Shown here in pieces: positions 1-63,425 of a stretch of DNA of 63,425 nt (positions within the stretch are counted from its first letter, which is position 1; each line of letters starts with the position of its first letter). Both the position numbers and the translations under genes were made by a program. The notes below the pieces were generated by a model that worked only from the letters and a program-made list of their open reading frames with translations, made no database searches and was not told the origin of the DNA. This DNA is from an uncultured Roseiflexus sp. (GTDB lineage: Bacteria > Chloroflexota > Chloroflexia > Chloroflexales > Roseiflexaceae): assembly GCA_937935075.1 (NCBI GenBank), contig CALGYB010000020.1, positions 1 through 63,425 of the forward strand, read 5' to 3'.

Positions 1-153
1 CATGTTGTGCGCGGGAAGGGGGAAACGTCCCGGACGCTTGAGGTCTGCACCACTCCCCACTCCCCACACATCCCTTGCTCCCTTTACCACGTACCACAAC
101 ATACCATCCTGCAATCAGTCGATGTACTGATGCACAATAGGATGTTTCACCTA

Positions 154-182
154 TAGACGGCAGGCTGGCGCACTGCTATACT
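154..182 (+). promoter_or_regulatory. Candidate sigma70-type promoter for the 39-aa membrane protein
   Basis: TAGACG (154-159, 4 of 6 matches to TTGACA) lies 17 bp before TATACT (177-182). It is about 60 bp upstream of a small ORF with a good ribosome site and a terminator behind it. Confidence 0.5.
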
Positions 183-244
183 GCTTGTCAGAAGAACTGC
201 GGCACGGCGCTCTACCGATGCTCATTCTGAAGGAGAAACCCACC

Positions 245-364
245 ATGACGGCACTTCTCATCGCTTCCGCAATCGCCCTGATGATCTTCGCATCTCGTCG
301 CGCCGCGCTGCGCCTCCAGGCACGCCCCGTTCCTGTGCGAGTCACCACGCGCACCCGACGCTGA
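245..364 (+). CDS. Small hypothetical membrane protein (39 aa)
   Basis: This ORF has an ATG preceded by AAGGAG about 9 nt upstream. It encodes 39 residues: a hydrophobic N-terminal half (MTALLIASAIALMIFAS) that could form one membrane helix, then a strongly basic, Arg-rich tail ending in RTTRTRR-like residues. It has a promoter candidate at 154-182 and a textbook intrinsic terminator 29 bp after its stop, so it looks like an independent transcription unit. I do not recognise a family. It could also be a leader peptide or a toxin-like hydrophobic peptide; no antitoxin RNA is obvious. Confidence 0.5.
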   Translation: MTALLIASAIALMIFASRRAALRLQARPVPVRVTTRTRR

Positions 365-393
365 GTCGCTGTTGCGGGGCTGTTGAGTCACGA

Positions 394-423
394 GGGCAGG
401 GTTTATAACCCTGCCCATTTTTA
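394..423 (+). terminator. Rho-independent terminator
   Basis: Arms GGGCAGGG (394-401) and CCCTGCCC (409-416) form a perfect 8-bp stem with a 7-nt A/T loop, followed by ATTTTTATT. It closes the small gene at 245-364. Confidence 0.88.
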
Positions 424-554
424 TTAGCGTCGATCCGTCGATCTGTTGCTTTGAGGCGCCGGGTTTTGGGGAGGCAGCGGCGCTATGTTTGCCAGGGGCA
501 GGCAAAGGCAATGACCTGGCCTGCTTATCCTCAAATGTGGCGTGTTACTCACAC

Positions 555-1166
555 TCACATGGCTTCATTGTGCCCCTTGCGCTGCACGCCGCGCTCGAAG
601 ATCGCCACCAGGCTGTCGGCGGCGCGTTGCGGATCGATCGGGCTTGGCGCCGCGATATGCCACTTGTGCAACGCGCTTGCCAGACCAAAAAAGGCGCGCA
701 CGACCGCCTCCGGATCGAGCGCGGGATCGATCTCGCCCTGCGCGATGCCGCGCTGCACCAGTGCGACGATATCGTCACTGACGCGCCGGATGCATCCAAA
801 GGCCTCGTCGTTGGCGCAGAGCAGACGGAAGATTTCGGGCCAGGGACCGATGCCAAGGGTGTGCATCTGTACCTGACGTTGGAGGATCTGACGCATGATA
901 AAGCGTAACTGCTCCATGGGCGAACGGTCCGCCTGCGACTCGATCAACGCGATCATCTGTTTCATTTCGCGCGTCGCCGCTTCGATGACCAGTTCTTCTT
1001 TTGTTGCGAAATGGGCGTAGAGCGTCGGTTTGGAGATGCCGACACGGGCTGCCAGTTCGTCCATCGACATGGCGCTGTAGCCCTTCTCTGCCACCATTTC
1101 CTGCGCAGCGCTCATAATCTCTTCGCGGAGCGCTTGCTTCTGCCGCTCACGAAGTGTCAGAGTCAT
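555..1166 (-). CDS. TetR/AcrR family transcriptional regulator
   Basis: This 203-aa protein has a typical TetR N-terminal helix-turn-helix at about residues 10-60: it contains AAQEMVAEKGYSAMSMDELA and then VGISKPTLYAHFATKEEL, where the YxHFxxKEEL recognition-helix pattern is diagnostic. The rest is a helical ligand-binding and dimerisation domain without a recognisable specificity motif. The ATG is preceded by AGAGGA at about 8 nt. It is transcribed away from the RND pump operon that starts at 2039; regulators of this family often control such pumps, so local control of the pump is a reasonable inference but is not shown, because 870 bp of repeats separate them. Confidence 0.9.
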   Translation of the reverse strand: MTLTLRERQKQALREEIMSAAQEMVAEKGYSAMSMDELAARVGISKPTLYAHFATKEELVIEAATREMKQMIALIESQADRSPMEQLRFIMRQILQRQVQMHTLGIGPWPEIFRLLCANDEAFGCIRRVSDDIVALVQRGIAQGEIDPALDPEAVVRAFFGLASALHKWHIAAPSPIDPQRAADSLVAIFERGVQRKGHNEAM

Positions 1167-1199
1167 CAGGTTTTCCTCTCACGGGTGTCACATCATCTT

Positions 1200-1350
1200 C
1201 GCCGGCAGCGCCCAGCCATCCGCCTGCCCGCCCGGCGGCTGAAGCCGTGGGCTCCTGCTGCGAAGCCCGCCTTCGTGGGCTAGACCGGGCGGTACCGGAT
1301 TATTTTCTCAAACTCCATCAGCTGCGGGCTATAGTTGTGAAGCCTGCCTT
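1200..1350 (+). repeat. Dispersed GC-rich repeat, family R1
   Basis: This copy contains CCCGGCGGCTGAAGCCG, a GC-rich hairpin module, GACCGGGCGGTACCGGATTA and a CTCAAACTCCAT tail. The same modules recur at about 16377-16500 (reverse), 27425-27640, 37205-37300, 43930-44075 and 53440-53515. No ORF is present. Adjacent positions 1351-1480 show nothing recognisable. Confidence 0.75.
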
Positions 1351-1479
1351 CGCGGGACATACGAGTCTAATTTCTTAACCTCATACCGCGTTCCCAGAGA
1401 CGATCATCACTTATCACTCATCACCCTCAGCCGCCGCGACCTTTGCACCTTCCACCTTCTACCTTCGCACCTGCTCTGT

Positions 1480-1532
1480 TGAACCACAAAGCCACAGAGG
1501 ACACAGAAAAGCCACAGAGGACACAGAGAGAT
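1480..1532 (+). repeat. Short direct repeat (CCACAGAGGACACAGA)
   Basis: Two tandem copies of an AAGCCACAGAGGACACAGA unit lie at about 1489-1527. Related 'cacaaaggcaca' text occurs at about 14130 and 54975, so this is a recurring intergenic simple repeat. Confidence 0.6.
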
Positions 1533-1559
1533 CCAAAAGACTTGTCTTTTCCTGGACCT

Positions 1560-1785
1560 TCTCGCCTCTCACCTCTCACCCCTCACCTCTCACCCCTCGC
1601 CTCTCACCCCTCACCTCTCACCCCTCACCTCTCACCCCTCACCTCTCACCCCTCACCTCTCACCCCTCACCTCTCACCCCTCGCCTCTTACCCCTCACCT
1701 CTCACCCCTCGCCTCTTACCCCTCACCTCTCACCCCTCGCCTCTCACCTCTCGCCTCTCACCTCACACCTCTCACCTCTCGCCAC
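1560..1785 (+). repeat. Heptanucleotide tandem array (CTCACCC/CTCACCT)
   Basis: About 30 degenerate 7-bp units of the type CTCACCC, CTCACCT or CTCGCCT run head to tail. The strand is pyrimidine-only for long stretches, so triplex or quadruplex structure is possible. The opposite strand reads as the GCGAGAG-type arrays found at 5566, 53131 and 54536. The ORF that spans it encodes only low-complexity sequence and is rejected. Confidence 0.9.
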
Positions 1786-1859
1786 GACATCCAGACTGCA
1801 CGTACTTCCGTATAACCACGTTGGAACATCAAAACCTACCAACCAGTCAAAATTCCTAC

Positions 1860-1888
1860 TTGCGCGTAAAGATATTTTACTGTATAGT
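1860..1888 (+). promoter_or_regulatory. Candidate promoter of the RND efflux operon
   Basis: TTGCGC (1860-1865) and TATAGT (1883-1888) are separated by 17 bp, with TG directly before the -10 box. The 5' leader to the start codon at 2039 would be about 145 nt. Confidence 0.5.
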
Positions 1889-1910
1889 AGTCCTGTTGTA
1901 AAGTGCGCTT

Positions 1911-1927
1911 TGGAACCCGTCGTTCCA
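1911..1927. promoter_or_regulatory. Inverted repeat, candidate operator in the RND leader
   Basis: TGGAAC and GTTCCA form a perfect 6-bp inverted repeat with a 5-bp spacer, about 20 bp after the candidate -10 box. Position and symmetry fit a dimeric repressor site, possibly for the TetR protein at 555-1166; this is inference. Confidence 0.4.
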
Positions 1928-2003
1928 CAGTGCAACGCACAGTGCGGTGCGGGCAGTCGGGCAAGGCTTTTCGCCACGTTTTGATTTCGAGGTTCAATAC
2001 CCT

Positions 2004-2018
2004 CCCGCCTGTGGCGGG
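2004..2018 (+). promoter_or_regulatory. Hairpin just upstream of the RND gene ribosome site
   Basis: CCCGCC (2004-2009) pairs with GGCGGG (2013-2018) around a TGT loop. GGAGG at 2026-2030 and ATG at 2039 follow directly, so the hairpin could influence translation initiation. Confidence 0.35.
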
Positions 2019-2038
2019 CACACACGGAGGCAGGCTGT

Positions 2039-5000
2039 ATGGCAATCCAACGACGTGAAGAGCAACTCAACGGTATGCCCATCTCGGATACTTCGATCCG
2101 TCAGCCGGTGTTCGTGACGATGCTCATGTTGCTGACGATCGTGTTTGGCATCCTGGCGTTCCGCTCGCTCCCGGTCAATCTCCTTCCCGATTTTGAAGTG
2201 CCGATCATCGCCATCAGTGTACCGTACCCCGGCGCCGGTCCCGAAAGCGTCGCCGATCAAGTCGCCAAACCGATCGAAGACGCGGTCAATACTATTGAGG
2301 GCATCGAAAATATCACCACCAACGCCAGCGAGGGCCTGGCGCTCATTATTCTCGAATTCGAACAAGGCACCGACATTAACCGCGCCGACCAGGACGTGCG
2401 CGAAAAGGTCAATGCCATTCGCCCGACATTGCCGCGTGATGTTCGTGAGCCAATCTTCCAGAAATTCGACCCGAACGCTGCGCCGATCATCTCCTTCGCC
2501 ATCGCCGGAACGCAGAATCAGTCGCCGCTCGACGTGCGCCGGGTTGTCGATAACGAAATTGCACCACTGATCCAGCGCGCGCAGGGTGTCGGCTCGGTGC
2601 AGATCTCCGGCGGGCTGCAACGCCAGATCAATGTGCAGATGGACCTCGAGAAACTGCGCGCCTATGGCATTCTGCCGGTGCAGATCACGCGCGCGTTGCA
2701 GCAGGCGAATATCAATCTTGGTCTCGGTTCGATCACTGCCGGTTCGCAGGAGATCAACCTGCGCGCGCCGTCGCTCCTGCAAACTCCTGAAGATATTGCA
2801 AAAGTCCAGATCACCGGAACGCCGTACCGCATTGGCGATGTCGCAACCATCGAAGACGGCGTTGCCGAAAAGCGCAGTTATACCCGGCTCAACGGCGTTG
2901 AAGCGATCATCATCGACGTTCGCAAGCAAAGCGGCGCCAACACCGTTGCGGTCGCCGATAATGCAAAGGCTGCCATTGAACGCGCGCTTGCCAACCGCAG
3001 CGATCTGACGTATATCACGCCGCGTGACTCGTCGGAAGCGGTGCGCCAGTCGACGATCAGTTCGCTCGAAGAACTGATCTACGCATCGGTGGCGGCGCTG
3101 CTGGTGGTCATGCTCTTCTTCAGCGGCATACGCAACATGCTCGTCACCGCTGCCGCTCCCGCTGCTATCGCTCTGGTCGGTCTCGTCGTCCTGCCCGCCA
3201 TTGGCGTGCCGGTCGATAAGGTGCTCGTGCTGGCGATTGCGATTGGCTTGCTGATTGTGCTGACGTTCATCCGTGACCGCAATACCCTGGTGACGATGGC
3301 CGGTCTGCCGATCATCTTGATGGGCACCTTTGCGCTCATGCCGGTGTTCGGGCTGTCGATCAACCTGATCACGCTGCTGGCATTGGCGCTCTGTGTCGGT
3401 CTGGTGATCGACGATGCCATCGTGGTGCGCGAGAATATCTTCCGCCACACGCAGCGTGGTGAGACGCCGCGCGTCGCTGCCAGCAAAGGCACGGCGGAAG
3501 TGGCGCTCTCGGTGGTGGCGATGACTCTGACGGTCGTTGCGGTCTTCGTGCCTGTGACGTTCACGACCGGCACAACCGGCATCATCTTCAAGTCGTTTGG
3601 TATTACCATTGCCGTTGCTATTCTGCTGTCGCTGGTGGAAGCGTTCATGTTCGCGCCGATGCTCTCCGCCAATCTCTTCCGTCGTCAGAAGGTGCAGCCG
3701 CACCCGCACGACGAGGCGCATTCGCACACCGGCGATGTCGGGCGGGCTGCGCGGCGTCTGCGCAATATCGATCCAAACCAGGCAGACGCCAGCCTGCTCC
3801 ACGAAGCCGAAGAAGATCCGGGTCCGATTGGTCGGTTCTACGAACGAATCCTGTCCTGGAGCCTGAGCAGTTTGCGCAATCGCCTGATTGTCATTGCCAC
3901 CGCAGTGGCGGTGCTGGTGTTGAGCGTGGTTGTCGCCAGCGGCTTGAAGTTCAGTTTCTTCCCGCAGCAGGAATCGGGTGAGTTTCTGGTTGGATTCGAG
4001 TTGCCGCCTGGCATCGCCCTGGCGGAAACCGACCGGCTTGCGCGGCAGGCGGAACAGATTATGCTGGCAGACCCGGATGTTGAGTCGGTGATCAGCACAG
4101 TCGGCTTTGCCGGGGCGCCGGAGCGCGCCGAGTTCTTTGTGCGCCTGAAGGACGATGTGCCAACCCGTTCAGTCGAGGAACGCTTGCGTCCGCAACTGGC
4201 GTTCCTGCCAAATCTGACATTCGGTCTGCCGTCGATTGGCGCGCCGACCTCAACCGGCGTCACCGGCCGCCAGTTGCAGTTGAGCCTGCAAACCACCGAG
4301 CCGGTGCAGAACCTGGCGCCGGTGATTGAGCAGATCAAGGCGGAAATGGCAGCCATCCCCGGTGTGGTTGATATTGACACGAACTATCGCCCCGGCAAGC
4401 CGGAACTGCGCTTCATCGCCGATCCGGAGCGCATCGGCGACCTGGGGATCACCAATGACGAAATTGCGTCGTCGGTGCGCGCGCTGGTGAACGGTGACCG
4501 CGCGACGGTGTTGCGCAAGGAAGGGCAGGATATCGAAATCATTGTGCGCCTGCGTCCCGAAGACCGTGCCACACCGGAAGCGTTGCAAAACATCGCCATT
4601 CCGACCCGCAGTGGCATGGTTCCGCTGAGTGCGCTGGGGCGGATTGAACTTGCGTCGACGCCGCAAACAATCCGGCGCTACGACAAACTCAATCAGGTCA
4701 TCATCGGCGCCAACCTGCAAGGGCGCAACCTCGGCGAAGTGCAGAACGAACTGCAACAGCGCCTGGAGGCGAAGGGGATCATTCCACCGACGGTGATTGC
4801 GAGTTTCACCGGTCTGGTGCAGCAGCAGACCGAAGGGTTCGAGTCGTTGCTGCTGGCGATGCTGCTGTCGGTGATCTTTGTCTACATGGTGCTGGCGTCG
4901 CAGTTCGGCTCGTTCACGCAACCGCTCGTGATCATGGTGGCGATGCCGTTCAGTTTCATCGGTGCGTTCCTGGCGCTGCGCCTGATTAATATCGATCTCG

Positions 5001-5563
5001 ACATCACCGGCATGATCGGATTGATCATGCTCCTCGGTCTGGTGGTGAAGAACTCGATCCTGCTGGTGGACTTCACCAATCGCCTACGGCGCGCCGGACT
5101 CGACAAGCATGCCGCGCTCGAACTGGCCGGCGCCATCCGTCTCCGCCCGATCCTGATGACTACGCTGTCGCTGGTGGCCGGCGCACTGCCGGTTGCAGTG
5201 GGCATTCACCTGATCGGCACCGGCGAAGGCGGCGAGTTCCGCAAGGGTCTGGCGACGGTGCTGATCGGCGGGTTGACGACCTCGATGCTCCTGACGCTGC
5301 TTGTCGTGCCGACCGCCTACAGTTTGATGGAATCGTTTACCGAGCGCGTGTCGAACTGGTTCCGCCGCCGTTTCGATCCAGAAGGATGGGCAGAAGAGCA
5401 GGCAGCGAAAGAGACAGATCTGGCGCCGGTTAATGGCGGCGTTCCGGCAGTCGCCTTGACCCTAGTGAATGGCGGGACGGTGAGCGTACCGTTCAATCAG
5501 GTGCATGGCGAAGAGCCTAACGGACATACGCCGGTTGACGCCCCGCAGAAGGTTGTGGAGTGA
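2039..5563 (+). CDS. RND family efflux transporter, HAE1/AcrB type
   Basis: This 1174-aa integral membrane proton antiporter would export hydrophobic or amphiphilic compounds. The layout is RND: one N-terminal helix (about 25-45), a large external loop (porter-like domain), a central helix block (about 340-560), then the repeat of the same pattern. The proton-relay motif GLVIDDAIVV in the first half and the matching lysine in GLVVKNSILLVDF in the second half are both present. A charged, His-containing cytoplasmic stretch joins the halves (about 555-605). The start has GGAGG 8 nt upstream; an internal ATG at 2072 is an alternative. The gene is followed by its adaptor (5792-7225), but no TolC-like outer-membrane factor lies nearby, as expected if the cell has no outer membrane. 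Confidence 0.94.
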   Translation: MAIQRREEQLNGMPISDTSIRQPVFVTMLMLLTIVFGILAFRSLPVNLLPDFEVPIIAISVPYPGAGPESVADQVAKPIEDAVNTIEGIENITTNASEGLALIILEFEQGTDINRADQDVREKVNAIRPTLPRDVREPIFQKFDPNAAPIISFAIAGTQNQSPLDVRRVVDNEIAPLIQRAQGVGSVQISGGLQRQINVQMDLEKLRAYGILPVQITRALQQANINLGLGSITAGSQEINLRAPSLLQTPEDIAKVQITGTPYRIGDVATIEDGVAEKRSYTRLNGVEAIIIDVRKQSGANTVAVADNAKAAIERALANRSDLTYITPRDSSEAVRQSTISSLEELIYASVAALLVVMLFFSGIRNMLVTAAAPAAIALVGLVVLPAIGVPVDKVLVLAIAIGLLIVLTFIRDRNTLVTMAGLPIILMGTFALMPVFGLSINLITLLALALCVGLVIDDAIVVRENIFRHTQRGETPRVAASKGTAEVALSVVAMTLTVVAVFVPVTFTTGTTGIIFKSFGITIAVAILLSLVEAFMFAPMLSANLFRRQKVQPHPHDEAHSHTGDVGRAARRLRNIDPNQADASLLHEAEEDPGPIGRFYERILSWSLSSLRNRLIVIATAVAVLVLSVVVASGLKFSFFPQQESGEFLVGFELPPGIALAETDRLARQAEQIMLADPDVESVISTVGFAGAPERAEFFVRLKDDVPTRSVEERLRPQLAFLPNLTFGLPSIGAPTSTGVTGRQLQLSLQTTEPVQNLAPVIEQIKAEMAAIPGVVDIDTNYRPGKPELRFIADPERIGDLGITNDEIASSVRALVNGDRATVLRKEGQDIEIIVRLRPEDRATPEALQNIAIPTRSGMVPLSALGRIELASTPQTIRRYDKLNQVIIGANLQGRNLGEVQNELQQRLEAKGIIPPTVIASFTGLVQQQTEGFESLLLAMLLSVIFVYMVLASQFGSFTQPLVIMVAMPFSFIGAFLALRLINIDLDITGMIGLIMLLGLVVKNSILLVDFTNRLRRAGLDKHAALELAGAIRLRPILMTTLSLVAGALPVAVGIHLIGTGEGGEFRKGLATVLIGGLTTSMLLTLLVVPTAYSLMESFTERVSNWFRRRFDPEGWAEEQAAKETDLAPVNGGVPAVALTLVNGGTVSVPFNQVHGEEPNGHTPVDAPQKVVE

Positions 5564-5565
5564 AC

Positions 5566-5650
5566 GAGGCGAGAGGCGAGAGGCGAGAGGCGAGAGGCAA
5601 GAGGCGAGAGGCGAGAGGCAAGAGGCGAGAGGCGAGAGGCGAGAGGTGTG
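5566..5650 (+). repeat. Heptanucleotide tandem array (GCGAGAG)
   Basis: About 11 units of GCGAGAG with GCAAGAG variants begin four bases after the stop codon of the RND gene. It separates the pump from the adaptor gene without any visible terminator. Confidence 0.9.
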
Positions 5651-5791
5651 AGGGGGTGCCGCTGGAGAGACGTTGCATTGCAACGTCTCCACACAATGCA
5701 ACGTCTCTGCGGTGAACAAAGGTCGAGAGACCTCGATTCGCATCACCATATCGGACAAATCACAGACATCCAAACCAAGGAGAAACGAGCC

Positions 5792-7225
5792 GTGAAACGT
5801 GGTCGCTTGATCACAGGAGTGCTGACCGGACTGACCGTTGTGGCGTTGGCGGCGTGCGGCGCACAACCAGCCGCTCCCGCGCCGACCGCCGGCGCGCCGG
5901 CGGCTTCTCAGCCTACCGTCGTTGTGCCGACGCCGGTGCCGCTGCCGACCAGCCAGCCAATTCAGATCGGCATTACCGGCATCGGTGAAGTCAAGAGCGC
6001 GCAGGATGCCAATCTGTCGTTCCAGGTGCAGGGCACGGTAGCGGAGGTGTATGTCAAGGAAGGCGATGTCGTCAAGAAGGGCGATCTGCTTGCCATTCTC
6101 GACACTCGCGCCTTCGACCAGCAACTCGAACAGGCGAAAGCGGCGCTGGCGAATGCGCTGGCGCAAGAAGCGGCGCTGACCGAAGATCCGCGCCAGGTGG
6201 ACCTCAACGCTGCGCGCGCAGCGGTGGCGCAGGCGCAGGCGGCGCTCGAAGCGCTCCAGCGTGGCCCAAAGGAGCAGGACATTCGCATGGCGGAAGCGGC
6301 GCTGGCGGCTGCTGAAGCCAACCTGCAAGCCACCCGTGATCGCCTGTCGTTCGCCAAGACCCAGGCGGAGATCCAGATGGAACAGGCGGCAGCGGCGTTG
6401 ACGCAGGCGCAGGCGCGCTATGCGCAGGCAAAGTACAACTGGGAATATGCGCGCGACAGCGGCAACGACCCGATTGTGCCTGAAGTCACGGCGCCGAACG
6501 GGCAGCGTGTGCCCAACAAATTGAGCGACGGGCAGCGCGAAAACTACTATGCCCAGTTCGTTCAGGCGGAGGCCGGGTTGCGCCAGGCGGAAAAGGCGCT
6601 CGAATTGGCGGTCAAAGGCGCCGAGAGCGCGCGTCAGGCAGAAGTGACCGGTATTCAAGCAGCGGAAGCGCAGGTTGAACAGGCGCGCCTGACGCTCGAA
6701 AAACTGCGGTTGCCCCCCGATCCGGATCGACTGGCGGCAGCCCGTGCAGCCCTGGCGCAGGCGCGCGCGCAGGAAGCGCGCATCATCCCCGACCCGCGCG
6801 AGTCGCAGAAGGCAGCGGTTCGCGCCGGTATCGAACAAGCGCAGGCGGCGCTGACCCTGGCGCAGATCAACCGCGAACGCGCCGAACTGCGCGCACCGTT
6901 CGATGGCATTGTCTCGATTGTCTCGATTGATCCGGGTGATCCGAGCATCACTCAGGGGCTGCCAGCCATTCAGATCGTCGATATGAGCAAACTGCACGTC
7001 GATGTTCAGATCAGCGATGTGGACATCAGCCGGGTGCGCGAGGGTCAACCGGCGAAGATCGCAATCAGCAGCATCCCTGACCGCGAGTATACCGGCAAGG
7101 TTGAGTTCATCGCCCCAACTGCGACAGTGCAGGGAGTCTCACGCAGTTACCGCGTGCGTATCGCGCTCGACGACATCACCGGACTGCGGGCAGGAATGAG
7201 CGCACGGGTTGATATTCTGGAGTAA
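5792..7225 (+). CDS. RND/ABC efflux membrane-fusion adaptor lipoprotein (HlyD/AcrA family)
   Basis: I start this at a GTG with AAGGAG 9 nt upstream, giving 477 aa; upstream in-frame sequence reads through the heptamer repeat and is unlikely to be coding. The N-terminus is a lipoprotein signal with lipobox VALAAC (Cys22), then a Pro/Ala/Thr linker. A biotinyl-lipoyl-like half (VQGTVAEVYVKEGDVVKKGD) at about 80-110 precedes a very Ala/Gln/Glu-rich coiled-coil hairpin (about 115-365). The second lipoyl half (RAPFDGIVSIVSIDPGD) and a beta-barrel domain follow. It would link the RND pump at 2039 to the cell exterior as a surface-anchored partner. Confidence 0.9.
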   Translation: MKRGRLITGVLTGLTVVALAACGAQPAAPAPTAGAPAASQPTVVVPTPVPLPTSQPIQIGITGIGEVKSAQDANLSFQVQGTVAEVYVKEGDVVKKGDLLAILDTRAFDQQLEQAKAALANALAQEAALTEDPRQVDLNAARAAVAQAQAALEALQRGPKEQDIRMAEAALAAAEANLQATRDRLSFAKTQAEIQMEQAAAALTQAQARYAQAKYNWEYARDSGNDPIVPEVTAPNGQRVPNKLSDGQRENYYAQFVQAEAGLRQAEKALELAVKGAESARQAEVTGIQAAEAQVEQARLTLEKLRLPPDPDRLAAARAALAQARAQEARIIPDPRESQKAAVRAGIEQAQAALTLAQINRERAELRAPFDGIVSIVSIDPGDPSITQGLPAIQIVDMSKLHVDVQISDVDISRVREGQPAKIAISSIPDREYTGKVEFIAPTATVQGVSRSYRVRIALDDITGLRAGMSARVDILE

Positions 7226-7250
7226 CCGTATCTCTGGCGAGGCGACATGA

Positions 7251-7347
7251 GGGCGGGTCTGAGACCCGCCCTTACGGTGTCTGCGCACCAGACGCGCGGG
7301 ACGGCACGGCGAGGCGGGGCACGCAGGGGCGGGTCTCCGACCCGCCC
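7251..7347 (+). repeat. Two identical GC hairpins (GGGCGGGTC/GACCCGCCC)
   Basis: Perfect 9-bp stems with 3-nt loops lie at 7251-7271 and 7327-7347. They follow the adaptor gene and may stop transcription or protect the 3' end, but lack a clear T-run. Confidence 0.6.
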
Positions 7348-7390
7348 TACTGCACCCCAGCATTCTTCCTGCGAGAGTTCTAACAAAACA

Positions 7391-7423
7391 TTAGCGCGCA
7401 CATGCTAACCTTCGCGCTATTAT
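7391..7423 (+). promoter_or_regulatory. htpG promoter with overlapping inverted repeat
   Basis: TTAGC (7391-7395) and GCTAA (7404-7408) form an inverted repeat with an 8-nt spacer. A -10-like TATTAT follows at 7418-7423, so the repeat would cover the -35 region. The arms match the outer bases of the CIRCE heat-shock operator, but the spacing is too short for a true CIRCE element. Confidence 0.4.
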
Positions 7424-7486
7424 AGAAAGAAAGGAACTACTCAATGTGTCACTCGTCACTCTCTTGAGAATACCGGAGTAAACGCT

Positions 7487-9370
7487 ATGACCGCGGAAAC
7501 TGAAGCCACCATGCACGAACCCACGGCGGTGCCGTTTCGTGCCGAAGTGCGTCAGTTGCTCAACATCCTGGCACATTCGCTCTACACCGATCGCGAAATC
7601 TTCCTGCGTGAACTGATCTCGAATGCGTCCGATGCGCTGCACCGTGTTCAGTTCGAGATGTTGACCAATCAACATGTGCGCGATCCAGACGCCCCTTTCG
7701 AGATTCGTATCAGCGTCGATAAGGACGCGAAAACGATCACAATCAGCGACACCGGTATCGGCATGACCCGCGAGGAACTGATCGAAAACCTGGGGACGAT
7801 TGCGCACTCGGGTACGCGCATGTTGATCGAAAACCTGGAAGCTGCGCAACGCGCGAATATCATCGGTCAGTTCGGCGTCGGTTTTTACTCCGCATTCGTG
7901 GTTGCCGATGAAGTGACGGTCATTTCGCGTTCATACCGTCCCGACGCCGAAGCAGCGCTCTGGCGCTCGCAGGGAGGCGAAAGTTTTGTCGTCGATGCAG
8001 CGGAACGTGAGCAGCGCGGCACAACGATCATTCTCAAATTGAAAGAAGAGGCGCACGAATTCGCCGATGAATGGCGGTTGCGGCAGATCGTGCGCCGCCA
8101 CTCGAATTATGTCGCTTTCCCGATCTACATTGGTGACGAGCGCGTCAATGAGTCGACGGCGCTCTGGCATCAGCCGCCGCGAAATGTCGAAGCAGCGCAG
8201 TACCACGAGTTCTACCGCCAGATGACGTTCGACTACGACGATCCGCTATTGTATGTACACTTCTCGTCTGAGGCGCCGCTCGACTTGCACGCCATTCTGT
8301 TTGTTCCCGCGAAGCGTGAGCGCGGCTTTATCGAACGGCGGATGGAGGGGAAGATCCGTCTCTACTCGCGCAAGGTGCTCATTCAGGAAGACGCAAAGGA
8401 CGTTCTGCCGCCATACTTCCGCTTCGTCGAAGGCGTGGTCGATAGCGAAGACCTTCCGCTCAACGTCTCGCGCGAAGGTGTGCAGCGCGACGCCGGTCCG
8501 AACCGCGATCCTATCGTGCAGCGCATCAAGAAGTCGCTGACCAACCGCCTGACGAAAGAACTGGTCGATCTGGCGGAGAAAGACCCGGCGAAATACGCCG
8601 CCTTCTGGCGCGAGTTCAGCCCGTTTATCAAGGAAGGCATTGCAACCGACCCGCTGGCGCGCGATGATCTGTTGCCGCTGCTGCGCTTCCATACAACGAA
8701 ATCAGGTGATCAACTGGCGTCGCTCGCCGACTATAAGGGGCGCATGATCGAAGGGCAGAACGAGATTTACTACGTCATCGCCGCCGACCTGGAGAGCGCG
8801 CGGCGCAGCCCGCACCTCGATGCGCTGAACGACCGCGGCATCGAGGCGCTCTTGCTCTACGACGTGATGGACAGTTTTATGCTCAACGGGTTGCGCGAGT
8901 ACCAGGGGTTGAAATTGCGCAATATAGACGACCCGAACCTCTCATTGCCGGGTGAAGCGCAGGCGCCGGAGGCTTCAATCAGCGACGAACAGTTCACCAG
9001 GCTGGTGAACGCCTTCAAAGAAACGCTGGGGGAGCGCGTGACGACTGTGCGCGCCTCGAGTGTGCTGCGCCATAACCCGCTGCGCCTGGTATCGCCCGAG
9101 GATCAGCAGTACAACCGCGAGATGGCGCGCGTTCAGCGTATCCTCGACCGCGACTTCAAAGTGCCGCCGAAGATCGTCGAGCTGAACCGCAGTCACCCGC
9201 TGATCGTCGATCTGGCGCGCCTGGCGGAATCTGGCGGCGATGCGATGCTGATGCGCAACCTGATCGAGCAGTTGTACGAGAATGCACTGCTGCTCGAAGG
9301 GTTGCACCCCAATCCTGCCGACATGGTCGGGCGCATTCAGGCGCTGATGGAGGCGGCAGCGCGCAGGTAG
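7487..9370 (+). CDS. htpG: Chaperone HtpG (bacterial Hsp90)
   Basis: This 627-aa cytosolic ATP-dependent chaperone folds and remodels client proteins as a dimer. The N-terminal GHKL ATPase domain is clear: REIFLRELISNASDALHRV carries the catalytic Glu and Asn, ISDTGIGMTREEL the DxGxG motif, and IGQFGVGFYSAF the lid glycines. The middle domain (about 230-490, including LPLNVSREG with its catalytic-loop Arg) and C-terminal dimerisation domain follow. Full family length, with no eukaryotic-type charged linker. It stands alone; the upstream inverted repeat suggests stress control. It converges on the glucosidase gene with only 21 bp between them. Confidence 0.97.
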   Translation: MTAETEATMHEPTAVPFRAEVRQLLNILAHSLYTDREIFLRELISNASDALHRVQFEMLTNQHVRDPDAPFEIRISVDKDAKTITISDTGIGMTREELIENLGTIAHSGTRMLIENLEAAQRANIIGQFGVGFYSAFVVADEVTVISRSYRPDAEAALWRSQGGESFVVDAAEREQRGTTIILKLKEEAHEFADEWRLRQIVRRHSNYVAFPIYIGDERVNESTALWHQPPRNVEAAQYHEFYRQMTFDYDDPLLYVHFSSEAPLDLHAILFVPAKRERGFIERRMEGKIRLYSRKVLIQEDAKDVLPPYFRFVEGVVDSEDLPLNVSREGVQRDAGPNRDPIVQRIKKSLTNRLTKELVDLAEKDPAKYAAFWREFSPFIKEGIATDPLARDDLLPLLRFHTTKSGDQLASLADYKGRMIEGQNEIYYVIAADLESARRSPHLDALNDRGIEALLLYDVMDSFMLNGLREYQGLKLRNIDDPNLSLPGEAQAPEASISDEQFTRLVNAFKETLGERVTTVRASSVLRHNPLRLVSPEDQQYNREMARVQRILDRDFKVPPKIVELNRSHPLIVDLARLAESGGDAMLMRNLIEQLYENALLLEGLHPNPADMVGRIQALMEAAARR

Positions 9371-9391
9371 ACGCTGCTTTTCTCCCTGACG

Positions 9392-11104
9392 CTATGGCAA
9401 AACCGCTCCGATGTACGCCTCGAATGGCGCCAATGTTAGATGCGCCGGGTCTTCTTCGCCCGCCGGTCGCGGATGACTGGAGAAGATGGTACGCAAGCAC
9501 GTTGCGTCACCCGGCGCGACACTCGTTGTCACCGGTTCAGCCGTAAAGTTCAGCGCCACAAGGCAGCATTGTTCCGGCATCGTGCGCAGAAACGCCAGGT
9601 AGCGTTCCTCTCCCGGATGAAGCGGCGTATAATCGCCAGCCAACAACGCCGGGGTCGCCTGGCGCACAGCAATCAGGCGACGATAGTAGGTAAGCAGGGA
9701 GTCAGGTTTGCCATCCTGCTCAGCGACGTTCACACCCTGGGCGTAGTTTGGATTGACCGGCAGCCAGGTTATCACGCCAGGCGGGCTGAAACCGGCATTT
9801 GGCGCATTCGCCCACTGGATCGGCGTCCGACAGCGGTCTCGACTGATCTTCGCCGCCAGGTTCATCGCTTCGTCAGGGGGAACGCCATCGCCGACTGCTG
9901 CGTGATACAGATTGACCGCCTGATTGTCGCGCAACTGCTCGAACCGTTCGAGCAGCAGATCGGTCATGCCGATCTCCTCGCCGTTGTAAAGCACCGGCGT
10001 GCCTTTCAGCGTCAGCAGCATCGCCACATGCAGGCGGGCAAGCGCCGCGTCGTTGACCCCGTCCCCATACGCCGTCCACATGCGGCCGACGTCGTGGTTC
10101 CCCAGGGTGTTGCAGGGCCACGCACCCGGCGGCAACGCCGCCAGACGTGCTGCCTGATTGGCGCGGATCCAGGCAGGCGTCAACCGATTGGTGCGCATCA
10201 ACGGAAAGTTGAACACCAGGTGCAACTCATCGTCGCCGCTACCGTAGTACGCAATATCGTCACCCTCGCCGATCAGCACGCGATCGCCCGGATATTCGTC
10301 TACCAATGCCCGCAATTCCTTCATCAACTCATGCAACCCTGGTTGCTGCACCTGGTAGCGGAACATCAAGGCAAACTGCTCCCAGAGTTCCCTGGTCTCC
10401 TCCGGCGAGCGATTCTCGCGCCACATGCGCAGCATCTCGATCTGCGACAATTTCGACTGTTGCGGCGTCAGATTCGGGTCTTCGAAGATCGTATCGATAG
10501 CATCGAGGCGAAATCCATCGACGCCCATATCGAGCCAGAACCGCACTGCCTGCCACATCGCCTGTTTGACGGCCGGGTTGCGCCAGTTCAGATCGGGCTG
10601 TTCCTTGAAGAAAAAGTGGTAGTAATACTGCCCGGTCGTTTCATCGAAGGTCCAGGCGGAGCCGCCAAACGCCGAATACCAGTTGTTCGGCGGGCCGCCA
10701 TCGGGCGCCGGATCGCGCCAGATGTACCAGTCGCGCTTGGGGTTGGCGCGGCTAGAGCGTGACTCCTTGAACCAGGGATGCTCTTCGGACGTGTGGTTGA
10801 GGACGAGATCGAGCAGGACGCGCATACCACGCGCATGCGCACCTTCCAGGAAGTGTCGAAAATCGTCCAGGGTTCCGTACTCCGGCGCCACGCCGGTGTA
10901 ATCGGAGATGTCGTAACCGCAGTCGGCGTTGGGCGAGGGATAGTGCGGCGAGAGCCAGAGTGCACCGACCCCCAGATCGCGCAGGTAATCAAGCCGGTCG
11001 ATCATCCCGGCGAAATCGCCGATGCCGTCTCCGTTGCCATCGGCGAAACTGCGTGGATAGATCTGATAGAACACCGTTGTCTGCCACCATTTGAGCGATT
11101 GCAT
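9392..11104 (-). CDS. GH13 alpha-glucosidase (oligo-1,6-glucosidase / trehalose-acting type)
   Basis: This 570-aa glycoside hydrolase opens with WWQTTVFYQIYPRSFADGNG, the usual start of oligo-1,6-glucosidase, alpha-glucosidase and trehalose synthase-like enzymes. The conserved GH13 regions are present: DLVLNHTS (about 99-106), GFRLDAID with nucleophile Asp201, LIGEGDD with acid/base Glu280, and LGNHD with the transition-state Asp338. The likely reaction is release of terminal alpha-linked glucose in the cytoplasm; no signal peptide is seen. Exact linkage preference cannot be read from sequence. A perfect palindrome lies 24 bp upstream of the start, between SD and the next gene. Confidence 0.92.
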   Translation of the reverse strand: MQSLKWWQTTVFYQIYPRSFADGNGDGIGDFAGMIDRLDYLRDLGVGALWLSPHYPSPNADCGYDISDYTGVAPEYGTLDDFRHFLEGAHARGMRVLLDLVLNHTSEEHPWFKESRSSRANPKRDWYIWRDPAPDGGPPNNWYSAFGGSAWTFDETTGQYYYHFFFKEQPDLNWRNPAVKQAMWQAVRFWLDMGVDGFRLDAIDTIFEDPNLTPQQSKLSQIEMLRMWRENRSPEETRELWEQFALMFRYQVQQPGLHELMKELRALVDEYPGDRVLIGEGDDIAYYGSGDDELHLVFNFPLMRTNRLTPAWIRANQAARLAALPPGAWPCNTLGNHDVGRMWTAYGDGVNDAALARLHVAMLLTLKGTPVLYNGEEIGMTDLLLERFEQLRDNQAVNLYHAAVGDGVPPDEAMNLAAKISRDRCRTPIQWANAPNAGFSPPGVITWLPVNPNYAQGVNVAEQDGKPDSLLTYYRRLIAVRQATPALLAGDYTPLHPGEERYLAFLRTMPEQCCLVALNFTAEPVTTSVAPGDATCLRTIFSSHPRPAGEEDPAHLTLAPFEAYIGAVLP

Positions 11105-11127
11105 GGAAGGATTCTCCGTCTATGGCA

Positions 11128-11143
11128 CGTTCGACATCGAACG
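11128..11143. promoter_or_regulatory. Palindrome upstream of the GH13 gene
   Basis: CGTTCG and CGAACG flank ACAT as a perfect inverted repeat, 24 bp upstream of the glucosidase ATG on the reverse strand. It could be an operator or a leader hairpin. Confidence 0.35.
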
Positions 11144-11152
11144 TTCCTCAAC

Positions 11153-11713
11153 TCATATCGGGCGTTGCGCTGCGAGCCAGGCCACGAACGCCGCCAGATG
11201 GGGAAACTCTGTCAGTCCCTCGCTCGCATTCATCCAGAACTCGTCCAATGAGCGGTTGCCAGCCCGCTCATACGCCAACGCCTGCACCAGCGTCTCGACG
11301 CGGTCGAGCGCTTTGACAAACCGCGCCTCGCGCGTTGCGCCGGCGGCGTACTCTTCCCACAGCAGAATCAGGTGGTCACCGCCGGGGAGGGCAGCGCAGA
11401 GTTCCGCCATGGCACGGCGCTCTGCGTCGCGCTTGGCGGATTCGCCGATCAGGCGGCGCGCCGAGAGCGGCAGATCGCCCAGCAACGCCTCGGCGAGATC
11501 GTGAACCACTGCCATCGCCAGCACTCGTTCGCGGTTGAATGAGGCGTCTGCCGCCGTCAATACGAGCGCCAGCGCAGCAATCCCAAAACTATGCTCCGCC
11601 ACGCTTTCGGCAGCGGGTATGCCACGCTGCAGCCAGCCGGTGCGCGGCAGCATCTTGAGCGATACAATGCGCTCAGCCAATCGGGCGTATGTCGCAGCGG
11701 TTTGATCGTCCAT
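11153..11713 (-). CDS. HD domain phosphohydrolase (YfbR/HDDC2-like 5'-deoxynucleotidase)
   Basis: I start this 186-aa protein at the ATG at 11713, which has GAAGG 8 nt upstream; an in-frame GTG six codons earlier is the alternative. The HD-type metal ligands are visible: the first His in ESVAEHSFG, then VVHDLAEALLGD with the His-Asp pair and the catalytic Glu, and a later Asp in ALDRVETLVQAL. This pattern and length fit the YfbR/HDDC2 group, which removes the 5' phosphate from deoxynucleoside monophosphates. Substrate remains inference. Confidence 0.85.
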   Translation of the reverse strand: MDDQTAATYARLAERIVSLKMLPRTGWLQRGIPAAESVAEHSFGIAALALVLTAADASFNRERVLAMAVVHDLAEALLGDLPLSARRLIGESAKRDAERRAMAELCAALPGGDHLILLWEEYAAGATREARFVKALDRVETLVQALAYERAGNRSLDEFWMNASEGLTEFPHLAAFVAWLAAQRPI

Positions 11714-11775
11714 CGGGCGCCTTCGATACACGTGCGTCTATTATAGCGGCTTCTGGCAGCCCGCCTTCCAGACAA

Positions 11776-11920
11776 CAGGACTTGCGCGGTCGACTCACAG
11801 GCGAGCCGTGTGACGGCGCTTTTTGCCTTCGGCAGAGCAGTACTTAACCACGTTGATCAGGAGCGCCATGCTGCCACAGGCTCTGGCGAAGCCAGAAAAC
11901 GCGCCATCGCGTAAGATAAC
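11776..11920 (+). mobile_element. MITE-like element, family M1 (degenerate copy)
   Basis: The left end CAGGACTTGCGCGGT (11776-11790) matches the terminal repeat of the copies at 17050 and 54734. Internal text CTTTTTGCCTTCGGCAGAGC and CAGGCTCTGGCGAAGCCAGA is shared with them. The right end (around 11906-11920) is eroded, so no target duplication can be seen. No ORF. Confidence 0.7.
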
Positions 11921-11968
11921 AGCGCCGGCGGCCATACGCGCGGACGCGAACGCCCGCGCTAAACGAAC

Positions 11969-11992
11969 AAAGCCCCGCTGTCGCGGGGCTTT
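11969..11992 (-). terminator. Rho-independent terminator of the lipoprotein gene
   Basis: AAAGCCCCGC and GCGGGGCTTT form a perfect 10-bp stem with a 4-nt loop, flanked by A/T on both sides. It lies 37 bp beyond the stop codon of the reverse-strand gene at 12029-13249. Confidence 0.85.
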
Positions 11993-12028
11993 CCGAACAA
12001 TTATCAAGCCGCCATCACGCGCCTCTGG

Positions 12029-13249
12029 TTAGCTGCGTGTGATCGTGATCTGCACCGATCCGTCCGACGCAGTCGAGAACTGAACCATCACCTCGTCCGC
12101 ATCTTTCTTGAACTCGAGGATGTAGCCGTTCTGAGCATCACCATACTCATATGTCAACTGGTATCCAAGTTTGGGATACTCAGTCTTGAAGAAGGTCAGG
12201 ACCGAGTCGATGCTGGCGTTCACCTTGCCCATCGTGGTGTTGGGCATTGCCATATCGACCTGTGTGCCTGACGGCAACGGCAGATCGACACCGACCGTTT
12301 GCCCGCTGCAAGCAGCCGGGAGGGTGATCGTCGTTTTGTTGATGTCTTCGAGCGACCAGTTGTAGACAATCGTGCCTTCCGAAACCGGCATGCCGCCGCC
12401 AAGCATCTCGGACCAACCGGCAGTGTTGGATGTTACTTTGATCGTCAGGTCATACTTGACCAGATAGCCGCCATCGCGGGCCACCCAGAGATCGGCCTTT
12501 TCCACTGTGGCGCCGAACTGATTGATCGTCTCCTGATCGAGCGTGTAACGATCCGTCAGTATGCCGTTGACCGTTTCGTCACGATTGACGAGTTGCGCCG
12601 AGCCGGTCTGAATCGGGGCGGTCATTGCGTCGGCAATGCCGCGCAGCATGTCGCCCATGCCGGTCATCATACCTGGTTGACAGAGTTCTTTCCCATCCTG
12701 ACGCTGGTAGACATACAGCGTATCACCGACGCTGTAGAGTTCCGATTGTGTCGATGGCGCACCCTGTCTGTTCTCGACGATCAGGGTATAGCCGGTCTTG
12801 CTTGGTCGATGCACCGCTTGCGTGTAGGTTGTCTGCGACTCGATAGTCTTACCATCTGTCGTTTTGCCGTTCATCTTCGACACAACGGTCATCCGGTAGC
12901 TCTCGAGTTGGGACAGGTTCGCCTGGCTTTGCGGCAGCGGGATCGTTTCTCCGCCGCCTGTGGCGGGCGCCGCAGGAGTGCCGCCGCCTGTGGCGGGCGC
13001 CGCAGGAGTGCCGCCGGTTGGCGGGGGGGCGACGGGTACTGTCTGTGCCGGGGGATTCGCCGGCGCCTGTGTTGGTTGTTCAGCGGCGCGGGTTGGTTGC
13101 GCGGCAGGCGTTGAAGCATTACCGGAAGCAGCCGCTGGAGAAGCGGTTGGTTGCGCATTTCCCTGCGAAAGGAAAGGCAGATTGCCGCATCCGCCGATGG
13201 CGAGCGCGCCAATCAGCAGTATTATGACGAGAAACGCTTGGGATTTCAA
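12029..13249 (-). CDS. Hypothetical lipoprotein
   Basis: I start this at a TTG with a strong AAGGAGG 6 nt upstream, giving 406 aa and a clean lipoprotein signal (hydrophobic LVIILLIGALAIGGC, lipobox Cys21). A low-complexity Pro/Ala/Thr/Gly linker (about 25-105) contains two exact copies of a 10-residue GGGTPAAPAT-type unit. The folded part (about 110-406) has alternating beta-like strands with QTTYTQAVHRPSKTGYTLIV and a C-terminal domain near YPKLGYQLTYEYGDAQNGY. It loosely recalls LppX/LolA-type lipid-binding beta shells, but I cannot assign a family. It is surface-anchored and has its own terminator. Confidence 0.8.
   Translation of the reverse strand: MKSQAFLVIILLIGALAIGGCGNLPFLSQGNAQPTASPAAASGNASTPAAQPTRAAEQPTQAPANPPAQTVPVAPPPTGGTPAAPATGGGTPAAPATGGGETIPLPQSQANLSQLESYRMTVVSKMNGKTTDGKTIESQTTYTQAVHRPSKTGYTLIVENRQGAPSTQSELYSVGDTLYVYQRQDGKELCQPGMMTGMGDMLRGIADAMTAPIQTGSAQLVNRDETVNGILTDRYTLDQETINQFGATVEKADLWVARDGGYLVKYDLTIKVTSNTAGWSEMLGGGMPVSEGTIVYNWSLEDINKTTITLPAACSGQTVGVDLPLPSGTQVDMAMPNTTMGKVNASIDSVLTFFKTEYPKLGYQLTYEYGDAQNGYILEFKKDADEVMVQFSTASDGSVQITITRS
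12951..13010 (-). repeat. Perfect 30-bp tandem duplication inside the lipoprotein linker
   Basis: Positions 12951-12980 and 12981-13010 are identical. They keep the reading frame and add ten residues of Pro/Ala/Gly linker. Confidence 0.95.
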
Positions 13250-13371
13250 TGATTCCTCCTTGTCAGTTGTTGTGATATGACGAATCAGATATCGCGCGAT
13301 ACCGGGTGTTTCCCCATAATGAGACACCCAAATAAATGAACGGAAGAAGTGGCGGTTTTAGGCAATCCCGA

Positions 13372-14097
13372 TCATCGAATTCCGGCGCGCCGCATATATT
13401 CCAGCACACCGGCGGGACCGATCTGTGCTTCGAGCGTCAGCATGCGTTCGAGGAGCGGGCGATAGGGGTGGTTCGATTCGCGCATTGCGGCAGCGGCTTT
13501 GTGGCAGCCGAGGTAACTGAGGTGACGGTACGCCACCCATTCGGCGAACCCCTCGATCAGGTCGTGGTCGTCGAGGAGCGGGCAGTTCTCACCCTGCCAG
13601 GCATGGGCGTATTCGTGCGCAACGACCGTGCGGAAAAGCAATTTCGGCAGCCCGTAGAGCATGTAAATGACACGCAACCGGCCGTGGCGCTGATACAATC
13701 CCAGCGCCGGCGCCTCCCCCGACAGCGGTGGTTTGTCCTGTGACCGCACTGCTGCCAGCGTCGGCGCATCCACCAGCCGAAACTCGACCCCGACCCGCAA
13801 CGCCATGCCGAGTTGGGCAATAATTGCGGCGACGGTTTCATCGAACAACGTCCGCGCAACATGTGGATCGTAAATGGCCGTTGCGTGGCATGCTTCGCAC
13901 AGACGCCGGCCGTCGTGCAGCGTCCAGTAGCGGTTGCCGAGCGGCGCCGAGCAGACATCGCAACGATCGCGTTCGCGGATGCAGCGCGCGCAGTAGCGTT
14001 CGCGCCGCCCATGGATGAAGTAATACCCGTCAATCAGCGGTGCACCGCACGCTGCACAACGGAGCGTGTCGGGAATATCGGGGGCGCGACCGGACAT
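13372..14097 (-). CDS. LIM-like zinc finger / DA1-like zinc metallopeptidase
   Basis: I start this 241-aa protein at the ATG at 14097. Residues about 12-70 hold four CxxC pairs (CAAC, CARC, CDVC, CEAC) spaced like a LIM or treble-clef zinc module. The C-terminal half carries HEYAHAW, an HExxH zinc site, with the third ligand region EGFAEWVAY about 20 residues later. The stretch around YGLPKLLFRTVVAHEYAHAW resembles the peptidase of plant DA1, which has GLPRLL before HEMMHAW and EGICQ after it. DA1 is a LIM-containing protease that acts on growth regulators; the bacterial role is unknown. No signal peptide, so it is cytoplasmic. It lies alone between the lipoprotein and sirtuin genes. Confidence 0.8.
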   Translation of the reverse strand: MSGRAPDIPDTLRCAACGAPLIDGYYFIHGRRERYCARCIRERDRCDVCSAPLGNRYWTLHDGRRLCEACHATAIYDPHVARTLFDETVAAIIAQLGMALRVGVEFRLVDAPTLAAVRSQDKPPLSGEAPALGLYQRHGRLRVIYMLYGLPKLLFRTVVAHEYAHAWQGENCPLLDDHDLIEGFAEWVAYRHLSYLGCHKAAAAMRESNHPYRPLLERMLTLEAQIGPAGVLEYMRRAGIR

Positions 14098-14448
14098 GGA
14101 ACACCTGAAACCAGTCCCTGAGCGACTCACACAAAGGCACAGGGGCACGAAGGCGGTGCGGTACGGCGATCATCTCGCGTCATCAATCCTGCTTCCTCCC
14201 GCACTTTGCGCCTGTGTGTCTTTGCGTTCATCGCACTCAAAACAGCGACGCATCTGAACATCATTATACGCTCTTTCGGATGTTGCGAACATGTGGTATC
14301 ATATACATGAAATGATTGCACATCTCCACGCCGCTGCGTCGGGCAACATTGGCGCAACATTGTCATCAGACCGACCCATATCGCCGGGGATGGCTGGCGT
14401 GTCCAACATCGAATGTTCGATGTTGAACTATCTGTAGTGTAAACAGGT
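14098..14448. other. Intergenic region between DA1-like and sirtuin genes
   Basis: This 351-bp gap holds a 'cacaaaggcacaggggcacgaagg' type simple repeat near 14128, an AT-richer stretch at 14265-14315 (possible divergent promoters, no clean boxes) and the palindrome at 14404-14425. No gene is evident. Confidence 0.5.
14404..14425. promoter_or_regulatory. Palindrome upstream of the sirtuin gene
   Basis: CAACATCGA and TCGATGTTG are perfect 9-bp arms around ATGT. It ends 24 bp before the sirtuin ATG, the same distance and similar core as the palindrome before the GH13 gene. Confidence 0.45.
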
Positions 14449-15219
14449 ATGGATTGGGCAGAGATCAAGCACGCTGCCGACCTGCTCCAGGGCGCGCGCA
14501 GCGTTGTTGCGCTCACCGGCGCAGGCATCAGTACGCCATCCGGCATCCCGGACTTCCGTGGTCCCAAAGGGGCGTGGCAGCAGGTTGATCCCGCCGAAGT
14601 CGCATCGTTGCAACAATTTTTGCGCAATCCGCGCGCATTCTACGACTGGTTCCGTCCCCTGCTCGACAGAGTATTGTCGGCGGCGCCGAATGCGGCGCAC
14701 TATGCGCTCGCAGCGCTCGAGCAGCAGAAGGTGCTCAACGCGATTATTACCCAGAACTTCGATGGATTGCATCAGCGCGCCGGATCGCGCGAAGTCTACG
14801 AACTGCATGGGCACCTGCGCACCGCTACCTGTCCGGAGTGCGAGCGTCAGATCCCCACCCACGTATTGCTGCCCAAAATCCGTCGTGGTGAGGCGCCGCG
14901 GTGCAGTTGCGGTCACCCGCTCAAACCGGATGTGGTACTGTTCGACGAGATGTTGCCGCGCGGGTTGTACTGGCTGGCGCGGCGCGCAGTCGAGCACGCC
15001 GATGTCATTATCGTCGCCGGAACTTCGCTGGAAGTCTTCCCCGTCAGCGAGTTGCCCGCCATTGGCTTGCGCCACGGTGCGAAATTGATTATCATCAATA
15101 CCGGCCCGACCCATATGGACGGGTGCGCCGAGGCGGTTATCCGCGCTGATGTTGCGTTGGTGTTGCCGCAGCTTGTCGAGCAGGCAACCGGCGTGCCCCT
15201 CCTCGAACGAACACGATAG
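14449..15219 (+). CDS. cobB: NAD-dependent protein deacylase, Sir2 family
   Basis: This 256-aa cytosolic sirtuin removes acyl groups from lysines using NAD+. The NAD-binding motif VVALTGAGISTPSGIPDFRG (about 18-37), ITQNFDGLHQRAG, the catalytic His in ELHGHL and the GTSLEVFP loop are all present. The zinc module has the expected four cysteines: CPEC, then CSCG further on. No N-terminal targeting sequence. Acetyl-CoA synthetase is the classic target in other bacteria, but is not encoded here. It is followed at 13 bp by prfB, so the two may be co-transcribed. Confidence 0.95.
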   Translation: MDWAEIKHAADLLQGARSVVALTGAGISTPSGIPDFRGPKGAWQQVDPAEVASLQQFLRNPRAFYDWFRPLLDRVLSAAPNAAHYALAALEQQKVLNAIITQNFDGLHQRAGSREVYELHGHLRTATCPECERQIPTHVLLPKIRRGEAPRCSCGHPLKPDVVLFDEMLPRGLYWLARRAVEHADVIIVAGTSLEVFPVSELPAIGLRHGAKLIIINTGPTHMDGCAEAVIRADVALVLPQLVEQATGVPLLERTR

Positions 15220-15232
15220 CAAGGAGTTGGTT

Positions 15233-16340
15233 GTGACAACCATGGACCTGGAGGTCCTGCGGACGCGCTTCGAGAGCGTTCGCGGGCGTCTTTGACTTAC
15301 CGGCGAAATATCAGGAGATCGCGGTGCTCGAAGAACGCGCCGCCAACCCGAATCTGTGGAATGATCCCCGCGAGGCGCAGGGGATCATGCAACGCCTGAC
15401 GCGCCTGAAGGAAGAAGTCGAGCGGATTGAGGCGCTCGACCGCCAGTTGACGGCGCTTGCCGATCTGATCGAACTTGCCGCCGCCGAGGAGGACGACTCG
15501 CTCCAGGCGGACATCGCCGCCGAACTTGAGCGTACCAGCAGGGAGATCGAGGCGCTGGAGATCGAGGTGCTGCTCAGCGGTCCTTACGATGACCGCGACG
15601 CCTTCCTGTCGATCAAAGCCGGGATGGGCGGAACGGATGCCCAGGATTGGGCGGAGATGCTGCTGCGCATGTATATGCGCTGGGGTGAACGGCGCGGCTT
15701 CCAGGTCGCGCTGATCGATCAGAGCGATGGCGAAGAAGCCGGGATCAAGAGCGCTACCATCGAACTGCGCGGACCCTACGCCTATGGCAACGCCAAAGCC
15801 GAAGCCGGCGTCCACCGCCTGATCCGCCTCTCGCCGTTCAATGCCGGCAACACACGCCAGACGTCCTTCGCAATGGTCGAGGTGCTGCCCGAAGTGGACG
15901 ATGTGACCGAGGTCGTCATTCGACCGGAGGATATTCGTATCGATGTCTTCCGCGCGTCCGGACATGGCGGGCAGGGGGTGAATACGACCGACTCGGCAGT
16001 GCGCATCACCTACAAGCCGGGCACACCGGAGCAGATTGTGGTGACCTGTCAGAACGAGCGTTCGCAGTTGCAAAACCGCGAAACCGCCATGCGTGTGTTG
16101 CGCGGGCGCCTGCTCGAACGCGAACTCCAGCGCAAACGCGAAGAACGCGCCCGTCTGCGCGGCGAGTATCGCCAGGCGGACTTCGGCAGCCAGATGCGCA
16201 CCTACTACCTGCACCCTTACACGCTGGTGAAAGACCATCGCACCGATTATGAAACCAGCGATGTGCAGGCAGTGCTCGCCGGCGACATCGATCCGTTCAT
16301 TGAGGCGTATCTGCGGTCGAACATCGGGAAGGAAACGTGA
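15233..16340 (+). CDS. prfB: Peptide chain release factor 2 with programmed +1 frameshift
   Basis: RF2 ends translation at UGA and UAA codons. The reading frame opens at GTG 15233 (AAGGAG 6 nt upstream; ATG at 15242 is an alternative) and reaches an in-frame TGA at 15293-15295. A +1 shift at CTT-TGA-C moves ribosomes into the long frame, which runs from GAC 15294 to 16340. The joined product (about 368 aa) contains the RF2 tripeptide SPF (RLSPFNAG) and the hydrolysis motif GHGGQGVN. Low RF2 makes ribosomes pause at TGA and frameshift, giving autoregulation. A gene caller that ignores the shift would start too late, at 15324. It follows the sirtuin gene closely. Confidence 0.95.
15290..15296 (+). 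promoter_or_regulatory. prfB: Programmed frameshift site CTTTGAC of prfB
   Basis: CTT TGA C is the canonical RF2 recoding heptamer. The upstream internal Shine-Dalgarno seen in E. coli is weak here: GCGGGCGT in place of a clean AGGGGG. Confidence 0.93.
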
Positions 16341-16376
16341 CGCGCGTTCTCCGTCCATTTCCCACGCCCGACGGAA

Positions 16377-16500
16377 TTAAATATGGTTTTTGCGAACATC
16401 ATCCGGTATCGCCCGGTAAAGCCCGCGCAGGCGGGCGTTGCAGCCGTCGCCCGCGGCTTCAGCCGCCGGGCGGACTGACCGCAAGTTAGTATCAGTTCTC
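16377..16500 (-). repeat. Dispersed GC-rich repeat, family R1
   Basis: In reverse orientation this copy carries the CCGGGCGATACCGGAT module and the CCCGCGGCTTCAGCCGCCGG hairpin. Its end, CTGACCGCAAGTTAGTATCA, recurs with one change at 53589-53608. Confidence 0.8.
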
Positions 16501-16509
16501 ACGAGCGGA

Positions 16510-16878
16510 TCACAACAACATCGTCCGAACCAAATCGACCACCTGCTCGATATCGAACGGTTTTTGAATGATCACTGCCCCTTCGGCTTCGAGATCGGCG
16601 AACCAGGGCTTCCGGCTCAAAGCAGTAATGACGAAAATCGGAATGCCATCTTCCTGGAGCTGATCCTTCATGCGCTGGAATGCCTCGACGCCATCCATTT
16701 GCGGCATCATAATATCGCAGATCACCAGGCTGGGGCGAAGGGTCACAAGTTTTTGCGTCCCCTCCTGACCATCGCTGGCGAGTTCAACCCGATACCCCGC
16801 CTCGCGCAACGCAATCTCCAAAACGGTCTGCATTGCCGGATCATCATCAATGACCAGAATAGTCGGCTGTTCGTCCAT
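16510..16878 (-). CDS. Single-domain response regulator (CheY-like receiver)
   Basis: This 122-aa protein is a stand-alone receiver: acidic pocket LVIDDDP near residue 10, phosphoacceptor Asp in VICDIMMPQMDG, conserved Thr/Ser in FVITALS and Lys in IIQKPF. I start it at ATG 16878; an in-frame GTG two codons earlier is possible. There is no output domain, so it must work through protein contacts or as a phosphate relay. It is transcribed divergently from the histidine kinase-kai cluster, with facing extended -10 boxes 38 bp apart, so the kinase at 17419 is its most likely partner. Confidence 0.92.
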   Translation of the reverse strand: MDEQPTILVIDDDPAMQTVLEIALREAGYRVELASDGQEGTQKLVTLRPSLVICDIMMPQMDGVEAFQRMKDQLQEDGIPIFVITALSRKPWFADLEAEGAVIIQKPFDIEQVVDLVRTMLL

Positions 16879-16978
16879 GAGCACATCCTGCGAAAAGTGC
16901 GGATCGACTTGCTGGCATCCGGTCAGGCGGTGAACAACAATGCGCGGAGAAATAACCGCCCCGATCAGGAGCGCGCCT

Positions 16979-16987
16979 ATTATAGCA
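16979..16987 (-). promoter_or_regulatory. Extended -10 promoter of the CheY-like gene
   Basis: On the reverse strand the sequence reads TGCTATAAT (-10 at 16984-16979), an extended -10 of the TGnTATAAT type, about 100 bp before the start codon. Confidence 0.55.
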
Positions 16988-17013
16988 CGAAGCGTAGCGC
17001 CGCCTGATAGAAT

Positions 17014-17022
17014 TGGTATAAT
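17014..17022 (+). promoter_or_regulatory. Extended -10 promoter of the kinase-kai cluster
   Basis: TGGTATAAT (-10 at 17017-17022) faces away from the receiver gene. No good -35 box is seen. The predicted transcript start is about 20 bp before the M1 element. Confidence 0.5.
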
Positions 17023-17049
17023 GTAGTAGTCACAATCAACCGTCCGTTA

Positions 17050-17350
17050 CAGGACGTACGCAGTGGCGCGTTTTTTGGTTCTGCCAAAGCCTGTGGCAAC
17101 GTGGTATTCCCGTTGAGGGTACGTGTTCAACCTTGGGGTTACTCCGCACATCTGGGAGTGAGGGCGTCCCGACCGCGTCAGTATTCGAGAGCACGATGTC
17201 CTTGCTCCCAGAAGAGAGCACACACGTACCATGAAGGTGGTGCGGTATGGCAGCAAAGCTGCTGCCCCGCCAAAGAAGACAGGCGCCGCTCCGCCGCAGG
17301 CAAAAAGAGTCATTACGCGGCTCGTCCATAAGACAACCGCGCAACTCCTG
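17050..17350 (-). mobile_element. MITE-like element, family M1 (301 bp, in the kai leader)
   Basis: Ends CAGGACGTACGCAGT (17050-17064) and ACCGCGCAACTCCTG (17336-17350) are imperfect 15-bp inverted repeats. They are flanked by TCCGTTA and TCAGTTA, a 7-bp target duplication with one mismatch. The interior shares the CCGCCGCAGGCAAAAAG module with the copies at 11776 and 54734. It has no transposase ORF and lies between a candidate promoter and the histidine kinase gene. Confidence 0.8.
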
Positions 17351-17418
17351 TCAGTTAACCAATACCGGTTGAGATGCAGAGCAGAGCCATGCCCATTCTT
17401 AGGTCAACATGTGACGAC

Positions 17419-18600
17419 ATGACAGAAACTCTTGCTTGTCAGAGCGTGCTTGATGCGATGAACGCGCAGATCGCCATTCTTGATCGGAATGGCGTCATCG
17501 TTGCAGCGAATCGAGCATGGTTTCGCTCTGTTGCGGCGCGAAGCGGCGACCGACTGTTCCGGATCGGGGCGCACTATCGCAACGACTGGACCTGTGAACA
17601 GAGCGTCTTCGCGGCTGTGGCGCCGGATGCGCCAGCCGGGATCGATGCGGTGTTGCGGGGCGAGCGATCGTCCTTTGTGCAGGAATATGCTCGTCAGACA
17701 ACCGATGGCGAGCGCTGGTTCCGGCTGGAAGCGCTGCCGCTCAGGCAGGGCGGTGCAGTGATCGCCAACACCGATATTACGGCGCAACAGGCCATCGATG
17801 CGCTGGACCGCCTGCGCGCCCAGTATCAGCGCTTGCAGAACCGTATGCGGCGGCGACGGCGGCTTGTCCACGCTCCACGCCAGTCGTTGCGATTGTTGAT
17901 CGAGCAAACGACTCGCCTGGCACGCGCCAACACCGAACTCCAGCAGTTTACCTCCATCGTTTCGCACGAACTGCGCGAACCGCTGCGCATGATCACCAGT
18001 TTTCTCGATCTGCTCCGGCGACATTATGGCGAACAGATGGATGAGCGCGCCAAAGAATATGTTACATATGCGCACGACGGCGCGCTACGGATGCAGTCGC
18101 TCATCGACAAACTGCTGGCGTATGCGCGCCTCGACCAGCACCGGCCCGCTATGCGCCCTGTCGATTGCAATGATGTTCTGGCGCGTGCGATTGGCATGCT
18201 GCAGGTAGCCATCGCCGAAAGCCAGGCGGAGATCGCCTTCGAGCCATTGCCCGTCGTGCTCGGCGACGATGTCGAGCTTGGACTTGTGTTTCGCAATCTG
18301 ATCAGCAACGCAATCAAGTTTCGCGGCGATGAGCGACCACGCATCTCCATCAGCGCGCAGCTTCGGACGAATGAATGGCTCTTTATGGTACGCGACCACG
18401 GCGTCGGCATTCCAGCAGAGGATGTGGAGCGCATCTTCAATATCTTCGTTCGTGGTCAGAGGCGGCATCAGTATCCGGGAAGCGGGATCGGTCTGGCGAT
18501 CTGTCGGAAAGTGATTACCCGGCACGGTGGTCGGATCTGGGTCGAGCGTCCCGCCGATGGGGGGGCGCTGTTTTGCTTCACGTTACCGGCGCTTCCATAG
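17419..18600 (+). CDS. PAS-domain sensor histidine kinase upstream of kaiBC
   Basis: This 393-aa soluble kinase starts at ATG 17419. A PAS-like sensor (about 8-120: IAILDRNGVIVAANRAW, then ERWFRLEALPL) is followed by a basic coiled linker. The HisKA H-box SHELREPLR carries phospho-acceptor His183. The ATPase domain shows VFRNLISNAIKF (N box), VRDHGVGIP (G1) and GSGIGLAICRKVITRHGG (G2). There is no membrane segment and no KaiB-like domain, so it is not a direct copy of cyanobacterial SasA. It begins a same-strand run with the receiver/KaiA-like protein and kaiBC; its partner could be that receiver or the divergent CheY-like protein. Confidence 0.92.
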   Translation: MTETLACQSVLDAMNAQIAILDRNGVIVAANRAWFRSVAARSGDRLFRIGAHYRNDWTCEQSVFAAVAPDAPAGIDAVLRGERSSFVQEYARQTTDGERWFRLEALPLRQGGAVIANTDITAQQAIDALDRLRAQYQRLQNRMRRRRRLVHAPRQSLRLLIEQTTRLARANTELQQFTSIVSHELREPLRMITSFLDLLRRHYGEQMDERAKEYVTYAHDGALRMQSLIDKLLAYARLDQHRPAMRPVDCNDVLARAIGMLQVAIAESQAEIAFEPLPVVLGDDVELGLVFRNLISNAIKFRGDERPRISISAQLRTNEWLFMVRDHGVGIPAEDVERIFNIFVRGQRRHQYPGSGIGLAICRKVITRHGGRIWVERPADGGALFCFTLPALP

Positions 18601-18646
18601 CGCCTGTGTCAGCGCAGGCGCCGTGAGCGTCGTCGGGGTAAATGTT

Positions 18647-19498
18647 ATGCATAGCGAAACCAGTGCGCCGCTCGAAGTTCTGCTGGTTGAAGATAATCCT
18701 GGCGATGCGCGCCTGGCTGCCGAGGCGCTGGCAGCCACAAGCATAGGGACGTTTACGCTCACGCATGTCGAACGACTGGCGGACGCGCTCGACCTGCTTC
18801 AGCAGCGGTCGTTTGACGCTGTGCTGCTCGATCTGTCGCTGCCCGACAGCGGCGGGCTGGATACGCTCAAGCGCGTGCTGGACCAGGCGCCGCATATGCC
18901 GGTGGTTGTGTTGACCATGCTCAGCGACGAAAGGCTGGGGGTACAGGCAGTGAATGCCGGCGCGCAGGATTATTTGCAAAAGGGGAGGTGCGTCCAGGAA
19001 TTGCTGGCGCGCTCAGTGCGGTACGCCGTCGAACGCCAGCGTTTATTGCGTGAACTGCAACACGCCCGGCAGCAGGAACAACTGGCGCGCAACGCCCGCG
19101 AGATCGCAGCCGTTGAACAACTCTCGCACGATGAGCGCACCTCGGTGACTGCGCAATTGTACAGCGCCACACCGCTCCACGAGGCGCAACCGGACCTGTT
19201 TGCAGAACTGGTGGCGCAGTATGGACAGATTCTTGATCAACGGTTGGAACAACGAGCGTATAAAATAGATGTCAACACGACCGATCCGCTCCGCGAGATT
19301 GCCTATCAGCTTGGCTTTCTCCGCGCCGGTCCACGCGATGTGGTCGATGTGCATACGCAGGCGATCCGTCCGCGTGTGCGCAATGCCAGCGTGCTCCGCA
19401 TGCAGGCATACGTCGAGGAGGGTCGGTTGCTCGTGCTCGAACTGATGGGGTACCTGGTCTCCTACTATCGCACCTTTGCACTTGGCGGTGCGCATTAA
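18647..19498 (+). CDS. Response regulator with KaiA/RsbU-N-like C-terminal domain
   Basis: This 283-aa protein has a complete receiver (about 9-125): acidic pair Glu15-Asp16, phosphoacceptor Asp62 in LLDLSLPD, Thr90 and Lys112. A coiled-coil (about 125-165) leads to a helical domain at about 182-276. There, the spacing of LVAQYGQIL, LGFLRAGPRDVVDVHTQAI and EEGRLLVLELMGYLVSYYR lines up by eye with the KaiA C-terminal bundle (IYRTIVLEYF, FVSKAFFADISVSQVLEIHV, YRLTLIDVIAHLCEMYRR). RsbU N-terminal domains share this fold, so a phosphatase-regulator role is an alternative. Position directly before kaiB favours a KaiA-like function, as in Synechocystis KaiA3. No DNA-binding domain is present. Confidence 0.82.
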   Translation: MHSETSAPLEVLLVEDNPGDARLAAEALAATSIGTFTLTHVERLADALDLLQQRSFDAVLLDLSLPDSGGLDTLKRVLDQAPHMPVVVLTMLSDERLGVQAVNAGAQDYLQKGRCVQELLARSVRYAVERQRLLRELQHARQQEQLARNAREIAAVEQLSHDERTSVTAQLYSATPLHEAQPDLFAELVAQYGQILDQRLEQRAYKIDVNTTDPLREIAYQLGFLRAGPRDVVDVHTQAIRPRVRNASVLRMQAYVEEGRLLVLELMGYLVSYYRTFALGGAH

Positions 19499-19571
19499 TT
19501 GATCTAAGATACCATTCACACCGGCGGCGGGAAAAACAGGGGCCGGACCGCTCAAGGGGGAAAGGAAACCG

Positions 19572-19877
19572 ATGACGAGCAAGTTCGTTCTCAAGCTCTA
19601 TGTCACCGGACAGACGCCGCGTACAGAGCGGGCGATCCAGAACCTGCGACGCATTTGTGAGCAGAACCTGGGGAGTCAGTATCAGTTGTTCGTGATCGAC
19701 GTGCTGGAGCAGCCGCATTTGGCGGAACAGGAGCGCATCCTGGCAACTCCAACACTGATCAAGGAACTGCCGCCGCCGGTTCGACGCATCATTGGTGATC
19801 TGTCGGATACGCTCAAAGTGCTGCAAGGGCTGGATCTGCCAGTCCATCCCTCGGGTACAGGAGGAACGCAGGAGTGA
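19572..19877 (+). CDS. kaiB: Circadian clock protein KaiB
   Basis: This 101-aa thioredoxin-like protein matches KaiB over its length: [20 protein letters not shown] at the start, the Gly/Ser-rich loop before [20 protein letters not shown], and [20 protein letters not shown]. In cyanobacteria KaiB switches fold to bind the KaiC CI ring and sequester KaiA. The start has AAGGAAACCG upstream. The stop overlaps the kaiC start by 4 bp, implying translational coupling and linked stoichiometry. A short polar tail ([10 protein letters not shown]) follows the conserved core. Confidence 0.96.
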
Positions 19878-21409
19878 CTCAGAATCCGCGTCAACCAGCC
19901 ATTGAGAAACTGCCAACCGGGATCAGCGGCTTCGACCTGATTGCGAACGGCGGCATTCCCGCCGGCCGCACCACGCTGGTTTCCGGCACTGCCGGCAGCG
20001 CCAAGACGGTCTTCGCCGCACAGTTTCTCGCTGAAGGCATTCGCAAATATGGCGAGCATGGGGTGTTTGTCACCTTCGAAGAGCCGCCATCTGATATTCG
20101 GCGCAACATGGAATCGCTCGGTTGGGATATTCCAACCTGGGAGAGCGAAGAGCGGTGGGCATTTGTCGATGCCTCTCCTCAGCCGGGTGAAGAAGTGCTG
20201 TTTGCGGGCAATTACGACCTCGGCGCGCTCCTGGCGCGCATCGAGAACGCCGTGCGCCGGATTGGCGCCAAACGCCTGTCGATGGACTCGCTGGGAGCGA
20301 TTTTTACGCAGTTCGCCGACAGCGCCGTGGTGCGTCGCGAGTTGTTTCGCGTCGTCTCGGCGCTGAAACGGATGGGCGTGACCGCAATTATGACCGGCGA
20401 ACGCACGCAGGAATATGGCGATATTGCGCGCTACGGCGTCGAGGAGTTCGTCGCCGATAATGTGATCATCCTGCGGAATGTGCTGGAAGATGAGAAACGC
20501 CGCCGCACGATCGAGATTCTTAAGTTCCGCGGCACGTCGCACCAGAAGGGCGAATTCCCCTTTACCATCATGTCCGGTGAAGGCATGGTCGTCATTCCGC
20601 TGTCTGCCATCGAACTCAAGCAGCGCTCGTCCGATATTCGGGTTACATCGGGCAATCCCGAACTCGACCGGATGTGTGGCGGCGGCTTCTTCCGCGACTC
20701 GATCCTGCTGGTGTCGGGGGCGACGGGAACCGGCAAGACCCTCATGACCACCGAGTTTATGGCGGGCGGAGTTAATCGCGGTGAACGCTGCCTGCTCTTC
20801 GCTTTCGAGGAGAGCCGCGAACAATTGTTCCGCAATGCAACTGGCTGGGGCGTCGATTTTGATCAGATGGAGCGCGATGGGTTGCTACGCGTCGTCTGTG
20901 AGTATCCAGAAACCGCCGGGCTTGAGGATCACCTGATTGCTATGAAGAAGATGATCCAGGATTTCCGCCCCAACCGCGTGGCTGTCGATAGCCTCTCCGC
21001 GCTCGAACGCGTCTCGACGATCCGTGGCTTCCGTGAGTTCGTGATCAGCCTGACATCGTTCATCAAACATCAGGAGATCGCCGGTCTGTTCACAGCCACA
21101 ACCCCAAGCCTGATGGGGGGTGAGTCGGTGACCGAAACCCATATTTCGACCCTGACCGACTCGATCATTCTCCTGCGCTATGTCGAAATGTTCGGCGAAA
21201 TGCGGCGCGGCTTGACGGTGCTGAAAATGCGCGGGTCGATGCATGATAAGGACATCCGTGAGTTCACCATCGATAACCGCGGGATGCATATTGGTCGTCC
21301 GTTCCGCCAGGTCACCGGCATTCTCTCCGGCAATCCAATCCATATCGCGCCTGGCGAAATTGATCGTCTGAACCAGCTCTTCAACGATGATAATGAACAA
21401 CAGTCATGA
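19874..21409 (+). CDS. kaiC: Circadian clock ATPase/kinase KaiC
   Basis: This 511-aa double RecA-like ATPase begins at GTG overlapping the kaiB stop. CI: P-loop SGTAGSAKT (residues 37-45, with Ala43 where the consensus has Gly) and catalytic glutamates Glu69-Glu70 in VTFEEPP. CII: P-loop GATGTGKT (282-289), Glu312-Glu313 in FEESREQ, and the phosphorylation site THISTLTD with Ser425-Thr426, corresponding to Ser431-Thr432 of Synechococcus KaiC; Thr420 matches Thr426. The C-terminal [12 protein letters not shown] region matches the A-loop that KaiA engages. All parts needed for a phosphorylating hourglass or oscillator are therefore present; rhythmicity itself cannot be inferred. Confidence 0.97.
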
Positions 21410-21424
21410 GCCACGTGAGTTCTG

Positions 21425-21446
21425 GCGATCCGGCGCGCCGGATCGC
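21425..21446. other. Perfect 22-bp palindrome after kaiC
   Basis: The half-site GCGATCCGGCG is followed directly by its reverse complement, 15 bp after the kaiC stop. There is no T-run, so it is a weak terminator candidate or a binding site. Positions 21447-21660 hold no recognisable gene. Confidence 0.5.
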
Positions 21447-21664
21447 AACGCCTCATCAACCATCTTCCACACGTGCGCCCTTGAACCTGCCGAAAGGAAT
21501 GTGCGCCGGGCGTCTTCTGCTCAGGCTATCGAAGACTCGCCACGTAACGTGCGGCGGTGGAGGAGCAGGCGATGCCTGCGCCTTTACCCGATGAGATCGC
21601 CCGAACAGGCTCGCAGCGTGTCGATCAATAGCCCGCTCTGCGCGTTCCCTGATAGGGGATAATA

Positions 21665-22390
21665 ATGCTTCGTTCTTCGACGGCCGTGGTGATCGCTGTG
21701 CTTGTCGTCGCTGCGATTGGAACCGGTCTGGTGATCGCCAGTTTGTTCGGTGAGTGGAATACCGCAACTCCTCCGTCAACATTTTTGACCGCTGTTACGC
21801 ATAGTGTGACCGCCGGTACGGAAGTGGCGCTTGCGACGCCTGTGGGGGGAAATGTGACATCCGAACCAACGCTCGCAGTTCTATCGCCCACTGCCGGTGA
21901 GACGATCGCCGTTTCTCCGGCTTCCAGCACACCGGTTTCCCCCAGTGCGCCAACAACCGCCGCGCCAACGGCTACGACGCTCCCAACCGCTACCGCAGCC
22001 CCAGCCGCTGCGCCAACGGCTACGACGCTCCCAACCGCTACCGCAGCCCCAACCACGGACGGCGCCCAGGAAACGCCATTCGTTGAGTATGTTGTGCAGC
22101 GTGGCGATACGCTGTATGCCATTGCGAAACTGTTCAATGTTTCGGTTGAAGACATTCTGGCATACAATACCATATCCAATCCTTCGAGCCTGACGATCGG
22201 GCAGACGCTGCGGATACCGACAGGTGATGCGCCGTATGTGGAGTATGTTGTGCAACGCGGCGATCTGTTGGTTGCAATTGCGCAACGTTTCGGGGTGTCG
22301 GTCGAGGATATTCTGGCTATCAATGATATCCGCAATCCTTCGAGCCTGACGGTAGGACAGACACTGCGTATACCACGGAGATCGCCATGA
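21665..22390 (+). CDS. Membrane-anchored LysM repeat protein
   Basis: This 241-aa protein starts with one hydrophobic segment (VVIAVLVVAAIGTGLVIASLF), likely an uncleaved anchor. A Thr/Ala/Pro linker contains two copies of a 16-residue unit. Two LysM domains end the protein (about 139-183 and 189-235): each has YVVQRGD, then SVEDILA and NPSSL followed by GQTLRIP. LysM domains bind peptidoglycan-type glycans, so this is probably a cell-wall-associated anchor. No catalytic domain is present. Its TGA overlaps the ATG of glcD, yet the function looks unrelated. Confidence 0.9.
   Translation: MLRSSTAVVIAVLVVAAIGTGLVIASLFGEWNTATPPSTFLTAVTHSVTAGTEVALATPVGGNVTSEPTLAVLSPTAGETIAVSPASSTPVSPSAPTTAAPTATTLPTATAAPAAAPTATTLPTATAAPTTDGAQETPFVEYVVQRGDTLYAIAKLFNVSVEDILAYNTISNPSSLTIGQTLRIPTGDAPYVEYVVQRGDLLVAIAQRFGVSVEDILAINDIRNPSSLTVGQTLRIPRRSP
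21962..22057 (+). repeat. 48-bp tandem duplication in the LysM protein linker
   Basis: The block beginning GCGCCAACGGCTACGACGCT occurs at 21962 and again at 22010, in frame, almost without change. Confidence 0.9.
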
Positions 22391-23868
22391 AACGCACCGG
22401 TGTGTTGGACGATCTACGGCGTGTCGTTGGACCGCGCGCCGTTATCGATGACGCCGCCACGTTGCTGACCTATGAGGCGGATGGGTGTGTGCTCGATACC
22501 CACGCGCCCAATGTCGTTGTGCTGCCCGCAACAACCGAGGAGACCGCTGAGGTGGTGCGGATCGCCAATCGCGCGGGCATGCCGATCGTGCCGCGCGGCG
22601 CGGGAACCGGACTCGCTGGCGGCGCCACGCCGATCCATGGCGGGATCGTCATTTCCACGGCGCGGATGGAACGGGTGCTGGAGGTAGATGTGCGCAATCG
22701 GCGCGCGCGGGTGCAGCCAGGAGTGATCAATTGGGAACTCTCCCAGTACCTGACCCCATACGGCTACGCCTTTATGCCCGATCCATCCTCGCAAAAAGCA
22801 TGCACGATCGGCGGGAATATCGCAAACAACAGTGGCGGTCCGCACTGTCTCAAATATGGCATGACGACCAACCACGTGCTGGCGTTGCGCGTGGTGCTGC
22901 CCGATGGCAGCGTCATCTGGACGGGCGACGGACGACAGGATGGCATCGGGTACGACCTGGCGGGCGTGCTGACCGGCAGCGAAGGAACCTGCGGCATTAT
23001 CACCGAAGCGTGGGTGCGCATGACTCGCCTGCCGGAGTCGTTGCGCGTGGTGCTGGCGCTGTTCCCGGATATTCCATCCGCGTCGCAGACGGTCTCGACG
23101 GTCATTGCGCGCGGGTTTCTCCCCGCTGCCCTGGAGATGATGGACCAACTGGCGATCCGGGCTGTGAATGGCATGTACCGCCTCGGATTGCCGGAAAGCG
23201 CCGGCGCTGCGCTGTTGATTGAACTCGATGGCGTGAACGATGGGCTGGACGACCTGCTTGCCGAAATCACCGGCATCTGCCATGACCTGGGGGCGATGGA
23301 TGTGCGCCCCGCCAGAACAGCCGCCGAGCAGGCGCAGGTCTGGGCGGCGCGCAAAAACGCATTTGGCGCTATGGGGCGTCTGGCGCCGACGTACTATCTG
23401 GTCGATACGGTGGTGCCGCGCACCCGTCTCCCGGCGACTCTGGCGCACGTCAGCGACGTGTCACGCGAGTACCGATTGCCGATTGCCAATGTGTTTCATG
23501 CCGGCGACGGCAATCTGCATCCGCTCATCCTGTTCGACCGCCGCGACAAAAGCCAGCTCGAACGGGCGCTCAACGCTGCGACCGACATCCTGCGCGAGTC
23601 GATCAATCAGGGCGGGGTGATCAGCGGCGAGCACGGGATTGGCGTCGAAAAGCGCGATTATATGGACCTGCTCTTCACCACCGACGATCTGGCGGCGATG
23701 GCGGGACTGAAGCGCAGTTTCGATCCGCGCGAGATCTTCAATCCGGGCAAAATCTTTCCCAAGGGCGTCGGCTGCGGCGAACTAGCGGCGCTGCGGCGAC
23801 GCAGCCTGCCGGCTGCCGATCTGATAGGGGCGGATACGAATAGCGTACCGGCCGGGACATGGTTGTAA
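22387..23868 (+). CDS. glcD: Glycolate/D-lactate oxidase FAD subunit GlcD
   Basis: This 493-aa flavoprotein oxidises alpha-hydroxy acids such as glycolate or D-lactate. The FAD-binding PCMH/FAD_binding_4 domain shows PRGAGTGLAGGATP near residue 75 and PSSQKACTIGGNIANNSGGP near 137. The C-terminal FAD-oxidase domain ends with the family signature GVISGEHGIGVEKRDYM and FDPREIFNPGKIFP. It starts with ATGA overlap on the LysM gene. A matching glcE lies two genes downstream; a glcF iron-sulfur subunit is not in the window. In a glyoxylate-producing autotroph it would salvage photorespiratory glycolate. Confidence 0.93.
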   Translation: MKRTGVLDDLRRVVGPRAVIDDAATLLTYEADGCVLDTHAPNVVVLPATTEETAEVVRIANRAGMPIVPRGAGTGLAGGATPIHGGIVISTARMERVLEVDVRNRRARVQPGVINWELSQYLTPYGYAFMPDPSSQKACTIGGNIANNSGGPHCLKYGMTTNHVLALRVVLPDGSVIWTGDGRQDGIGYDLAGVLTGSEGTCGIITEAWVRMTRLPESLRVVLALFPDIPSASQTVSTVIARGFLPAALEMMDQLAIRAVNGMYRLGLPESAGAALLIELDGVNDGLDDLLAEITGICHDLGAMDVRPARTAAEQAQVWAARKNAFGAMGRLAPTYYLVDTVVPRTRLPATLAHVSDVSREYRLPIANVFHAGDGNLHPLILFDRRDKSQLERALNAATDILRESINQGGVISGEHGIGVEKRDYMDLLFTTDDLAAMAGLKRSFDPREIFNPGKIFPKGVGCGELAALRRRSLPAADLIGADTNSVPAGTWL

Positions 23869-23900
23869 GAGGTCGGGAGCGTACTGGCGGCATTCATCGT

Positions 23901-24536
23901 ATGGCCACATCATTTTCAGACACAGAGCACGTGCAGATCGAACCGACTGCGCGTCCAACGCCCCGGACGTGGGAGGAGTTTCTTGCGGAGCGCGATGAAG
24001 ACACCCATGCCGAGTGGGTGGATGGGCAGGTCATTCTGATGTCCCCGGCGAGCAGCGATCATCAACTTCTCAAGGTTTTCCTGGTGCAGGTGCTGGGACT
24101 CTATCTGGAACAGCATCCCCAGGGGTTGATTCTGGATGCGCCTTTCCTGATGCGATTGCCCGCACGTCCAAGCGGTCGAGAGCCGGATATTCTCTTCATT
24201 GCTCAAGAACGCATGAGTCTGCTTCAGCCATCGTTCCTCGACGGTGCAGCGGATCTGGTGGTGGAAATTATCTCCCCGGAGAGTGACGAGCACGACCGTG
24301 GCGAGAAGTTCATCGAATACGAGGCGGCGGGTGTGCGGGAATACTGGCTAATCGACCCATTGCGGGAAGAGGCAATGTTCTACCGGTTGACGCCGCAGGG
24401 TCGCTACCGCCTGGTTGTTCCCTCGCCCGACGGCGTGTATCACTCTGCGGTGATTGCCGGGCTGTGGCTGCGCATCGAATGGTTGTGGCAGCGCCCGCCT
24501 GTTCTGGGCATTCTGAAAGAATTGGGCGTCCTATGA
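23901..24536 (+). CDS. Uma2 family (DUF820) endonuclease-like protein
   Basis: This 211-aa protein starts at ATG 23901. It shows the Uma2 restriction-endonuclease-like pattern: TWEEFLAERDEDTHAEWVDG, then EPDILFI, DLVVEIISPES and GEKFIEYEAAGVREYWLIDP, which supply the PD-(D/E)xK acidic residues and Lys. These proteins are abundant in cyanobacteria and Chloroflexota and their role is unclear. It sits between glcD and glcE, and its stop overlaps the glcE start, so it is embedded in that operon rather than being a separate unit. Confidence 0.9.
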   Translation: MATSFSDTEHVQIEPTARPTPRTWEEFLAERDEDTHAEWVDGQVILMSPASSDHQLLKVFLVQVLGLYLEQHPQGLILDAPFLMRLPARPSGREPDILFIAQERMSLLQPSFLDGAADLVVEIISPESDEHDRGEKFIEYEAAGVREYWLIDPLREEAMFYRLTPQGRYRLVVPSPDGVYHSAVIAGLWLRIEWLWQRPPVLGILKELGVL

Positions 24537-25819
24537 CACACCTGAGCGATGCACTCCGTTCTGTCCTTCCCTCAGAATCTGTTCAAGACGACGCCGAATC
24601 ACTGGCAGCATTCAGCGTGCAGGGTGTCCGACCGGCATGCCTCGTGACACCCGGCACCATCACAGAACTTCAGATGGTTATGCGCATAGCGGCGGAGCAG
24701 CGCGCCGCACTTGCGCCGTGGGGCGGCGGAACGCAGCAGTTGATCGGCGCGCCGCCAGAACGCCTCGATCTCGTGGTGCGCACCACGCGCCTCGACCGGG
24801 TGCTGGCACATACCCCGGAAGATCTGACGATTTCAGTCGAGGCAGGCATGACGTTTGGCGCCCTGCGCACGTACCTGAAGCAACACGGGCAGATGCTGGC
24901 GCTCGACCCGCCAGTGCCGGATCGGGCGACGATTGGCGGGTTGATCGCAACTGCGACGGATGGACCGCGACGTCTCGGGTATGGCACGCTGCGTGATGTG
25001 TTGATCGGGATTACCGTTGTCGAAGTTGGTGGACGCCTTTCGCGCGGCGGCGGCATGGTCGTCAAGAATGTCAGCGGCTTCGATATGATGAAACTGTACC
25101 TGGGGAGTTTCGGCACACTGGCGATCATCGCCGCTGCGAACTTCAAACTGCTGCCGCTGCCGCGTGCAGCAGGGACGATCGTCTGTCGATTTGCGGAACC
25201 CGCGCAGGCGTTTGCGGCGCTCGACGAACTCGATGGCACGCAACTGGCGCCGGTCGCTGCCGAATATCTGAACAGCGGCGCTCTGGCAGCGTTGGGACGC
25301 GCCGGCGTCTGCGCGCTGGCACTGGCAGCCGAAGGGCTGCCACAGGCGGTTGAGCGCCAGTTGCGTGATATGCGCGCCCTGGCGCTGCGCCACGGTGCGC
25401 AGGCAGTCGAGCGACTGGACGACAGCGAGGCGGCGGCGCTCTGGGAAGGAATCGCCGACCTGCCGCAGACTGCTGCGCTTGCTGCTGACGAAGCCGTGGT
25501 GAAACTGTCGGTGCTGCCGGCGGATGTCGCGGATGCCGTTGCACGTTGTGAGTCATCTGCGGCCCGTGCCGGCGCATCCGCCGTGATCGATGTACGGGCG
25601 CTCAGCGGCATTCTGTATGTGCGGGTGCAGCCGATGACATCTGCATCGCTGACGAGCCTGCTGGCGGATCTGCCGGGGGTTCAGTGGGTGGCGACGATGC
25701 TCCCCGATACGCCGCGCTGGGGCGCGCCGCCGCAGGGCATCGAGGTCATGCAGCACATTCGGGAAGAGTTCGATCCGCTCCGGTTGCTCAATCCGGGACG
25801 ATTTCTGCCGGGAGTCTGA
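24533..25819 (+). CDS. glcE: Glycolate oxidase FAD-binding subunit GlcE
   Basis: This 428-aa protein starts at the ATG overlapping the Uma2 stop (ATGA). It has the FAD_binding_4 fold: LAPWGGGTQQLIG, then VSVEAGMTF-like text, PDRATIGGLIATATDGPRRL and GGMVVKNVSGFDMMKLYLGS. The C-terminal region is shorter and lacks the GEHG signature of GlcD, which is usual for GlcE. With GlcD it forms the flavin part of glycolate oxidase. The last residues FDPLRLLNPGRFLPGV match the common flavoprotein ending. Confidence 0.92.
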   Translation: MTHLSDALRSVLPSESVQDDAESLAAFSVQGVRPACLVTPGTITELQMVMRIAAEQRAALAPWGGGTQQLIGAPPERLDLVVRTTRLDRVLAHTPEDLTISVEAGMTFGALRTYLKQHGQMLALDPPVPDRATIGGLIATATDGPRRLGYGTLRDVLIGITVVEVGGRLSRGGGMVVKNVSGFDMMKLYLGSFGTLAIIAAANFKLLPLPRAAGTIVCRFAEPAQAFAALDELDGTQLAPVAAEYLNSGALAALGRAGVCALALAAEGLPQAVERQLRDMRALALRHGAQAVERLDDSEAAALWEGIADLPQTAALAADEAVVKLSVLPADVADAVARCESSAARAGASAVIDVRALSGILYVRVQPMTSASLTSLLADLPGVQWVATMLPDTPRWGAPPQGIEVMQHIREEFDPLRLLNPGRFLPGV

Positions 25820-26006
25820 ATCAATGCCTGAATGACCCCGTCGGTTGACATTGGGGGTTCGGGGAAATCGTCCGAAATGAAGAGTCGGCGGCGGAACGGT
25901 TGTGACAGGCGCCAACGTATGGCATCCCGCCGACCCTGGGCGTCTCTCGCGCGGGCAAGATGTCTGCGCTCCCAGGAGCGGCATGAAGAAGACAACGGAG
26001 TCGTCA

Positions 26007-26711
26007 ATGACCACAGGTGAGTGGATCGGACTTGGCATCTCGTATGCCTACGCTATCGGGTTGCTGCTCTTCGGTGAGGCGTTGCACCGCTTCGCCGGTC
26101 TCCCCGCCGACCTGACGCGCAAAATGATTCACATCGGCGCAGGTATGTGGGTCTTTGGCATTCTGGCGATTTTTGACCGCTGGGAGATCGGCATCATTCC
26201 TTTTGCCACCTTTATTTTTGTCAACTTCGTTCTCTACCGCTACCGGATCGTGCGCGCCATGGATCGCGAGGACAGTTCGCCCGGCACGATCTACTTTGCG
26301 CTGGCGATAACGCTGATCTATGCGCTCCTGTGGCGCCCGCAGGGTCCGGTGGATCGCGGGGTGGCGGCGACGGCCGGCGTCATGGCGATGACATGGGGTG
26401 ACGCGCTGGCGGCGCTTACCGGTCAGCGCATCGGCAGACGCCGGTATACCGTTGGGCAAAGCACACGCACGCTGGAAGGGTCGGCAGTGATGTTTGCGGC
26501 AAGCGCGATTGCCATGCTGCTGACGATCTTGCTCCTTCCAGGTTCAGCGTGGGCGCCGTTCGCACCCGCCGCCGACCCGGTGCGTGCAGTTGTGGCCGCG
26601 CTCCTTGGCGCTGCCGTGGCTACTGCGGTCGAAGCCGTATCGCCGCACGGAACGGATAACCTGAGTGTGCCGGTTGCGGCGGCGGCTGTTGCGTTTCTGG
26701 CAGGAGTCTGA
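26007..26711 (+). CDS. Phytol/dolichol kinase-like CTP-dependent membrane enzyme
   Basis: This 234-aa protein has about six or seven hydrophobic segments and the signature of the dolichol/phytol/farnesol kinase (CDP-alcohol phosphatidate cytidylyltransferase-like) family: LTRKMIHIGAGMWVF near the start, a MAMTWGDALAALTGQRIGRR loop, and EAVSPHGTDNLSVP near the end. In phototrophs the plant relative VTE5 phosphorylates phytol released from chlorophyll. I use ATG 26007 (GGAG 6 nt upstream); ATG 25983 with AGGAG is an equal alternative. It converges on msrA with a 2-bp gap. Confidence 0.8.
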   Translation: MTTGEWIGLGISYAYAIGLLLFGEALHRFAGLPADLTRKMIHIGAGMWVFGILAIFDRWEIGIIPFATFIFVNFVLYRYRIVRAMDREDSSPGTIYFALAITLIYALLWRPQGPVDRGVAATAGVMAMTWGDALAALTGQRIGRRRYTVGQSTRTLEGSAVMFAASAIAMLLTILLLPGSAWAPFAPAADPVRAVVAALLGAAVATAVEAVSPHGTDNLSVPVAAAAVAFLAGV

Positions 26712-26713
26712 CC

Positions 26714-27274
26714 TTAGCGTTTTGCTTTGAGTCGAGCGGCGAATTGTTTCCGGGATTTCATCACCTTGGGCGCAACGACTGCCATGCAGTATCCCTGGTA
26801 TGGATTCTTCGCAAAGTACTCCTGGTGATACTCTTCCGCAATCCAGAACTCTGTAAACGGCTTCACCTCGGTCACAATCGGCGCCTTCCAGACCTGTGCG
26901 GCGTTCAGTTCAGCAATCGTTTCTTCGGCGATACGCCGCTGTTCGTCGTTGTGGTACAGAATGATCGAGCGATACTGCGGACCGACATCGGCGCCCTGAC
27001 GGTTGAGGGTGGTCGGGTCGTGGATGCTGAAGAAGATGTCGAGCAGATCGCGGAAGGTGATCACCTGCGGGTCAAAGGTGATCTGAACGACCTCGGCGTG
27101 ACCGGTTCTGCCAGTGCAGACTTCCTCATACGTCGGGTTGGGCTTATGCCCGCCAGCATACCCCGACTCAACGCTGATGACGCCTTCGATCTCGTCGTAT
27201 ACCGCTTCGAGGCACCAGAAACACCCGCCGCCGAGCGTGGCGACTTCGTAGCTTGACGTAGGTTGGGTGGTCAT
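26714..27274 (-). CDS. msrA: Peptide methionine-S-sulfoxide reductase MsrA
   Basis: This 186-aa enzyme repairs oxidised methionine in proteins. The active-site motif [12 protein letters not shown] holds the catalytic Cys near residue 18, followed by the usual [18 protein letters not shown] and [19 protein letters not shown] blocks. An AAGGAGTTCTC ribosome site precedes the ATG. No MsrB domain is fused. No signal peptide, so it works in the cytoplasm. A TTGACG box at 27317-27312 could be its -35 element. Confidence 0.96.
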
Positions 27275-27424
27275 GAGAACTCCTTTGCATCATGGGTTCT
27301 ACACAAGTATACGTCAAATAGAACGAAGAGCCAAGAACTGAGAACTAATACCAAATGGCGCTCATTCAGACAAAATGTTCGCGCGCCTGGTTCGCAAGGC
27401 GTGACGACTCACAACGCGCGTTGG

Positions 27425-27640
27425 CAGTCCGCCCGGCGGCGGAAGCTGCGGGCTATGGCTGCAACGCCCGCCTGCACCGGCTGGAGTAGGGATGCGCCGC
27501 CCTGGAGGAGGGCGGGCTTCCGCCCGCCTGCACCGCCTGGAGCAGGGATGCGCCGCCCTGGAGGAGGGCGGGCTTCCGCCCGCCTGCGCGAGCTGCACCG
27601 GGCGATACCGGATTATGTGCTCAAACGCCATGATGGTCCC
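27425..27640 (+). repeat. Dispersed repeat R1 with internal 56-bp tandem duplication
   Basis: This copy has the CCCGGCGGCGGAAGCTGCGG start and the CACCGGGCGATACCGGATTA end of family R1. Between them a 56-bp unit is duplicated (27471-27526 and 27527-27582). Flanks 27275-27424 and 27641-27718 hold only simple text such as GAACTGAGAACT and TTCTCAGTTCTCGG. Confidence 0.8.
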
Positions 27641-27719
27641 AATGACTGCGTATTAGGATAAGAAGCAGGATCAGGGATTAGAGATCAGGTTCTCGATTCT
27701 CAGTTCTCGGTTCCTGGTG

Positions 27720-27728
27720 TGCTATAAT
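27720..27728 (+). promoter_or_regulatory. Extended -10 promoter of the polysaccharide operon
   Basis: TGCTATAAT (-10 at 27723-27728) is preceded by the TG of an extended -10 box and lies about 43 bp upstream of the first gene of the surface-polysaccharide cluster. No -35 box matches well. Confidence 0.55.
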
Positions 27729-27770
27729 GCGCCGTCTGAACAGTAGCGAAACACAATAACGGAACGGGAT

Positions 27771-29636
27771 ATGAAGGGAACAGTGCGGCGCACGGGCATA
27801 CTGGCGATGGTCGTGCTTGGCGTTCTGCTGATTGGAGCGGGCATGGCGCTCGCGCAGGAACGCATTGGACGATGCGCCGCAGTGCCGTGGCTTGCCGACG
27901 ATTTGTTGGCAGCGCCTGATTTTACGAACCTGGCGCCCGGCACGCCATCCGGTGTGTTGCTGCCAGCGGGGTGGAGCGCGGCGGCAACCGGCGTGCAGAT
28001 TGGCGACTTCACCGTTTCCGGCAGCGGTCGCTCGTTTCAGGTGCTCGGCATCGCCAACCATCTCCGCACTCCTGATGTGGCGGTGCGCCCCGGCGCGTCG
28101 TACTGCGCCGTTGCACAAGCGCTCGCCGACTCGGTCTCGGCGACGCGGGTGCGCCTTGGATTTCACTGGCTCGATGCCGGCGGCGCGGTTGTGCGCACCG
28201 ACTGGAGCGGCTGGCAGGAAGTACGGCGCTGGAATGGACCCGCCGATACGCAACCCTGGTCGTTGATCGGCAGCGGGTTCACAGCGCCGTCTGGCGTGGC
28301 GCGCCTGGCTGTCACCTTCCATCCCGCTTCCGATGACCGGATCTACCTGGATACCATTCGCATCCGTCCCGGACGCTTCCCTGCATCCGGTGAGCCGCCG
28401 TTGCAGTCGTCAGCGCAACCGGCAGGCGTGACGGCGCTTCCATGGCCCAACGGCGCGCGTGCGGCGCTCTCGTTCTCATTCGACTGGGAAACGACCATGG
28501 GCGGGCTGATCCACTCACGCTCGGTTGATGATCCGAATTTCGATCAGGATCCGGTGCTGCGCGGGATGCGGATGCGCGAGGGCGTGACGACCACCGTGGA
28601 ACTCTTTCGGCCCTACCGTATCCGCGCCACGTACTACGCAACCGGGTACAATTTTCTGACCGGGAACCGCGAGCAGCGACGGTTTATGGGCGATCCAACG
28701 TTCACGTGGGCGAATCGCACCAATCGCTGGCAGACGGACGCCTGGCAACAGCAACCCTGGTTCTCGCCCGATCCGTATGGGACGACGGAAACCGATCCGG
28801 CGTGGTACTTCGGCGACCTGGTCCCGCTGTTGCAGCGCGAGGGACACGATATTCAAAGCCATACATTCAGCCATCTGTATGGCGGGCTTGCCGGCGTCGA
28901 GGAATGGCGCAGCGACCTCGCCGAGTGGCGCACCGTCGCAGTAGAGCGTGGCGTGTCGCCGGCGCGGTCGCTGGCGTTTCCCTGGAGCAGCAGCGCCGGA
29001 ATGAGTTACGCAAACTGGCAGGCGCTGGCAGAAGCGGGCATCACATCGGTCACCCGCACCAACTGGAATCCGCGCCAGCCGCAGTATCACCTTGTGAGCC
29101 GGGAGGATCCGCACTGCCGCCCCGTTCCAGGGCACGAAACCATTCTGGCATGCCCGGATTTTTACCTGACCGAACGCAGCGCTGCCCAGGCGCCGGACGT
29201 GATTGAGCGGGCCATTGCCGCCGGTGGCATGATCGACCTGTGGGCGCATACGGAGGAGGTGGTCAGCCCGGCTCAGATTGCCGCCTGGAGCGAGGTGGTG
29301 CGGTACGCTGCCGTGCGCCGTGACGCTGGCGATCTCTGGATCGCGCCGCTGGCAGAGATCGCCGACCGGCAGCAGGCAGTGGCGCAGGTGCATGTCGAGG
29401 AGCACAAATCCGAACCCGTGAACGCCGATTCTTTTCAAGCAGCGCCTTTGCGTCTGGCAGTGACCAATCGCAGCGCGCGCAATCTGGCAGGATTGACGCT
29501 CAGGTTGCCCTTCGACGCGCATCGGGCGACGGTGCGGCACGCGAATGACGCCGTCAACCCCCTCATTCGCGGCGCGATGCTGGTCTTCGATCTGGCAGCC
29601 GGCGAGACAGTCGAGGTGACCGTATGGCCAGCATAG
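27771..29636 (+). CDS. Secreted polysaccharide deacetylase (NodB homology domain)
   Basis: This 621-aa protein has a classical signal peptide (GILAMVVLGVLLIGAGMALAQ, cleavage after ALA about residue 27). A beta-rich, carbohydrate-binding-like region (about 30-210) precedes the NodB-type catalytic domain (about 220-500): FSFDWETTMGG supplies the metal-binding Asp, and HDIQSHTFSHLYGG the His pair. A C-terminal beta domain follows. It would remove N- or O-acetyl groups from a cell-surface glycan outside the membrane. It leads a same-strand run of six polysaccharide genes and overlaps the next by 13 bp. Confidence 0.88.
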   Translation: MKGTVRRTGILAMVVLGVLLIGAGMALAQERIGRCAAVPWLADDLLAAPDFTNLAPGTPSGVLLPAGWSAAATGVQIGDFTVSGSGRSFQVLGIANHLRTPDVAVRPGASYCAVAQALADSVSATRVRLGFHWLDAGGAVVRTDWSGWQEVRRWNGPADTQPWSLIGSGFTAPSGVARLAVTFHPASDDRIYLDTIRIRPGRFPASGEPPLQSSAQPAGVTALPWPNGARAALSFSFDWETTMGGLIHSRSVDDPNFDQDPVLRGMRMREGVTTTVELFRPYRIRATYYATGYNFLTGNREQRRFMGDPTFTWANRTNRWQTDAWQQQPWFSPDPYGTTETDPAWYFGDLVPLLQREGHDIQSHTFSHLYGGLAGVEEWRSDLAEWRTVAVERGVSPARSLAFPWSSSAGMSYANWQALAEAGITSVTRTNWNPRQPQYHLVSREDPHCRPVPGHETILACPDFYLTERSAAQAPDVIERAIAAGGMIDLWAHTEEVVSPAQIAAWSEVVRYAAVRRDAGDLWIAPLAEIADRQQAVAQVHVEEHKSEPVNADSFQAAPLRLAVTNRSARNLAGLTLRLPFDAHRATVRHANDAVNPLIRGAMLVFDLAAGETVEVTVWPA

Positions 29637-31366
29637 CAGGAATGCGCGCGTGGGCGCGGACAGCGGCGCGAATGCGGTCCGGCGATTGGGTTGTTCTGGC
29701 GCTCCTTGTCTGCGGGGCGCTGGCGATGATGTATCCGGTGCTTGCCGCGCCATCATCTCGTATCGTAGGGTGGCCTGGCGACAATATTCAGTATGTCTAT
29801 GCTGCGGGATGGATCGCCGAGGCGCTGCGCACCGGCGCTTCGCCATTCGTCGATCCACGTATCAATGCGCCCGATGGTCTGGCGTTGACTGCCACCGATG
29901 TGCCATACGCCGGATACATCGCCGTAGCGCCGCTGACGTGGGTGTTCGGTCCGGTCTTTGGGTATAATGCGCAACTGGCGTTAGCACATTTTCTCTCAGG
30001 TTTGTGTGCGCATCTGTGGATACAACGCCTGACCGGCAGCCGACTTGGGGGGCTGGTGGCGGGTCTGGCATTTATGCTGACGCCGTTTCGCCTGGCGCAT
30101 AGTTATGGTCATCCCCAGATGGTCAGCACTTATCCGCTGCCCTTGTTTTTCTGGGCGCTGGATGCCTCGCTACGGACACAGCCGAATCGCAAGGCGCTCG
30201 CAGGTCTGGTCGGCGCGACATTCCTGCTCGGTGCAGCGTCACAATACTATCTCGTGATTGGCTTGATCTGCGGCGTGGTCTACGCGCTGCTAACGCTGGC
30301 AACGCGACGTGTGCGCCTGGCGTCGCAGGTGTGGCTTGTGGTTCCGGCGATCCTGATTGGTGCGCTGCTCGCCGCTGCTCCGTACCTCATGACGGCGCGC
30401 AATGGCATTTATACGCCCTACAGCATTGAAGGCACTCGTATGTGGTCGGCAAGCCCGATGAACTTTGTCACACCATCGCATCTTCACCCCCTCTGGGGTT
30501 CATTCATCGAACAGCGAAGACCTGAGACGCTGTGGGGCGAAAAAACGCTCTATGTCGGCATCGTTCCTGGAATACTGGCGCTGATTGCGCTGCGTTACAG
30601 CGATCGTCGTCTGGTCTGGACAGGAACTGCGCTTGCAGCGGCCATCCTGGCGCTCGGCACCGATCTGCACACCGGCAATGTTCCGCTGCGCCCTGATGAT
30701 CCGATCTGGCTGCCCGCATATTATCTGCACCAGTTGCCGGGCATGAATCTGATGCGGGTGTGGGCGCGCTTCGGGGTCGTGACTATTCTGTTTGTCGCCC
30801 TGCTGGCGGGTGTAGGAGCAGCATACCTGGTTCAGCGAAATGGCGTATCAGAACATCCCGACAACAGCGCCGTCGCCGGGTCCGACAGGTCTGTACAACC
30901 ACATCTCATTGTGCTTTCAGTCGGGATCATCGGATTGGCGGCGCTGGACCTGATGCCGGGGCGTATTGATGAGTATACGGTGCTGACGCCTCGCCCGATT
31001 GACCACTGGCTGGCGCAACAACCGGGTGATTTTACGGTTGGATTTGTGCCGGTTATTGATGCAACAACCAACTACTATATTTTGTTTGGTACGCTCACCC
31101 ACGAGAAGCGAACGATCGCCTTCATGCACCAGGCGCATATACCGCCTATCTTCCAGGATTTCAACGAGCGTTCGCGCGGCTTCCCCGATAGCGCATCGGC
31201 GCAGCGACTGCGCGAACTGGGAATACGGTATCTGCTGCTGGAGAAGCCAATCTTCGACGGCACGCGCGCTTTTCGCTGGAGCGTCGTCGAACAGCGGCTG
31301 GCGGAAACGCCGGAATTGCGCGTGGTGCAGGAAATCGGCGATGTGGTCGTGGTGGAATTTCGCTAG
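29624..31366 (+). CDS. Polytopic membrane protein, GT-C glycosyltransferase-like
   Basis: This 580-aa protein has roughly ten to twelve hydrophobic helices in its first 450 residues and a soluble C-terminal part. The early loop GWPGDNIQYVYAAGW, with acidic residues just after the first helix, and the later helix pattern resemble lipid-linked-sugar GT-C enzymes, including the YfhO and PMT-like groups. I cannot name the donor or acceptor. It probably adds sugars to the glycan exported by this cluster. The start overlaps the deacetylase by 13 bp, so translation is coupled. Confidence 0.7.
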   Translation: MASIAGMRAWARTAARMRSGDWVVLALLVCGALAMMYPVLAAPSSRIVGWPGDNIQYVYAAGWIAEALRTGASPFVDPRINAPDGLALTATDVPYAGYIAVAPLTWVFGPVFGYNAQLALAHFLSGLCAHLWIQRLTGSRLGGLVAGLAFMLTPFRLAHSYGHPQMVSTYPLPLFFWALDASLRTQPNRKALAGLVGATFLLGAASQYYLVIGLICGVVYALLTLATRRVRLASQVWLVVPAILIGALLAAAPYLMTARNGIYTPYSIEGTRMWSASPMNFVTPSHLHPLWGSFIEQRRPETLWGEKTLYVGIVPGILALIALRYSDRRLVWTGTALAAAILALGTDLHTGNVPLRPDDPIWLPAYYLHQLPGMNLMRVWARFGVVTILFVALLAGVGAAYLVQRNGVSEHPDNSAVAGSDRSVQPHLIVLSVGIIGLAALDLMPGRIDEYTVLTPRPIDHWLAQQPGDFTVGFVPVIDATTNYYILFGTLTHEKRTIAFMHQAHIPPIFQDFNERSRGFPDSASAQRLRELGIRYLLLEKPIFDGTRAFRWSVVEQRLAETPELRVVQEIGDVVVVEFR

Positions 31367-31369
31367 CGT

Positions 31370-33184
31370 ATGGCACGTCTTGCAGCGCCAGCAACCTGGA
31401 TCGTCGCATTGAGCCGCCAGCGGGGACCGTTGCGCCTCTACCAGTGGCTCTGGCTGCTGCTATGCACCCTCGGCGCACTGGCAGCGGCGGCGCCGCGCAT
31501 TCTCTCGCAGCCGATTCGCTACGAAACCGCTGCCGTGGTGCACATCGACGCCGCCGGGCGCTACCGCGAGTTGTATACCGACGGTCAGCCGGACGACGAT
31601 TACCGCGCAGTTGAGATGCAGGCGTTCGAGCTTCTCAGGGCGCGCCGTCCCGACCTTGGCGGCCCGACATATGCGGTGCGTTTTGTGCCGCATTCTGATG
31701 GACAGGTCGAGGTTCTCGCCACCGGTCGGACCCCCGTCGAAGCGCACACGCTGGCAAACGAGGCGGCGGAAACGCTGGCGCGCACGGTGCGCGCCGCTGG
31801 CGGGCGTGAGATTCTGCGCAATCTGATGGGCTGGGAATTGACCGAGGCGCTCCAGGGTCGCCAGCCGGAGACGGCTTTCCAGCGCCTGCTGCGCGAAATC
31901 ATTCGGACACAGGCGTTCCCGCTTAATCGAGCCGTCGAGCCGGTTTCGGCATACATTACCGTCGATCAACTGCCACGCGAAGAGTTGAGCGACCTGACCC
32001 GCGCCCTGGAAGTGCGCGAGGAACAGTTGACCCGCATCGACATTCCTGCGCTGGAGATGCGCCGTATGACCGCCACCGGCACGGCGCTCCAGCAGATCGA
32101 TGCCGATGTGCTGCGTCTGACGGCAGGACGCCAGGCAATCCGTGAGGCGCTGGCGTACCTGTATCGCAATCTGGGAGCCGCCTTCGCGCCCGATGCGCCG
32201 AGTGACGCCTATCGCGCCAGCCGCGCGCGCCTGCCGGACCATGCCGTGGACCGGCGTATTCCGTTGCTTCTTTCGGCGGCGACGATTGTCGGGCTGGCGT
32301 TCGGTGCGGCTGGCGTGGCGGTGGACCGCAGCGCCGGCGCGATGCGCAAAGTCCTCGAACTGTGGGCGTACCGCGAATTGATCCGCAACCTGGTGCTGCG
32401 TGACTTGCAAGTGCGCTACAAAGGAAGCGCCCTCGGCTATCTCTGGACGCAACTCGCCCCCCTCCTGCTCATGCTGGTCTTCTGGTTCGTGTTCAGCGCC
32501 TTCTTCCAGGCGGACATCGCCATGTTCCCGGTGTTCATTCTCGTTGGTCTGCTGCCGTGGAACTTCGCCAGTGAAGCGGTGAGCAGCGGGACGCGCAGCG
32601 TCATCGATAATGCGGCGCTGGTCAAGAAAGTGTTCTTCCCGCGCGAGGTGCTGCCGCTGGTTTCGGTGCTGTCCAGCCTGGTGAACTTCGTGCTGTCGCT
32701 GCCCATGCTGCTGGTCGTGATGGCAGCGGTTCAATTGATGTATCCGCCGCTGCGCGCCGCCGGCGCCTGGACGAACTTCTCATGGACGTTCGTGTATCTG
32801 CCGGTGTTGGTTGGCATTCAAACGCTGTTTCTGTCCGGTGTGGCGTTGTTCCTCAGCGCGCTGGCGGTGCGCTACCGCGACACGGTGCACCTGATCGGGA
32901 TTTTCATTCAGTTCTGGTTCTTTCTCACGCCGGTCATCTATGCGCTCGACCGGGTCGCTGGTCCCCTGGCACAACTGGTGCGCTGGCTGAACCCGATGGC
33001 CTCGCTGGTTGAGTTCTACCGCGAGATCCTGTATGGCAACGCTGTGGCATTCGGGCAGATTCCCACGCCAAACCTGCCCGCGCTTGATAGTGTGCTGCGC
33101 GTGCTGTTGACTGCCCTGGCGACGCTGGCGCTTGGCTACTGGTATTTCCAGCGCCGCAGCGGCGAATTCGGAGAGAGGCTGTGA
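31370..33184 (+). CDS. Wzz-like domain fused to ABC-2 polysaccharide export permease
   Basis: This 604-aa protein has two parts. Residues about 20-320 look like a chain-length-determinant protein: one helix (LYQWLWLLLCTLGALAAAAP), an external region with coiled-coil potential (about 180-285), and a return helix (LLLSAATIVGLAFGAAGVAV). Residues about 335-600 form a TagG/Wzm-type ABC-2 permease with six helices; VLRDLQVRYKGSALGYLWTQ is the typical entry motif. Together this would export a lipid-linked glycan while controlling its length. No Wzt-like ATPase is encoded in the window. The start follows the previous stop by 3 bp. Confidence 0.85.
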   Translation: MARLAAPATWIVALSRQRGPLRLYQWLWLLLCTLGALAAAAPRILSQPIRYETAAVVHIDAAGRYRELYTDGQPDDDYRAVEMQAFELLRARRPDLGGPTYAVRFVPHSDGQVEVLATGRTPVEAHTLANEAAETLARTVRAAGGREILRNLMGWELTEALQGRQPETAFQRLLREIIRTQAFPLNRAVEPVSAYITVDQLPREELSDLTRALEVREEQLTRIDIPALEMRRMTATGTALQQIDADVLRLTAGRQAIREALAYLYRNLGAAFAPDAPSDAYRASRARLPDHAVDRRIPLLLSAATIVGLAFGAAGVAVDRSAGAMRKVLELWAYRELIRNLVLRDLQVRYKGSALGYLWTQLAPLLLMLVFWFVFSAFFQADIAMFPVFILVGLLPWNFASEAVSSGTRSVIDNAALVKKVFFPREVLPLVSVLSSLVNFVLSLPMLLVVMAAVQLMYPPLRAAGAWTNFSWTFVYLPVLVGIQTLFLSGVALFLSALAVRYRDTVHLIGIFIQFWFFLTPVIYALDRVAGPLAQLVRWLNPMASLVEFYREILYGNAVAFGQIPTPNLPALDSVLRVLLTALATLALGYWYFQRRSGEFGERL

Positions 33185-33225
33185 GTAGGAGCCAGGGGTT
33201 AGGAGTCAGGGGTGAGAGGCGTTCT

Positions 33226-35133
33226 ATGGGCACTCTGAGCGGTCAACCTTCAGTGACCTTCAATTGTCAACCTGAAATGTTCAGTCAGCCTCGTTTCTCT
33301 CCCGTTGCGCAACGCCCGCCGGTAACGATCATCATCCTCACCTGGAATGGATTGGAGTACACCCGCCGCTGTGTCGAGAGCATTCGCGCGCATACGCAAG
33401 GCGTGGACTATCACCTGCTGGTGGTGGACAATGGCAGCAGCGATGGGACGCTGGAATGGCTGCGGCGGCAGGACGACATCCGGGTAATTGCCAACGACCG
33501 CAATCTGGGATTTGCGCGCGGCAATAATCAGGGGATGGCGGCGACCCCCTCGGATCACGATGTGCTGCTCCTCAACAACGATACGCTGATCATTCAAGAT
33601 CACTGGCTGGCGCATCTCAGCGACGTAGCAAACAGCCACCCCGCGTATGGCATCGTCGGATGCACCTTGTTGCACGCCAATGGCCTGCTTCAGCATGCCG
33701 GAACGTATATGCCGGCAGATAGTTTCTGGGGGTATCAGATCGGCGGCGGCGAGGCATACATCGGGCAATATCCGGGGGTGCGCGAAGTCGAAGGGATCAC
33801 CGGCGCATGCATGTACATTCGGCGCGATCTGCGCGCGCGGATTGGCGGCTTCGACGAGGCGTACACGTCCTACTTCGAGGATACCGATTACTGCCTGCGG
33901 GCGCGCCAGGCAGGATACAAAGTCGTCTGCACCGGCGGGACGCAGGTGGTGCATTATGAGAATACGAGCGCCAGGATCAATAACGCCGCGTGGCGGGCAA
34001 TGTGGGACGAGGGGCATGAGACGTTCACCCGCAAATGGCGCACGTTCTACGACCAGAAGTATCAACGCGCCGTCGTCTGGCACTCGCTGGTGGCGTCGCC
34101 CTCCGGGTACGCCACCTCGTCGCGCGAACTGGTGATCGAACTCGACCGTCGCAATATCGACGTGCGTCTGGCGTGCATCTGGGGTAATGATTTCACCGAG
34201 CCGCCGACGGGCGATCCGCGCGTCGATCAGTTACGCGCCCGTCTCAAGGACTCAAGCCTGCCACAGGTGGTCTATCATCAGGGTGATTCGTTCATCAAGA
34301 ACAGCGGACGCTACCGCATTGGCTATACCATGCTGGAAACCGACCGGCTGCCGGATGAGTGGGTGTACCAGGCAAACCAGATGGACGAACTCTGGACGCC
34401 GACGCACTGGGGTGCTGAGGTGTTTCGCACCAGCGGCGTTCGGCGTCCGGTCTATGTCGTTCCGCTGGGAGTCAACCCCGATTATTTTCACCCCGGCATC
34501 GCCGGACGCAAGCCCGCCAATCGCTTTGTGTTTCTGTCGATCTTCGAGTGGATCGAGCGTAAAGCGCCGGAATTGTTGATCCGCGCCTATCAACAAACGT
34601 TCCGCCGTAGCGATGATGTGCTGCTGCTGCTCAAAATCTTCAACTATGATCCCGGTCTCGATGTCGCCCGACGCATCGGCGACCTGATCCGCAGCGATGG
34701 TCCGCCAATTGTCGTGTTGCCCAACCAGCAGGTTGCCGCCCGCCAGGTCGGGTGTTTGTACCGCAGCGCCGATTGTTTCGTGTTGCCGACGCGCGGCGAG
34801 GGATGGGGCATGCCCGCGCTGGAAGCGATGGCGTGCGGGTTGTCGGTCATTTCGACGAACTGGGGCGGGCAGACGGAGTTCCTCCATGCAGGCGTCGCCT
34901 ATCCATTACGCATTCGTGGACTTATTCCGGCGGAAGCGCGCGCGCCATACTACCGGGGATTACGCTGGGCTGAACCTGATTTTGACCATCTCTGCGCATT
35001 GATGCGCTACGTCTACGAGCATCCCGACGAAGCGCGCGCCGTTGGCGCCCGCGCCGCTGCAGAAGTCGCTGCGCGCTGGACGTGGTCGCATGCTGCAGCG
35101 AAGATTGTCGAGCGCCTGGAAGCGATTGGGTGA
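33226..35133 (+). CDS. Bifunctional glycosyltransferase: GT2 domain fused to GT4 domain
   Basis: From ATG 33226 the protein is 635 aa; a GTG at 33181 overlaps the permease stop, but the intervening text looks like the local GGGGTTAGGAGTCAGGGG repeat. The GT2 domain (about 30-285) shows TIIILTWNGLEYTRRCVESI, VVDNGSSDGTLEWL, LLLNNDT and GFDEAYTSYFEDTDYCLRARQ, typical of rhamnosyl-type GT2 enzymes. The second half (about 290-630) is a GT-B/GT4 fold with VPLGVNPDYFHPG and LPTRGEGWGMPALEAMACG. It would add two consecutive sugars at the cytoplasmic face. Confidence 0.9.
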   Translation: MGTLSGQPSVTFNCQPEMFSQPRFSPVAQRPPVTIIILTWNGLEYTRRCVESIRAHTQGVDYHLLVVDNGSSDGTLEWLRRQDDIRVIANDRNLGFARGNNQGMAATPSDHDVLLLNNDTLIIQDHWLAHLSDVANSHPAYGIVGCTLLHANGLLQHAGTYMPADSFWGYQIGGGEAYIGQYPGVREVEGITGACMYIRRDLRARIGGFDEAYTSYFEDTDYCLRARQAGYKVVCTGGTQVVHYENTSARINNAAWRAMWDEGHETFTRKWRTFYDQKYQRAVVWHSLVASPSGYATSSRELVIELDRRNIDVRLACIWGNDFTEPPTGDPRVDQLRARLKDSSLPQVVYHQGDSFIKNSGRYRIGYTMLETDRLPDEWVYQANQMDELWTPTHWGAEVFRTSGVRRPVYVVPLGVNPDYFHPGIAGRKPANRFVFLSIFEWIERKAPELLIRAYQQTFRRSDDVLLLLKIFNYDPGLDVARRIGDLIRSDGPPIVVLPNQQVAARQVGCLYRSADCFVLPTRGEGWGMPALEAMACGLSVISTNWGGQTEFLHAGVAYPLRIRGLIPAEARAPYYRGLRWAEPDFDHLCALMRYVYEHPDEARAVGARAAAEVAARWTWSHAAAKIVERLEAIG

Positions 35134-36428
35134 TGCACATCGGTGTTGACATCTCACTCCTGCGTATCGCTCAAGCCGGGGTTCTGACCTATCATCGGTC
35201 ACTGCTCAACCATCTGGTGCGTGTGGGGCGCGACTGCCATTTCACGCTGATCGACGTACTGCCGCTCAACCCCGGTCGTTCGATGCCGCCGCTGGAGGCG
35301 CTCGATGCGCCGAATGTGCGGGTCGTGCGCTGTCCTGGCATCCGGCGCGGCTACCTGAGCGCACTGCCTGCATTGCGTGACGGACCTGCGCACGCCATCG
35401 CGGCACAGATCGACCACGCGCTCGATCCTGTCTGGGCGAGCCTGTCAATCGCCGAGATGGGGCTGGAACTCAGGGGCGCCACACGATGTGTCGAGGTGTT
35501 TCACGCTGCCGATCAACTGCCCTATGCGCCGCCTGGCGCTGCGACCGTGCTGACGATCCACGATCTGACCACCCGACGCTTTCCTGAGATGCATGTTGCA
35601 GAGAACGCTGCGTTGCATGCTCTCAAGGAGCGATTCGCGCACGACCGCGCCGACCGGATCATCGCGGTATCGGAAGCGACCCGCCGCGACATCATGAGCG
35701 AGTTGGGCATTCCGTCCGAGCGAATCAGCGTGGTGTACGAAGCCGCCGATGCGCGCTTTCGACCGCATGCGCCGGATGAAACACGTCCGATCCTGGCGCG
35801 GTATCATCTGGTGCATGGCGAGTACGTGTTGAGCGTGGGCACGCTTGAGCCGCGCAAGAACTATATCCGGCTCATTGAATCCTATGCTGCGTTGCGTGCG
35901 CAGTATGCCGCAAACGAGCGTCGTTTGCCGCCTCTGATCATCGCCGGCGGCCATGGCTGGCAGTATGAAGCGATCCTTGCCGCGCCGGAACAAGCCGGCG
36001 TTGCCGGACTGGTCCGCTTTTTAGGGCGTGTCCCCGATGATGATCTGCCGGCGCTGATCGCCGGTGCGCGTCTCTTTGTGTATCCTTCGCTGTACGAAGG
36101 GTTTGGACTTCCGCCGCTGGAGGCGCTCGCTTCAGGGACGCCGGTGGTTGTGGCAAACACCTCATCACTGCCGGAAGTGGTTGGTGATGCCGGATTGTAC
36201 TGCGATCCGTATGATGTGCATGATATTGCCCGCCAGATTGTTGCGCTGCTGGAAAATGAGGATCTGGCGCGGCGGTTGCAACGCGCCGGCATTGCCCGTG
36301 CAAGGCAGTTCTCCTGGGAGCGCGCCGCCCGCGAGACACTGGCAGTCTATGATCAGGCGCGCGCTGAACGATATGCGAGGCGACGATGGCGATTTATTGG
36401 GTCAATTCCGACAGCGACAATGCGCTGA
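35133..36428 (+). CDS. Glycosyltransferase family 4 protein
   Basis: This 431-aa GT-B enzyme starts at an ATG that shares bases with the previous stop (TGATG). The N-terminal [20 protein letters not shown] begins the acceptor domain. The donor domain has [20 protein letters not shown], the [17 protein letters not shown] segment and [19 protein letters not shown], the E-x7-E signature of GT4. The donor is probably a nucleotide sugar such as GDP-mannose, by family analogy only. It acts in building the same glycan as its neighbours. Confidence 0.93.
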
Positions 36429-36955
36429 CGCTGATGGCGGCAGTCGAACGCGCGCTGGAAACCGGCGACACCGGAACACCACCGGCGCCCGGCGCCGGTT
36501 CGCCGGCTGCCCCCGCCGATCCGACAGACACATATCTGCATGATAATCTGGCGATTGCGCGCGCCATCTGGTCGGTCGATCCCCACCGCATCGTGCAGTC
36601 GAACCGTCCGGGGCTGGCAGCGGCGATCAATGCCTTTCAACGCCTGGTGCGCCGGGCAACGTGGTGGTACAGCCTCCCGCAGTGGCTGCACATCAGCGAG
36701 TTTCACGGAGCGGTTGTGCGTGTGCTCGATGCCTTGACCGAGAAGGAACGGCGGCTGGATATGCGTCTCCGTGACATCGAACAGATGCGATTGCAGGCGC
36801 ATTTGTTCGCTTTGCAGCAGCAAATCGCCGTTTTACGCGCTGAACGCATCGCTCTCGAACAGCGCATCACTGCGCTGGAAGCGCAAAGCGTCGTCCAGCG
36901 CACGGCAGAGTCTGCTGGCGAACACCGCGTTGATTCGGATCGAGGCGCAACATGA
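36386..36955 (+). CDS. Hypothetical coiled-coil protein at the end of the polysaccharide operon
   Basis: This 189-aa ORF overlaps the GT4 gene by 43 bp. It begins [12 protein letters not shown], has a Pro/Ala/Gly linker (about 30-45), a middle segment RAIWSVDPHRIVQSNRPG and a C-terminal coiled-coil (about 115-175, rich in Leu, Gln, Glu and Arg). I do not recognise a family. Similar N-terminal stretches occur before methyltransferase or glycosyltransferase domains in glycan clusters, so it may be a truncated or accessory subunit. Downstream 36956-37110 stays open for 52 codons and may be its decayed remainder. Confidence 0.6.
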   Translation: MAIYWVNSDSDNALTLMAAVERALETGDTGTPPAPGAGSPAAPADPTDTYLHDNLAIARAIWSVDPHRIVQSNRPGLAAAINAFQRLVRRATWWYSLPQWLHISEFHGAVVRVLDALTEKERRLDMRLRDIEQMRLQAHLFALQQQIAVLRAERIALEQRITALEAQSVVQRTAESAGEHRVDSDRGAT

Positions 36956-37457
36956 ATGCTGATGCCTGGAAGAGCATCCTTGCCTGTTGTCATGTCACAT
37001 ACAACCGTGGCTCGACAGCGGCACACCCCGTGCGCTATCCGGTGTCTGCCATGCGCAGGCGCTCGCCAGCCGCCACGCAGCGCGCAGACATGAACGCCGA
37101 CACTGCGTGAACGAAGACCGTCTGGTGCGGGACTGATGCCGAGCATGCGCACAGATGGGCAAGGGCGCTGCCGCGCCTTTTGTGCGCTCAGCCCGACGCT
37201 TATGAATATTTAAATCCGGTAGAGCCTGCGAAGGCAGGCTTCGCAACCGTAGCCTGCGGCTTCAGCCGCCGGGCGCAGCGCGCATGCCGGATTATGTTGT
37301 CCATGGTCATCAGCGTCAGGCAGTAGAGTAGACTATCGCCTGATAACTCCGACTCGGACCTCTTGCTCACGCGCATGGAGCAGCAGCATGACGCATCGCA
37401 TGCCGGGTGACGACCCGACCCGCGCACCCACATGCGCGGAATAGACCGTTTTCCCGG
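36956..37457. other. Intergenic region with R1-type repeat
   Basis: This gap holds an unsupported 52-codon ORF (36952-37110) and an R1 copy at about 37205-37300 with CCTGCGGCTTCAGCCGCCGG and GCCGGATTATGT. No recognisable gene is seen in 37110-37457. Confidence 0.6.
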
Positions 37458-37466
37458 TGATATAAT
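37458..37466 (+). promoter_or_regulatory. Extended -10 promoter of the HD-GYP gene
   Basis: TGATATAAT (-10 at 37461-37466) has the TGn extension. It lies about 160 bp upstream of the chosen start at 37628. Confidence 0.5.
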
Positions 37467-37627
37467 GTCCTATGGCAGGTCGTTGCCGGCAAAATGACGC
37501 AGTGATCCATGCGCGCGCTGTTCGGAGGAAATGATTCCACAGGGCATGAAATCTTTCAGGCGCCGGCTTGTCGCACGGCAACTGCATACAACACAGGGAC
37601 GATGTCACTGCCAGGAAGGACCTTCAC

Positions 37628-39577
37628 ATGCCCGGAAGCACATCTGGCGGATCATCACAACGAAGAATGACCCGGCGCGAGTTATCCGCTCTTTACGATG
37701 AACTTCTCTTACGTGAGGCTTATTTGCGCAATATATTACGCAGCATTGGCGATGCCGTTATTGTCACAAACACCGACGGGCGCATCAGTCTGCTGAATCC
37801 CGCTGCCGAACGCCTGACCGGATGGGCTGAGTCCGAGGCGTTAGAACATTCGCTTGACCAGGTCTTTCGGATCGTGGACGAGGAAACTGGCGCTGCGCTC
37901 GAAAGTCCGATTGCGCGAGTCTTGCGCGAAGGCGCCGCTGTGCGCTTGAGTCAGCGCACAGTATTGATCCGTCGCGATGGAAGCGCCATTCCGATTGGCG
38001 ATACCGGCGCCCCGATCCGGACAACAACCGGCGATATTATCGGCGTTATTCTCATCTTTCACGACCAGACCGCCGCGCGCGCCGCTCTCAACATGACCCG
38101 GCAGGCGCGCGCATTCGCCGAGAATATCATTGCCACCGTGCGCGAACCGTTGCTCGTCCTCAGCCGCGATCTGCGCGTAGTCTCAGCCAATCGCGCCTTT
38201 TATCAGCTGTTTCACACGAATCCCGCCGAAACGCTCGATCGTTGTATTTACGAACTTGGCAATTCCCAGTGGGATATTCCCGAACTGCGGCGACTGCTGG
38301 AGGAGATCTTGCCGCGAAATACCCATTTTGATGGATACGAGGTCACGCACGATTTCGAGCATATCGGGCGGCGCACGATGCTGCTCAACGCTCGCCGCGT
38401 GCAACACTCCGATGAATTTATCCTGCTGGCGATCGAAGATATTACGGAACAAGTGCGCGCAGAGCAGCGATTACACCTCCATATTCGACGATTGCGCGCC
38501 CTGCGCACAATTGACCGGGCGATCATTTCCTCCCTCGATATGAATACCGTGCTCGACATTTTGCTTGAGCAGGTTACGCTGCATTTGCACATAGACGCCG
38601 CTGCCATCCTGCTGCTCGATCCATATACGCAGACGCTCACATTTGCCGCAGGGCGCGGATTTCAATCTTTTCCATTTCAGCAAATGAGGCTGTACACTGG
38701 AGAAGGGTATGCCGGTCGCGTCGCTCTCGACCGACGGTTGATGTTCATTGCCGACCTTCAGGAGACCGCCGAATCCACCTCCACGCCTGTTCTGCAATAC
38801 GAAACGTTCGTGACCTATTGCGGCGTTCCCTTGATCGCCAAGGGGCAAGTGAAGGGAGTGCTGGAACTTTTTCACCGCAGCCGACTCGATCTCGATCAGG
38901 ACTGGTTTGACTTTCTGGAAACGCTGGCGGTGCAGGCAGCCATTGCAATTGATAGCATTGACTTGTTCGAGACGATGCAGCGCTCGAATGCGCAAATAAT
39001 CCTGGCATATGAAGCGACGATCCGGGGATGGGCGCAGGCGCTCGACCTGCGTGACCGGGAAACGGAGGGACACTCGCAACGGGTCACGGAACTGACGGTG
39101 CAACTGGCGCGCGCGGCGGGTCTAAGCGATGAACAGATTGCGCATATCCGCCGTGGGGCGCTGCTGCACGACATTGGCAAACTTGGCGTTCCCGACGCCA
39201 TTCTGCGCAAGCCCGAGCCGCTGACAGAAGACGAATGGGAAATGATGCGCAAACACCCGAACTATGCGTATAGCATGCTTTCTCCGATCGAATATTTGCG
39301 CCCTGCGCTCGATATTCCCTACTGCCATCACGAACGATGGGACGGAACGGGGTATCCACGTGGTCTGAAGGGCGAGCAGATACCGCTATCAGCCCGCCTC
39401 TTCGCTGTAGCGGACGTGTGGGACGCCCTGCTGTCCGATCGTCCATACCGTCCACGCTGGCGGCGAGAAGAGGCGCTCGACTACATTCGATCACAGGCGG
39501 GAAAGCATTTTGATCCCGACGTGGTCGAGCTGTTTTTGAGGGTGATCGGCGAAGCGCCGCACAGCGCCGATTCCTGA
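37628..39577 (+). CDS. PAS-PAS-GAF-HD-GYP cyclic-di-GMP phosphodiesterase-like protein
   Basis: This 649-aa soluble protein starts at ATG 37628 with AAGGA 8 nt upstream. The first PAS domain (about 28-150: SIGDAVIVTNTDGRISLLNPAA) and a second PAS (about 160-275) precede a GAF domain (about 300-450). The HD-GYP domain (about 460-640) has the His-Asp pair His514-Asp515 in LLHDIGKLGVPD, the HHERWDGTGYPRGL motif and VADVWDAL. HD-GYP enzymes degrade c-di-GMP. The paired sensor domains would bind small ligands or redox cofactors. It stands alone; no GGDEF gene is in the window. Confidence 0.93.
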   Translation: MPGSTSGGSSQRRMTRRELSALYDELLLREAYLRNILRSIGDAVIVTNTDGRISLLNPAAERLTGWAESEALEHSLDQVFRIVDEETGAALESPIARVLREGAAVRLSQRTVLIRRDGSAIPIGDTGAPIRTTTGDIIGVILIFHDQTAARAALNMTRQARAFAENIIATVREPLLVLSRDLRVVSANRAFYQLFHTNPAETLDRCIYELGNSQWDIPELRRLLEEILPRNTHFDGYEVTHDFEHIGRRTMLLNARRVQHSDEFILLAIEDITEQVRAEQRLHLHIRRLRALRTIDRAIISSLDMNTVLDILLEQVTLHLHIDAAAILLLDPYTQTLTFAAGRGFQSFPFQQMRLYTGEGYAGRVALDRRLMFIADLQETAESTSTPVLQYETFVTYCGVPLIAKGQVKGVLELFHRSRLDLDQDWFDFLETLAVQAAIAIDSIDLFETMQRSNAQIILAYEATIRGWAQALDLRDRETEGHSQRVTELTVQLARAAGLSDEQIAHIRRGALLHDIGKLGVPDAILRKPEPLTEDEWEMMRKHPNYAYSMLSPIEYLRPALDIPYCHHERWDGTGYPRGLKGEQIPLSARLFAVADVWDALLSDRPYRPRWRREEALDYIRSQAGKHFDPDVVELFLRVIGEAPHSADS

Positions 39578-39703
39578 GCGAGTCAGGGGAACAATGTCTC
39601 GCTCTTGAGCACGCGAGCCTATCCAGAAAAACTCGTTGGGTAGGTGAAGGTAATGCCTTCGCCTACGCGGATGCACTTCAGTAGTGCAATTTTCGGAAGC
39701 CTC

Positions 39704-40057
39704 TTACTCACGCGGGATCGGCGCACCTGGAGGGGCGTTGATGATTTCCGCCTCGATCTCTTCTTCCGCAGCCGCCACAGGAGGGTGTTCAGCCTCGCTA
39801 TCAGTCGCAAGCGGTTCGATCTCGAGATGTTCGACCGGCGCTTGGTCTTGTGCGTTCGTTGCCGCTGGATGGACGTGATCGGCATCCGCCGACGCACCGG
39901 GCGACAGGTTCATGATCTCCGCCTCGTCATCGGCGTGCACCTCCTCGTGATTGTGGTGATGCGCGATGCCATATTCGGTGATCAGGCTGGCGCGTTTGAT
40001 GCGTCGATCATATTCGCGGTAGACTGCATCGGCGATGCGCTGGAACAGACCTGACAT
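39704..40057 (-). CDS. Hypothetical acidic, His-rich protein
   Basis: This 117-aa protein starts at ATG 40057 with GGAGGG about 9 nt upstream. The first 28 residues (MSGLFQRIADAVYREYDRRI) look like an amphipathic helix. Next comes a cluster of histidines (YGIAHHHNHEEVH) and a very acidic, Ala/Pro-rich tail. The tail repeats a motif: DEAEIMNLSPGA and IEAEIINAPPGA. It could bind metal ions through the His cluster; that is inference. I do not recognise a family. Its upstream -10 box is right beside the IS-derived element. Confidence 0.6.
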   Translation of the reverse strand: MSGLFQRIADAVYREYDRRIKRASLITEYGIAHHHNHEEVHADDEAEIMNLSPGASADADHVHPAATNAQDQAPVEHLEIEPLATDSEAEHPPVAAAEEEIEAEIINAPPGAPIPRE

Positions 40058-40099
40058 ATGCCTGCGCCCTCCATCAAACTTGTCACGATTGCCGGGCAT

Positions 40100-40108
40100 A
40101 TTATACCA
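40100..40108 (-). promoter_or_regulatory. Extended -10 promoter of the His-rich protein gene
   Basis: On the reverse strand TGGTATAAT places the -10 box at 40105-40100. A -35 element would fall inside the inverted repeat of the element at 40119, so the insertion may have replaced it. Confidence 0.5.
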
Positions 40109-40118
40109 GAGCCGGGGT

Positions 40119-40586
40119 TAGAGCCTGTTATGCACTTCAGAGATACACGTGGTATGATTTCAGTATGACACGTCAACCCTATCCCAGCGATGTGAGCGAC
40201 GCGGAGCGGGCCTTCGTCGCTTCGACCGGCTCAGGCGCCGCGCTCCCTCCCTGACCTTCATGACCGAAGCTGTTATCAAAGGCGGCGATGGAGGAAGAAA
40301 TCGGACAGGTGCCGCGCTCCCACCCTGACCTTCCTGACCGAAGACGCCCCGCAGCGCAACCCCGCGCTGCGCCCCCCTTTCCCCCCTGCCCCCCCCCCCC
40401 GCAGGGGGGGGAAAGAGGGGGGAAAGAGGGGGGGAAAGAGGGGGGCGCAGCGCGCGCCGGCTATGACGGGCATCAACGTCCCCCCTTTCCCCCCCCCCCG
40501 CATGCGGGGGGGGAAGGGGGGCGGTAAGGTCCACGTGGCTGAAGCGGTTCATTACCTTTATGCTCGAAAGTACATAACAGGCTCTA
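40119..40586 (+). mobile_element. Decayed IS5-type element with 19-bp terminal inverted repeats
   Basis: The ends are TAGAGCCTGTTATGYACTT (40119-40137, and inverted at 40568-40586), a 19-bp repeat with one mismatch that includes a TA at each edge. An ATG at 40165 begins a transposase-like N-terminus (MTRQPYPSDVSDAE). The interior also holds a 38-bp direct repeat (40232 and 40306) and two long GC palindromes (40364-40453 and about 40479-40523). No complete transposase remains. Confidence 0.78.
40165..40254 (+). pseudogene. Remnant of an IS5-family transposase N-terminus
   Basis: MTRQPYPSDVSDAERAFVAS matches the way many IS5-family transposases begin (xxRxxYPSDLSDxEWxxxxP). The frame stops after 29 codons. 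A later fragment (TFLTEDAPQR, near 40331-40360) could be the continuation, now out of place. The catalytic DDE domain is missing. Confidence 0.65.
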
Positions 40587-40637
40587 GGAATACCTTCGCA
40601 CCTTCCGCCTCATACCTCCCACCTCCCGCCTCTCGCC

Positions 40638-41321
40638 TCACTCCCACAGCCGATAGCGCAGCAATGCGAGGATCGCGTAAAAGCCCTGGCTGGGCTTCAT
40701 TTTTTTGCCTTCTTCGTAGGTGCGCCCCAGGTAGGAGACCGGCACCTCATAGATGCGATGTCCGCGCTTCAGCACTTTGGCAGTGATCTCCGGCTCGATG
40801 CGGAAGTCGTTGCTCTCGAGTTTCAAGTCGCGCATAATCTCGGTGCGCATGGCTTTGTAGCAGGTTTCCATGTCCGAGATCCAGCAGTTGAACAGAAAGT
40901 TGGTCAGGAAGGTCAACCCCTTGTTGCCGATTGCGTTCCAGAAGTACATGCCGGTGTGACGCCCAAGGAACCGCGATCCAAACACCACATTGACGCGCCC
41001 CTGAACAATTGGCGTGACCAGTTCGTAGTAGTCGTTCGGATCGTACTCCAGGTCGGCGTCCTGAACGATGACGATCTCGCCGCGGGCGCGCGCCAGGCCG
41101 CTGCGCACGGCGGCGCCCTTGCCGCAGTTGCGCGGGTGGCGGATGACCGTCATCGACGGGTCGTGCGCAGCTTCCTCGCACAGAATGCGGTATGTCTCGT
41201 CGCTGGAGTGGTCATCGACAGCGATAATTTCCTTGTCGATGTTGACGGCGCGCACCTTCTCCAGAATGGCGCGCAGCGTCGCCGCCTCGTTGTAGCACGG
41301 GATAATGACAGACAGCAGCAT
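40638..41321 (-). CDS. Glycosyltransferase family 2 (dolichol-phosphate mannosyltransferase-like)
   Basis: This 227-aa GT-A enzyme has LLSVIIPCYNEAATLRAILE, the UDP/GDP-sugar loop IIAVDDHSSDETY and the DxD-type metal site VIVQDADLEYDP, followed by FGSRFLG and the Gly-rich acceptor region. This is the DPM1/polyprenyl-phosphate glycosyltransferase pattern; such enzymes load one sugar onto a lipid carrier. There are no C-terminal membrane helices. It is the last gene of a tight reverse-strand operon (SDR, aminotransferase, small membrane protein, GT2; gaps 11-19 bp). Confidence 0.92.
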   Translation of the reverse strand: MLLSVIIPCYNEAATLRAILEKVRAVNIDKEIIAVDDHSSDETYRILCEEAAHDPSMTVIRHPRNCGKGAAVRSGLARARGEIVIVQDADLEYDPNDYYELVTPIVQGRVNVVFGSRFLGRHTGMYFWNAIGNKGLTFLTNFLFNCWISDMETCYKAMRTEIMRDLKLESNDFRIEPEITAKVLKRGHRIYEVPVSYLGRTYEEGKKMKPSQGFYAILALLRYRLWE

Positions 41322-41332
41322 AACCTCTCGTG

Positions 41333-41683
41333 TTAGCGGAATACAAGCAGGAATACCGGCAAAAGCAGCAACCCCAGCACCACCAGCATGCCAATAAGCA
41401 GCTTGAGTTGCTCGGCGCTGCGGCGTTGCGCGAGTTGTTCGCGCACGTCTTTGGCGTATGGAACGTTCGGTTGTTCGGTGAACAGGACGTAGCCCAGTTG
41501 ATGGGGCGCGCGGATGGCGGTTGAAAGGATGGTTGTCACCAGTTCACGCGCAGTGACGAGCGGCGGCGCCCAGTAGGCTTCATTCCGGCTGATCGGGCGA
41601 CCGGTGAGCGAGCAGTAGAGTTGCTCCTCGACAATGATCTGCGGCTTGTCCGATGACGTGGTGGATGGCTCTTCGACAGACAT
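41333..41683 (-). CDS. Small hypothetical C-tail-anchored membrane protein
   Basis: This 116-aa protein starts at ATG 41683 with GGAGG 6 nt upstream. Residues 1-85 are soluble and include EQLYCSLTGRPISRNEAYWA, which could form one half of a metal knuckle but has only a single Cys. One hydrophobic segment ends the protein (LKLLIGMLVVLGLLLLPVFLLVFR). It has 11 bp to the GT2 gene and 19 bp to the aminotransferase, so it is translated with both. Family unknown. Confidence 0.7.
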   Translation of the reverse strand: MSVEEPSTTSSDKPQIIVEEQLYCSLTGRPISRNEAYWAPPLVTARELVTTILSTAIRAPHQLGYVLFTEQPNVPYAKDVREQLAQRRSAEQLKLLIGMLVVLGLLLLPVFLLVFR

Positions 41684-41702
41684 TGCAGTTCCTCCGCCAG
41701 CA

Positions 41703-42866
41703 CTATGTGTTTGCGCGCACAAAACGCTCGATACGCTCGAGCGCAGCCTCGATCTTCTCCATCGACGCAGCGTAGCAGGCGCGGACGAATCCGGCGCCGC
41801 TTGGACCGAACGTGTCGCCGGGGATGACGGCGACCTGTTGCTCGCGCAGCAGCCGTTCGGCGAAGACCTCACTGCTCATGCCGAGGTTCGCTACCTGCGG
41901 AAAGACGTAGAACGCCCCCTGCGGCTCGAACGTCGGCAGACCAATCGCGTTCAGCCCGGCGACGATGGTACGGCGACGGCGATCATACTCGGCGACCATG
42001 TCGGCGACGAATGATTCACCGTTGCGCAGCGCCTCGATCCCGGCGTACTGCGCCACCGTCGGCGCAGACATGATAGCGTATTGGTGGACTTTGCGCGCAG
42101 CCGCGACGATGTCCGCCGGCGCCGCCATCCAGCCGAGGCGCCAGCCGGTCATGGCATACGCCTTCGAGAAGCCGCCGAGCAGGATGGTGCGCTCGCGCGC
42201 GCCCGGCAACGCCGCAAAGCAGGTATGCTGCACGCCATAGACCAGACGGTCGTAGATTTCATCGGAGAGAACCAGCAGATCGTGGTGTTCGGCGAGTGCG
42301 GCGATGGCCGCCAGCCGCTCGCGCGGCATGACCGCGCCGGTCGGGTTGTTGGGATATCCAATCAGAATTGCGCGGGTGCGTGGTGTGATGGCGGCAGCGA
42401 CCCGCTCTGGATCAACCTGGAACGAGTCCCTGACTGTGGTGGGCACGAACACCGGCACGGCGTCGGCGAAGATCACAGCGGCGGGGTAGGCAACGAAACA
42501 GGGTTCGGGAATGATCACCTCGTCGCCAGGGTTCAGCGTAGCGATAGCAGCGATCTGCAACGCCTCGCTGACGCCGACGGTGATGAGCAGTTCGGTCTCC
42601 GGGTCGTAGCGCACGCCATAGTGCGCATACAGATGATCCGCGAGCGCCACACGCAATTCCAGCAACCCGGAATTGGAAGTGTAGCCGGTGCGCCCTTCTT
42701 CGAGCGAACGGATGCCGGCGGCGCGGATCGGCGCCGGAGTGACAAAATCGGGTTCGCCGACGCCAAGCGAAAGAACATCGGGCATTTGCGCGGCGATGTC
42801 GAAAAAGCGGCGAATGCCGGAAGCCGGGACGCGCTCCATGCGCCGGGCGATACGTGGGCGGGTCAT
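41703..42866 (-). CDS. Class I/II aminotransferase (aspartate aminotransferase-like)
   Basis: This 387-aa PLP enzyme starts at ATG 42866, with AAGGAAG about 6 nt upstream; an in-frame TTG lies seven codons earlier. VLSLGVGEPDFVTP begins the fold. The region DVLSLGVGEPD, the GYPNNPTGAVMPRE Asn/Pro motif, LSDEIYDRLVYG, and SFSKAYAMTGWRLGW with the PLP Lys (here LLGGFSKAYAMTGWR) are all present, as is the C-terminal substrate Arg region (FVRACYA). Substrate is probably aspartate, glutamate or an aromatic/branched amino acid. Confidence 0.93.
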   Translation of the reverse strand: MTRPRIARRMERVPASGIRRFFDIAAQMPDVLSLGVGEPDFVTPAPIRAAGIRSLEEGRTGYTSNSGLLELRVALADHLYAHYGVRYDPETELLITVGVSEALQIAAIATLNPGDEVIIPEPCFVAYPAAVIFADAVPVFVPTTVRDSFQVDPERVAAAITPRTRAILIGYPNNPTGAVMPRERLAAIAALAEHHDLLVLSDEIYDRLVYGVQHTCFAALPGARERTILLGGFSKAYAMTGWRLGWMAAPADIVAAARKVHQYAIMSAPTVAQYAGIEALRNGESFVADMVAEYDRRRRTIVAGLNAIGLPTFEPQGAFYVFPQVANLGMSSEVFAERLLREQQVAVIPGDTFGPSGAGFVRACYAASMEKIEAALERIERFVRANT

Positions 42867-42879
42867 ACGTTCTTCCTTC

Positions 42880-43656
42880 TTATCCAATGAGCCGCATGAC
42901 GGCTCGGGTGGCGCCGGGCAGCGGATAGCTGATCAGTGCGAGCAACCGTCCATACCAGGGTATCACGATTTCGCCGTGGGTGCGCCGCGCGATAGCCCGC
43001 AGCGCTGCATCGGCGACCTGGTCGGCGGTGCAGGTCGAGAGGCGGGCGATGCGTGGATATTTCGCAGCGCCTGCCCGGTGTTGGAAACCGGTTTCGGCGA
43101 CGCCGGGGCAGATCATGGCGCAACGCACGCCGGAGCCTTCGAGTTCGAGCATCAGGGTGCGGCTGAGACCGACGAGTGCGTGCTTGGTTGCAGTATAGCC
43201 GCCCATATTCGGCGCCGCCACCAATCCGGCCATCGACGCCATCATCACGATCTGCCCGCTCCGCCGGGCGAGCATGTGTGGCAGGAACGCCTGAGTGCAT
43301 GCCAGCGCGCCGAAGACATTCACCTCCATCATCGCGCGAACGTCCTCCAGGCGCGCCTCCGCCAGCCGGTCGAACACGCCGAAGCCGGCATTGTTCACCA
43401 GCACATCGACATGACCGAAATGGTCGAGCGTGGTGCGCGCCAGGCGTGCGACATCGGCGGGGTTGCCAACGTCGGTGGCAATGGCGATGGCGCGTGTGGG
43501 ACCGCCAAGCGTCTCTGCCAGGTGTTCGAGTTTCGCAACCGTGCGCGCCGCCAGCGCCACGCGCCCCCCGGCTGCAACGCAGCGCCGGGCGATCAACTCG
43601 CCGAACCCGCTCGATGCTCCTGTAACGACAACGACCTGACCTGCAAGCGCATCCAT
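42880..43656 (-). CDS. Short-chain dehydrogenase/reductase (SDR)
   Basis: This 258-aa classical SDR starts at ATG 43656. The cofactor motif VVVVTGASSGFGELIARR (TGxxxGxG) and the following acid-poor loop point to NADP(H). The catalytic set is present: NNAGFG, the Ser in MMASMAGLV and YTATKHALVG (YxxxK). It lacks a signal peptide but has a hydrophobic, Pro-rich C-terminus (WYGRLLALISYPLPG), which suggests membrane association. It leads the four-gene reverse operon. Confidence 0.92.
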   Translation of the reverse strand: MDALAGQVVVVTGASSGFGELIARRCVAAGGRVALAARTVAKLEHLAETLGGPTRAIAIATDVGNPADVARLARTTLDHFGHVDVLVNNAGFGVFDRLAEARLEDVRAMMEVNVFGALACTQAFLPHMLARRSGQIVMMASMAGLVAAPNMGGYTATKHALVGLSRTLMLELEGSGVRCAMICPGVAETGFQHRAGAAKYPRIARLSTCTADQVADAALRAIARRTHGEIVIPWYGRLLALISYPLPGATRAVMRLIG

Positions 43657-43731
43657 GGATTGTCCCTCGAAACGCATCTGGAACGTTTATCGGCGTGAGT
43701 CTACGCTTTGATCATCCGCCTGTCAAGCGTA

Positions 43732-43882
43732 GATCCGAAACCCTGCGCGCGTGGGTCCGGTGCGAGGCTCATACGTGACGCCCCCCGCCATTGATCCGAA
43801 ACCCTGCGCGCGTGGATCCGGTTAGTCGAAGCGATTCTTTTATGCGTTGCACTCCTCCGAAACCCTACGTGCGTGGGTCCGG
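43732..43882 (+). CRISPR. CRISPR-like mini-array: three repeats, two spacers
   Basis: Three copies of a 29-bp repeat begin at 43732, 43793 and 43854, exactly 61 bp apart. The shared core is CCGAAACCCTGCGCGCGTGG, whose ACCC/GGGT arms could form a hairpin. Copies one and two differ at one base; the third is degenerate, as last repeats often are. The two 32-bp spacers are unrelated. No cas genes are in the window, so it may be an orphan array or a spaced palindromic repeat. Repeat and spacer lengths match type I-E arrays. Confidence 0.5.
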
Positions 43883-43929
43883 CGCAGAGGTTGACGACAT
43901 CCTCCGATCTGCGCCTGAAGGTGTGCAGG

Positions 43930-44075
43930 CTCCGGGGAGCAACGCCCGCCTGCGTGGACTTGACCGGGCGATGCAACGAGGGATTGTCGGAACGAGCCGA
44001 CCCCGTGAGCAGCCCGGCGGGGCTTGCAGGTCCTCAGCGAGGGCTGTAGCCCGCCGCGCTACGGCGCGTCGCAAC
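43930..44075 (+). repeat. Dispersed GC-rich repeat, family R1 (variant)
   Basis: It contains CAACGCCCGCCTGCGTGGAC, GACCGGGCGATGCAACGAGG and a GTAGCCCGCCGCGCTACGGC hairpin. Parts match the R1 copies elsewhere. No ORF. Confidence 0.6.
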
Positions 44076-44108
44076 GAGGTATGCCTGCCCCTTTACGAAA
44101 GTGTTTGC

Positions 44109-44138
44109 TTGACAAAGCCAGAACACGGATGCTATACT
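44109..44138 (+). promoter_or_regulatory. Sigma70-type promoter of the SufR-like gene and sod
   Basis: A perfect TTGACA (44109-44114), an 18-bp spacer and TATACT (44133-44138) make the best-matching promoter in the window. It lies 39 bp before the regulator's start codon. Confidence 0.8.
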
Positions 44139-44176
44139 GCCAGCGAAGCGACAACGTGTAGCGGAGCGTTGCAGGG

Positions 44177-44812
44177 ATGACCGCACACCGCGAACAAGGT
44201 GAAACACGCCGTCAGATCCTGCTGTTGTTGCGGCGAAAAGGTCCGATGACCGCCGCCGAACTGAGCGAGGCTCTTGGCATTGGCGCGGTTGGTGTGCGGC
44301 AGCATCTGGCGCTGCTCGAACGTGATGGACTGGTGCATGCCAGTGGCGTGCGTCGTGCAGTGGGGCGTCCAAGTCATCTGTATGCGCTTACCGAGGCGGC
44401 TGAGGCGCTCTTTCCAAAAGCCTACGACCACCTGTTGATCGACGCACTGGAGTTCGTTCGGGCGCAGGGGGGGGAGAATGCAATCGAGCACCTGTTCGAG
44501 GCGCGGCGTAAACGTCTGTATGTCGAGTATGCACCGCGCCTGGAAGGACGGTCATTGTCGGAGCGAGTGGCAGAACTGGCGGCGATCCTGAACGAGCAGG
44601 GCTACATGTGTGAGTGGCGCCGTCTTCCAGATGGCGCGATCGAGCTTATCGAGCACAACTGCCCGATTGATTGCGTAGCGCGCTCCTATCCGCAAGCCTG
44701 TATTCACGAACGCGCTCTGTACGAAGACCTGCTTCGCGTGCCGGTTGAGCGTCAGCAGACCATTGCTGCCGATGGTCGCTGCTGTCGTTTTCGAATCGCT
44801 GGTGAATCGTAA
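44177..44812 (+). CDS. SufR-like iron-sulfur transcriptional regulator
   Basis: This 211-aa protein has an N-terminal winged helix (about 8-75: RRQILLLLRRKGPMTAAELS, then VGVRQHLALLERDGLV). The C-terminal half matches the SufR/DeoR-like group: IEHNCPIDCVARSYPQACIHE supplies Cys162, Cys166 and Cys175, and GRCCRF two more. In cyanobacteria SufR binds an Fe-S cluster through this Cys set and represses the suf operon. Here the next gene, 42 bp away, is superoxide dismutase, so an iron or redox signal may control antioxidant defence. The ribosome site is poor (GCAGGG abuts the ATG). Confidence 0.85.
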   Translation: MTAHREQGETRRQILLLLRRKGPMTAAELSEALGIGAVGVRQHLALLERDGLVHASGVRRAVGRPSHLYALTEAAEALFPKAYDHLLIDALEFVRAQGGENAIEHLFEARRKRLYVEYAPRLEGRSLSERVAELAAILNEQGYMCEWRRLPDGAIELIEHNCPIDCVARSYPQACIHERALYEDLLRVPVERQQTIAADGRCCRFRIAGES

Positions 44813-44854
44813 GACAGACAGCCCCGGTTGTTTGTTGAGAAGGAGGGAGAACCC

Positions 44855-45460
44855 ATGGCTTTCACACTTCCGCCGTTGCCGTATGATTTTTCTGCGCTGG
44901 AACCGCATATCGACACAATGACCATGCAGATCCACCACGGCAAGCATCATCAGGCGTATGTGACGAATCTGAATGCGGCGCTCGAAGGTCATCCGTCGTT
45001 GCAGAATGCAACAATCGAAGAAATTCTGAAGAACATCAACGATGTGCCCGAAAGCATCCGGCAGGCGGTGATCAACAATGGCGGCGGGCATCACAACCAT
45101 ACGCTCTTCTGGAACATTATGGGACCGAACGGCGGCGGTGAGCCGCGCGGCGAACTGGCAAAGGCGATCAACGACACGTTTGGCAGCTTTGCCGAGTTCA
45201 AGGCAAAAATCAAGGATGCCGGCGTCAAGCGCTTCGGCAGCGGCTGGGCATGGCTGGTGAAGGATAAGGATGGCAAACTTCACATCTACAGCACCGCCAA
45301 CCAGGATAGCCCGCTCATGCAGGGGCATATTCCGATACTCGGCGTTGATGTGTGGGAGCATGCCTACTACCTGAAGTACCAGAACCGTCGGCCTGACTAC
45401 CTCGATGCCTGGTGGAACACAGTGAATTGGGATGCAGTGGCGGAGCGCTTCGGGCAGTAA
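44855..45460 (+). CDS. sodA: Superoxide dismutase (Fe/Mn family)
   Basis: This 201-aa enzyme starts at ATG 44855 after a strong GAAGGAGGGAG. It converts superoxide to peroxide and oxygen. The metal ligands are clear: His27 in [13 protein letters not shown], the His in [11 protein letters not shown], then Asp and His in [18 protein letters not shown]. The motif GGGEP and Gln in the middle region are as in Mn-type enzymes, but metal choice cannot be fixed by eye. No signal peptide, so it is cytosolic. A long terminator hairpin follows the stop by 23 bp. Confidence 0.97.
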
Positions 45461-45483
45461 CGTTGGACCACGCGCTGGTCTGT

Positions 45484-45532
45484 AAACGGAAGGTCAGGAG
45501 CGATCAACGCCGCTCCTGACCTTCCGTTTTTT
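45484..45532 (+). terminator. Strong intrinsic terminator after sod
   Basis: Positions 45484-45502 and 45511-45529 form a perfect 19-bp stem with an 8-nt loop, ending in a run of six T. It separates the sod operon from pdxST. Confidence 0.93.
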
Positions 45533-45556
45533 CGGTCCGCGACGATGTACAATCTA

Positions 45557-45565
45557 TGGTACAAT
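45557..45565 (+). promoter_or_regulatory. Extended -10 promoter of pdxST
   Basis: TGGTACAAT (-10 at 45560-45565) lies about 80 bp before the chosen pdxS start. A second TGTACAAT copy ends at 45553. Confidence 0.45.
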
Positions 45566-45643
45566 AATACGTGATTATCGCTTACACTCATGACAGGAAA
45601 GACCGGACAACGCATGTCGGTCGCTGGACAAGGAGTCGGACCC

Positions 45644-46525
45644 ATGGATAAGTCGACCTGGACGACAAAGGTCGGCCTGGCACAGATGCTCAAAGGCGGC
45701 GTCATTATGGACGTGGTCACGCCAGAGCAGGCGCGGATTGCCGAGGAAGCCGGCGCGGTGGCGGTGATGGCGCTGGAGCGTGTTCCCGCCGACATTCGCG
45801 CGCAGGGCGGTGTGGCGCGGATGAGTGACCCGGAGCTTATTCTGGCGATTAAGGAAGCGGTCACTATCCCGGTGATGGCGAAAGCGCGCATCGGGCACTT
45901 CGTCGAGGCGCAGGTTCTGGAGGCGTTGGGGATCGACTATATCGACGAGAGTGAAGTGCTGACGCCGGCGGACGAAGAGCATCATATCAACAAACACAAG
46001 TTCCGCATTCCGTTTGTGTGCGGCTGCCGCAATCTGGGCGAAGGGTTGCGGCGCGTGGCGGAAGGCGCCGCGATGCTGCGCACCAAGGGCGAGGCCGGCA
46101 CAGGGAATGTCGTCGAGGCGGTACGTCACGCGCGCGCGGTCTACAGCGAAATTCGCCGCCTGCAAACGATGAATGAGGATGAACTCTTCACCTATGCCAA
46201 GAACATCCAGGCGCCCTACGAACTGGTGCGCCAGGTGGCGGAGACCGGTCGGCTGCCGGTGGTGAATTTTGCGGCTGGCGGCATCGCAACGCCTGCCGAT
46301 GCGGCGCTGCTGATGCAGTTGGGTGTCGATGGGGTGTTTGTCGGCTCGGGAATCTTCAAGTCGGGCGATCCGGCGCGGCGGGCGCGCGCGATCGTTGCCG
46401 CGACGACGCACTACAACGAACCAGAGATCATCGCCGAAGTCAGCCGCGGGCTTGGTGAGGCGATGGTGGGCATCGAGATCAGCAAGATCCCGCGCGACCA
46501 GTTGATGGCAGGGCGCGGCTGGTAA
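45644..46525 (+). CDS. pdxS: Pyridoxal 5'-phosphate synthase subunit PdxS
   Basis: I start at ATG 45644 (AAGGAG 8 nt upstream), which gives 293 aa, the usual PdxS length; an in-frame ATG at 45590 would add 18 unusual residues. PdxS condenses ribose 5-phosphate, glyceraldehyde 3-phosphate and ammonia into PLP. Signature segments are [45 protein letters not shown] with the catalytic Lys, [13 protein letters not shown], and the phosphate loop [13 protein letters not shown] with [16 protein letters not shown]. It assembles as a dodecamer with PdxT, encoded 49 bp downstream. Confidence 0.97.
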
Positions 46526-46574
46526 CAGGGTCGCAGAGTACAGGCGCGCCTGTACCCTGCCAGATGAATCGTCT

Positions 46575-47144
46575 ATGACGGTAGGTATTCTGGCGCTTCA
46601 AGGAGACTTCCGCGAGCACGAAGAGATGCTGCGGCGTATTGGCGCGCCGACCCTCCAGGTGCGATTGCCGAAACACCTCGACCAGGTCGAGCGCCTGATC
46701 ATTCCCGGTGGTGAAAGCACGACAATTGGCAAACTGCTGGCAATGTACGGGTTAATCGAACCGTTGCGCGCGCGCGTGCGCGCGGGCATGCCCGTCTGGG
46801 GGACGTGCGCCGGCGCCATTCTGATGGCGCAGCGTATTGCCGATGGGCGCGCCGATCAGCCGTTGCTGCGGTTGATGGACTTGACGGCGCGGCGCAACGC
46901 TTTCGGTAGTCAACTCGAAAGTTTCGAGATTGACCTGCCGGTGGATGGACTGGATAGCAAACCACTGCGGATGGTGTTCATCCGTGCGCCGGTGCTCGAA
47001 GACCTGGGAATGGCGGTGACGCCGCTGGCGCGCATCGATGATGGGCGTGTGGTTGCCGCCCGGCAAGCGAACATGCTCGCAACATGTTTTCATCCGGAAT
47101 TGACGCCGGATGACCGGATGCACCGCTATTTTCTTGAAATGTGA
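46575..47144 (+). CDS. pdxT: Pyridoxal 5'-phosphate synthase glutaminase subunit PdxT
   Basis: This 189-aa class I glutamine amidotransferase supplies ammonia to PdxS. TVGILALQGDFREHEEML, LIIPGGESTTIGKLL, the nucleophile Cys in VWGTCAGAILMA and the His-Glu pair in CFHPELTPD are all in place. No signal peptide; works in the cytosol as a complex with PdxS. Its order behind pdxS is the standard bacterial arrangement. Confidence 0.97.
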   Translation: MTVGILALQGDFREHEEMLRRIGAPTLQVRLPKHLDQVERLIIPGGESTTIGKLLAMYGLIEPLRARVRAGMPVWGTCAGAILMAQRIADGRADQPLLRLMDLTARRNAFGSQLESFEIDLPVDGLDSKPLRMVFIRAPVLEDLGMAVTPLARIDDGRVVAARQANMLATCFHPELTPDDRMHRYFLEM

Positions 47145-47171
47145 CATGCCATCTGGCGTCGGGGAACATCC

Positions 47172-48242
47172 ATGATTCGACCGGTGACGCTGAGCGATAT
47201 CTGGACCTTGAGACGAAAACCACGGAGCCAGGTGACACTGTTCAATGAGGCGATGCTGGTGTTGCCGCATCGTCCCTTCTGGTTTGCTCTGCGGTGCTGG
47301 CTCGAAGGAAGCGCCCAGGATTGCGCGACGTTCGTCTACCGCGAGGGTGCGCTCAGCGCCGTGGTCCAGTCGATCGGGCGGCGTGGCCGTCCTGAGCATG
47401 ATGTCGCGCTCATGGCAGCGTATGGCGGCGGCAACGGGCATCCGACCGACCCGGATGTGTGGTTTCGCCTGCTTGAGTCGTTGTGTGCGGAGGTCGGCGC
47501 AGCACGGGTGCAGCGGATCTATGCGGCGCTGCCGCAACGCCACGACGAATTGCGCGAGGTTTTTCGTCAGTTGGGCTTCACCGGCTACGCACAACAGACG
47601 GTCCTGCGCCTCGATGGTCCCGATTGGGATCAGGGGACGACGCTGGCGCCGATGCGTCCGCAGTCGAACCACGATGTGTGGGCGATCCATAAACTGTATG
47701 GCGCTGTCACTCCCCGGCAGGTGCAACTCTTCGAGGCGCGCGACGCGCGATCATGGATGTTGCCGCTTGATCGTGTCTGGCGCCGCCCCTATCGGAATGC
47801 ATGGGCGCTGGGCGCGGGCGACCGGATGGTTGCCTATCTGCATCGCACGACCGGTCCTGCCGGTCATGTCTTCTCGCTCTTGATCAGACCGGACGCGCGT
47901 GAGCAGATGACCGATGTCCTGCGATTCGGGCTGGCGCAGATCCACGATGCGCTGCCGGTGTACCTGATGCTGCGTGATTATCAGCAAGAAATGTTTCTTC
48001 CTGCGGGCGATCTCGGTTTTCAGCCGGTCGCCGAGCAGACGCTGCTCTGTAAGCAGACAACCGTCGCAGTACGGCGATCCATCCTGGCGCCGGTGCTCGA
48101 AAGCCCAGAGACCAACCCGCCGATACCAACCATTTCCTCTCGATGTGAGGATAGACGACCCTATGGCAATACAACGCGATATTACCAGCAATATCGAATT
48201 GCTGCTCGAGACGCTTCCGCCGCCTATTCGTCTGGCGATTGA
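47172..48242 (+). CDS. Hypothetical GNAT-like protein
   Basis: This 356-aa protein follows pdxT by 27 bp. It starts [17 protein letters not shown] and contains two stretches that look like GNAT folds by pattern: SVLALPQR-like beta/alpha text with [20 protein letters not shown] (about 130-160), and a second near [24 protein letters not shown] (about 275-300). The LGF and Q-rich ends are typical of acetyltransferase C-termini, but a clear acetyl-CoA P-loop is not visible. Its last 80 bp overlap the next gene in another frame, so the true C-terminus may be shorter than this ORF. Confidence 0.65.
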
Positions 48243-49788
48243 GGCAGGTCCCGACGATCAGGAGGATCTGCTGGAAGTGATCATGGATCTTGGTCGGCTC
48301 CCCGAAGCGCGCTACCGTCATCACGAACGTTTTCTCAGCGACCGCGAAGTGACACAGGAAGAGATTGACTACGTCATTGCGCGCATCGGCGCCTTTGGCG
48401 AGGATAATCGCGCCGGGATACCGCGCACGCTGCATCGCATTTCGGCGATTCGCAATCGCACCGGGCGCGTGATCGGGTTGACATGCCGCGTTGGGCGCGC
48501 GGTCTTCGGTACGATCGTTATTCTGCGCGACTTGATCGAGTCCGGGAAGAGTGTGCTCCTCCTGGGGCGCCCCGGCGTCGGCAAGACGACGATGCTGCGC
48601 GAGACGGCACGGGTGCTGGCGGAAGACCTGCGTAAGCGCGTGGTGATCGTCGATACGTCGAACGAGATCGCTGGCGATGGCGATATTCCGCACCCTGGCA
48701 TTGGGCGGGCGCGGCGCATGCAGGTGCCGCGCCCGTCGGAACAGCACGCCGTGATGATCGAGGCGGTCGAAAACCATATGCCGGAGGTGATCGTCATCGA
48801 TGAGATCGGGACGGAACTCGAGGCGCTGGCGGCGCGTACCATCGCCGAGCGCGGCGTGCAGTTGATCGGCACGGCGCACGGGCAGACGCTCGAGAACCTG
48901 CTGTCGAATCCAACCCTGTCGGACCTGATCGGCGGTATTCAGGCGGTGACGCTTGGCGATGAAGAGGCGCGGCGTCGTGGAACGCAGAAAACCGTCCTCG
49001 AACGCAAGGCGCCGCCAACCTTCGATATTCTGGTCGAGATTCAGAACTGGGATCAGGTGACGGTTTATCCCGACGTTGCGAGCGCCGTTGATAACCTGTT
49101 GCGCGCCGAACCGCCGCGCGCTGAAGTGCGTCGCCGCACTGCCGATGGTCAGATAGAGATTGTCCCGGTGACTGCCGATGAGCAACAGATTCGGACGATT
49201 CCGGGCATTCGTCGTGGTGGCGGGCGCGAGCGAGGTGAGCGCGGGGAACGAGTCACGCGAACGCCGATGATGCTCTCGCCGGCACAGGCGGGGATGGCGC
49301 CGCAGCGCATCTATCCGTTTGGCGTCAGCCGCGATCGCCTGGAGCGAGCCATTGCCACGCTGCACGTGCCGGCGACGATTGTGCGTGATATGGGCGAAGC
49401 GACGATGGTCATGACGTTGAAGAACTACTATCGCCAGGGAGCGCAACGCGTGCGTCAGGCGGAAGAGCGTGGCGTGCCGGTCTATGTGCTGCGCAATAAC
49501 ACGCTGGCGCAGATGGAACGTCAACTGGCCGATGTGTTCAATATCAATCTGAGTGAGAATGGCGAGCAACGCTCCGCCAACCGCAATGATGATGAGTCCA
49601 TGACAGACGCGTTGCTGGAGGTCGAAACGGCGATTACGCAGGTGCTGAATGGAGAACGCTCGTCAGTCGAATTGCAACCGCAGAGTAGCTACGTTCGCCG
49701 GTTGCAGCATCAGATGGCGGAACGATACAATCTGCAATCGGAAAGTCGCGGGCGCGAACCGAATCGTCGGGTGAAAATCTTTCGCTAG
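48163..49788 (+). CDS. R3H domain / AAA ATPase (ycf45, SpoIIIAA-like)
   Basis: This 541-aa protein starts at ATG 48163 with GAGGAT about 9 nt upstream. The AAA module (about 80-330) has Walker [12 protein letters not shown] (about 133-143), Walker [15 protein letters not shown] and [13 protein letters not shown] linker with a Gly/Arg/Glu-rich run ([15 protein letters not shown]) leads to a C-terminal R3H-type nucleic acid-binding segment, ending [20 protein letters not shown]. Relatives occur in plastids (Ycf45) and as SpoIIIAA in spore-formers. A role in single-stranded nucleic-acid handling is inferred from the R3H domain. Stop to tmk start is 27 bp. Confidence 0.9.
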
Positions 49789-49815
49789 GGCTGCACCCAT
49801 GATCGGCGATGATCG

Positions 49816-50505
49816 ATGAGCCTGTTTGTAACATTTGAGGGTCCAGAGGGAAGCGGCAAAAGCACGCAGGCGCGGCTGCTTTATGAATCGCTGCACACGC
49901 GTCGCTTCCCGGTCATTTTGACACGAGAGCCTGGCGGGACGCGGATCGGCGACCTGATCCGTCGGATTGTCCTGGATCTTCAGCATACCGAAATGGCGCC
50001 GACGACCGAAACGCTGCTGTTTTCGGCAGCACGGGCGCAACTGGTCAGCGAAGTCATTCGTCCGTATCTGGAACAGGGCGGCATTGTGCTGTGCGACCGG
50101 TATGCCGATTCGACCTATGCCTACCAGGGGTATGGGCTGGGGCGCGATCTGGCGGAGTTGCGCGTGATTACGACTGCGGCGACGGGCGGCCTGCGCCCTG
50201 ATCTGACGTTTTATCTCGACATAAGCGCCGAGGCGGGGTTGGAGCGGAAACGTCGGAAGCGCCCCGTCACGCGCCTGATGGGTCAGCATGGCATTGAACA
50301 GGAGTGGAATCGCCTCGATGCCCGCGAGCTGGAGTATCATCAACGGGTGGAAGCGGGCTACCGCGAGTTGATCGCGCAGGACCCTGAGCGCTGGCGGGTG
50401 CTCGATGCACGGCAGTCGATTGAGGCGCTGGCAGAGCAGATCGCGGCGATTATCGAGCCGTATCTGGCGTCGATTCCGCGGCTGGAAACTGTGCCATTGT
50501 GTTGA
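49816..50505 (+). CDS. tmk: Thymidylate kinase
   Basis: This 229-aa enzyme phosphorylates dTMP to dTDP for DNA synthesis. The P-loop FEGPEGSGKSTQA, the REPGGTRIGDLIRRI dTMP site, the DRY motif in VLCDRYADSTYAYQG and the lid region near LERKRRKRPVTRL are recognisable. It has the usual length and no targeting signal. It is followed 10 bp later by the c-di-AMP receptor gene, an arrangement also found in Firmicutes (tmk-yaaQ). Confidence 0.95.
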   Translation: MSLFVTFEGPEGSGKSTQARLLYESLHTRRFPVILTREPGGTRIGDLIRRIVLDLQHTEMAPTTETLLFSAARAQLVSEVIRPYLEQGGIVLCDRYADSTYAYQGYGLGRDLAELRVITTAATGGLRPDLTFYLDISAEAGLERKRRKRPVTRLMGQHGIEQEWNRLDARELEYHQRVEAGYRELIAQDPERWRVLDARQSIEALAEQIAAIIEPYLASIPRLETVPLC

Positions 50506-50515
50506 GGGTGATCGT

Positions 50516-50851
50516 ATGAAACTGATCATTGCCGTTGTGCAGCGGCAGGATGCTGGCGACTTGATCGAGGCGCTGACGGCGGCCGGTCATCGGGTGACTC
50601 GCATCAGCAGTGAGGGTGGATTCCTGCGCGAAGGGAATGTCACCCTCCTGATTGCTGCCGAGGATTATCAGGTGGACCCGATTCTGAAGATTGTGCGTGA
50701 GCACTGTTATACACGGACGCGGTATGTGTCGCCGCTGCCGCCGATCGCGGAGTCGGGCGAGTTCTACCCGCCAACGCCGGTGGAAGTGCAGGTCGGCGGC
50801 GCGACTGTTTTCGTGTTACGCGCTGCCGATGTGCGCCGCCTGACGCCATAA
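50516..50851 (+). CDS. darA: Cyclic-di-AMP receptor, PII-like (DarA/PstA family)
   Basis: This 111-aa protein matches the DUF970/PII-like c-di-AMP receptor: MKLIIAVVQRQDAGDLIEAL, VTRISSEGGFLREGNVTLLI and PILKIVREHCYTRTRYVSP, ending in the VQVGGATVFVL strand. In Bacillus and Staphylococcus the trimer binds c-di-AMP and changes loop structure; its target is not known. Placement after tmk is conserved with Firmicutes, which supports the assignment. A c-di-AMP synthase is not in the window. Confidence 0.92.
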   Translation: MKLIIAVVQRQDAGDLIEALTAAGHRVTRISSEGGFLREGNVTLLIAAEDYQVDPILKIVREHCYTRTRYVSPLPPIAESGEFYPPTPVEVQVGGATVFVLRAADVRRLTP

Positions 50852-50867
50852 TCCAGGAGTACGGTCA

Positions 50868-51377
50868 TTGGATATTCGTGGAATCATTACCAATCTCGCG
50901 CCGGTCGTGTCGGTGCTGGCGTGGATGTTGCTTGCCTACCTGATCCTGCTCTGGGCTGCGTCAGTGCTGTGGACGTACCGTGATATTCATAGCCGGAGCG
51001 AGGATGTGGCGGTGCAGGTGCTGGCGGTCGTCCTGGCGCTGGTGCTGCCGTTCGGCGGCGTGGTGTTGCACCTGATCTTGCGCCCGCGCCAGACGCTGGC
51101 GCAAAAATACGAACGAATGCTCGAAGAAGAGTATCTGCGCCGCAGTCTCGAAGACCCTCATGTCTGCCCGACGTGTCAGCGATCCGTTGAGCCGGATTTT
51201 GTTCTCTGCCCCCATTGCCAGACGGCGCTGCGCCGCCGCTGCACTGCGTGCAACCGCGTGATCGATCTTGCCTGGAGCGTCTGCCCCTACTGCGGCGATG
51301 ATGGCGCCAGCTCGTTGCAACGCCCCAGTTATCGTCAGCGCGTCGAAACCGAGCATATGCAGGTGTATGAGCGATAA
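50868..51377 (+). CDS. Membrane-anchored zinc-ribbon protein
   Basis: This 169-aa protein starts at TTG 50868 with AGGAG 8 nt upstream. Two hydrophobic segments (about 12-33 and 48-68) are followed by a charged stretch. Zinc ribbons end the protein: CPTCQRSVEPDFVLCPHC, then CTACNRVIDLAWSVCPYC, two CxxC-x(n)-CxxC knuckles of the double-zinc-ribbon type. Function is unknown; it may be a membrane scaffold. It overlaps the next gene by 11 bp, so both are co-translated. Confidence 0.8.
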   Translation: MDIRGIITNLAPVVSVLAWMLLAYLILLWAASVLWTYRDIHSRSEDVAVQVLAVVLALVLPFGGVVLHLILRPRQTLAQKYERMLEEEYLRRSLEDPHVCPTCQRSVEPDFVLCPHCQTALRRRCTACNRVIDLAWSVCPYCGDDGASSLQRPSYRQRVETEHMQVYER

Positions 51378-52167
51378 CACACTGCAGAACGATCATCGTC
51401 TGCGCACAGGCGCGCTGTATGTCGCGCTGATGCTGGTGGCGCTGGCGCTTCTGGCTGCGTGCGGTCCTGAAGCGCCGCAAACGACCGATCCGCCCGCCGC
51501 TGCGACCCGTCAGGCGATTGTTGCTCTTCCTACCGCAACGCGCCCAGCCGACAGTGAGCGCCCGCGTCCATCAGGCGTCACGCCGGTTCCCACCTCAACC
51601 GATGTTCCTGAGCCTGCTCCGAATCCCGGCGACGATCCGCGCACACAGGGCGATCCCGACGCGCCGATCGTCGTGGTGGAGTTCAGTGATTTCCAGTGCC
51701 CTTTCTGCGCCGCGTTCTCGCGCGAAGTCCGACCGCTTATCGAGGAGCGGTATGTCAGTACCGGCAAGGTGCGCTTTGTTTACCGTGATTTTCCGCTTAT
51801 GAGCATCCATCCGGGGGCGTTGCTCGCGGCGCATATTGCCAATTGCGCCGGTGAACAGGGCGTGTTCTGGCAGATGCACAACCGGATTTTTGCCGGCATG
51901 GAGCGGCGCGAGTGGTCATCGGGCGATGCCGGTGATTTTCGCACCTTCCTGAAGTACGCTGAAGAGTTGAATATCAACGCGGCTCAGGTGCAGCAGTGTG
52001 TCGAGAGTAACCGCTATGGTCCACGTATCGAAGCCGACATTCGTGAAGCGCAGCAGGCGGGTGTTCGCAGCACGCCGACGTTCCTCATCAATGACCAGGT
52101 GCTGGTCGGCGCCCAGCCCTTCGAGGTTTGGGAACGGATCTTCGAGACCATTCTCAACAGTCAATGA
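51367..52167 (+). CDS. DsbA-like thioredoxin-fold lipoprotein
   Basis: This 266-aa protein starts at ATG 51367. The N-terminal lipoprotein signal has lipobox LLAAC (Cys32), followed by a Thr/Pro/Ala-rich linker. The catalytic domain (about 95-265) has FSDFQCPFCAAFSREV with a CPFC redox pair, and the cis-Pro loop RSTPTFLINDQVLVGAQPF. It resembles DsbA/BdbD-type disulfide oxidoreductases of Gram-positive bacteria, acting outside the membrane on secreted proteins. A partner DsbB/VKOR is not in the window. Its stop overlaps the next start (ATGA). Confidence 0.92.
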   Translation: MSDNTLQNDHRLRTGALYVALMLVALALLAACGPEAPQTTDPPAAATRQAIVALPTATRPADSERPRPSGVTPVPTSTDVPEPAPNPGDDPRTQGDPDAPIVVVEFSDFQCPFCAAFSREVRPLIEERYVSTGKVRFVYRDFPLMSIHPGALLAAHIANCAGEQGVFWQMHNRIFAGMERREWSSGDAGDFRTFLKYAEELNINAAQVQQCVESNRYGPRIEADIREAQQAGVRSTPTFLINDQVLVGAQPFEVWERIFETILNSQ

Positions 52168-53138
52168 CCATGAGTCCTTCGATTACCGATGTTCCTGGCG
52201 TCCTGGCAGGGCACGCGCAGGATGACGAAGCGTTGACCGGGTGTACGGTCATTCTCACGCCCGAAGGGGCGATTGGGGCGGTGGATGTGCGGGGTGGCGC
52301 GCCGGGGACGCGCGAGACCGATCTGCTCTCGCCGGTTGCAACGGTCAACACGGTTCACGCGGTGGCGCTGTGTGGCGGGAGTGCGTTTGGTCTCGTGGCA
52401 GCCGCCGGTGTGATGCAGTGGCTCGCCGAACGCGGTATTGGCTTCCCGACCGGGATTCGCCCTGTGCCGATTGTGCCGGCCGCCGTGATTTTCGACCTTG
52501 CCATTGGTCGTGCGGACCGTTTTGCCGACGCTGCGATGGGATATGCGGCGTGTGAGGCGGCGGGCGCCACGGTTGGTGAAGGATGCGTCGGCGTGGGTCT
52601 TGGCGCAACGGTGGGGAAAATCCGCGGTATGCAGCACGCGATGAAATCCGGCATCGGTATGTGGAGCGAACGCCTGGCGGACGGAACGACCGTCGGTGCG
52701 CTGGCGGTCTGCAACGCCTTTGGTGATGTGTATGATGAGCGCAACGGTCGTTTGCTGGCAGGGGCGCGGGCGGACGATGGATCGCTCGCCGATACGATGG
52801 CGCTGTTGCGCGGCGCAGGTTCGGCGTCGCCATGGTCGGCGTCTGCGGAAGGGCAGAATACAACCCTGGCAGTGGTGGCGACCGACGCGCGCCTGACGAA
52901 AGCGGAAGCGACGAAGGTGGCGCAGATGGCGCAGGACGCGCTGGCACGAACGATCCGGCCGGTGCATACGCCATTCGATGGCGATACCGTCTTTGTGCTC
53001 GCAACCGGACGACGCGCGTCGCCGGGGGTGCTGCTGCTCGGCGCTATCGCCGCTGATGTGCTGGCGCGCGCCATCGAGCGGAGCGTAACGCAGGCGTGGT
53101 CGCTTGGCGGTGTGCCTGGGATGAGGCGAGAGGGGTGA
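52164..53138 (+). CDS. P1 family (DmpA/S58) peptidase, N-terminal nucleophile type
   Basis: This 324-aa protein starts at the ATG overlapping the previous stop. GVLAGHAQDDEALTGCTVIL, GGSAFGL and TVGEGCVGVGLGATVGK fit the DmpA/P1 peptidase fold. The expected self-cleavage region is DGTTVGALAVCNAFGDV: in this family the residue following Gly becomes the nucleophile, here Thr-Thr, as in nylon hydrolase NylC. It would be an aminopeptidase or amide hydrolase of the cytosol. The last codons (MRREG) are read from the heptamer array that starts here. Confidence 0.88.
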   Translation: MTMSPSITDVPGVLAGHAQDDEALTGCTVILTPEGAIGAVDVRGGAPGTRETDLLSPVATVNTVHAVALCGGSAFGLVAAAGVMQWLAERGIGFPTGIRPVPIVPAAVIFDLAIGRADRFADAAMGYAACEAAGATVGEGCVGVGLGATVGKIRGMQHAMKSGIGMWSERLADGTTVGALAVCNAFGDVYDERNGRLLAGARADDGSLADTMALLRGAGSASPWSASAEGQNTTLAVVATDARLTKAEATKVAQMAQDALARTIRPVHTPFDGDTVFVLATGRRASPGVLLLGAIAADVLARAIERSVTQAWSLGGVPGMRREG

Positions 53139-53515
53139 GGGGTGAGGCGAGAGGGGTGAGGGGTGAGGCGAGAGGCGAGAGGCGAGAGGCGAGAGGCGGG
53201 AGGGATGAGGCGAGAGGCGGGAGGGATGAGGCGAGAGGCGAGAGGCGAGAGGGATGAGGCGAGAGGCGAGAGGCGGGAGGCGGGAGGTGGGAGGCGAGAG
53301 GCGAGAGGGATGAGGCGAGAGGCGAGAGGGATGAGGCGAGAGGCGAGAGGAGCGAAAGGGTTGAAGGTGGGCAGTGGGCAGTGGGCAATGGGCAGGCGTC
53401 CTGGCCCTGACTCCTAACTCCTAACCCCTAACTCCAGGAAGCCCGCGCAGGCGGGCTTTGCAGCCGTAGCCCGCGGCTTTAGCCGCCGGGCGGACGGGGG
53501 CGCTCATGCCAACTG
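53131..53515 (+). repeat. Heptanucleotide array followed by R1-type repeat
   Basis: About 30 units of the GCGAGAG type, with GGGATGA variants, run from 53131 to about 53355 and begin at the stop codon of the P1 peptidase. Then CTCCTAACTCCTAACCCC (another 7-bp unit, about 53412-53436) and the R1 module CGTAGCCCGCGGCTTTAGCC (53440-53515) follow. No gene is present. Confidence 0.88.
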
Positions 53516-53588
53516 CGGTCCACGACACGCCTGCCGGGGCGCGTTGACTGGTGCGCCTTGCGAACCGAACCCTCGAACATTTTGTCTG

Positions 53589-53667
53589 ACTGACCGCAAT
53601 TTAGTATCAGTTCTGGGTTCTCGGTTCTCGGTTCTCAGTTCTCAGTTCTCGGTTCTCAGTTCTCGAA
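53589..53667 (+). repeat. Conserved 25-bp tag and GTTCTCA heptamer array
   Basis: CTGACCGCAATTTAGTATCA (53589-53608) copies the sequence at 16477-16496 with one change. It is followed by about eight GTTCTCG/GTTCTCA units, which run up to the start codon of the next gene. Positions 53516-53588 show nothing recognisable. Confidence 0.75.
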
Positions 53668-53671
53668 AAGA

Positions 53672-54538
53672 ATGCACAACGCCATCACCATCGGCATCAT
53701 TGGGGCAGGGCGCGCAGGAGGCGCGCTGGCAGCAGCATTCGCCGCCGCCGGGTATCGCGTCGTGGCGCTCTCCAGTCGAGCGTCAGACGGCGCGCGCGCG
53801 CTGGCGCAACGAATCGGCGCGACAGCAGTTGATGCGCCGGTCCATGTCGCGCGCGCAGCCAGCCTGGTGTTTCTGGCGACGCCTGATGCTGCCATCACTC
53901 CGGTGTGTCGTGCCATTGCCGAAATGGACGGGTGGCGCGCCGGGCAGTATGCCGTACATTGCAGCGGCGCCCTGGGGCGCGAAGCGCTCGTAGACGCTGC
54001 CGAAGCCGGTGTGTTGACCGGAGGATTTCACCCGTTGCAAACGCTCGCAGGTCCAGAGACAGCAGCGCGGTTGCGAGGTTCATACGTTGCCATTGATGCC
54101 GATCCGCCGCTCGCAGCAGTCCTACGTGCGCTGGCGCGCGCAATCGGCGCGATCCCGTTCGATCTCGACGCGCGGCATCGCGCCCTATACCATGCTGCGG
54201 CGGTTATGGTCGCCAACTACACGGTTGCTCTGTACGCCTGCGGCATGCAACTGCTCGAACATCTCGGCTTGCCCGATGAGGTACAGGCGCGCGCACTGTT
54301 GCCATTGTTGCGTGGCGCCGTTGAAAGTCTGGAGCGTGCAGCGCCGGCAGAGGCGCTGACCGGACCGATTGCGCGCGGCGATGATGTCACGGTTGAACGG
54401 CACATTGCTGCACTCGAAGCGCAGGCGCCGCAGTTGTTGCCGATCTATCGCGAGTTGGGGCGGGTGGCGTTGTCGCTGGCGCGCACCATTCCTGAACATC
54501 GCAAGCAGGCGCTGACAGCGTTGCTCGATGATTGTTGA
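53672..54538 (+). CDS. Rossmann-fold oxidoreductase with DUF2520 domain
   Basis: This 288-aa protein starts with ITIGIIGAGRAGGALAAAFA, a dinucleotide-binding GxGxxG motif, and continues with the NADP-type loop VVALSSRA. The SGALGREALV segment and HPLQTL resemble pyrroline-5-carboxylate reductase/ketopantoate reductase-like folds. The C-terminal helical DUF2520 part (about 160-280) has FDLDARHRALYHAAAVMVANYTVALYACG, the typical signature. Substrate is unknown. The start lacks a good ribosome site because of the repeat just upstream. Its stop TGA begins the next heptamer array. Confidence 0.85.
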   Translation: MHNAITIGIIGAGRAGGALAAAFAAAGYRVVALSSRASDGARALAQRIGATAVDAPVHVARAASLVFLATPDAAITPVCRAIAEMDGWRAGQYAVHCSGALGREALVDAAEAGVLTGGFHPLQTLAGPETAARLRGSYVAIDADPPLAAVLRALARAIGAIPFDLDARHRALYHAAAVMVANYTVALYACGMQLLEHLGLPDEVQARALLPLLRGAVESLERAAPAEALTGPIARGDDVTVERHIAALEAQAPQLLPIYRELGRVALSLARTIPEHRKQALTALLDDC

Positions 54539-54690
54539 GGCGAGAGGCGAGAGGCGAGAGGCGAGGGGCAAGAGGCGAGAGGCAAGAGGCGAGAGGCGAG
54601 AGGCGAGGGGCGAGAGGCAAGAGGCGAGAGGCGAGGGGCGAGGGGCGAGGGGCAAGAGGCGAGAGGCGAGAGGCGAGAGGTGAGCAGGTG
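54536..54690 (+). repeat. Heptanucleotide tandem array (GCGAGAG)
   Basis: About 20 units of GCGAGAG, GCGAGGG and GCAAGAG start inside the TGAGGCGAG that contains the stop codon of the preceding gene. Confidence 0.9.
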
Positions 54691-54733
54691 AAAGGTGGAA
54701 AGGCTGAAAGTGGCAGGTGTGTGCTCTTATTGA

Positions 54734-54918
54734 CAGGAGTTACGCGGTCACCTCGCGGACGAGCCGCGGGACGGCTCTTTTTGCCTTCGGCAGAGCGGTA
54801 CTTGTCTTCTTTTGTGGTGCAGTGCGGCGAAGCCGCCGCACCGCACCACCTTGATCGGGAGCGTCCCGCTGCCGCAGGCTCTGGCGAAGCCAGAAAACGC
54901 GCCACCGCGTAACTCGTG
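54734..54918 (+). mobile_element. MITE-like element, family M1 (185 bp, best copy)
   Basis: Ends CAGGAGTTACGCGGT (54734-54748) and ACCGCGTAACTCGTG (54904-54918) are 15-bp inverted repeats with one mismatch. They are flanked by identical 7-bp duplications TTATTGA (54727-54733 and 54919-54925). The centre is a long imperfect palindrome (about 54817-54853). There is no transposase. Positions 54919-55077 hold only a 'ctttgtgtctttgtgtgag' simple repeat and GGTTCTCAGTTCTC text. Confidence 0.87.
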
Positions 54919-55077
54919 TTATTGATACTTCAAAATCCTTAAAGAGGAGCCATTATCAACTGAGCCTGAGCGCTAAGTCTTTGCGCCTTTGTGTCTTTGT
55001 GTGAGTTATCTGGAAGACATTGCACTTAGCCCCCGTCCCGGTTCTCAGTTCTCCAGTTCTTAGTCCGATGAACGTCC

Positions 55078-55662
55078 GTGGCGGCAGTTAATCGTCCATT
55101 GCTTATTGCCATGAAAGGTCACCCCGGGTCCGGCAAAAGCGCGGTTGCGCGCGGTCTCAGCCGGCGTCTTGGCATCCCGCTGATCGACAAAGATGACATC
55201 AAGGATGTCCTGGACGGTCATGTAGACGATGCCGGCGGGCTGGCATACATCGCTATGTTTAATGTGGCGCGACGGCAGTTGCTCCAGAACCTGAGCGTCA
55301 TCTGTGACAGCCCGCTGAGCGAAGTCGGCGGCTACACTACCGCGTGTGTCGTTGCCCACGACACCGGTGCGCGCCTGCTCGTGATCGAATGCGTCTGTTC
55401 GTCAGAAGAGGAATGGCGGCGTCGGATCGAACAACGCGCCGCGTTGCGCCTGCCGTCGCATCATGTGACAACGTGGGAACACTTGCAGAACCACCTGCGC
55501 CGGCGGGCTGACACCTCGAACTATGCCATTCACGAGCCGCATCTGACGGTCGATACATTTGCGCCGCTCGAAGATGTGTTGCACACGATTTTGGCGTGGA
55601 TCGAAACGCTGGGGACTACTCCGACGTCTGCCGGTGCGCATCGAGAAAATCCTGCAAGATGA
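55078..55662 (+). CDS. P-loop kinase/AAA-type ATP-binding protein
   Basis: This 194-aa protein starts at GTG 55078. The P-loop IAMKGHPGSGKSAVARGLSR is near the N-terminus, followed by LIDKDDIKDVLDG (a nucleotide-kinase-like Asp pair), VICDSPLSEVGGY, and the Arg-rich lid EEEWRRRIEQRAALRLPSHH. It looks like the adenylylsulfate kinase/zeta-toxin/2-phosphoglycerate-type small P-loop kinases; the substrate cannot be named. Its last 47 bp overlap ruvX, which runs the opposite way. Confidence 0.8.
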   Translation: MAAVNRPLLIAMKGHPGSGKSAVARGLSRRLGIPLIDKDDIKDVLDGHVDDAGGLAYIAMFNVARRQLLQNLSVICDSPLSEVGGYTTACVVAHDTGARLLVIECVCSSEEEWRRRIEQRAALRLPSHHVTTWEHLQNHLRRRADTSNYAIHEPHLTVDTFAPLEDVLHTILAWIETLGTTPTSAGAHRENPAR

Positions 55663-56056
55663 TCGATGCTGCCACTTCATCGATGCGCGCCTTGCGCTGT
55701 TCGGGTTTGAGTTTCAGGTCGATCATCATGCGCTCGGCTGCCACGGTCGTCAGCCGTTCATCGACGAAGTAGAGCGGGATCTCGATCACCTGGCGCAGTT
55801 CGTCAACGAATTGCTGCACCAGTGTCGCCTGCGGTCCAATATCGCCGCTCATCGTCAACGGCAACCCGACGACCAGAGCAGTCACTTCATGGTCACGAAT
55901 GAGGGTGACAATCCGTTTCAGCGCCGTTGCGCGCGGTTCGGCGCGAATGGTCGTCAACGGTGTCGCCAAAGCGCGAGTCGGGTCGCTCAATGCCACGCCA
56001 ATGCGCCGCTCACCGACATCGAGCGCCATGACCCGTCCAGGTTCATTAGGCGACAC
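55616..56056 (-). CDS. ruvX: Holliday junction resolvase-like protein RuvX (YqgF)
   Basis: This 146-aa RNase H-fold protein contains RVMALDVGERRIGVALSD with the catalytic Asp, VVGLPLTMSGDIGPQ, and YFVDERLTTVAAERMM. YqgF acts in 16S rRNA maturation in E. coli and has Holliday-junction nuclease activity in some bacteria. Full length for the family. An AAGGAGGAGC site precedes the ATG. It converges with, and overlaps, the kinase gene by 47 bp; alaS and the baseplate-like gene lie upstream on the same strand. Confidence 0.93.
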   Translation of the reverse strand: MSPNEPGRVMALDVGERRIGVALSDPTRALATPLTTIRAEPRATALKRIVTLIRDHEVTALVVGLPLTMSGDIGPQATLVQQFVDELRQVIEIPLYFVDERLTTVAAERMMIDLKLKPEQRKARIDEVAASIILQDFLDAHRQTSE

Positions 56057-56199
56057 AACGCTCCTCCTTCCGGGGAATCTCTCGTATCATACCATCGACA
56101 TTGGAACCGCACCGGCGGTTGGTGTTGGCTAAGCCCGTCGAAGCCAATGTCTGGCTTGGCGCTCAATGCCGCCTGACCACAGATCCGCAGACCGGGCGA

Positions 56200-58206
56200 T
56201 TACGACGTGACGCTGGCAGGTCGCACATCGATCAAGAAGCCGAACCCCGGTAATGTCTGAACGGCAGGGAGGCTATAGTCGCCGATCAATCCCTGTTGTG
56301 CAAACTGCTGGAGGATGGTTTCCGCATCGCTGCGTGAGGCGCCGACCAGCGCTTGTTTGATCTGGTCGAGCGTGTCTGCGGTAATCATTCCGTACTCGGT
56401 GCAGGTCACAGCGCCGTTGATCGTCAGTTTCGCGCCATCCCAGCGCCATCCGGCGACATCGAACCCGATACGTTCATCAGGGTTGCAGAGGGTGTTGCGT
56501 TGCAAGAAATGCTGTGGCACGACCAGTTCGAGTTGCCGGCTGACCAGACGATCGCGGGGGGTGGCCAGGGCGCTGAAGCGAGTGCTGACCGTCAGGCGGA
56601 AGACTGGATTGGCAGGATCGACCGGTTGACCGATAGGCGGTTCGATCAGCGGCGGATCATACGCTTCTGGTTGAGCCAGGTCGATGGAACTGGGGAAGAT
56701 TGTCGTCGGATCGATGGCCAGGATATTCTGGTCAATCTGGCGGGCAAGTTGTTGCATCCCGGTGTTGTACAGACCGGTCAGCGCCTCGCCGAGCACCCGT
56801 TGCACATCGGCTTCGGTGACGATGCGCTGCATCTGCTCGTTGCCGCCGCCAATCGCGTCGTGCCGGATGAGGAGATTCCCGCGATCACTGATGATCGGCT
56901 GCATCCCGGGAATGAGCAGTTGATTGAGCGCATTGGCTTCGACATTGGAGGCGCTGCCGGGCGAACGCGCGACGACATTGACAACGATTTCGCCATACGT
57001 CGTGCTGCGACCGCGGTCGCTCACCGTGGTAACGGCGGGAGGCACGGTGACCGGTCCTTCAATCGCAAAGCGCACCTCGGCGCCGTTGGGGTTGATCCCG
57101 AGCAGTTCTGTTTCTTCGGGGAGCGGAAAGGGCTGTTCGATAACGTTGATGATCCGCACCTGACCGGTTGCGCGACCGACCGGCGTCAGCGTCTCGCTGG
57201 TCACCTGCCCCTGAACTGTGAAGGTGGCGTCCGCCTGCACAACCGCCGCCTGGATCGACGATGGATTGACGCCGGGGTCGGCAGTCGTAATCGGGATGAC
57301 TTCATCGCGGAAGGGTTGGTTGCGACTCTGCATCACCGGTGGTCCCACGATAACCGACACCCGATTCGCCTGGTACCAGCCGAAGGCAATCAGCAACGCA
57401 ACAACCAGGACCGCAATAGCGACGCCGATGATCATCGTCCGGTCGCCGGCGCGCGCAGGGGTTGCTGAGCGACGCGCGCTGCTCCTGGGGGGCGCCGCCG
57501 TGGCGCGGCGCTGAGTGGCGGCGCGGCGTGGTGCGGCGTTACTCTGTCGCCCGGTTGCGTGGATGGCGGCGCGGCGTTCTTCTTCCGGGCTGAGGCGGAT
57601 GTCAGCGGCGCTCACCCGGCCGGAAGGAGCGGCGCCTGGCAGGGGCGCCGTCTTCTCTGCTGAAGACGGTGCAACCGCAGCAACCGCCTCGGAGAAGTTG
57701 TCGAGCGATTTTGCAAAGGCTGCATCCGCCGCCGATAGTTCGGCATACTGATCCTGCGACGGAACCTGATCCAGGGCGCGGAGAAACTCAGCATCACGCT
57801 CATTGATCGTGGGGCGCGCAGGCGGAGGCGCGGCAGGCGCCGTTGCGGTCGGTCGTGGCGGCAATGTGTCGCCGACCTCCATGGTTTCCAGACCGCTGGC
57901 GCGCGCCGCTTCGAGCACGTCCGCGTCGGGGCTGATAACCATCACGCTGATGCCATCGCGTTGCAAGATCAACCGCAGCGCAGTAAAACTGCGCCGTCCC
58001 TGGAGCGCCGGGACGCCTTCGGGAACCAGCAACTGAACGCTGCTGGCGCGCGCAGCGCGCACCCGTTCCAGAATGCCGTCAAGCGTATCGGCGGGAACAA
58101 CCGGCACAACCGCCGATGCGGGGTTGGAGGCCAGAATGGCGCTGAGCACCGCCGTGATCCCTGTCGGTTGAAGTTTCGAGATATGTGGTGAAGTATCGTC
58201 CGACAT
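56200..58206 (-). CDS. Baseplate J-like domain protein with membrane anchor
   Basis: This 668-aa protein has a soluble Rossmann-like N-terminal part (about 15-115), a Pro/Ala/Arg-rich linker, and one membrane helix (about 258-277: MIIGVAIAVLVVALLIAFGW). The external part contains the baseplate-J/gp47-like region: SDRGRSTTYGEIVVNVVARS and GSASNVEANALNQLLIPGM, followed by two similar beta-rich blocks. Chloroflexota genomes carry many such proteins, so it need not be phage-derived; no other phage gene is nearby. It lies 17 bp after alaS on the same strand. Confidence 0.72.
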   Translation of the reverse strand: MSDDTSPHISKLQPTGITAVLSAILASNPASAVVPVVPADTLDGILERVRAARASSVQLLVPEGVPALQGRRSFTALRLILQRDGISVMVISPDADVLEAARASGLETMEVGDTLPPRPTATAPAAPPPARPTINERDAEFLRALDQVPSQDQYAELSAADAAFAKSLDNFSEAVAAVAPSSAEKTAPLPGAAPSGRVSAADIRLSPEEERRAAIHATGRQSNAAPRRAATQRRATAAPPRSSARRSATPARAGDRTMIIGVAIAVLVVALLIAFGWYQANRVSVIVGPPVMQSRNQPFRDEVIPITTADPGVNPSSIQAAVVQADATFTVQGQVTSETLTPVGRATGQVRIINVIEQPFPLPEETELLGINPNGAEVRFAIEGPVTVPPAVTTVSDRGRSTTYGEIVVNVVARSPGSASNVEANALNQLLIPGMQPIISDRGNLLIRHDAIGGGNEQMQRIVTEADVQRVLGEALTGLYNTGMQQLARQIDQNILAIDPTTIFPSSIDLAQPEAYDPPLIEPPIGQPVDPANPVFRLTVSTRFSALATPRDRLVSRQLELVVPQHFLQRNTLCNPDERIGFDVAGWRWDGAKLTINGAVTCTEYGMITADTLDQIKQALVGASRSDAETILQQFAQQGLIGDYSLPAVQTLPGFGFLIDVRPASVTS

Positions 58207-58223
58207 GTCGGATCTCCCTGGGT

Positions 58224-60941
58224 TTAATCCCCTGCCTGTACCGCAAGTGCTGCGGCAACATGCTCCAATGCTGCTGGAATGTTTGCAATGTCACGTCCGC
58301 CAGCCTGCGCCATATCGGGACGACCGCCGCCGCTGCCGCCGACGATTGGCGCCAGCGCTTTGACCAGGTTGCCGGCGTGGACCCGCTTACCGGCCAGATC
58401 GGGTGTCGCCATCGCCAGGATCTGTGCCTTACCGTCAATAACGGCTGCCAGGACCACCACGCCCGACCCCAGTTTATCGCGCAGCCAGTCGCCCATTTCG
58501 CGCAGGCGCGCGATGTCCGGCGCTTCGACCTGCGCCGCCAGAAAGCGGATAGCGCCCACCGATTGGACGTTGGCGAGCAACCTTTCGAGATTGCCGCGCG
58601 CCAGGCGCGCGTTCAGTTCATCGAGGGCGCGCTGGCGCTGCTTCAGGTCGGCAAGCAACGCCTCGATGCGCTCGACCAGTTGCGGTTGCGGCGCGCCGAC
58701 GCGCGCGGCGATTTCGTGCAGCGTGGCAATCTGGGCATCGACCCACTGCTCGGCTTCAGCGCCAGTCAATGCCTCGATGCGGCGCACACCGGCCGCGACG
58801 CTGCTTTCCGAGACGATGCGGAACAGCCCGATTTCACCGCTCCGACCGACGTGGGTGCCGCCGCACAATTCGCGCGAACACATCGTGAAGCCTGACCGTT
58901 GGCGTTCGGCGAGAGCCGCCGGAGACGGCGCATCACTCCCATTGACGCACCCGATCGTCACCATGCGCACCACATCGCCGTACTTCTCGCCAAACAGCGC
59001 GATCGCTCCCGCCTCAATCGCCGCCTGATACTGAAGTTCCTGCCAGGCGACCGGCGTATCGGCGCGGATCCAGGCGTTGACGCGCCGCTCGATCTCGCGC
59101 AGTTGTTCCGGCGTCACCGGGCGGGTATGGGTAAAGTCGAACCGCAGGCGATCCGGCGCGACCAGCGACCCGGCCTGCGCCGCGTGTTCGCCGAGCACAT
59201 CACGCAGGGCGCGGTGGAGCAGGTGTGTTGCCGTATGGCTGCGCATAATGGCGGCGCGGCGCACGCTATCGACCTGTGCCGCAACCGTTTCGTGAATGGC
59301 GATGACTCCTTCTTCCACCACGCCGTAGTGGACAATCACGCCGGGCACGGGGCGCTGCACATCATCGATCCGTACACGGCCACGCGGCCCGATCAGCGCG
59401 CCGGTATCGCCGATCTGCCCGCCGCTTTCGGCGTAGAAGGGCGTACTATCGAGCGCAATCTGCACCTGCTGACCGGCAAACGCCTCGGCGACCTGATCCC
59501 CTGCGACGATCAGCGCCTGCACCGTCGCATTGCCGGAGACGGCGAGGTAGCCGGTAAAGCGCGTCGGCGGGAGATCGATATCCGCCCATACCTCAGCGTC
59601 GGCGGCGCGCCTGAACTGCGCCGCGCGGCGCCCACGGGCGCGTTGCTCGTCCATGCGGCGCTCATACCCCGCCTCATCGACCGTCAGCCCGTGGTTGGCG
59701 GCGATTTTTTGCGTCAGGTCGAGCGGGAAGCCATAGGTATCCTTGAGAATGAACGCATCGTCGCCGGGAATGACCGCGCCGCCGCCGGCGCGCACCCGCT
59801 CGATAACGCTATTCAGAATGCTGATGCCGCCGGCAAGCGTGCGCAAGAACTGGCGTTCTTCCAGATCCACGGTTTCGAGGATGAAATCGGCGCGTTCGCG
59901 CACTTCGGGATAGACGGCGCCCATCTGCTCGATCACCACCGCGACGATCTCGGACAGGAACGGCTTCTCGAAGCCGACTGTGCGCCCCTGGTAGACCGCG
60001 CGGCGCAAAATGCGACGCAGGACATACGAGCGCCCCGTATTGCCCGGCAGCACCCCATCGGCGATCAGGAACGCCACGGCGCGGCTATGATCGGCGACGG
60101 CGCGGTAAGGCGCCACGTGAGCGCGGTACGTCGCCTCATCGGCGCCGAGCAGCGCCAGCTGGCGCTCGATCAGCGGTATGAACAGGTCGGTGTCATAGGT
60201 GGAATGCACCCCCTGCATCACCATCGCCATGCGCTCGAGTCCCATGCCGGTATCGACCGACGGACGATGGAGCGGCTGCATCGTACTGCGTTCAAACTGC
60301 ATGAACACATTGTTCCAGATTTCGACATAATTCGGATCGTCGGAGTTGACCCCTTGCGCGCTCATCGCCTTCAGATCATCGCCGATATAGATGGTGATTT
60401 CGGAGCAGGGACCGCACGGGCCGGCATCCGCCATGACCCAGAAGTTATCCTTGCGCCCGAAGCGCAACACCCGATCCGGGTCGGCGCCGGCGGCGATCCA
60501 TAATTGCGCTGCTTCATCATCAGGAGGAACCTCATCGTCGCCCTCGAAGACGGTAAACCACAGGCGTTCGACGGGGAGTTCGAACACCCTGGTCAGCAAT
60601 TCCCACGCCATCGGAATAGCGTCGGCTTTGAAATAATCGCCGAACGAAAAGTTGCCGAGCATCTCGAAAAACGTATGATGGCGCGGCGATGGACCGACCT
60701 CCTCGAGGTCGTTGTGTTTGCCGGAGACGCGCAGACATTTCTGAACCGTTGTTGCGCGAGTATAAGGGCGGCGCTCAAGCCCGAGGAACGTGTCCTTGAA
60801 CTGCACCATGCCTGAGTTGGTAAACAGCAGGGTCGGATCATTGCCCGGGATGAGCGATGAACTGGGCACACGAACGTGACCGCGTTCTTCAAAGAATTGA
60901 AGGAACTGTTCACGAATCGCGGCGCTAGAAAGCTTCTTCAT
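58224..60941 (-). CDS. alaS: Alanine-tRNA ligase
   Basis: From ATG 60941 the enzyme is 905 aa; an in-frame start 11 codons upstream lacks a better ribosome site. The class II catalytic core is clear: FLQFFEERGHVRVPSSSLIP, TNSGMVQFKDTFLG, HHTFFEMLGNFSFGDYFK and GMGLERMAMVMQG. The editing domain has the zinc site HTATHLLHRALR with CSRELCGGTHVGRSGE. The C-Ala coiled-coil and GG-rich end (GGSGGGRPDMAQAGG) complete it. It has a good promoter at 61020-61049. Confidence 0.97.
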   Translation of the reverse strand: MKKLSSAAIREQFLQFFEERGHVRVPSSSLIPGNDPTLLFTNSGMVQFKDTFLGLERRPYTRATTVQKCLRVSGKHNDLEEVGPSPRHHTFFEMLGNFSFGDYFKADAIPMAWELLTRVFELPVERLWFTVFEGDDEVPPDDEAAQLWIAAGADPDRVLRFGRKDNFWVMADAGPCGPCSEITIYIGDDLKAMSAQGVNSDDPNYVEIWNNVFMQFERSTMQPLHRPSVDTGMGLERMAMVMQGVHSTYDTDLFIPLIERQLALLGADEATYRAHVAPYRAVADHSRAVAFLIADGVLPGNTGRSYVLRRILRRAVYQGRTVGFEKPFLSEIVAVVIEQMGAVYPEVRERADFILETVDLEERQFLRTLAGGISILNSVIERVRAGGGAVIPGDDAFILKDTYGFPLDLTQKIAANHGLTVDEAGYERRMDEQRARGRRAAQFRRAADAEVWADIDLPPTRFTGYLAVSGNATVQALIVAGDQVAEAFAGQQVQIALDSTPFYAESGGQIGDTGALIGPRGRVRIDDVQRPVPGVIVHYGVVEEGVIAIHETVAAQVDSVRRAAIMRSHTATHLLHRALRDVLGEHAAQAGSLVAPDRLRFDFTHTRPVTPEQLREIERRVNAWIRADTPVAWQELQYQAAIEAGAIALFGEKYGDVVRMVTIGCVNGSDAPSPAALAERQRSGFTMCSRELCGGTHVGRSGEIGLFRIVSESSVAAGVRRIEALTGAEAEQWVDAQIATLHEIAARVGAPQPQLVERIEALLADLKQRQRALDELNARLARGNLERLLANVQSVGAIRFLAAQVEAPDIARLREMGDWLRDKLGSGVVVLAAVIDGKAQILAMATPDLAGKRVHAGNLVKALAPIVGGSGGGRPDMAQAGGRDIANIPAALEHVAAALAVQAGD

Positions 60942-61019
60942 AGCGATACGAGCCTTTGCCAGGTATGCTGGCATACCGGGGGTTGTTCACATGCCGCAGT
61001 ATGCGGTAATGTCGTATGC

Positions 61020-61049
61020 ATTGTACGGCATATGAGCGCGCTGCGTCAA
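61020..61049 (-). promoter_or_regulatory. Sigma70-type promoter of alaS
   Basis: On the reverse strand TTGACG (61049-61044), an 18-bp spacer and TACAAT (61025-61020) form a near-consensus promoter. The leader to the start codon is about 70 nt. Confidence 0.75.
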
Positions 61050-61088
61050 CAATGCAGCGCCGGATTCTGCGCCAAATCTTGACAAGTG

Positions 61089-61536
61089 TGCTATAATAAG
61101 TGTGCGAGTGAAGCATTGCGTTAGCAATCCTCCAGATCTCGCATCCGAATGCGACTCCAAAACCAGATATTCCTCTGGAAAGCGCCAGGCGTTCACCATA
61201 CTGTGGTGTAAGTCTGTACCTACTATATAAGGCATGGCGTAGCCCTCTACTTCAGTGACACAACCGCCGTGAACCCTCAGTGTGGTCGAGCGCCGTTCAA
61301 TGTAGCTTGTGTATGGAACCAACGCGCCAACTACTGATTGGTACAGGTATCATTCCCACAACAACGGAACTGGCGCTGTGCAATTGATCTGAGCACTGCA
61401 CACGCAGTTGCAGTGTACTGTGCGTCAGTAAAATATTCTATGCCACAACGAAACACCTGTTGGCCCATGTGGAAGGGTTGATCCCTTGTTCGCTCTTTGA
61501 TCGCTGGCGTGTACCCACGTCAGCAAGGAGTTTTCT
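61089..61536 (+). promoter_or_regulatory. Extended -10 promoter and long leader of rho
   Basis: TGCTATAAT (-10 at 61092-61097) lies 440 bp before rho, and no ORF of note is in between. The leader has hairpins near 61393-61414 (CACTGCA/TGCAGTG) and 61470-61484 (AAGGG/CCCTT). Rho genes are often autoregulated by early termination in a long leader, so this stretch is a candidate control region. No riboswitch class is recognised. Confidence 0.5.
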
Positions 61537-62874
61537 GTGCCAAGAATGAGAATGAAAAATGCTACCCCCAACAATGGCGGCGATCCGGTCGCCGAGTACA
61601 CAGAACCCGTTCGCGACAAACCAATGATTAATGTTGCCGAACTTGAGAGTAAAACGCTCAATGAGCTGCGCGAAATGGCGAAAGCGATCGGTGTGACCGG
61701 CGTGAGCAACCTCAAGAAGCAGGATCTGATTTTCAAACTGCTCCAGATGCAGACCGAAGAAGCCGGTCATACGCTTTCCGACGGCGTGCTCGACATCGTT
61801 GCCGATGGGTACGGGTTCCTGCGCGGTGAGCGGATGCTGCCGGGACCGGATGACGTCTACGTGTCGCAATCGCAAATCCGACGATTTGGGCTGCGCACCG
61901 GCGACCGCGTCTGGGGTCAGATCCGTCCGCCAAAGGAGAGTGAGCGCTACTACTCGCTCCTGCGCGTCGAGATGGTCAACGGGATGGATCCAGAAACAGC
62001 GCGGAAACGCCCCTCGTTCGATCAGTTGACGCCGATTTTCCCCAATGAGCAGATCAAACTCGAAACCGAGTCGCACCTGCTTGCCACCCGCCTGGTCGAC
62101 CTGGTGGCGCCGATCGGTCGCGGGCAGCGCGGCCTGATCGTGTCGCCGCCTAAAGCCGGTAAGACGCTGCTGCTCAAGGCGATTGCCAATGGCATCACGA
62201 CCAACTATCAGGATATTCACCTGATGGTCCTGCTCATTGGCGAGCGACCGGAGGAAGTCACCGATATGCGGCGGTCGGTCAAGGGCGATGTGATCTCGTC
62301 GACGTTCGACGAGCCGGTTGAGGATCATACGAAGGTCGCCGAGATGACGCTGGAACGCGCCAAGCGCTTGGTCGAAGGCGGGCAGGACGTCGTGATCCTG
62401 ATGGACTCGATCACCCGCCTGGCGCGCGCCTATAACCTGGATATGCCGCCAAGCGGGCGCACGCTCTCCGGCGGCATCGATCCGGTTGCGCTCTATCCGC
62501 CCAAACGCTTCTTCGGCGCCGCGCGCAACATCGAAAATGGCGGGTCGCTCACGATTATTGCCACCTGTCTGGTCGATACCGGCAGCCGCATGGACGATGT
62601 GATCTACGAGGAGTTCAAGGGCACCGGCAATATGGAATTGCACCTCGACCGCAAACTGGCGGAGAAGCGCGTTTTCCCGGCGATCGATATCACCCGCAGC
62701 GGTACGCGCCGTGAGGAATTGCTGCTGTCGCCCGATGTGCTGCGCCAGGTATGGACGTTGCGCCGCATGGTCGGTATGCTGGGTGAGGGCGAAGGCACCG
62801 AACTGGTGTTGACACGCATGGCGAAGACGCGCAATAATGCTGAGTTCCTGGCGACGCTGAGTAAGGCGAATTAG
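61537..62874 (+). CDS. rho: Transcription termination factor Rho
   Basis: This 445-aa hexameric RNA helicase starts at GTG 61537 with AAGGAG 6 nt upstream; ATGs follow at once as alternatives. The N-terminal Rho_N helices ([20 protein letters not shown]) and cold-shock-like RNA-binding domain ([14 protein letters not shown]-like text, [13 protein letters not shown]) precede the ATPase. Walker [12 protein letters not shown], Walker [17 protein letters not shown], and the catalytic Arg loop [10 protein letters not shown] are present. Full-length and without insertion. The stop is followed by a TTAGGAGTTAAAGGGTTAGG repeat-like stretch. Confidence 0.97.
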
Positions 62875-63005
62875 GAGTTAAAGGGTTAGGGATCGGTGGT
62901 CGAGATTGTGGGAAGGTGTCGTTCATGATGGCGGGGGTGTTTTTTCAAGTAAGACCCCCTGGGCGTTTCTGTACACAACCTTGAAGCAGACAAGGAGCGA
63001 TCTCG

Positions 63006-63425
63006 ATGCAATGCCCAACATGCGGTGCAGTGTTATCGCCGACTGCGAAGTTCTGTTCCCGCTGCGGTACGCGCATTGCGGCTCAGCAACCTGCGGCGCC
63101 TCCTCCTCCGCTCGCTGCGCCCTTGCCGCCATCCCCGCCGCCGCCACAGGCGCGGGAGGCGGCAGGTGACACGCACGCCTACGGTCAGCAGATGGGGCAA
63201 CGCCTGGACCTGCCCGATCCAACGGTGACAGCGCGCGGACGCGGCGTGACCGGGATGGAGTATCAGATTGTCGGCACAACGCTTCAGGCAGTGATCCTCG
63301 AACTCGATCCCGGCGAGACGGTCTACTCCGAATCGGGCGCGATGTCGTGGATGTCGGGCAATATCCAGATGGCGACCAATACGCGCGGCGGCGGGCTGGG
63401 CGGGATGTTCAAGCGCGCCATTTCC
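63006..63425 (+). CDS. AIM24/TIGR00266 family protein with N-terminal zinc ribbon (partial)
   Basis: The gene starts at ATG 63006 with AAGGAG about 9 nt upstream and runs off the window after 140 codons. A zinc ribbon opens the protein ([20 protein letters not shown]). A Pro/Ala-rich linker follows (about 25-50). The AIM24-type beta-helix begins with [20 protein letters not shown] and [19 protein letters not shown]. Relatives are soluble bacterial proteins of unknown function and a yeast mitochondrial protein. The C-terminus cannot be judged. Confidence 0.88.

Follow-up and report, generated by a model that had tools for sequence, protein, structure and literature searches.

A predicted DA1-like zinc peptidase with a LIM-like finger in Roseiflexus, and its relatives in the Chloroflexota

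The closest described counterparts of the gene considered here are the DA1 peptidases of plants and a set of predicted proteins from its own bacterial genus. In Dong et al. (2017; PMC5322733), the C-terminal region of the DA1 family is described as highly similar to predicted proteins of Roseiflexus sp. bearing four CxxC/H pairs, with citation of Burroughs et al. (2011). The same paper gives the active site of plant DA1 as HEMMHX15EE, and reports that the C274Y substitution, which affects a cysteine of the third CxxC pair in the LIM-like module, abolishes peptidase activity. The DNA analysed here, referred to below as the window, is a stretch of 63,425 nucleotides from an uncultured Roseiflexus sp., and it contains a gene whose product shares with the published protein the genus, the four CxxC/H pairs and the C-terminal similarity to DA1, while belonging to another Roseiflexus species. 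Since the genome G166, of the same genus, contains one PF12315 (DA1-like) gene and no further LIM match, the published protein is almost certainly the orthologue of the protein in the window. The resemblance between Roseiflexus proteins and DA1 is already in print and its discovery is not new; what is added here is the near-universal and usually single-copy occurrence of the gene in Chloroflexales, the failure to detect ubiquitin, E2 or Pup, the lack of a conserved lysine, and the finding of a VWA neighbour in two clades.

The first-pass annotation, made from the letters of the window, had recognised an open reading frame at 13372-14097 and, within it, four CxxC pairs followed by GLPKLL, HEYAHAW and EGFAEW, and had proposed a DA1-like peptidase. 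The frame was placed correctly, and the 241-residue translation contains all of these elements in the claimed order, with the cysteines paired as C14/C17, C36/C39, C46/C49 and C67/C70 (Table 1). Profile searches gave matches both to Pfam LIM (PF00412; 33.8 bits against a cut-off of 22.9, E=4.2e-8) and to Pfam DA1-like (PF12315; 27 bits against a cut-off of 25, E=3.4e-6, over just 64 profile positions), and because both exceed the Pfam gathering scores, chance can be ruled out as the source of the motif set. The protein had zero matches in NCBIfam. The PF12315 match, together with the predicted fold described below, upholds the proposal overall: the product belongs to the DA1-like family, as a small bacterial protein that bears a LIM-like finger and is predicted to be a zinc-dependent peptidase.

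Table 1. Features of the DA1-like gene and its predicted product, in positions of the window
Feature	Positions	Strand	Basis
DA1-like peptidase CDS, 241 aa + stop	13372..14097	-	translation of the window (ATG at 14097, stop at 13372); Pfam LIM and DA1-like
LIM-like zinc-finger module, residues 14-70	13888..14058	-	eight invariant Cys; spacing count; full-length profile alignment to LIM-like module and peptidase of plant-type proteins
Predicted gluzincin peptidase domain, residues 76-241	13375..13872	-	AlphaFold; VIA-align to 2gtq; PF12315 at residues 138-201
GLPKLL motif, residues 149-154, start of active-site helix	13636..13653	-	conservation; predicted helix 152-171
HEYAH putative zinc-binding/catalytic motif, residues 161-165 (HEYAHAW from 161)	13603..13617	-	H161, E162 and H165 invariant
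EGFAEW, residues 182-187	13537..13554	-	E182 and G183 invariant; HExxH-x16-E spacing; E182 the expected third zinc ligand
Y212, candidate transition-state-stabilising tyrosine	13462..13464	-	invariant column; role by analogy with the gluzincin family

The AlphaFold model (pLDDT 91.5, pTM 0.87) was matched best by VIA-align to M1 aminopeptidases, with Z 11.5 for 2gtq (144 residues aligned within the peptidase domain, rmsd 2.6), and after these to ACE and MATCAP, so that the C-terminal domain is predicted to adopt a gluzincin fold, as expected of a DA1-like peptidase, and not an unrelated one. Foldseek alone gave weak PDB matches, mostly to ACE2 and other gluzincins, of which the best (E=0.028) was not significant, and sequence searches of the PDB returned no DA1 entry. 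The model was also aligned over 167 residues (Z 9.5) to PDB 3cmn, the Chloroflexus aurantiacus "putative hydrolase with a novel fold", which may on this structural comparison be a gluzincin relative. The enzymes of family M1 have HExxH-x18-E spacing, and carry a GxMEN motif that binds the free N-terminus of the substrate. Assignment as a plain M1 aminopeptidase was rejected, as PF01433 reached 22.4 bits and fell short of its cut-off of 27.7, the third ligand stands at x16, a spacing shared by the window family and the plant-type Chloroflexota proteins described below, and GxMEN was not found in the window protein. The absence of GxMEN fits an endopeptidase, and by analogy endopeptidase activity is proposed.

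In a canonical LIM domain two residues separate the zinc-binding halves. The finger of the window protein has instead the spacing C-x2-C-x18-C-x2-C-x6-C-x2-C-x17-C-x2-C, and the aligned relatives all conform to C-x2-C-x17/18-C-x2-C-x6-C-x2-C-x17-C-x2-C, with x6 between the halves in 22/22, so that despite the PF00412 match the spacing rules out a canonical LIM. This refines the earlier description: the four-pair module probably corresponds to the second, LIM-like module of DA1. Proteins with the full plant-type layout, LIM followed by LIM-like module and peptidase, occur in Chloroflexota family f24 (L001-L010, L012, L013) and in one Chloroflexales genome (L011). Their first module has the x2 linker of a canonical LIM; their second reads CxxC-x16/17-CxxH-x6-CxxC-x15..20-CxxC and precedes the peptidase. 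The window-family profile aligns at full length to this second module plus peptidase (for example over positions 1-224, E=6.6e-24, in G293), the plant-type proteins differing by their additional N-terminal canonical LIM, and on the strength of this alignment the window protein matches, in sequence, DA1 stripped of its UIMs and canonical LIM. Comparison by hhalign confirmed the homology of the two families (99.4%), in a register that matched CxxC pairs one and two to the later half of the canonical LIM and so placed the finger ambiguously. Because the full-length profile search and the spacing were judged the better guide, the window finger is likely to be equivalent to the second LIM-like module of DA1, and it is expected to hold two zinc ions. 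Among bacterial layouts, that of the plant-type loci L001-L013 comes nearest to plant DA1: given their canonical LIM in front (in L001:1018-1935 of G293 its best PDB match is paxillin, 2.7e-17) and PF12315 scores of up to 66 bits, these proteins look closer to plant DA1 than the window protein does. One Chloroflexales genome carries both the plant-type and the window-type protein (loci L093, on G260:C157, and G260:C124:15376-16053), which hints at transfer between lineages.

A single scan with a nucleotide pattern found relatives at 49 loci in bacterial genome contigs. Across an alignment of 22 sequences, with identity down to about 32%, all eight finger cysteines are invariant, as are H161, E162, Y163, H165, A166, W167 and Q168 (the HEYxHAWQ motif), E182, G183, A185, W187 and Y212, together with G149 and L150 of GLPKLL, in which P151 is almost so. 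Purifying selection on the gene is strong: dN/dS lies at 0.04-0.07, with values of 0.067, 0.057 and 0.044 against three close Roseiflexaceae relatives. Strong matches to the family profile were obtained in 35/40 Chloroflexales genomes, usually in single copy, and the profile also matches Anaerolineae-type and other Chloroflexota families; this has the look of a core gene passed on by vertical descent. A plasmid-borne origin was set aside after a plasmid collection gave no match, and a role in anti-phage defence likewise after PADLOC gave none. Outside the Chloroflexota, relatives from Omnitrophota and Acidobacteria (L073, L075, L076) have extra CxxC finger repeats and, in some, N termini that look by eye like hydrophobic signal peptides, so that members of the DA1-like family may not all share one function and location. 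A relative in a Bacillota MAG (L079:5671-6351) lacks any zinc finger and has a hydrophobic N terminus. Another, L070:5896-6689, is split between two frames and reaches 66% identity in its best segment; its contig bears the label Gracilibacteria, and the case is probably one of a mis-binned Chloroflexales contig or of a frameshift.

Taken together, the reading that we favour, at somewhat better than even probability, is that of a cytosolic DA1-like zinc metallo-endopeptidase that depends on its finger and is switched by a partner, independently of ubiquitin. In the predicted gluzincin domain, H161, H165 and E182 would hold the catalytic zinc and E162 would serve as the catalytic residue. The first finger cysteine has just 13 residues ahead of it, which leaves no room for a signal peptide; the protein would act in the cytosol. 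The two-zinc LIM-like module preceding the peptidase, presumably the counterpart of DA1's second finger module, would bind a protein partner or the substrate, and would also be needed structurally for activity, for which the plant C274Y mutant is counted in support. Partner binding, rather than ubiquitin, would switch the activity on or off, and the enzyme probably cleaves a small number of specific cell proteins, in a regulated way, within a conserved core function.

The first alternative is a peptidase for general housekeeping or scavenging, with no specific activation, in which the finger would only stabilise the fold or hold zinc. The usual single copy and near-universal presence in Chloroflexales would suit such a role, as would the ordinary company that the gene keeps: a UvrD helicase, a QTMAN glycosyltransferase, prfB and SIR2. 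A UvrD-type helicase gene lies downstream in 14 Chloroflexales loci; in the window itself the gene is divergent from that for SIR2, and is followed on its own strand by a gene with only a sub-threshold BclA_C match and then by an HD-domain gene. (The neighbouring gene at 12029-13327, minus strand, has a lipoprotein-like start and contains a short tandem repeat, at 12930-13010, coding TPAAPATGGG.) However, a LIM-like finger with eight invariant ligands points to a binding role, and plant DA1, in the paper cited above (PMC5322733), needs its LIM-like module for activity, and we regard the housekeeping alternative as unlikely.

Somewhat more doubtful is the proposal that a signalling module controlled by phosphorylation has the peptidase as its output, in which a VWA protein encoded by the adjoining gene would bind it, and a Ser/Thr kinase, a PP2C phosphatase and an FHA protein would set its state in place of ubiquitin. 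Five Anaerolineae loci, closely related to one another, have a VWA gene directly after the peptidase gene, in two of them (L069, L071) with a one-base overlap; four of the five also have genes for PP2C, STPK and an FHA-ABC transporter upstream, the fifth contig starting just before the peptidase gene. A VWA homologue is also the adjacent gene in L034 and L038, while L108 has one downstream and L041 one nearby. The association is absent, on the other hand, from most other clades. The genome of the window does retain a VWA homologue (E=1.6e-100; G000:C104:6907-8241), but on a separate contig and amid unrelated genes, and VWA/PP2C/STPK clusters are common enough here to appear in 1/20 control regions. 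VWA/STPK/PP2C linkage as a family-wide rule was accordingly rejected, with only two clades showing it, and because the link is clade-limited, is broken by contig in the window's own genome and has a counterpart among the controls, it is no more than suggestive. That such a switch represents an older form of phosphorylation control, for which plants substituted ubiquitin after gaining the gene from bacteria, seems improbable.

There remains a switch like that of plants, in which a ubiquitin-like conjugation system of the bacteria would activate the protein. The earlier statement that bacteria lack ubiquitin agrees with the result that neither ubiquitin nor E2 families gave a match in six genomes, although these two negatives are weak, control genomes having been silent too; Pup also gave no match in the six, with a control that worked. 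Prok-JAB proteins were present in 6/6 of the genomes tested, but JAB-domain proteins are common in bacteria (8/14 control genomes match), the alignment has no conserved lysine column and the aligned Chloroflexota family sequences only 0-5 lysines each, and the window protein has neither a UIM match nor space for one ahead of its finger, so that a ubiquitin-like switch of the window protein is unlikely and activation by such a conjugation system very improbable indeed.

The bacterial relatives of DA1 are small and do not have the ubiquitin layer, and could thus reveal how the LIM-like module serves the peptidase; they could also yield the first experimental structure for the family, and they bear on the origin of a plant growth regulator. 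Since a Roseiflexus relative was already published, the gain lies in a tractable model and in the distribution of the family.

Set beside the M1 aminopeptidases and other gluzincins, the window protein would share the catalytic fold (predicted, with Z up to 11.5) and a motif of the HExxH...EGF type; it differs from the M1 enzymes in the shorter spacing to the third ligand, in lacking the motif for the free N-terminus, in being far smaller, and in its extra zinc finger. With plant DA1 and DAR it has in common a LIM-like module followed by a predicted gluzincin peptidase, the GLP motif and HExxH-x16-E, which equals the published HEMMHX15EE if the second glutamate of the plant sequence is the ligand. 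Compared with the plant proteins, its PF12315 score is modest and covers few profile positions, UIMs and a canonical LIM are both missing, and it carries only one four-pair module ahead of the peptidase.
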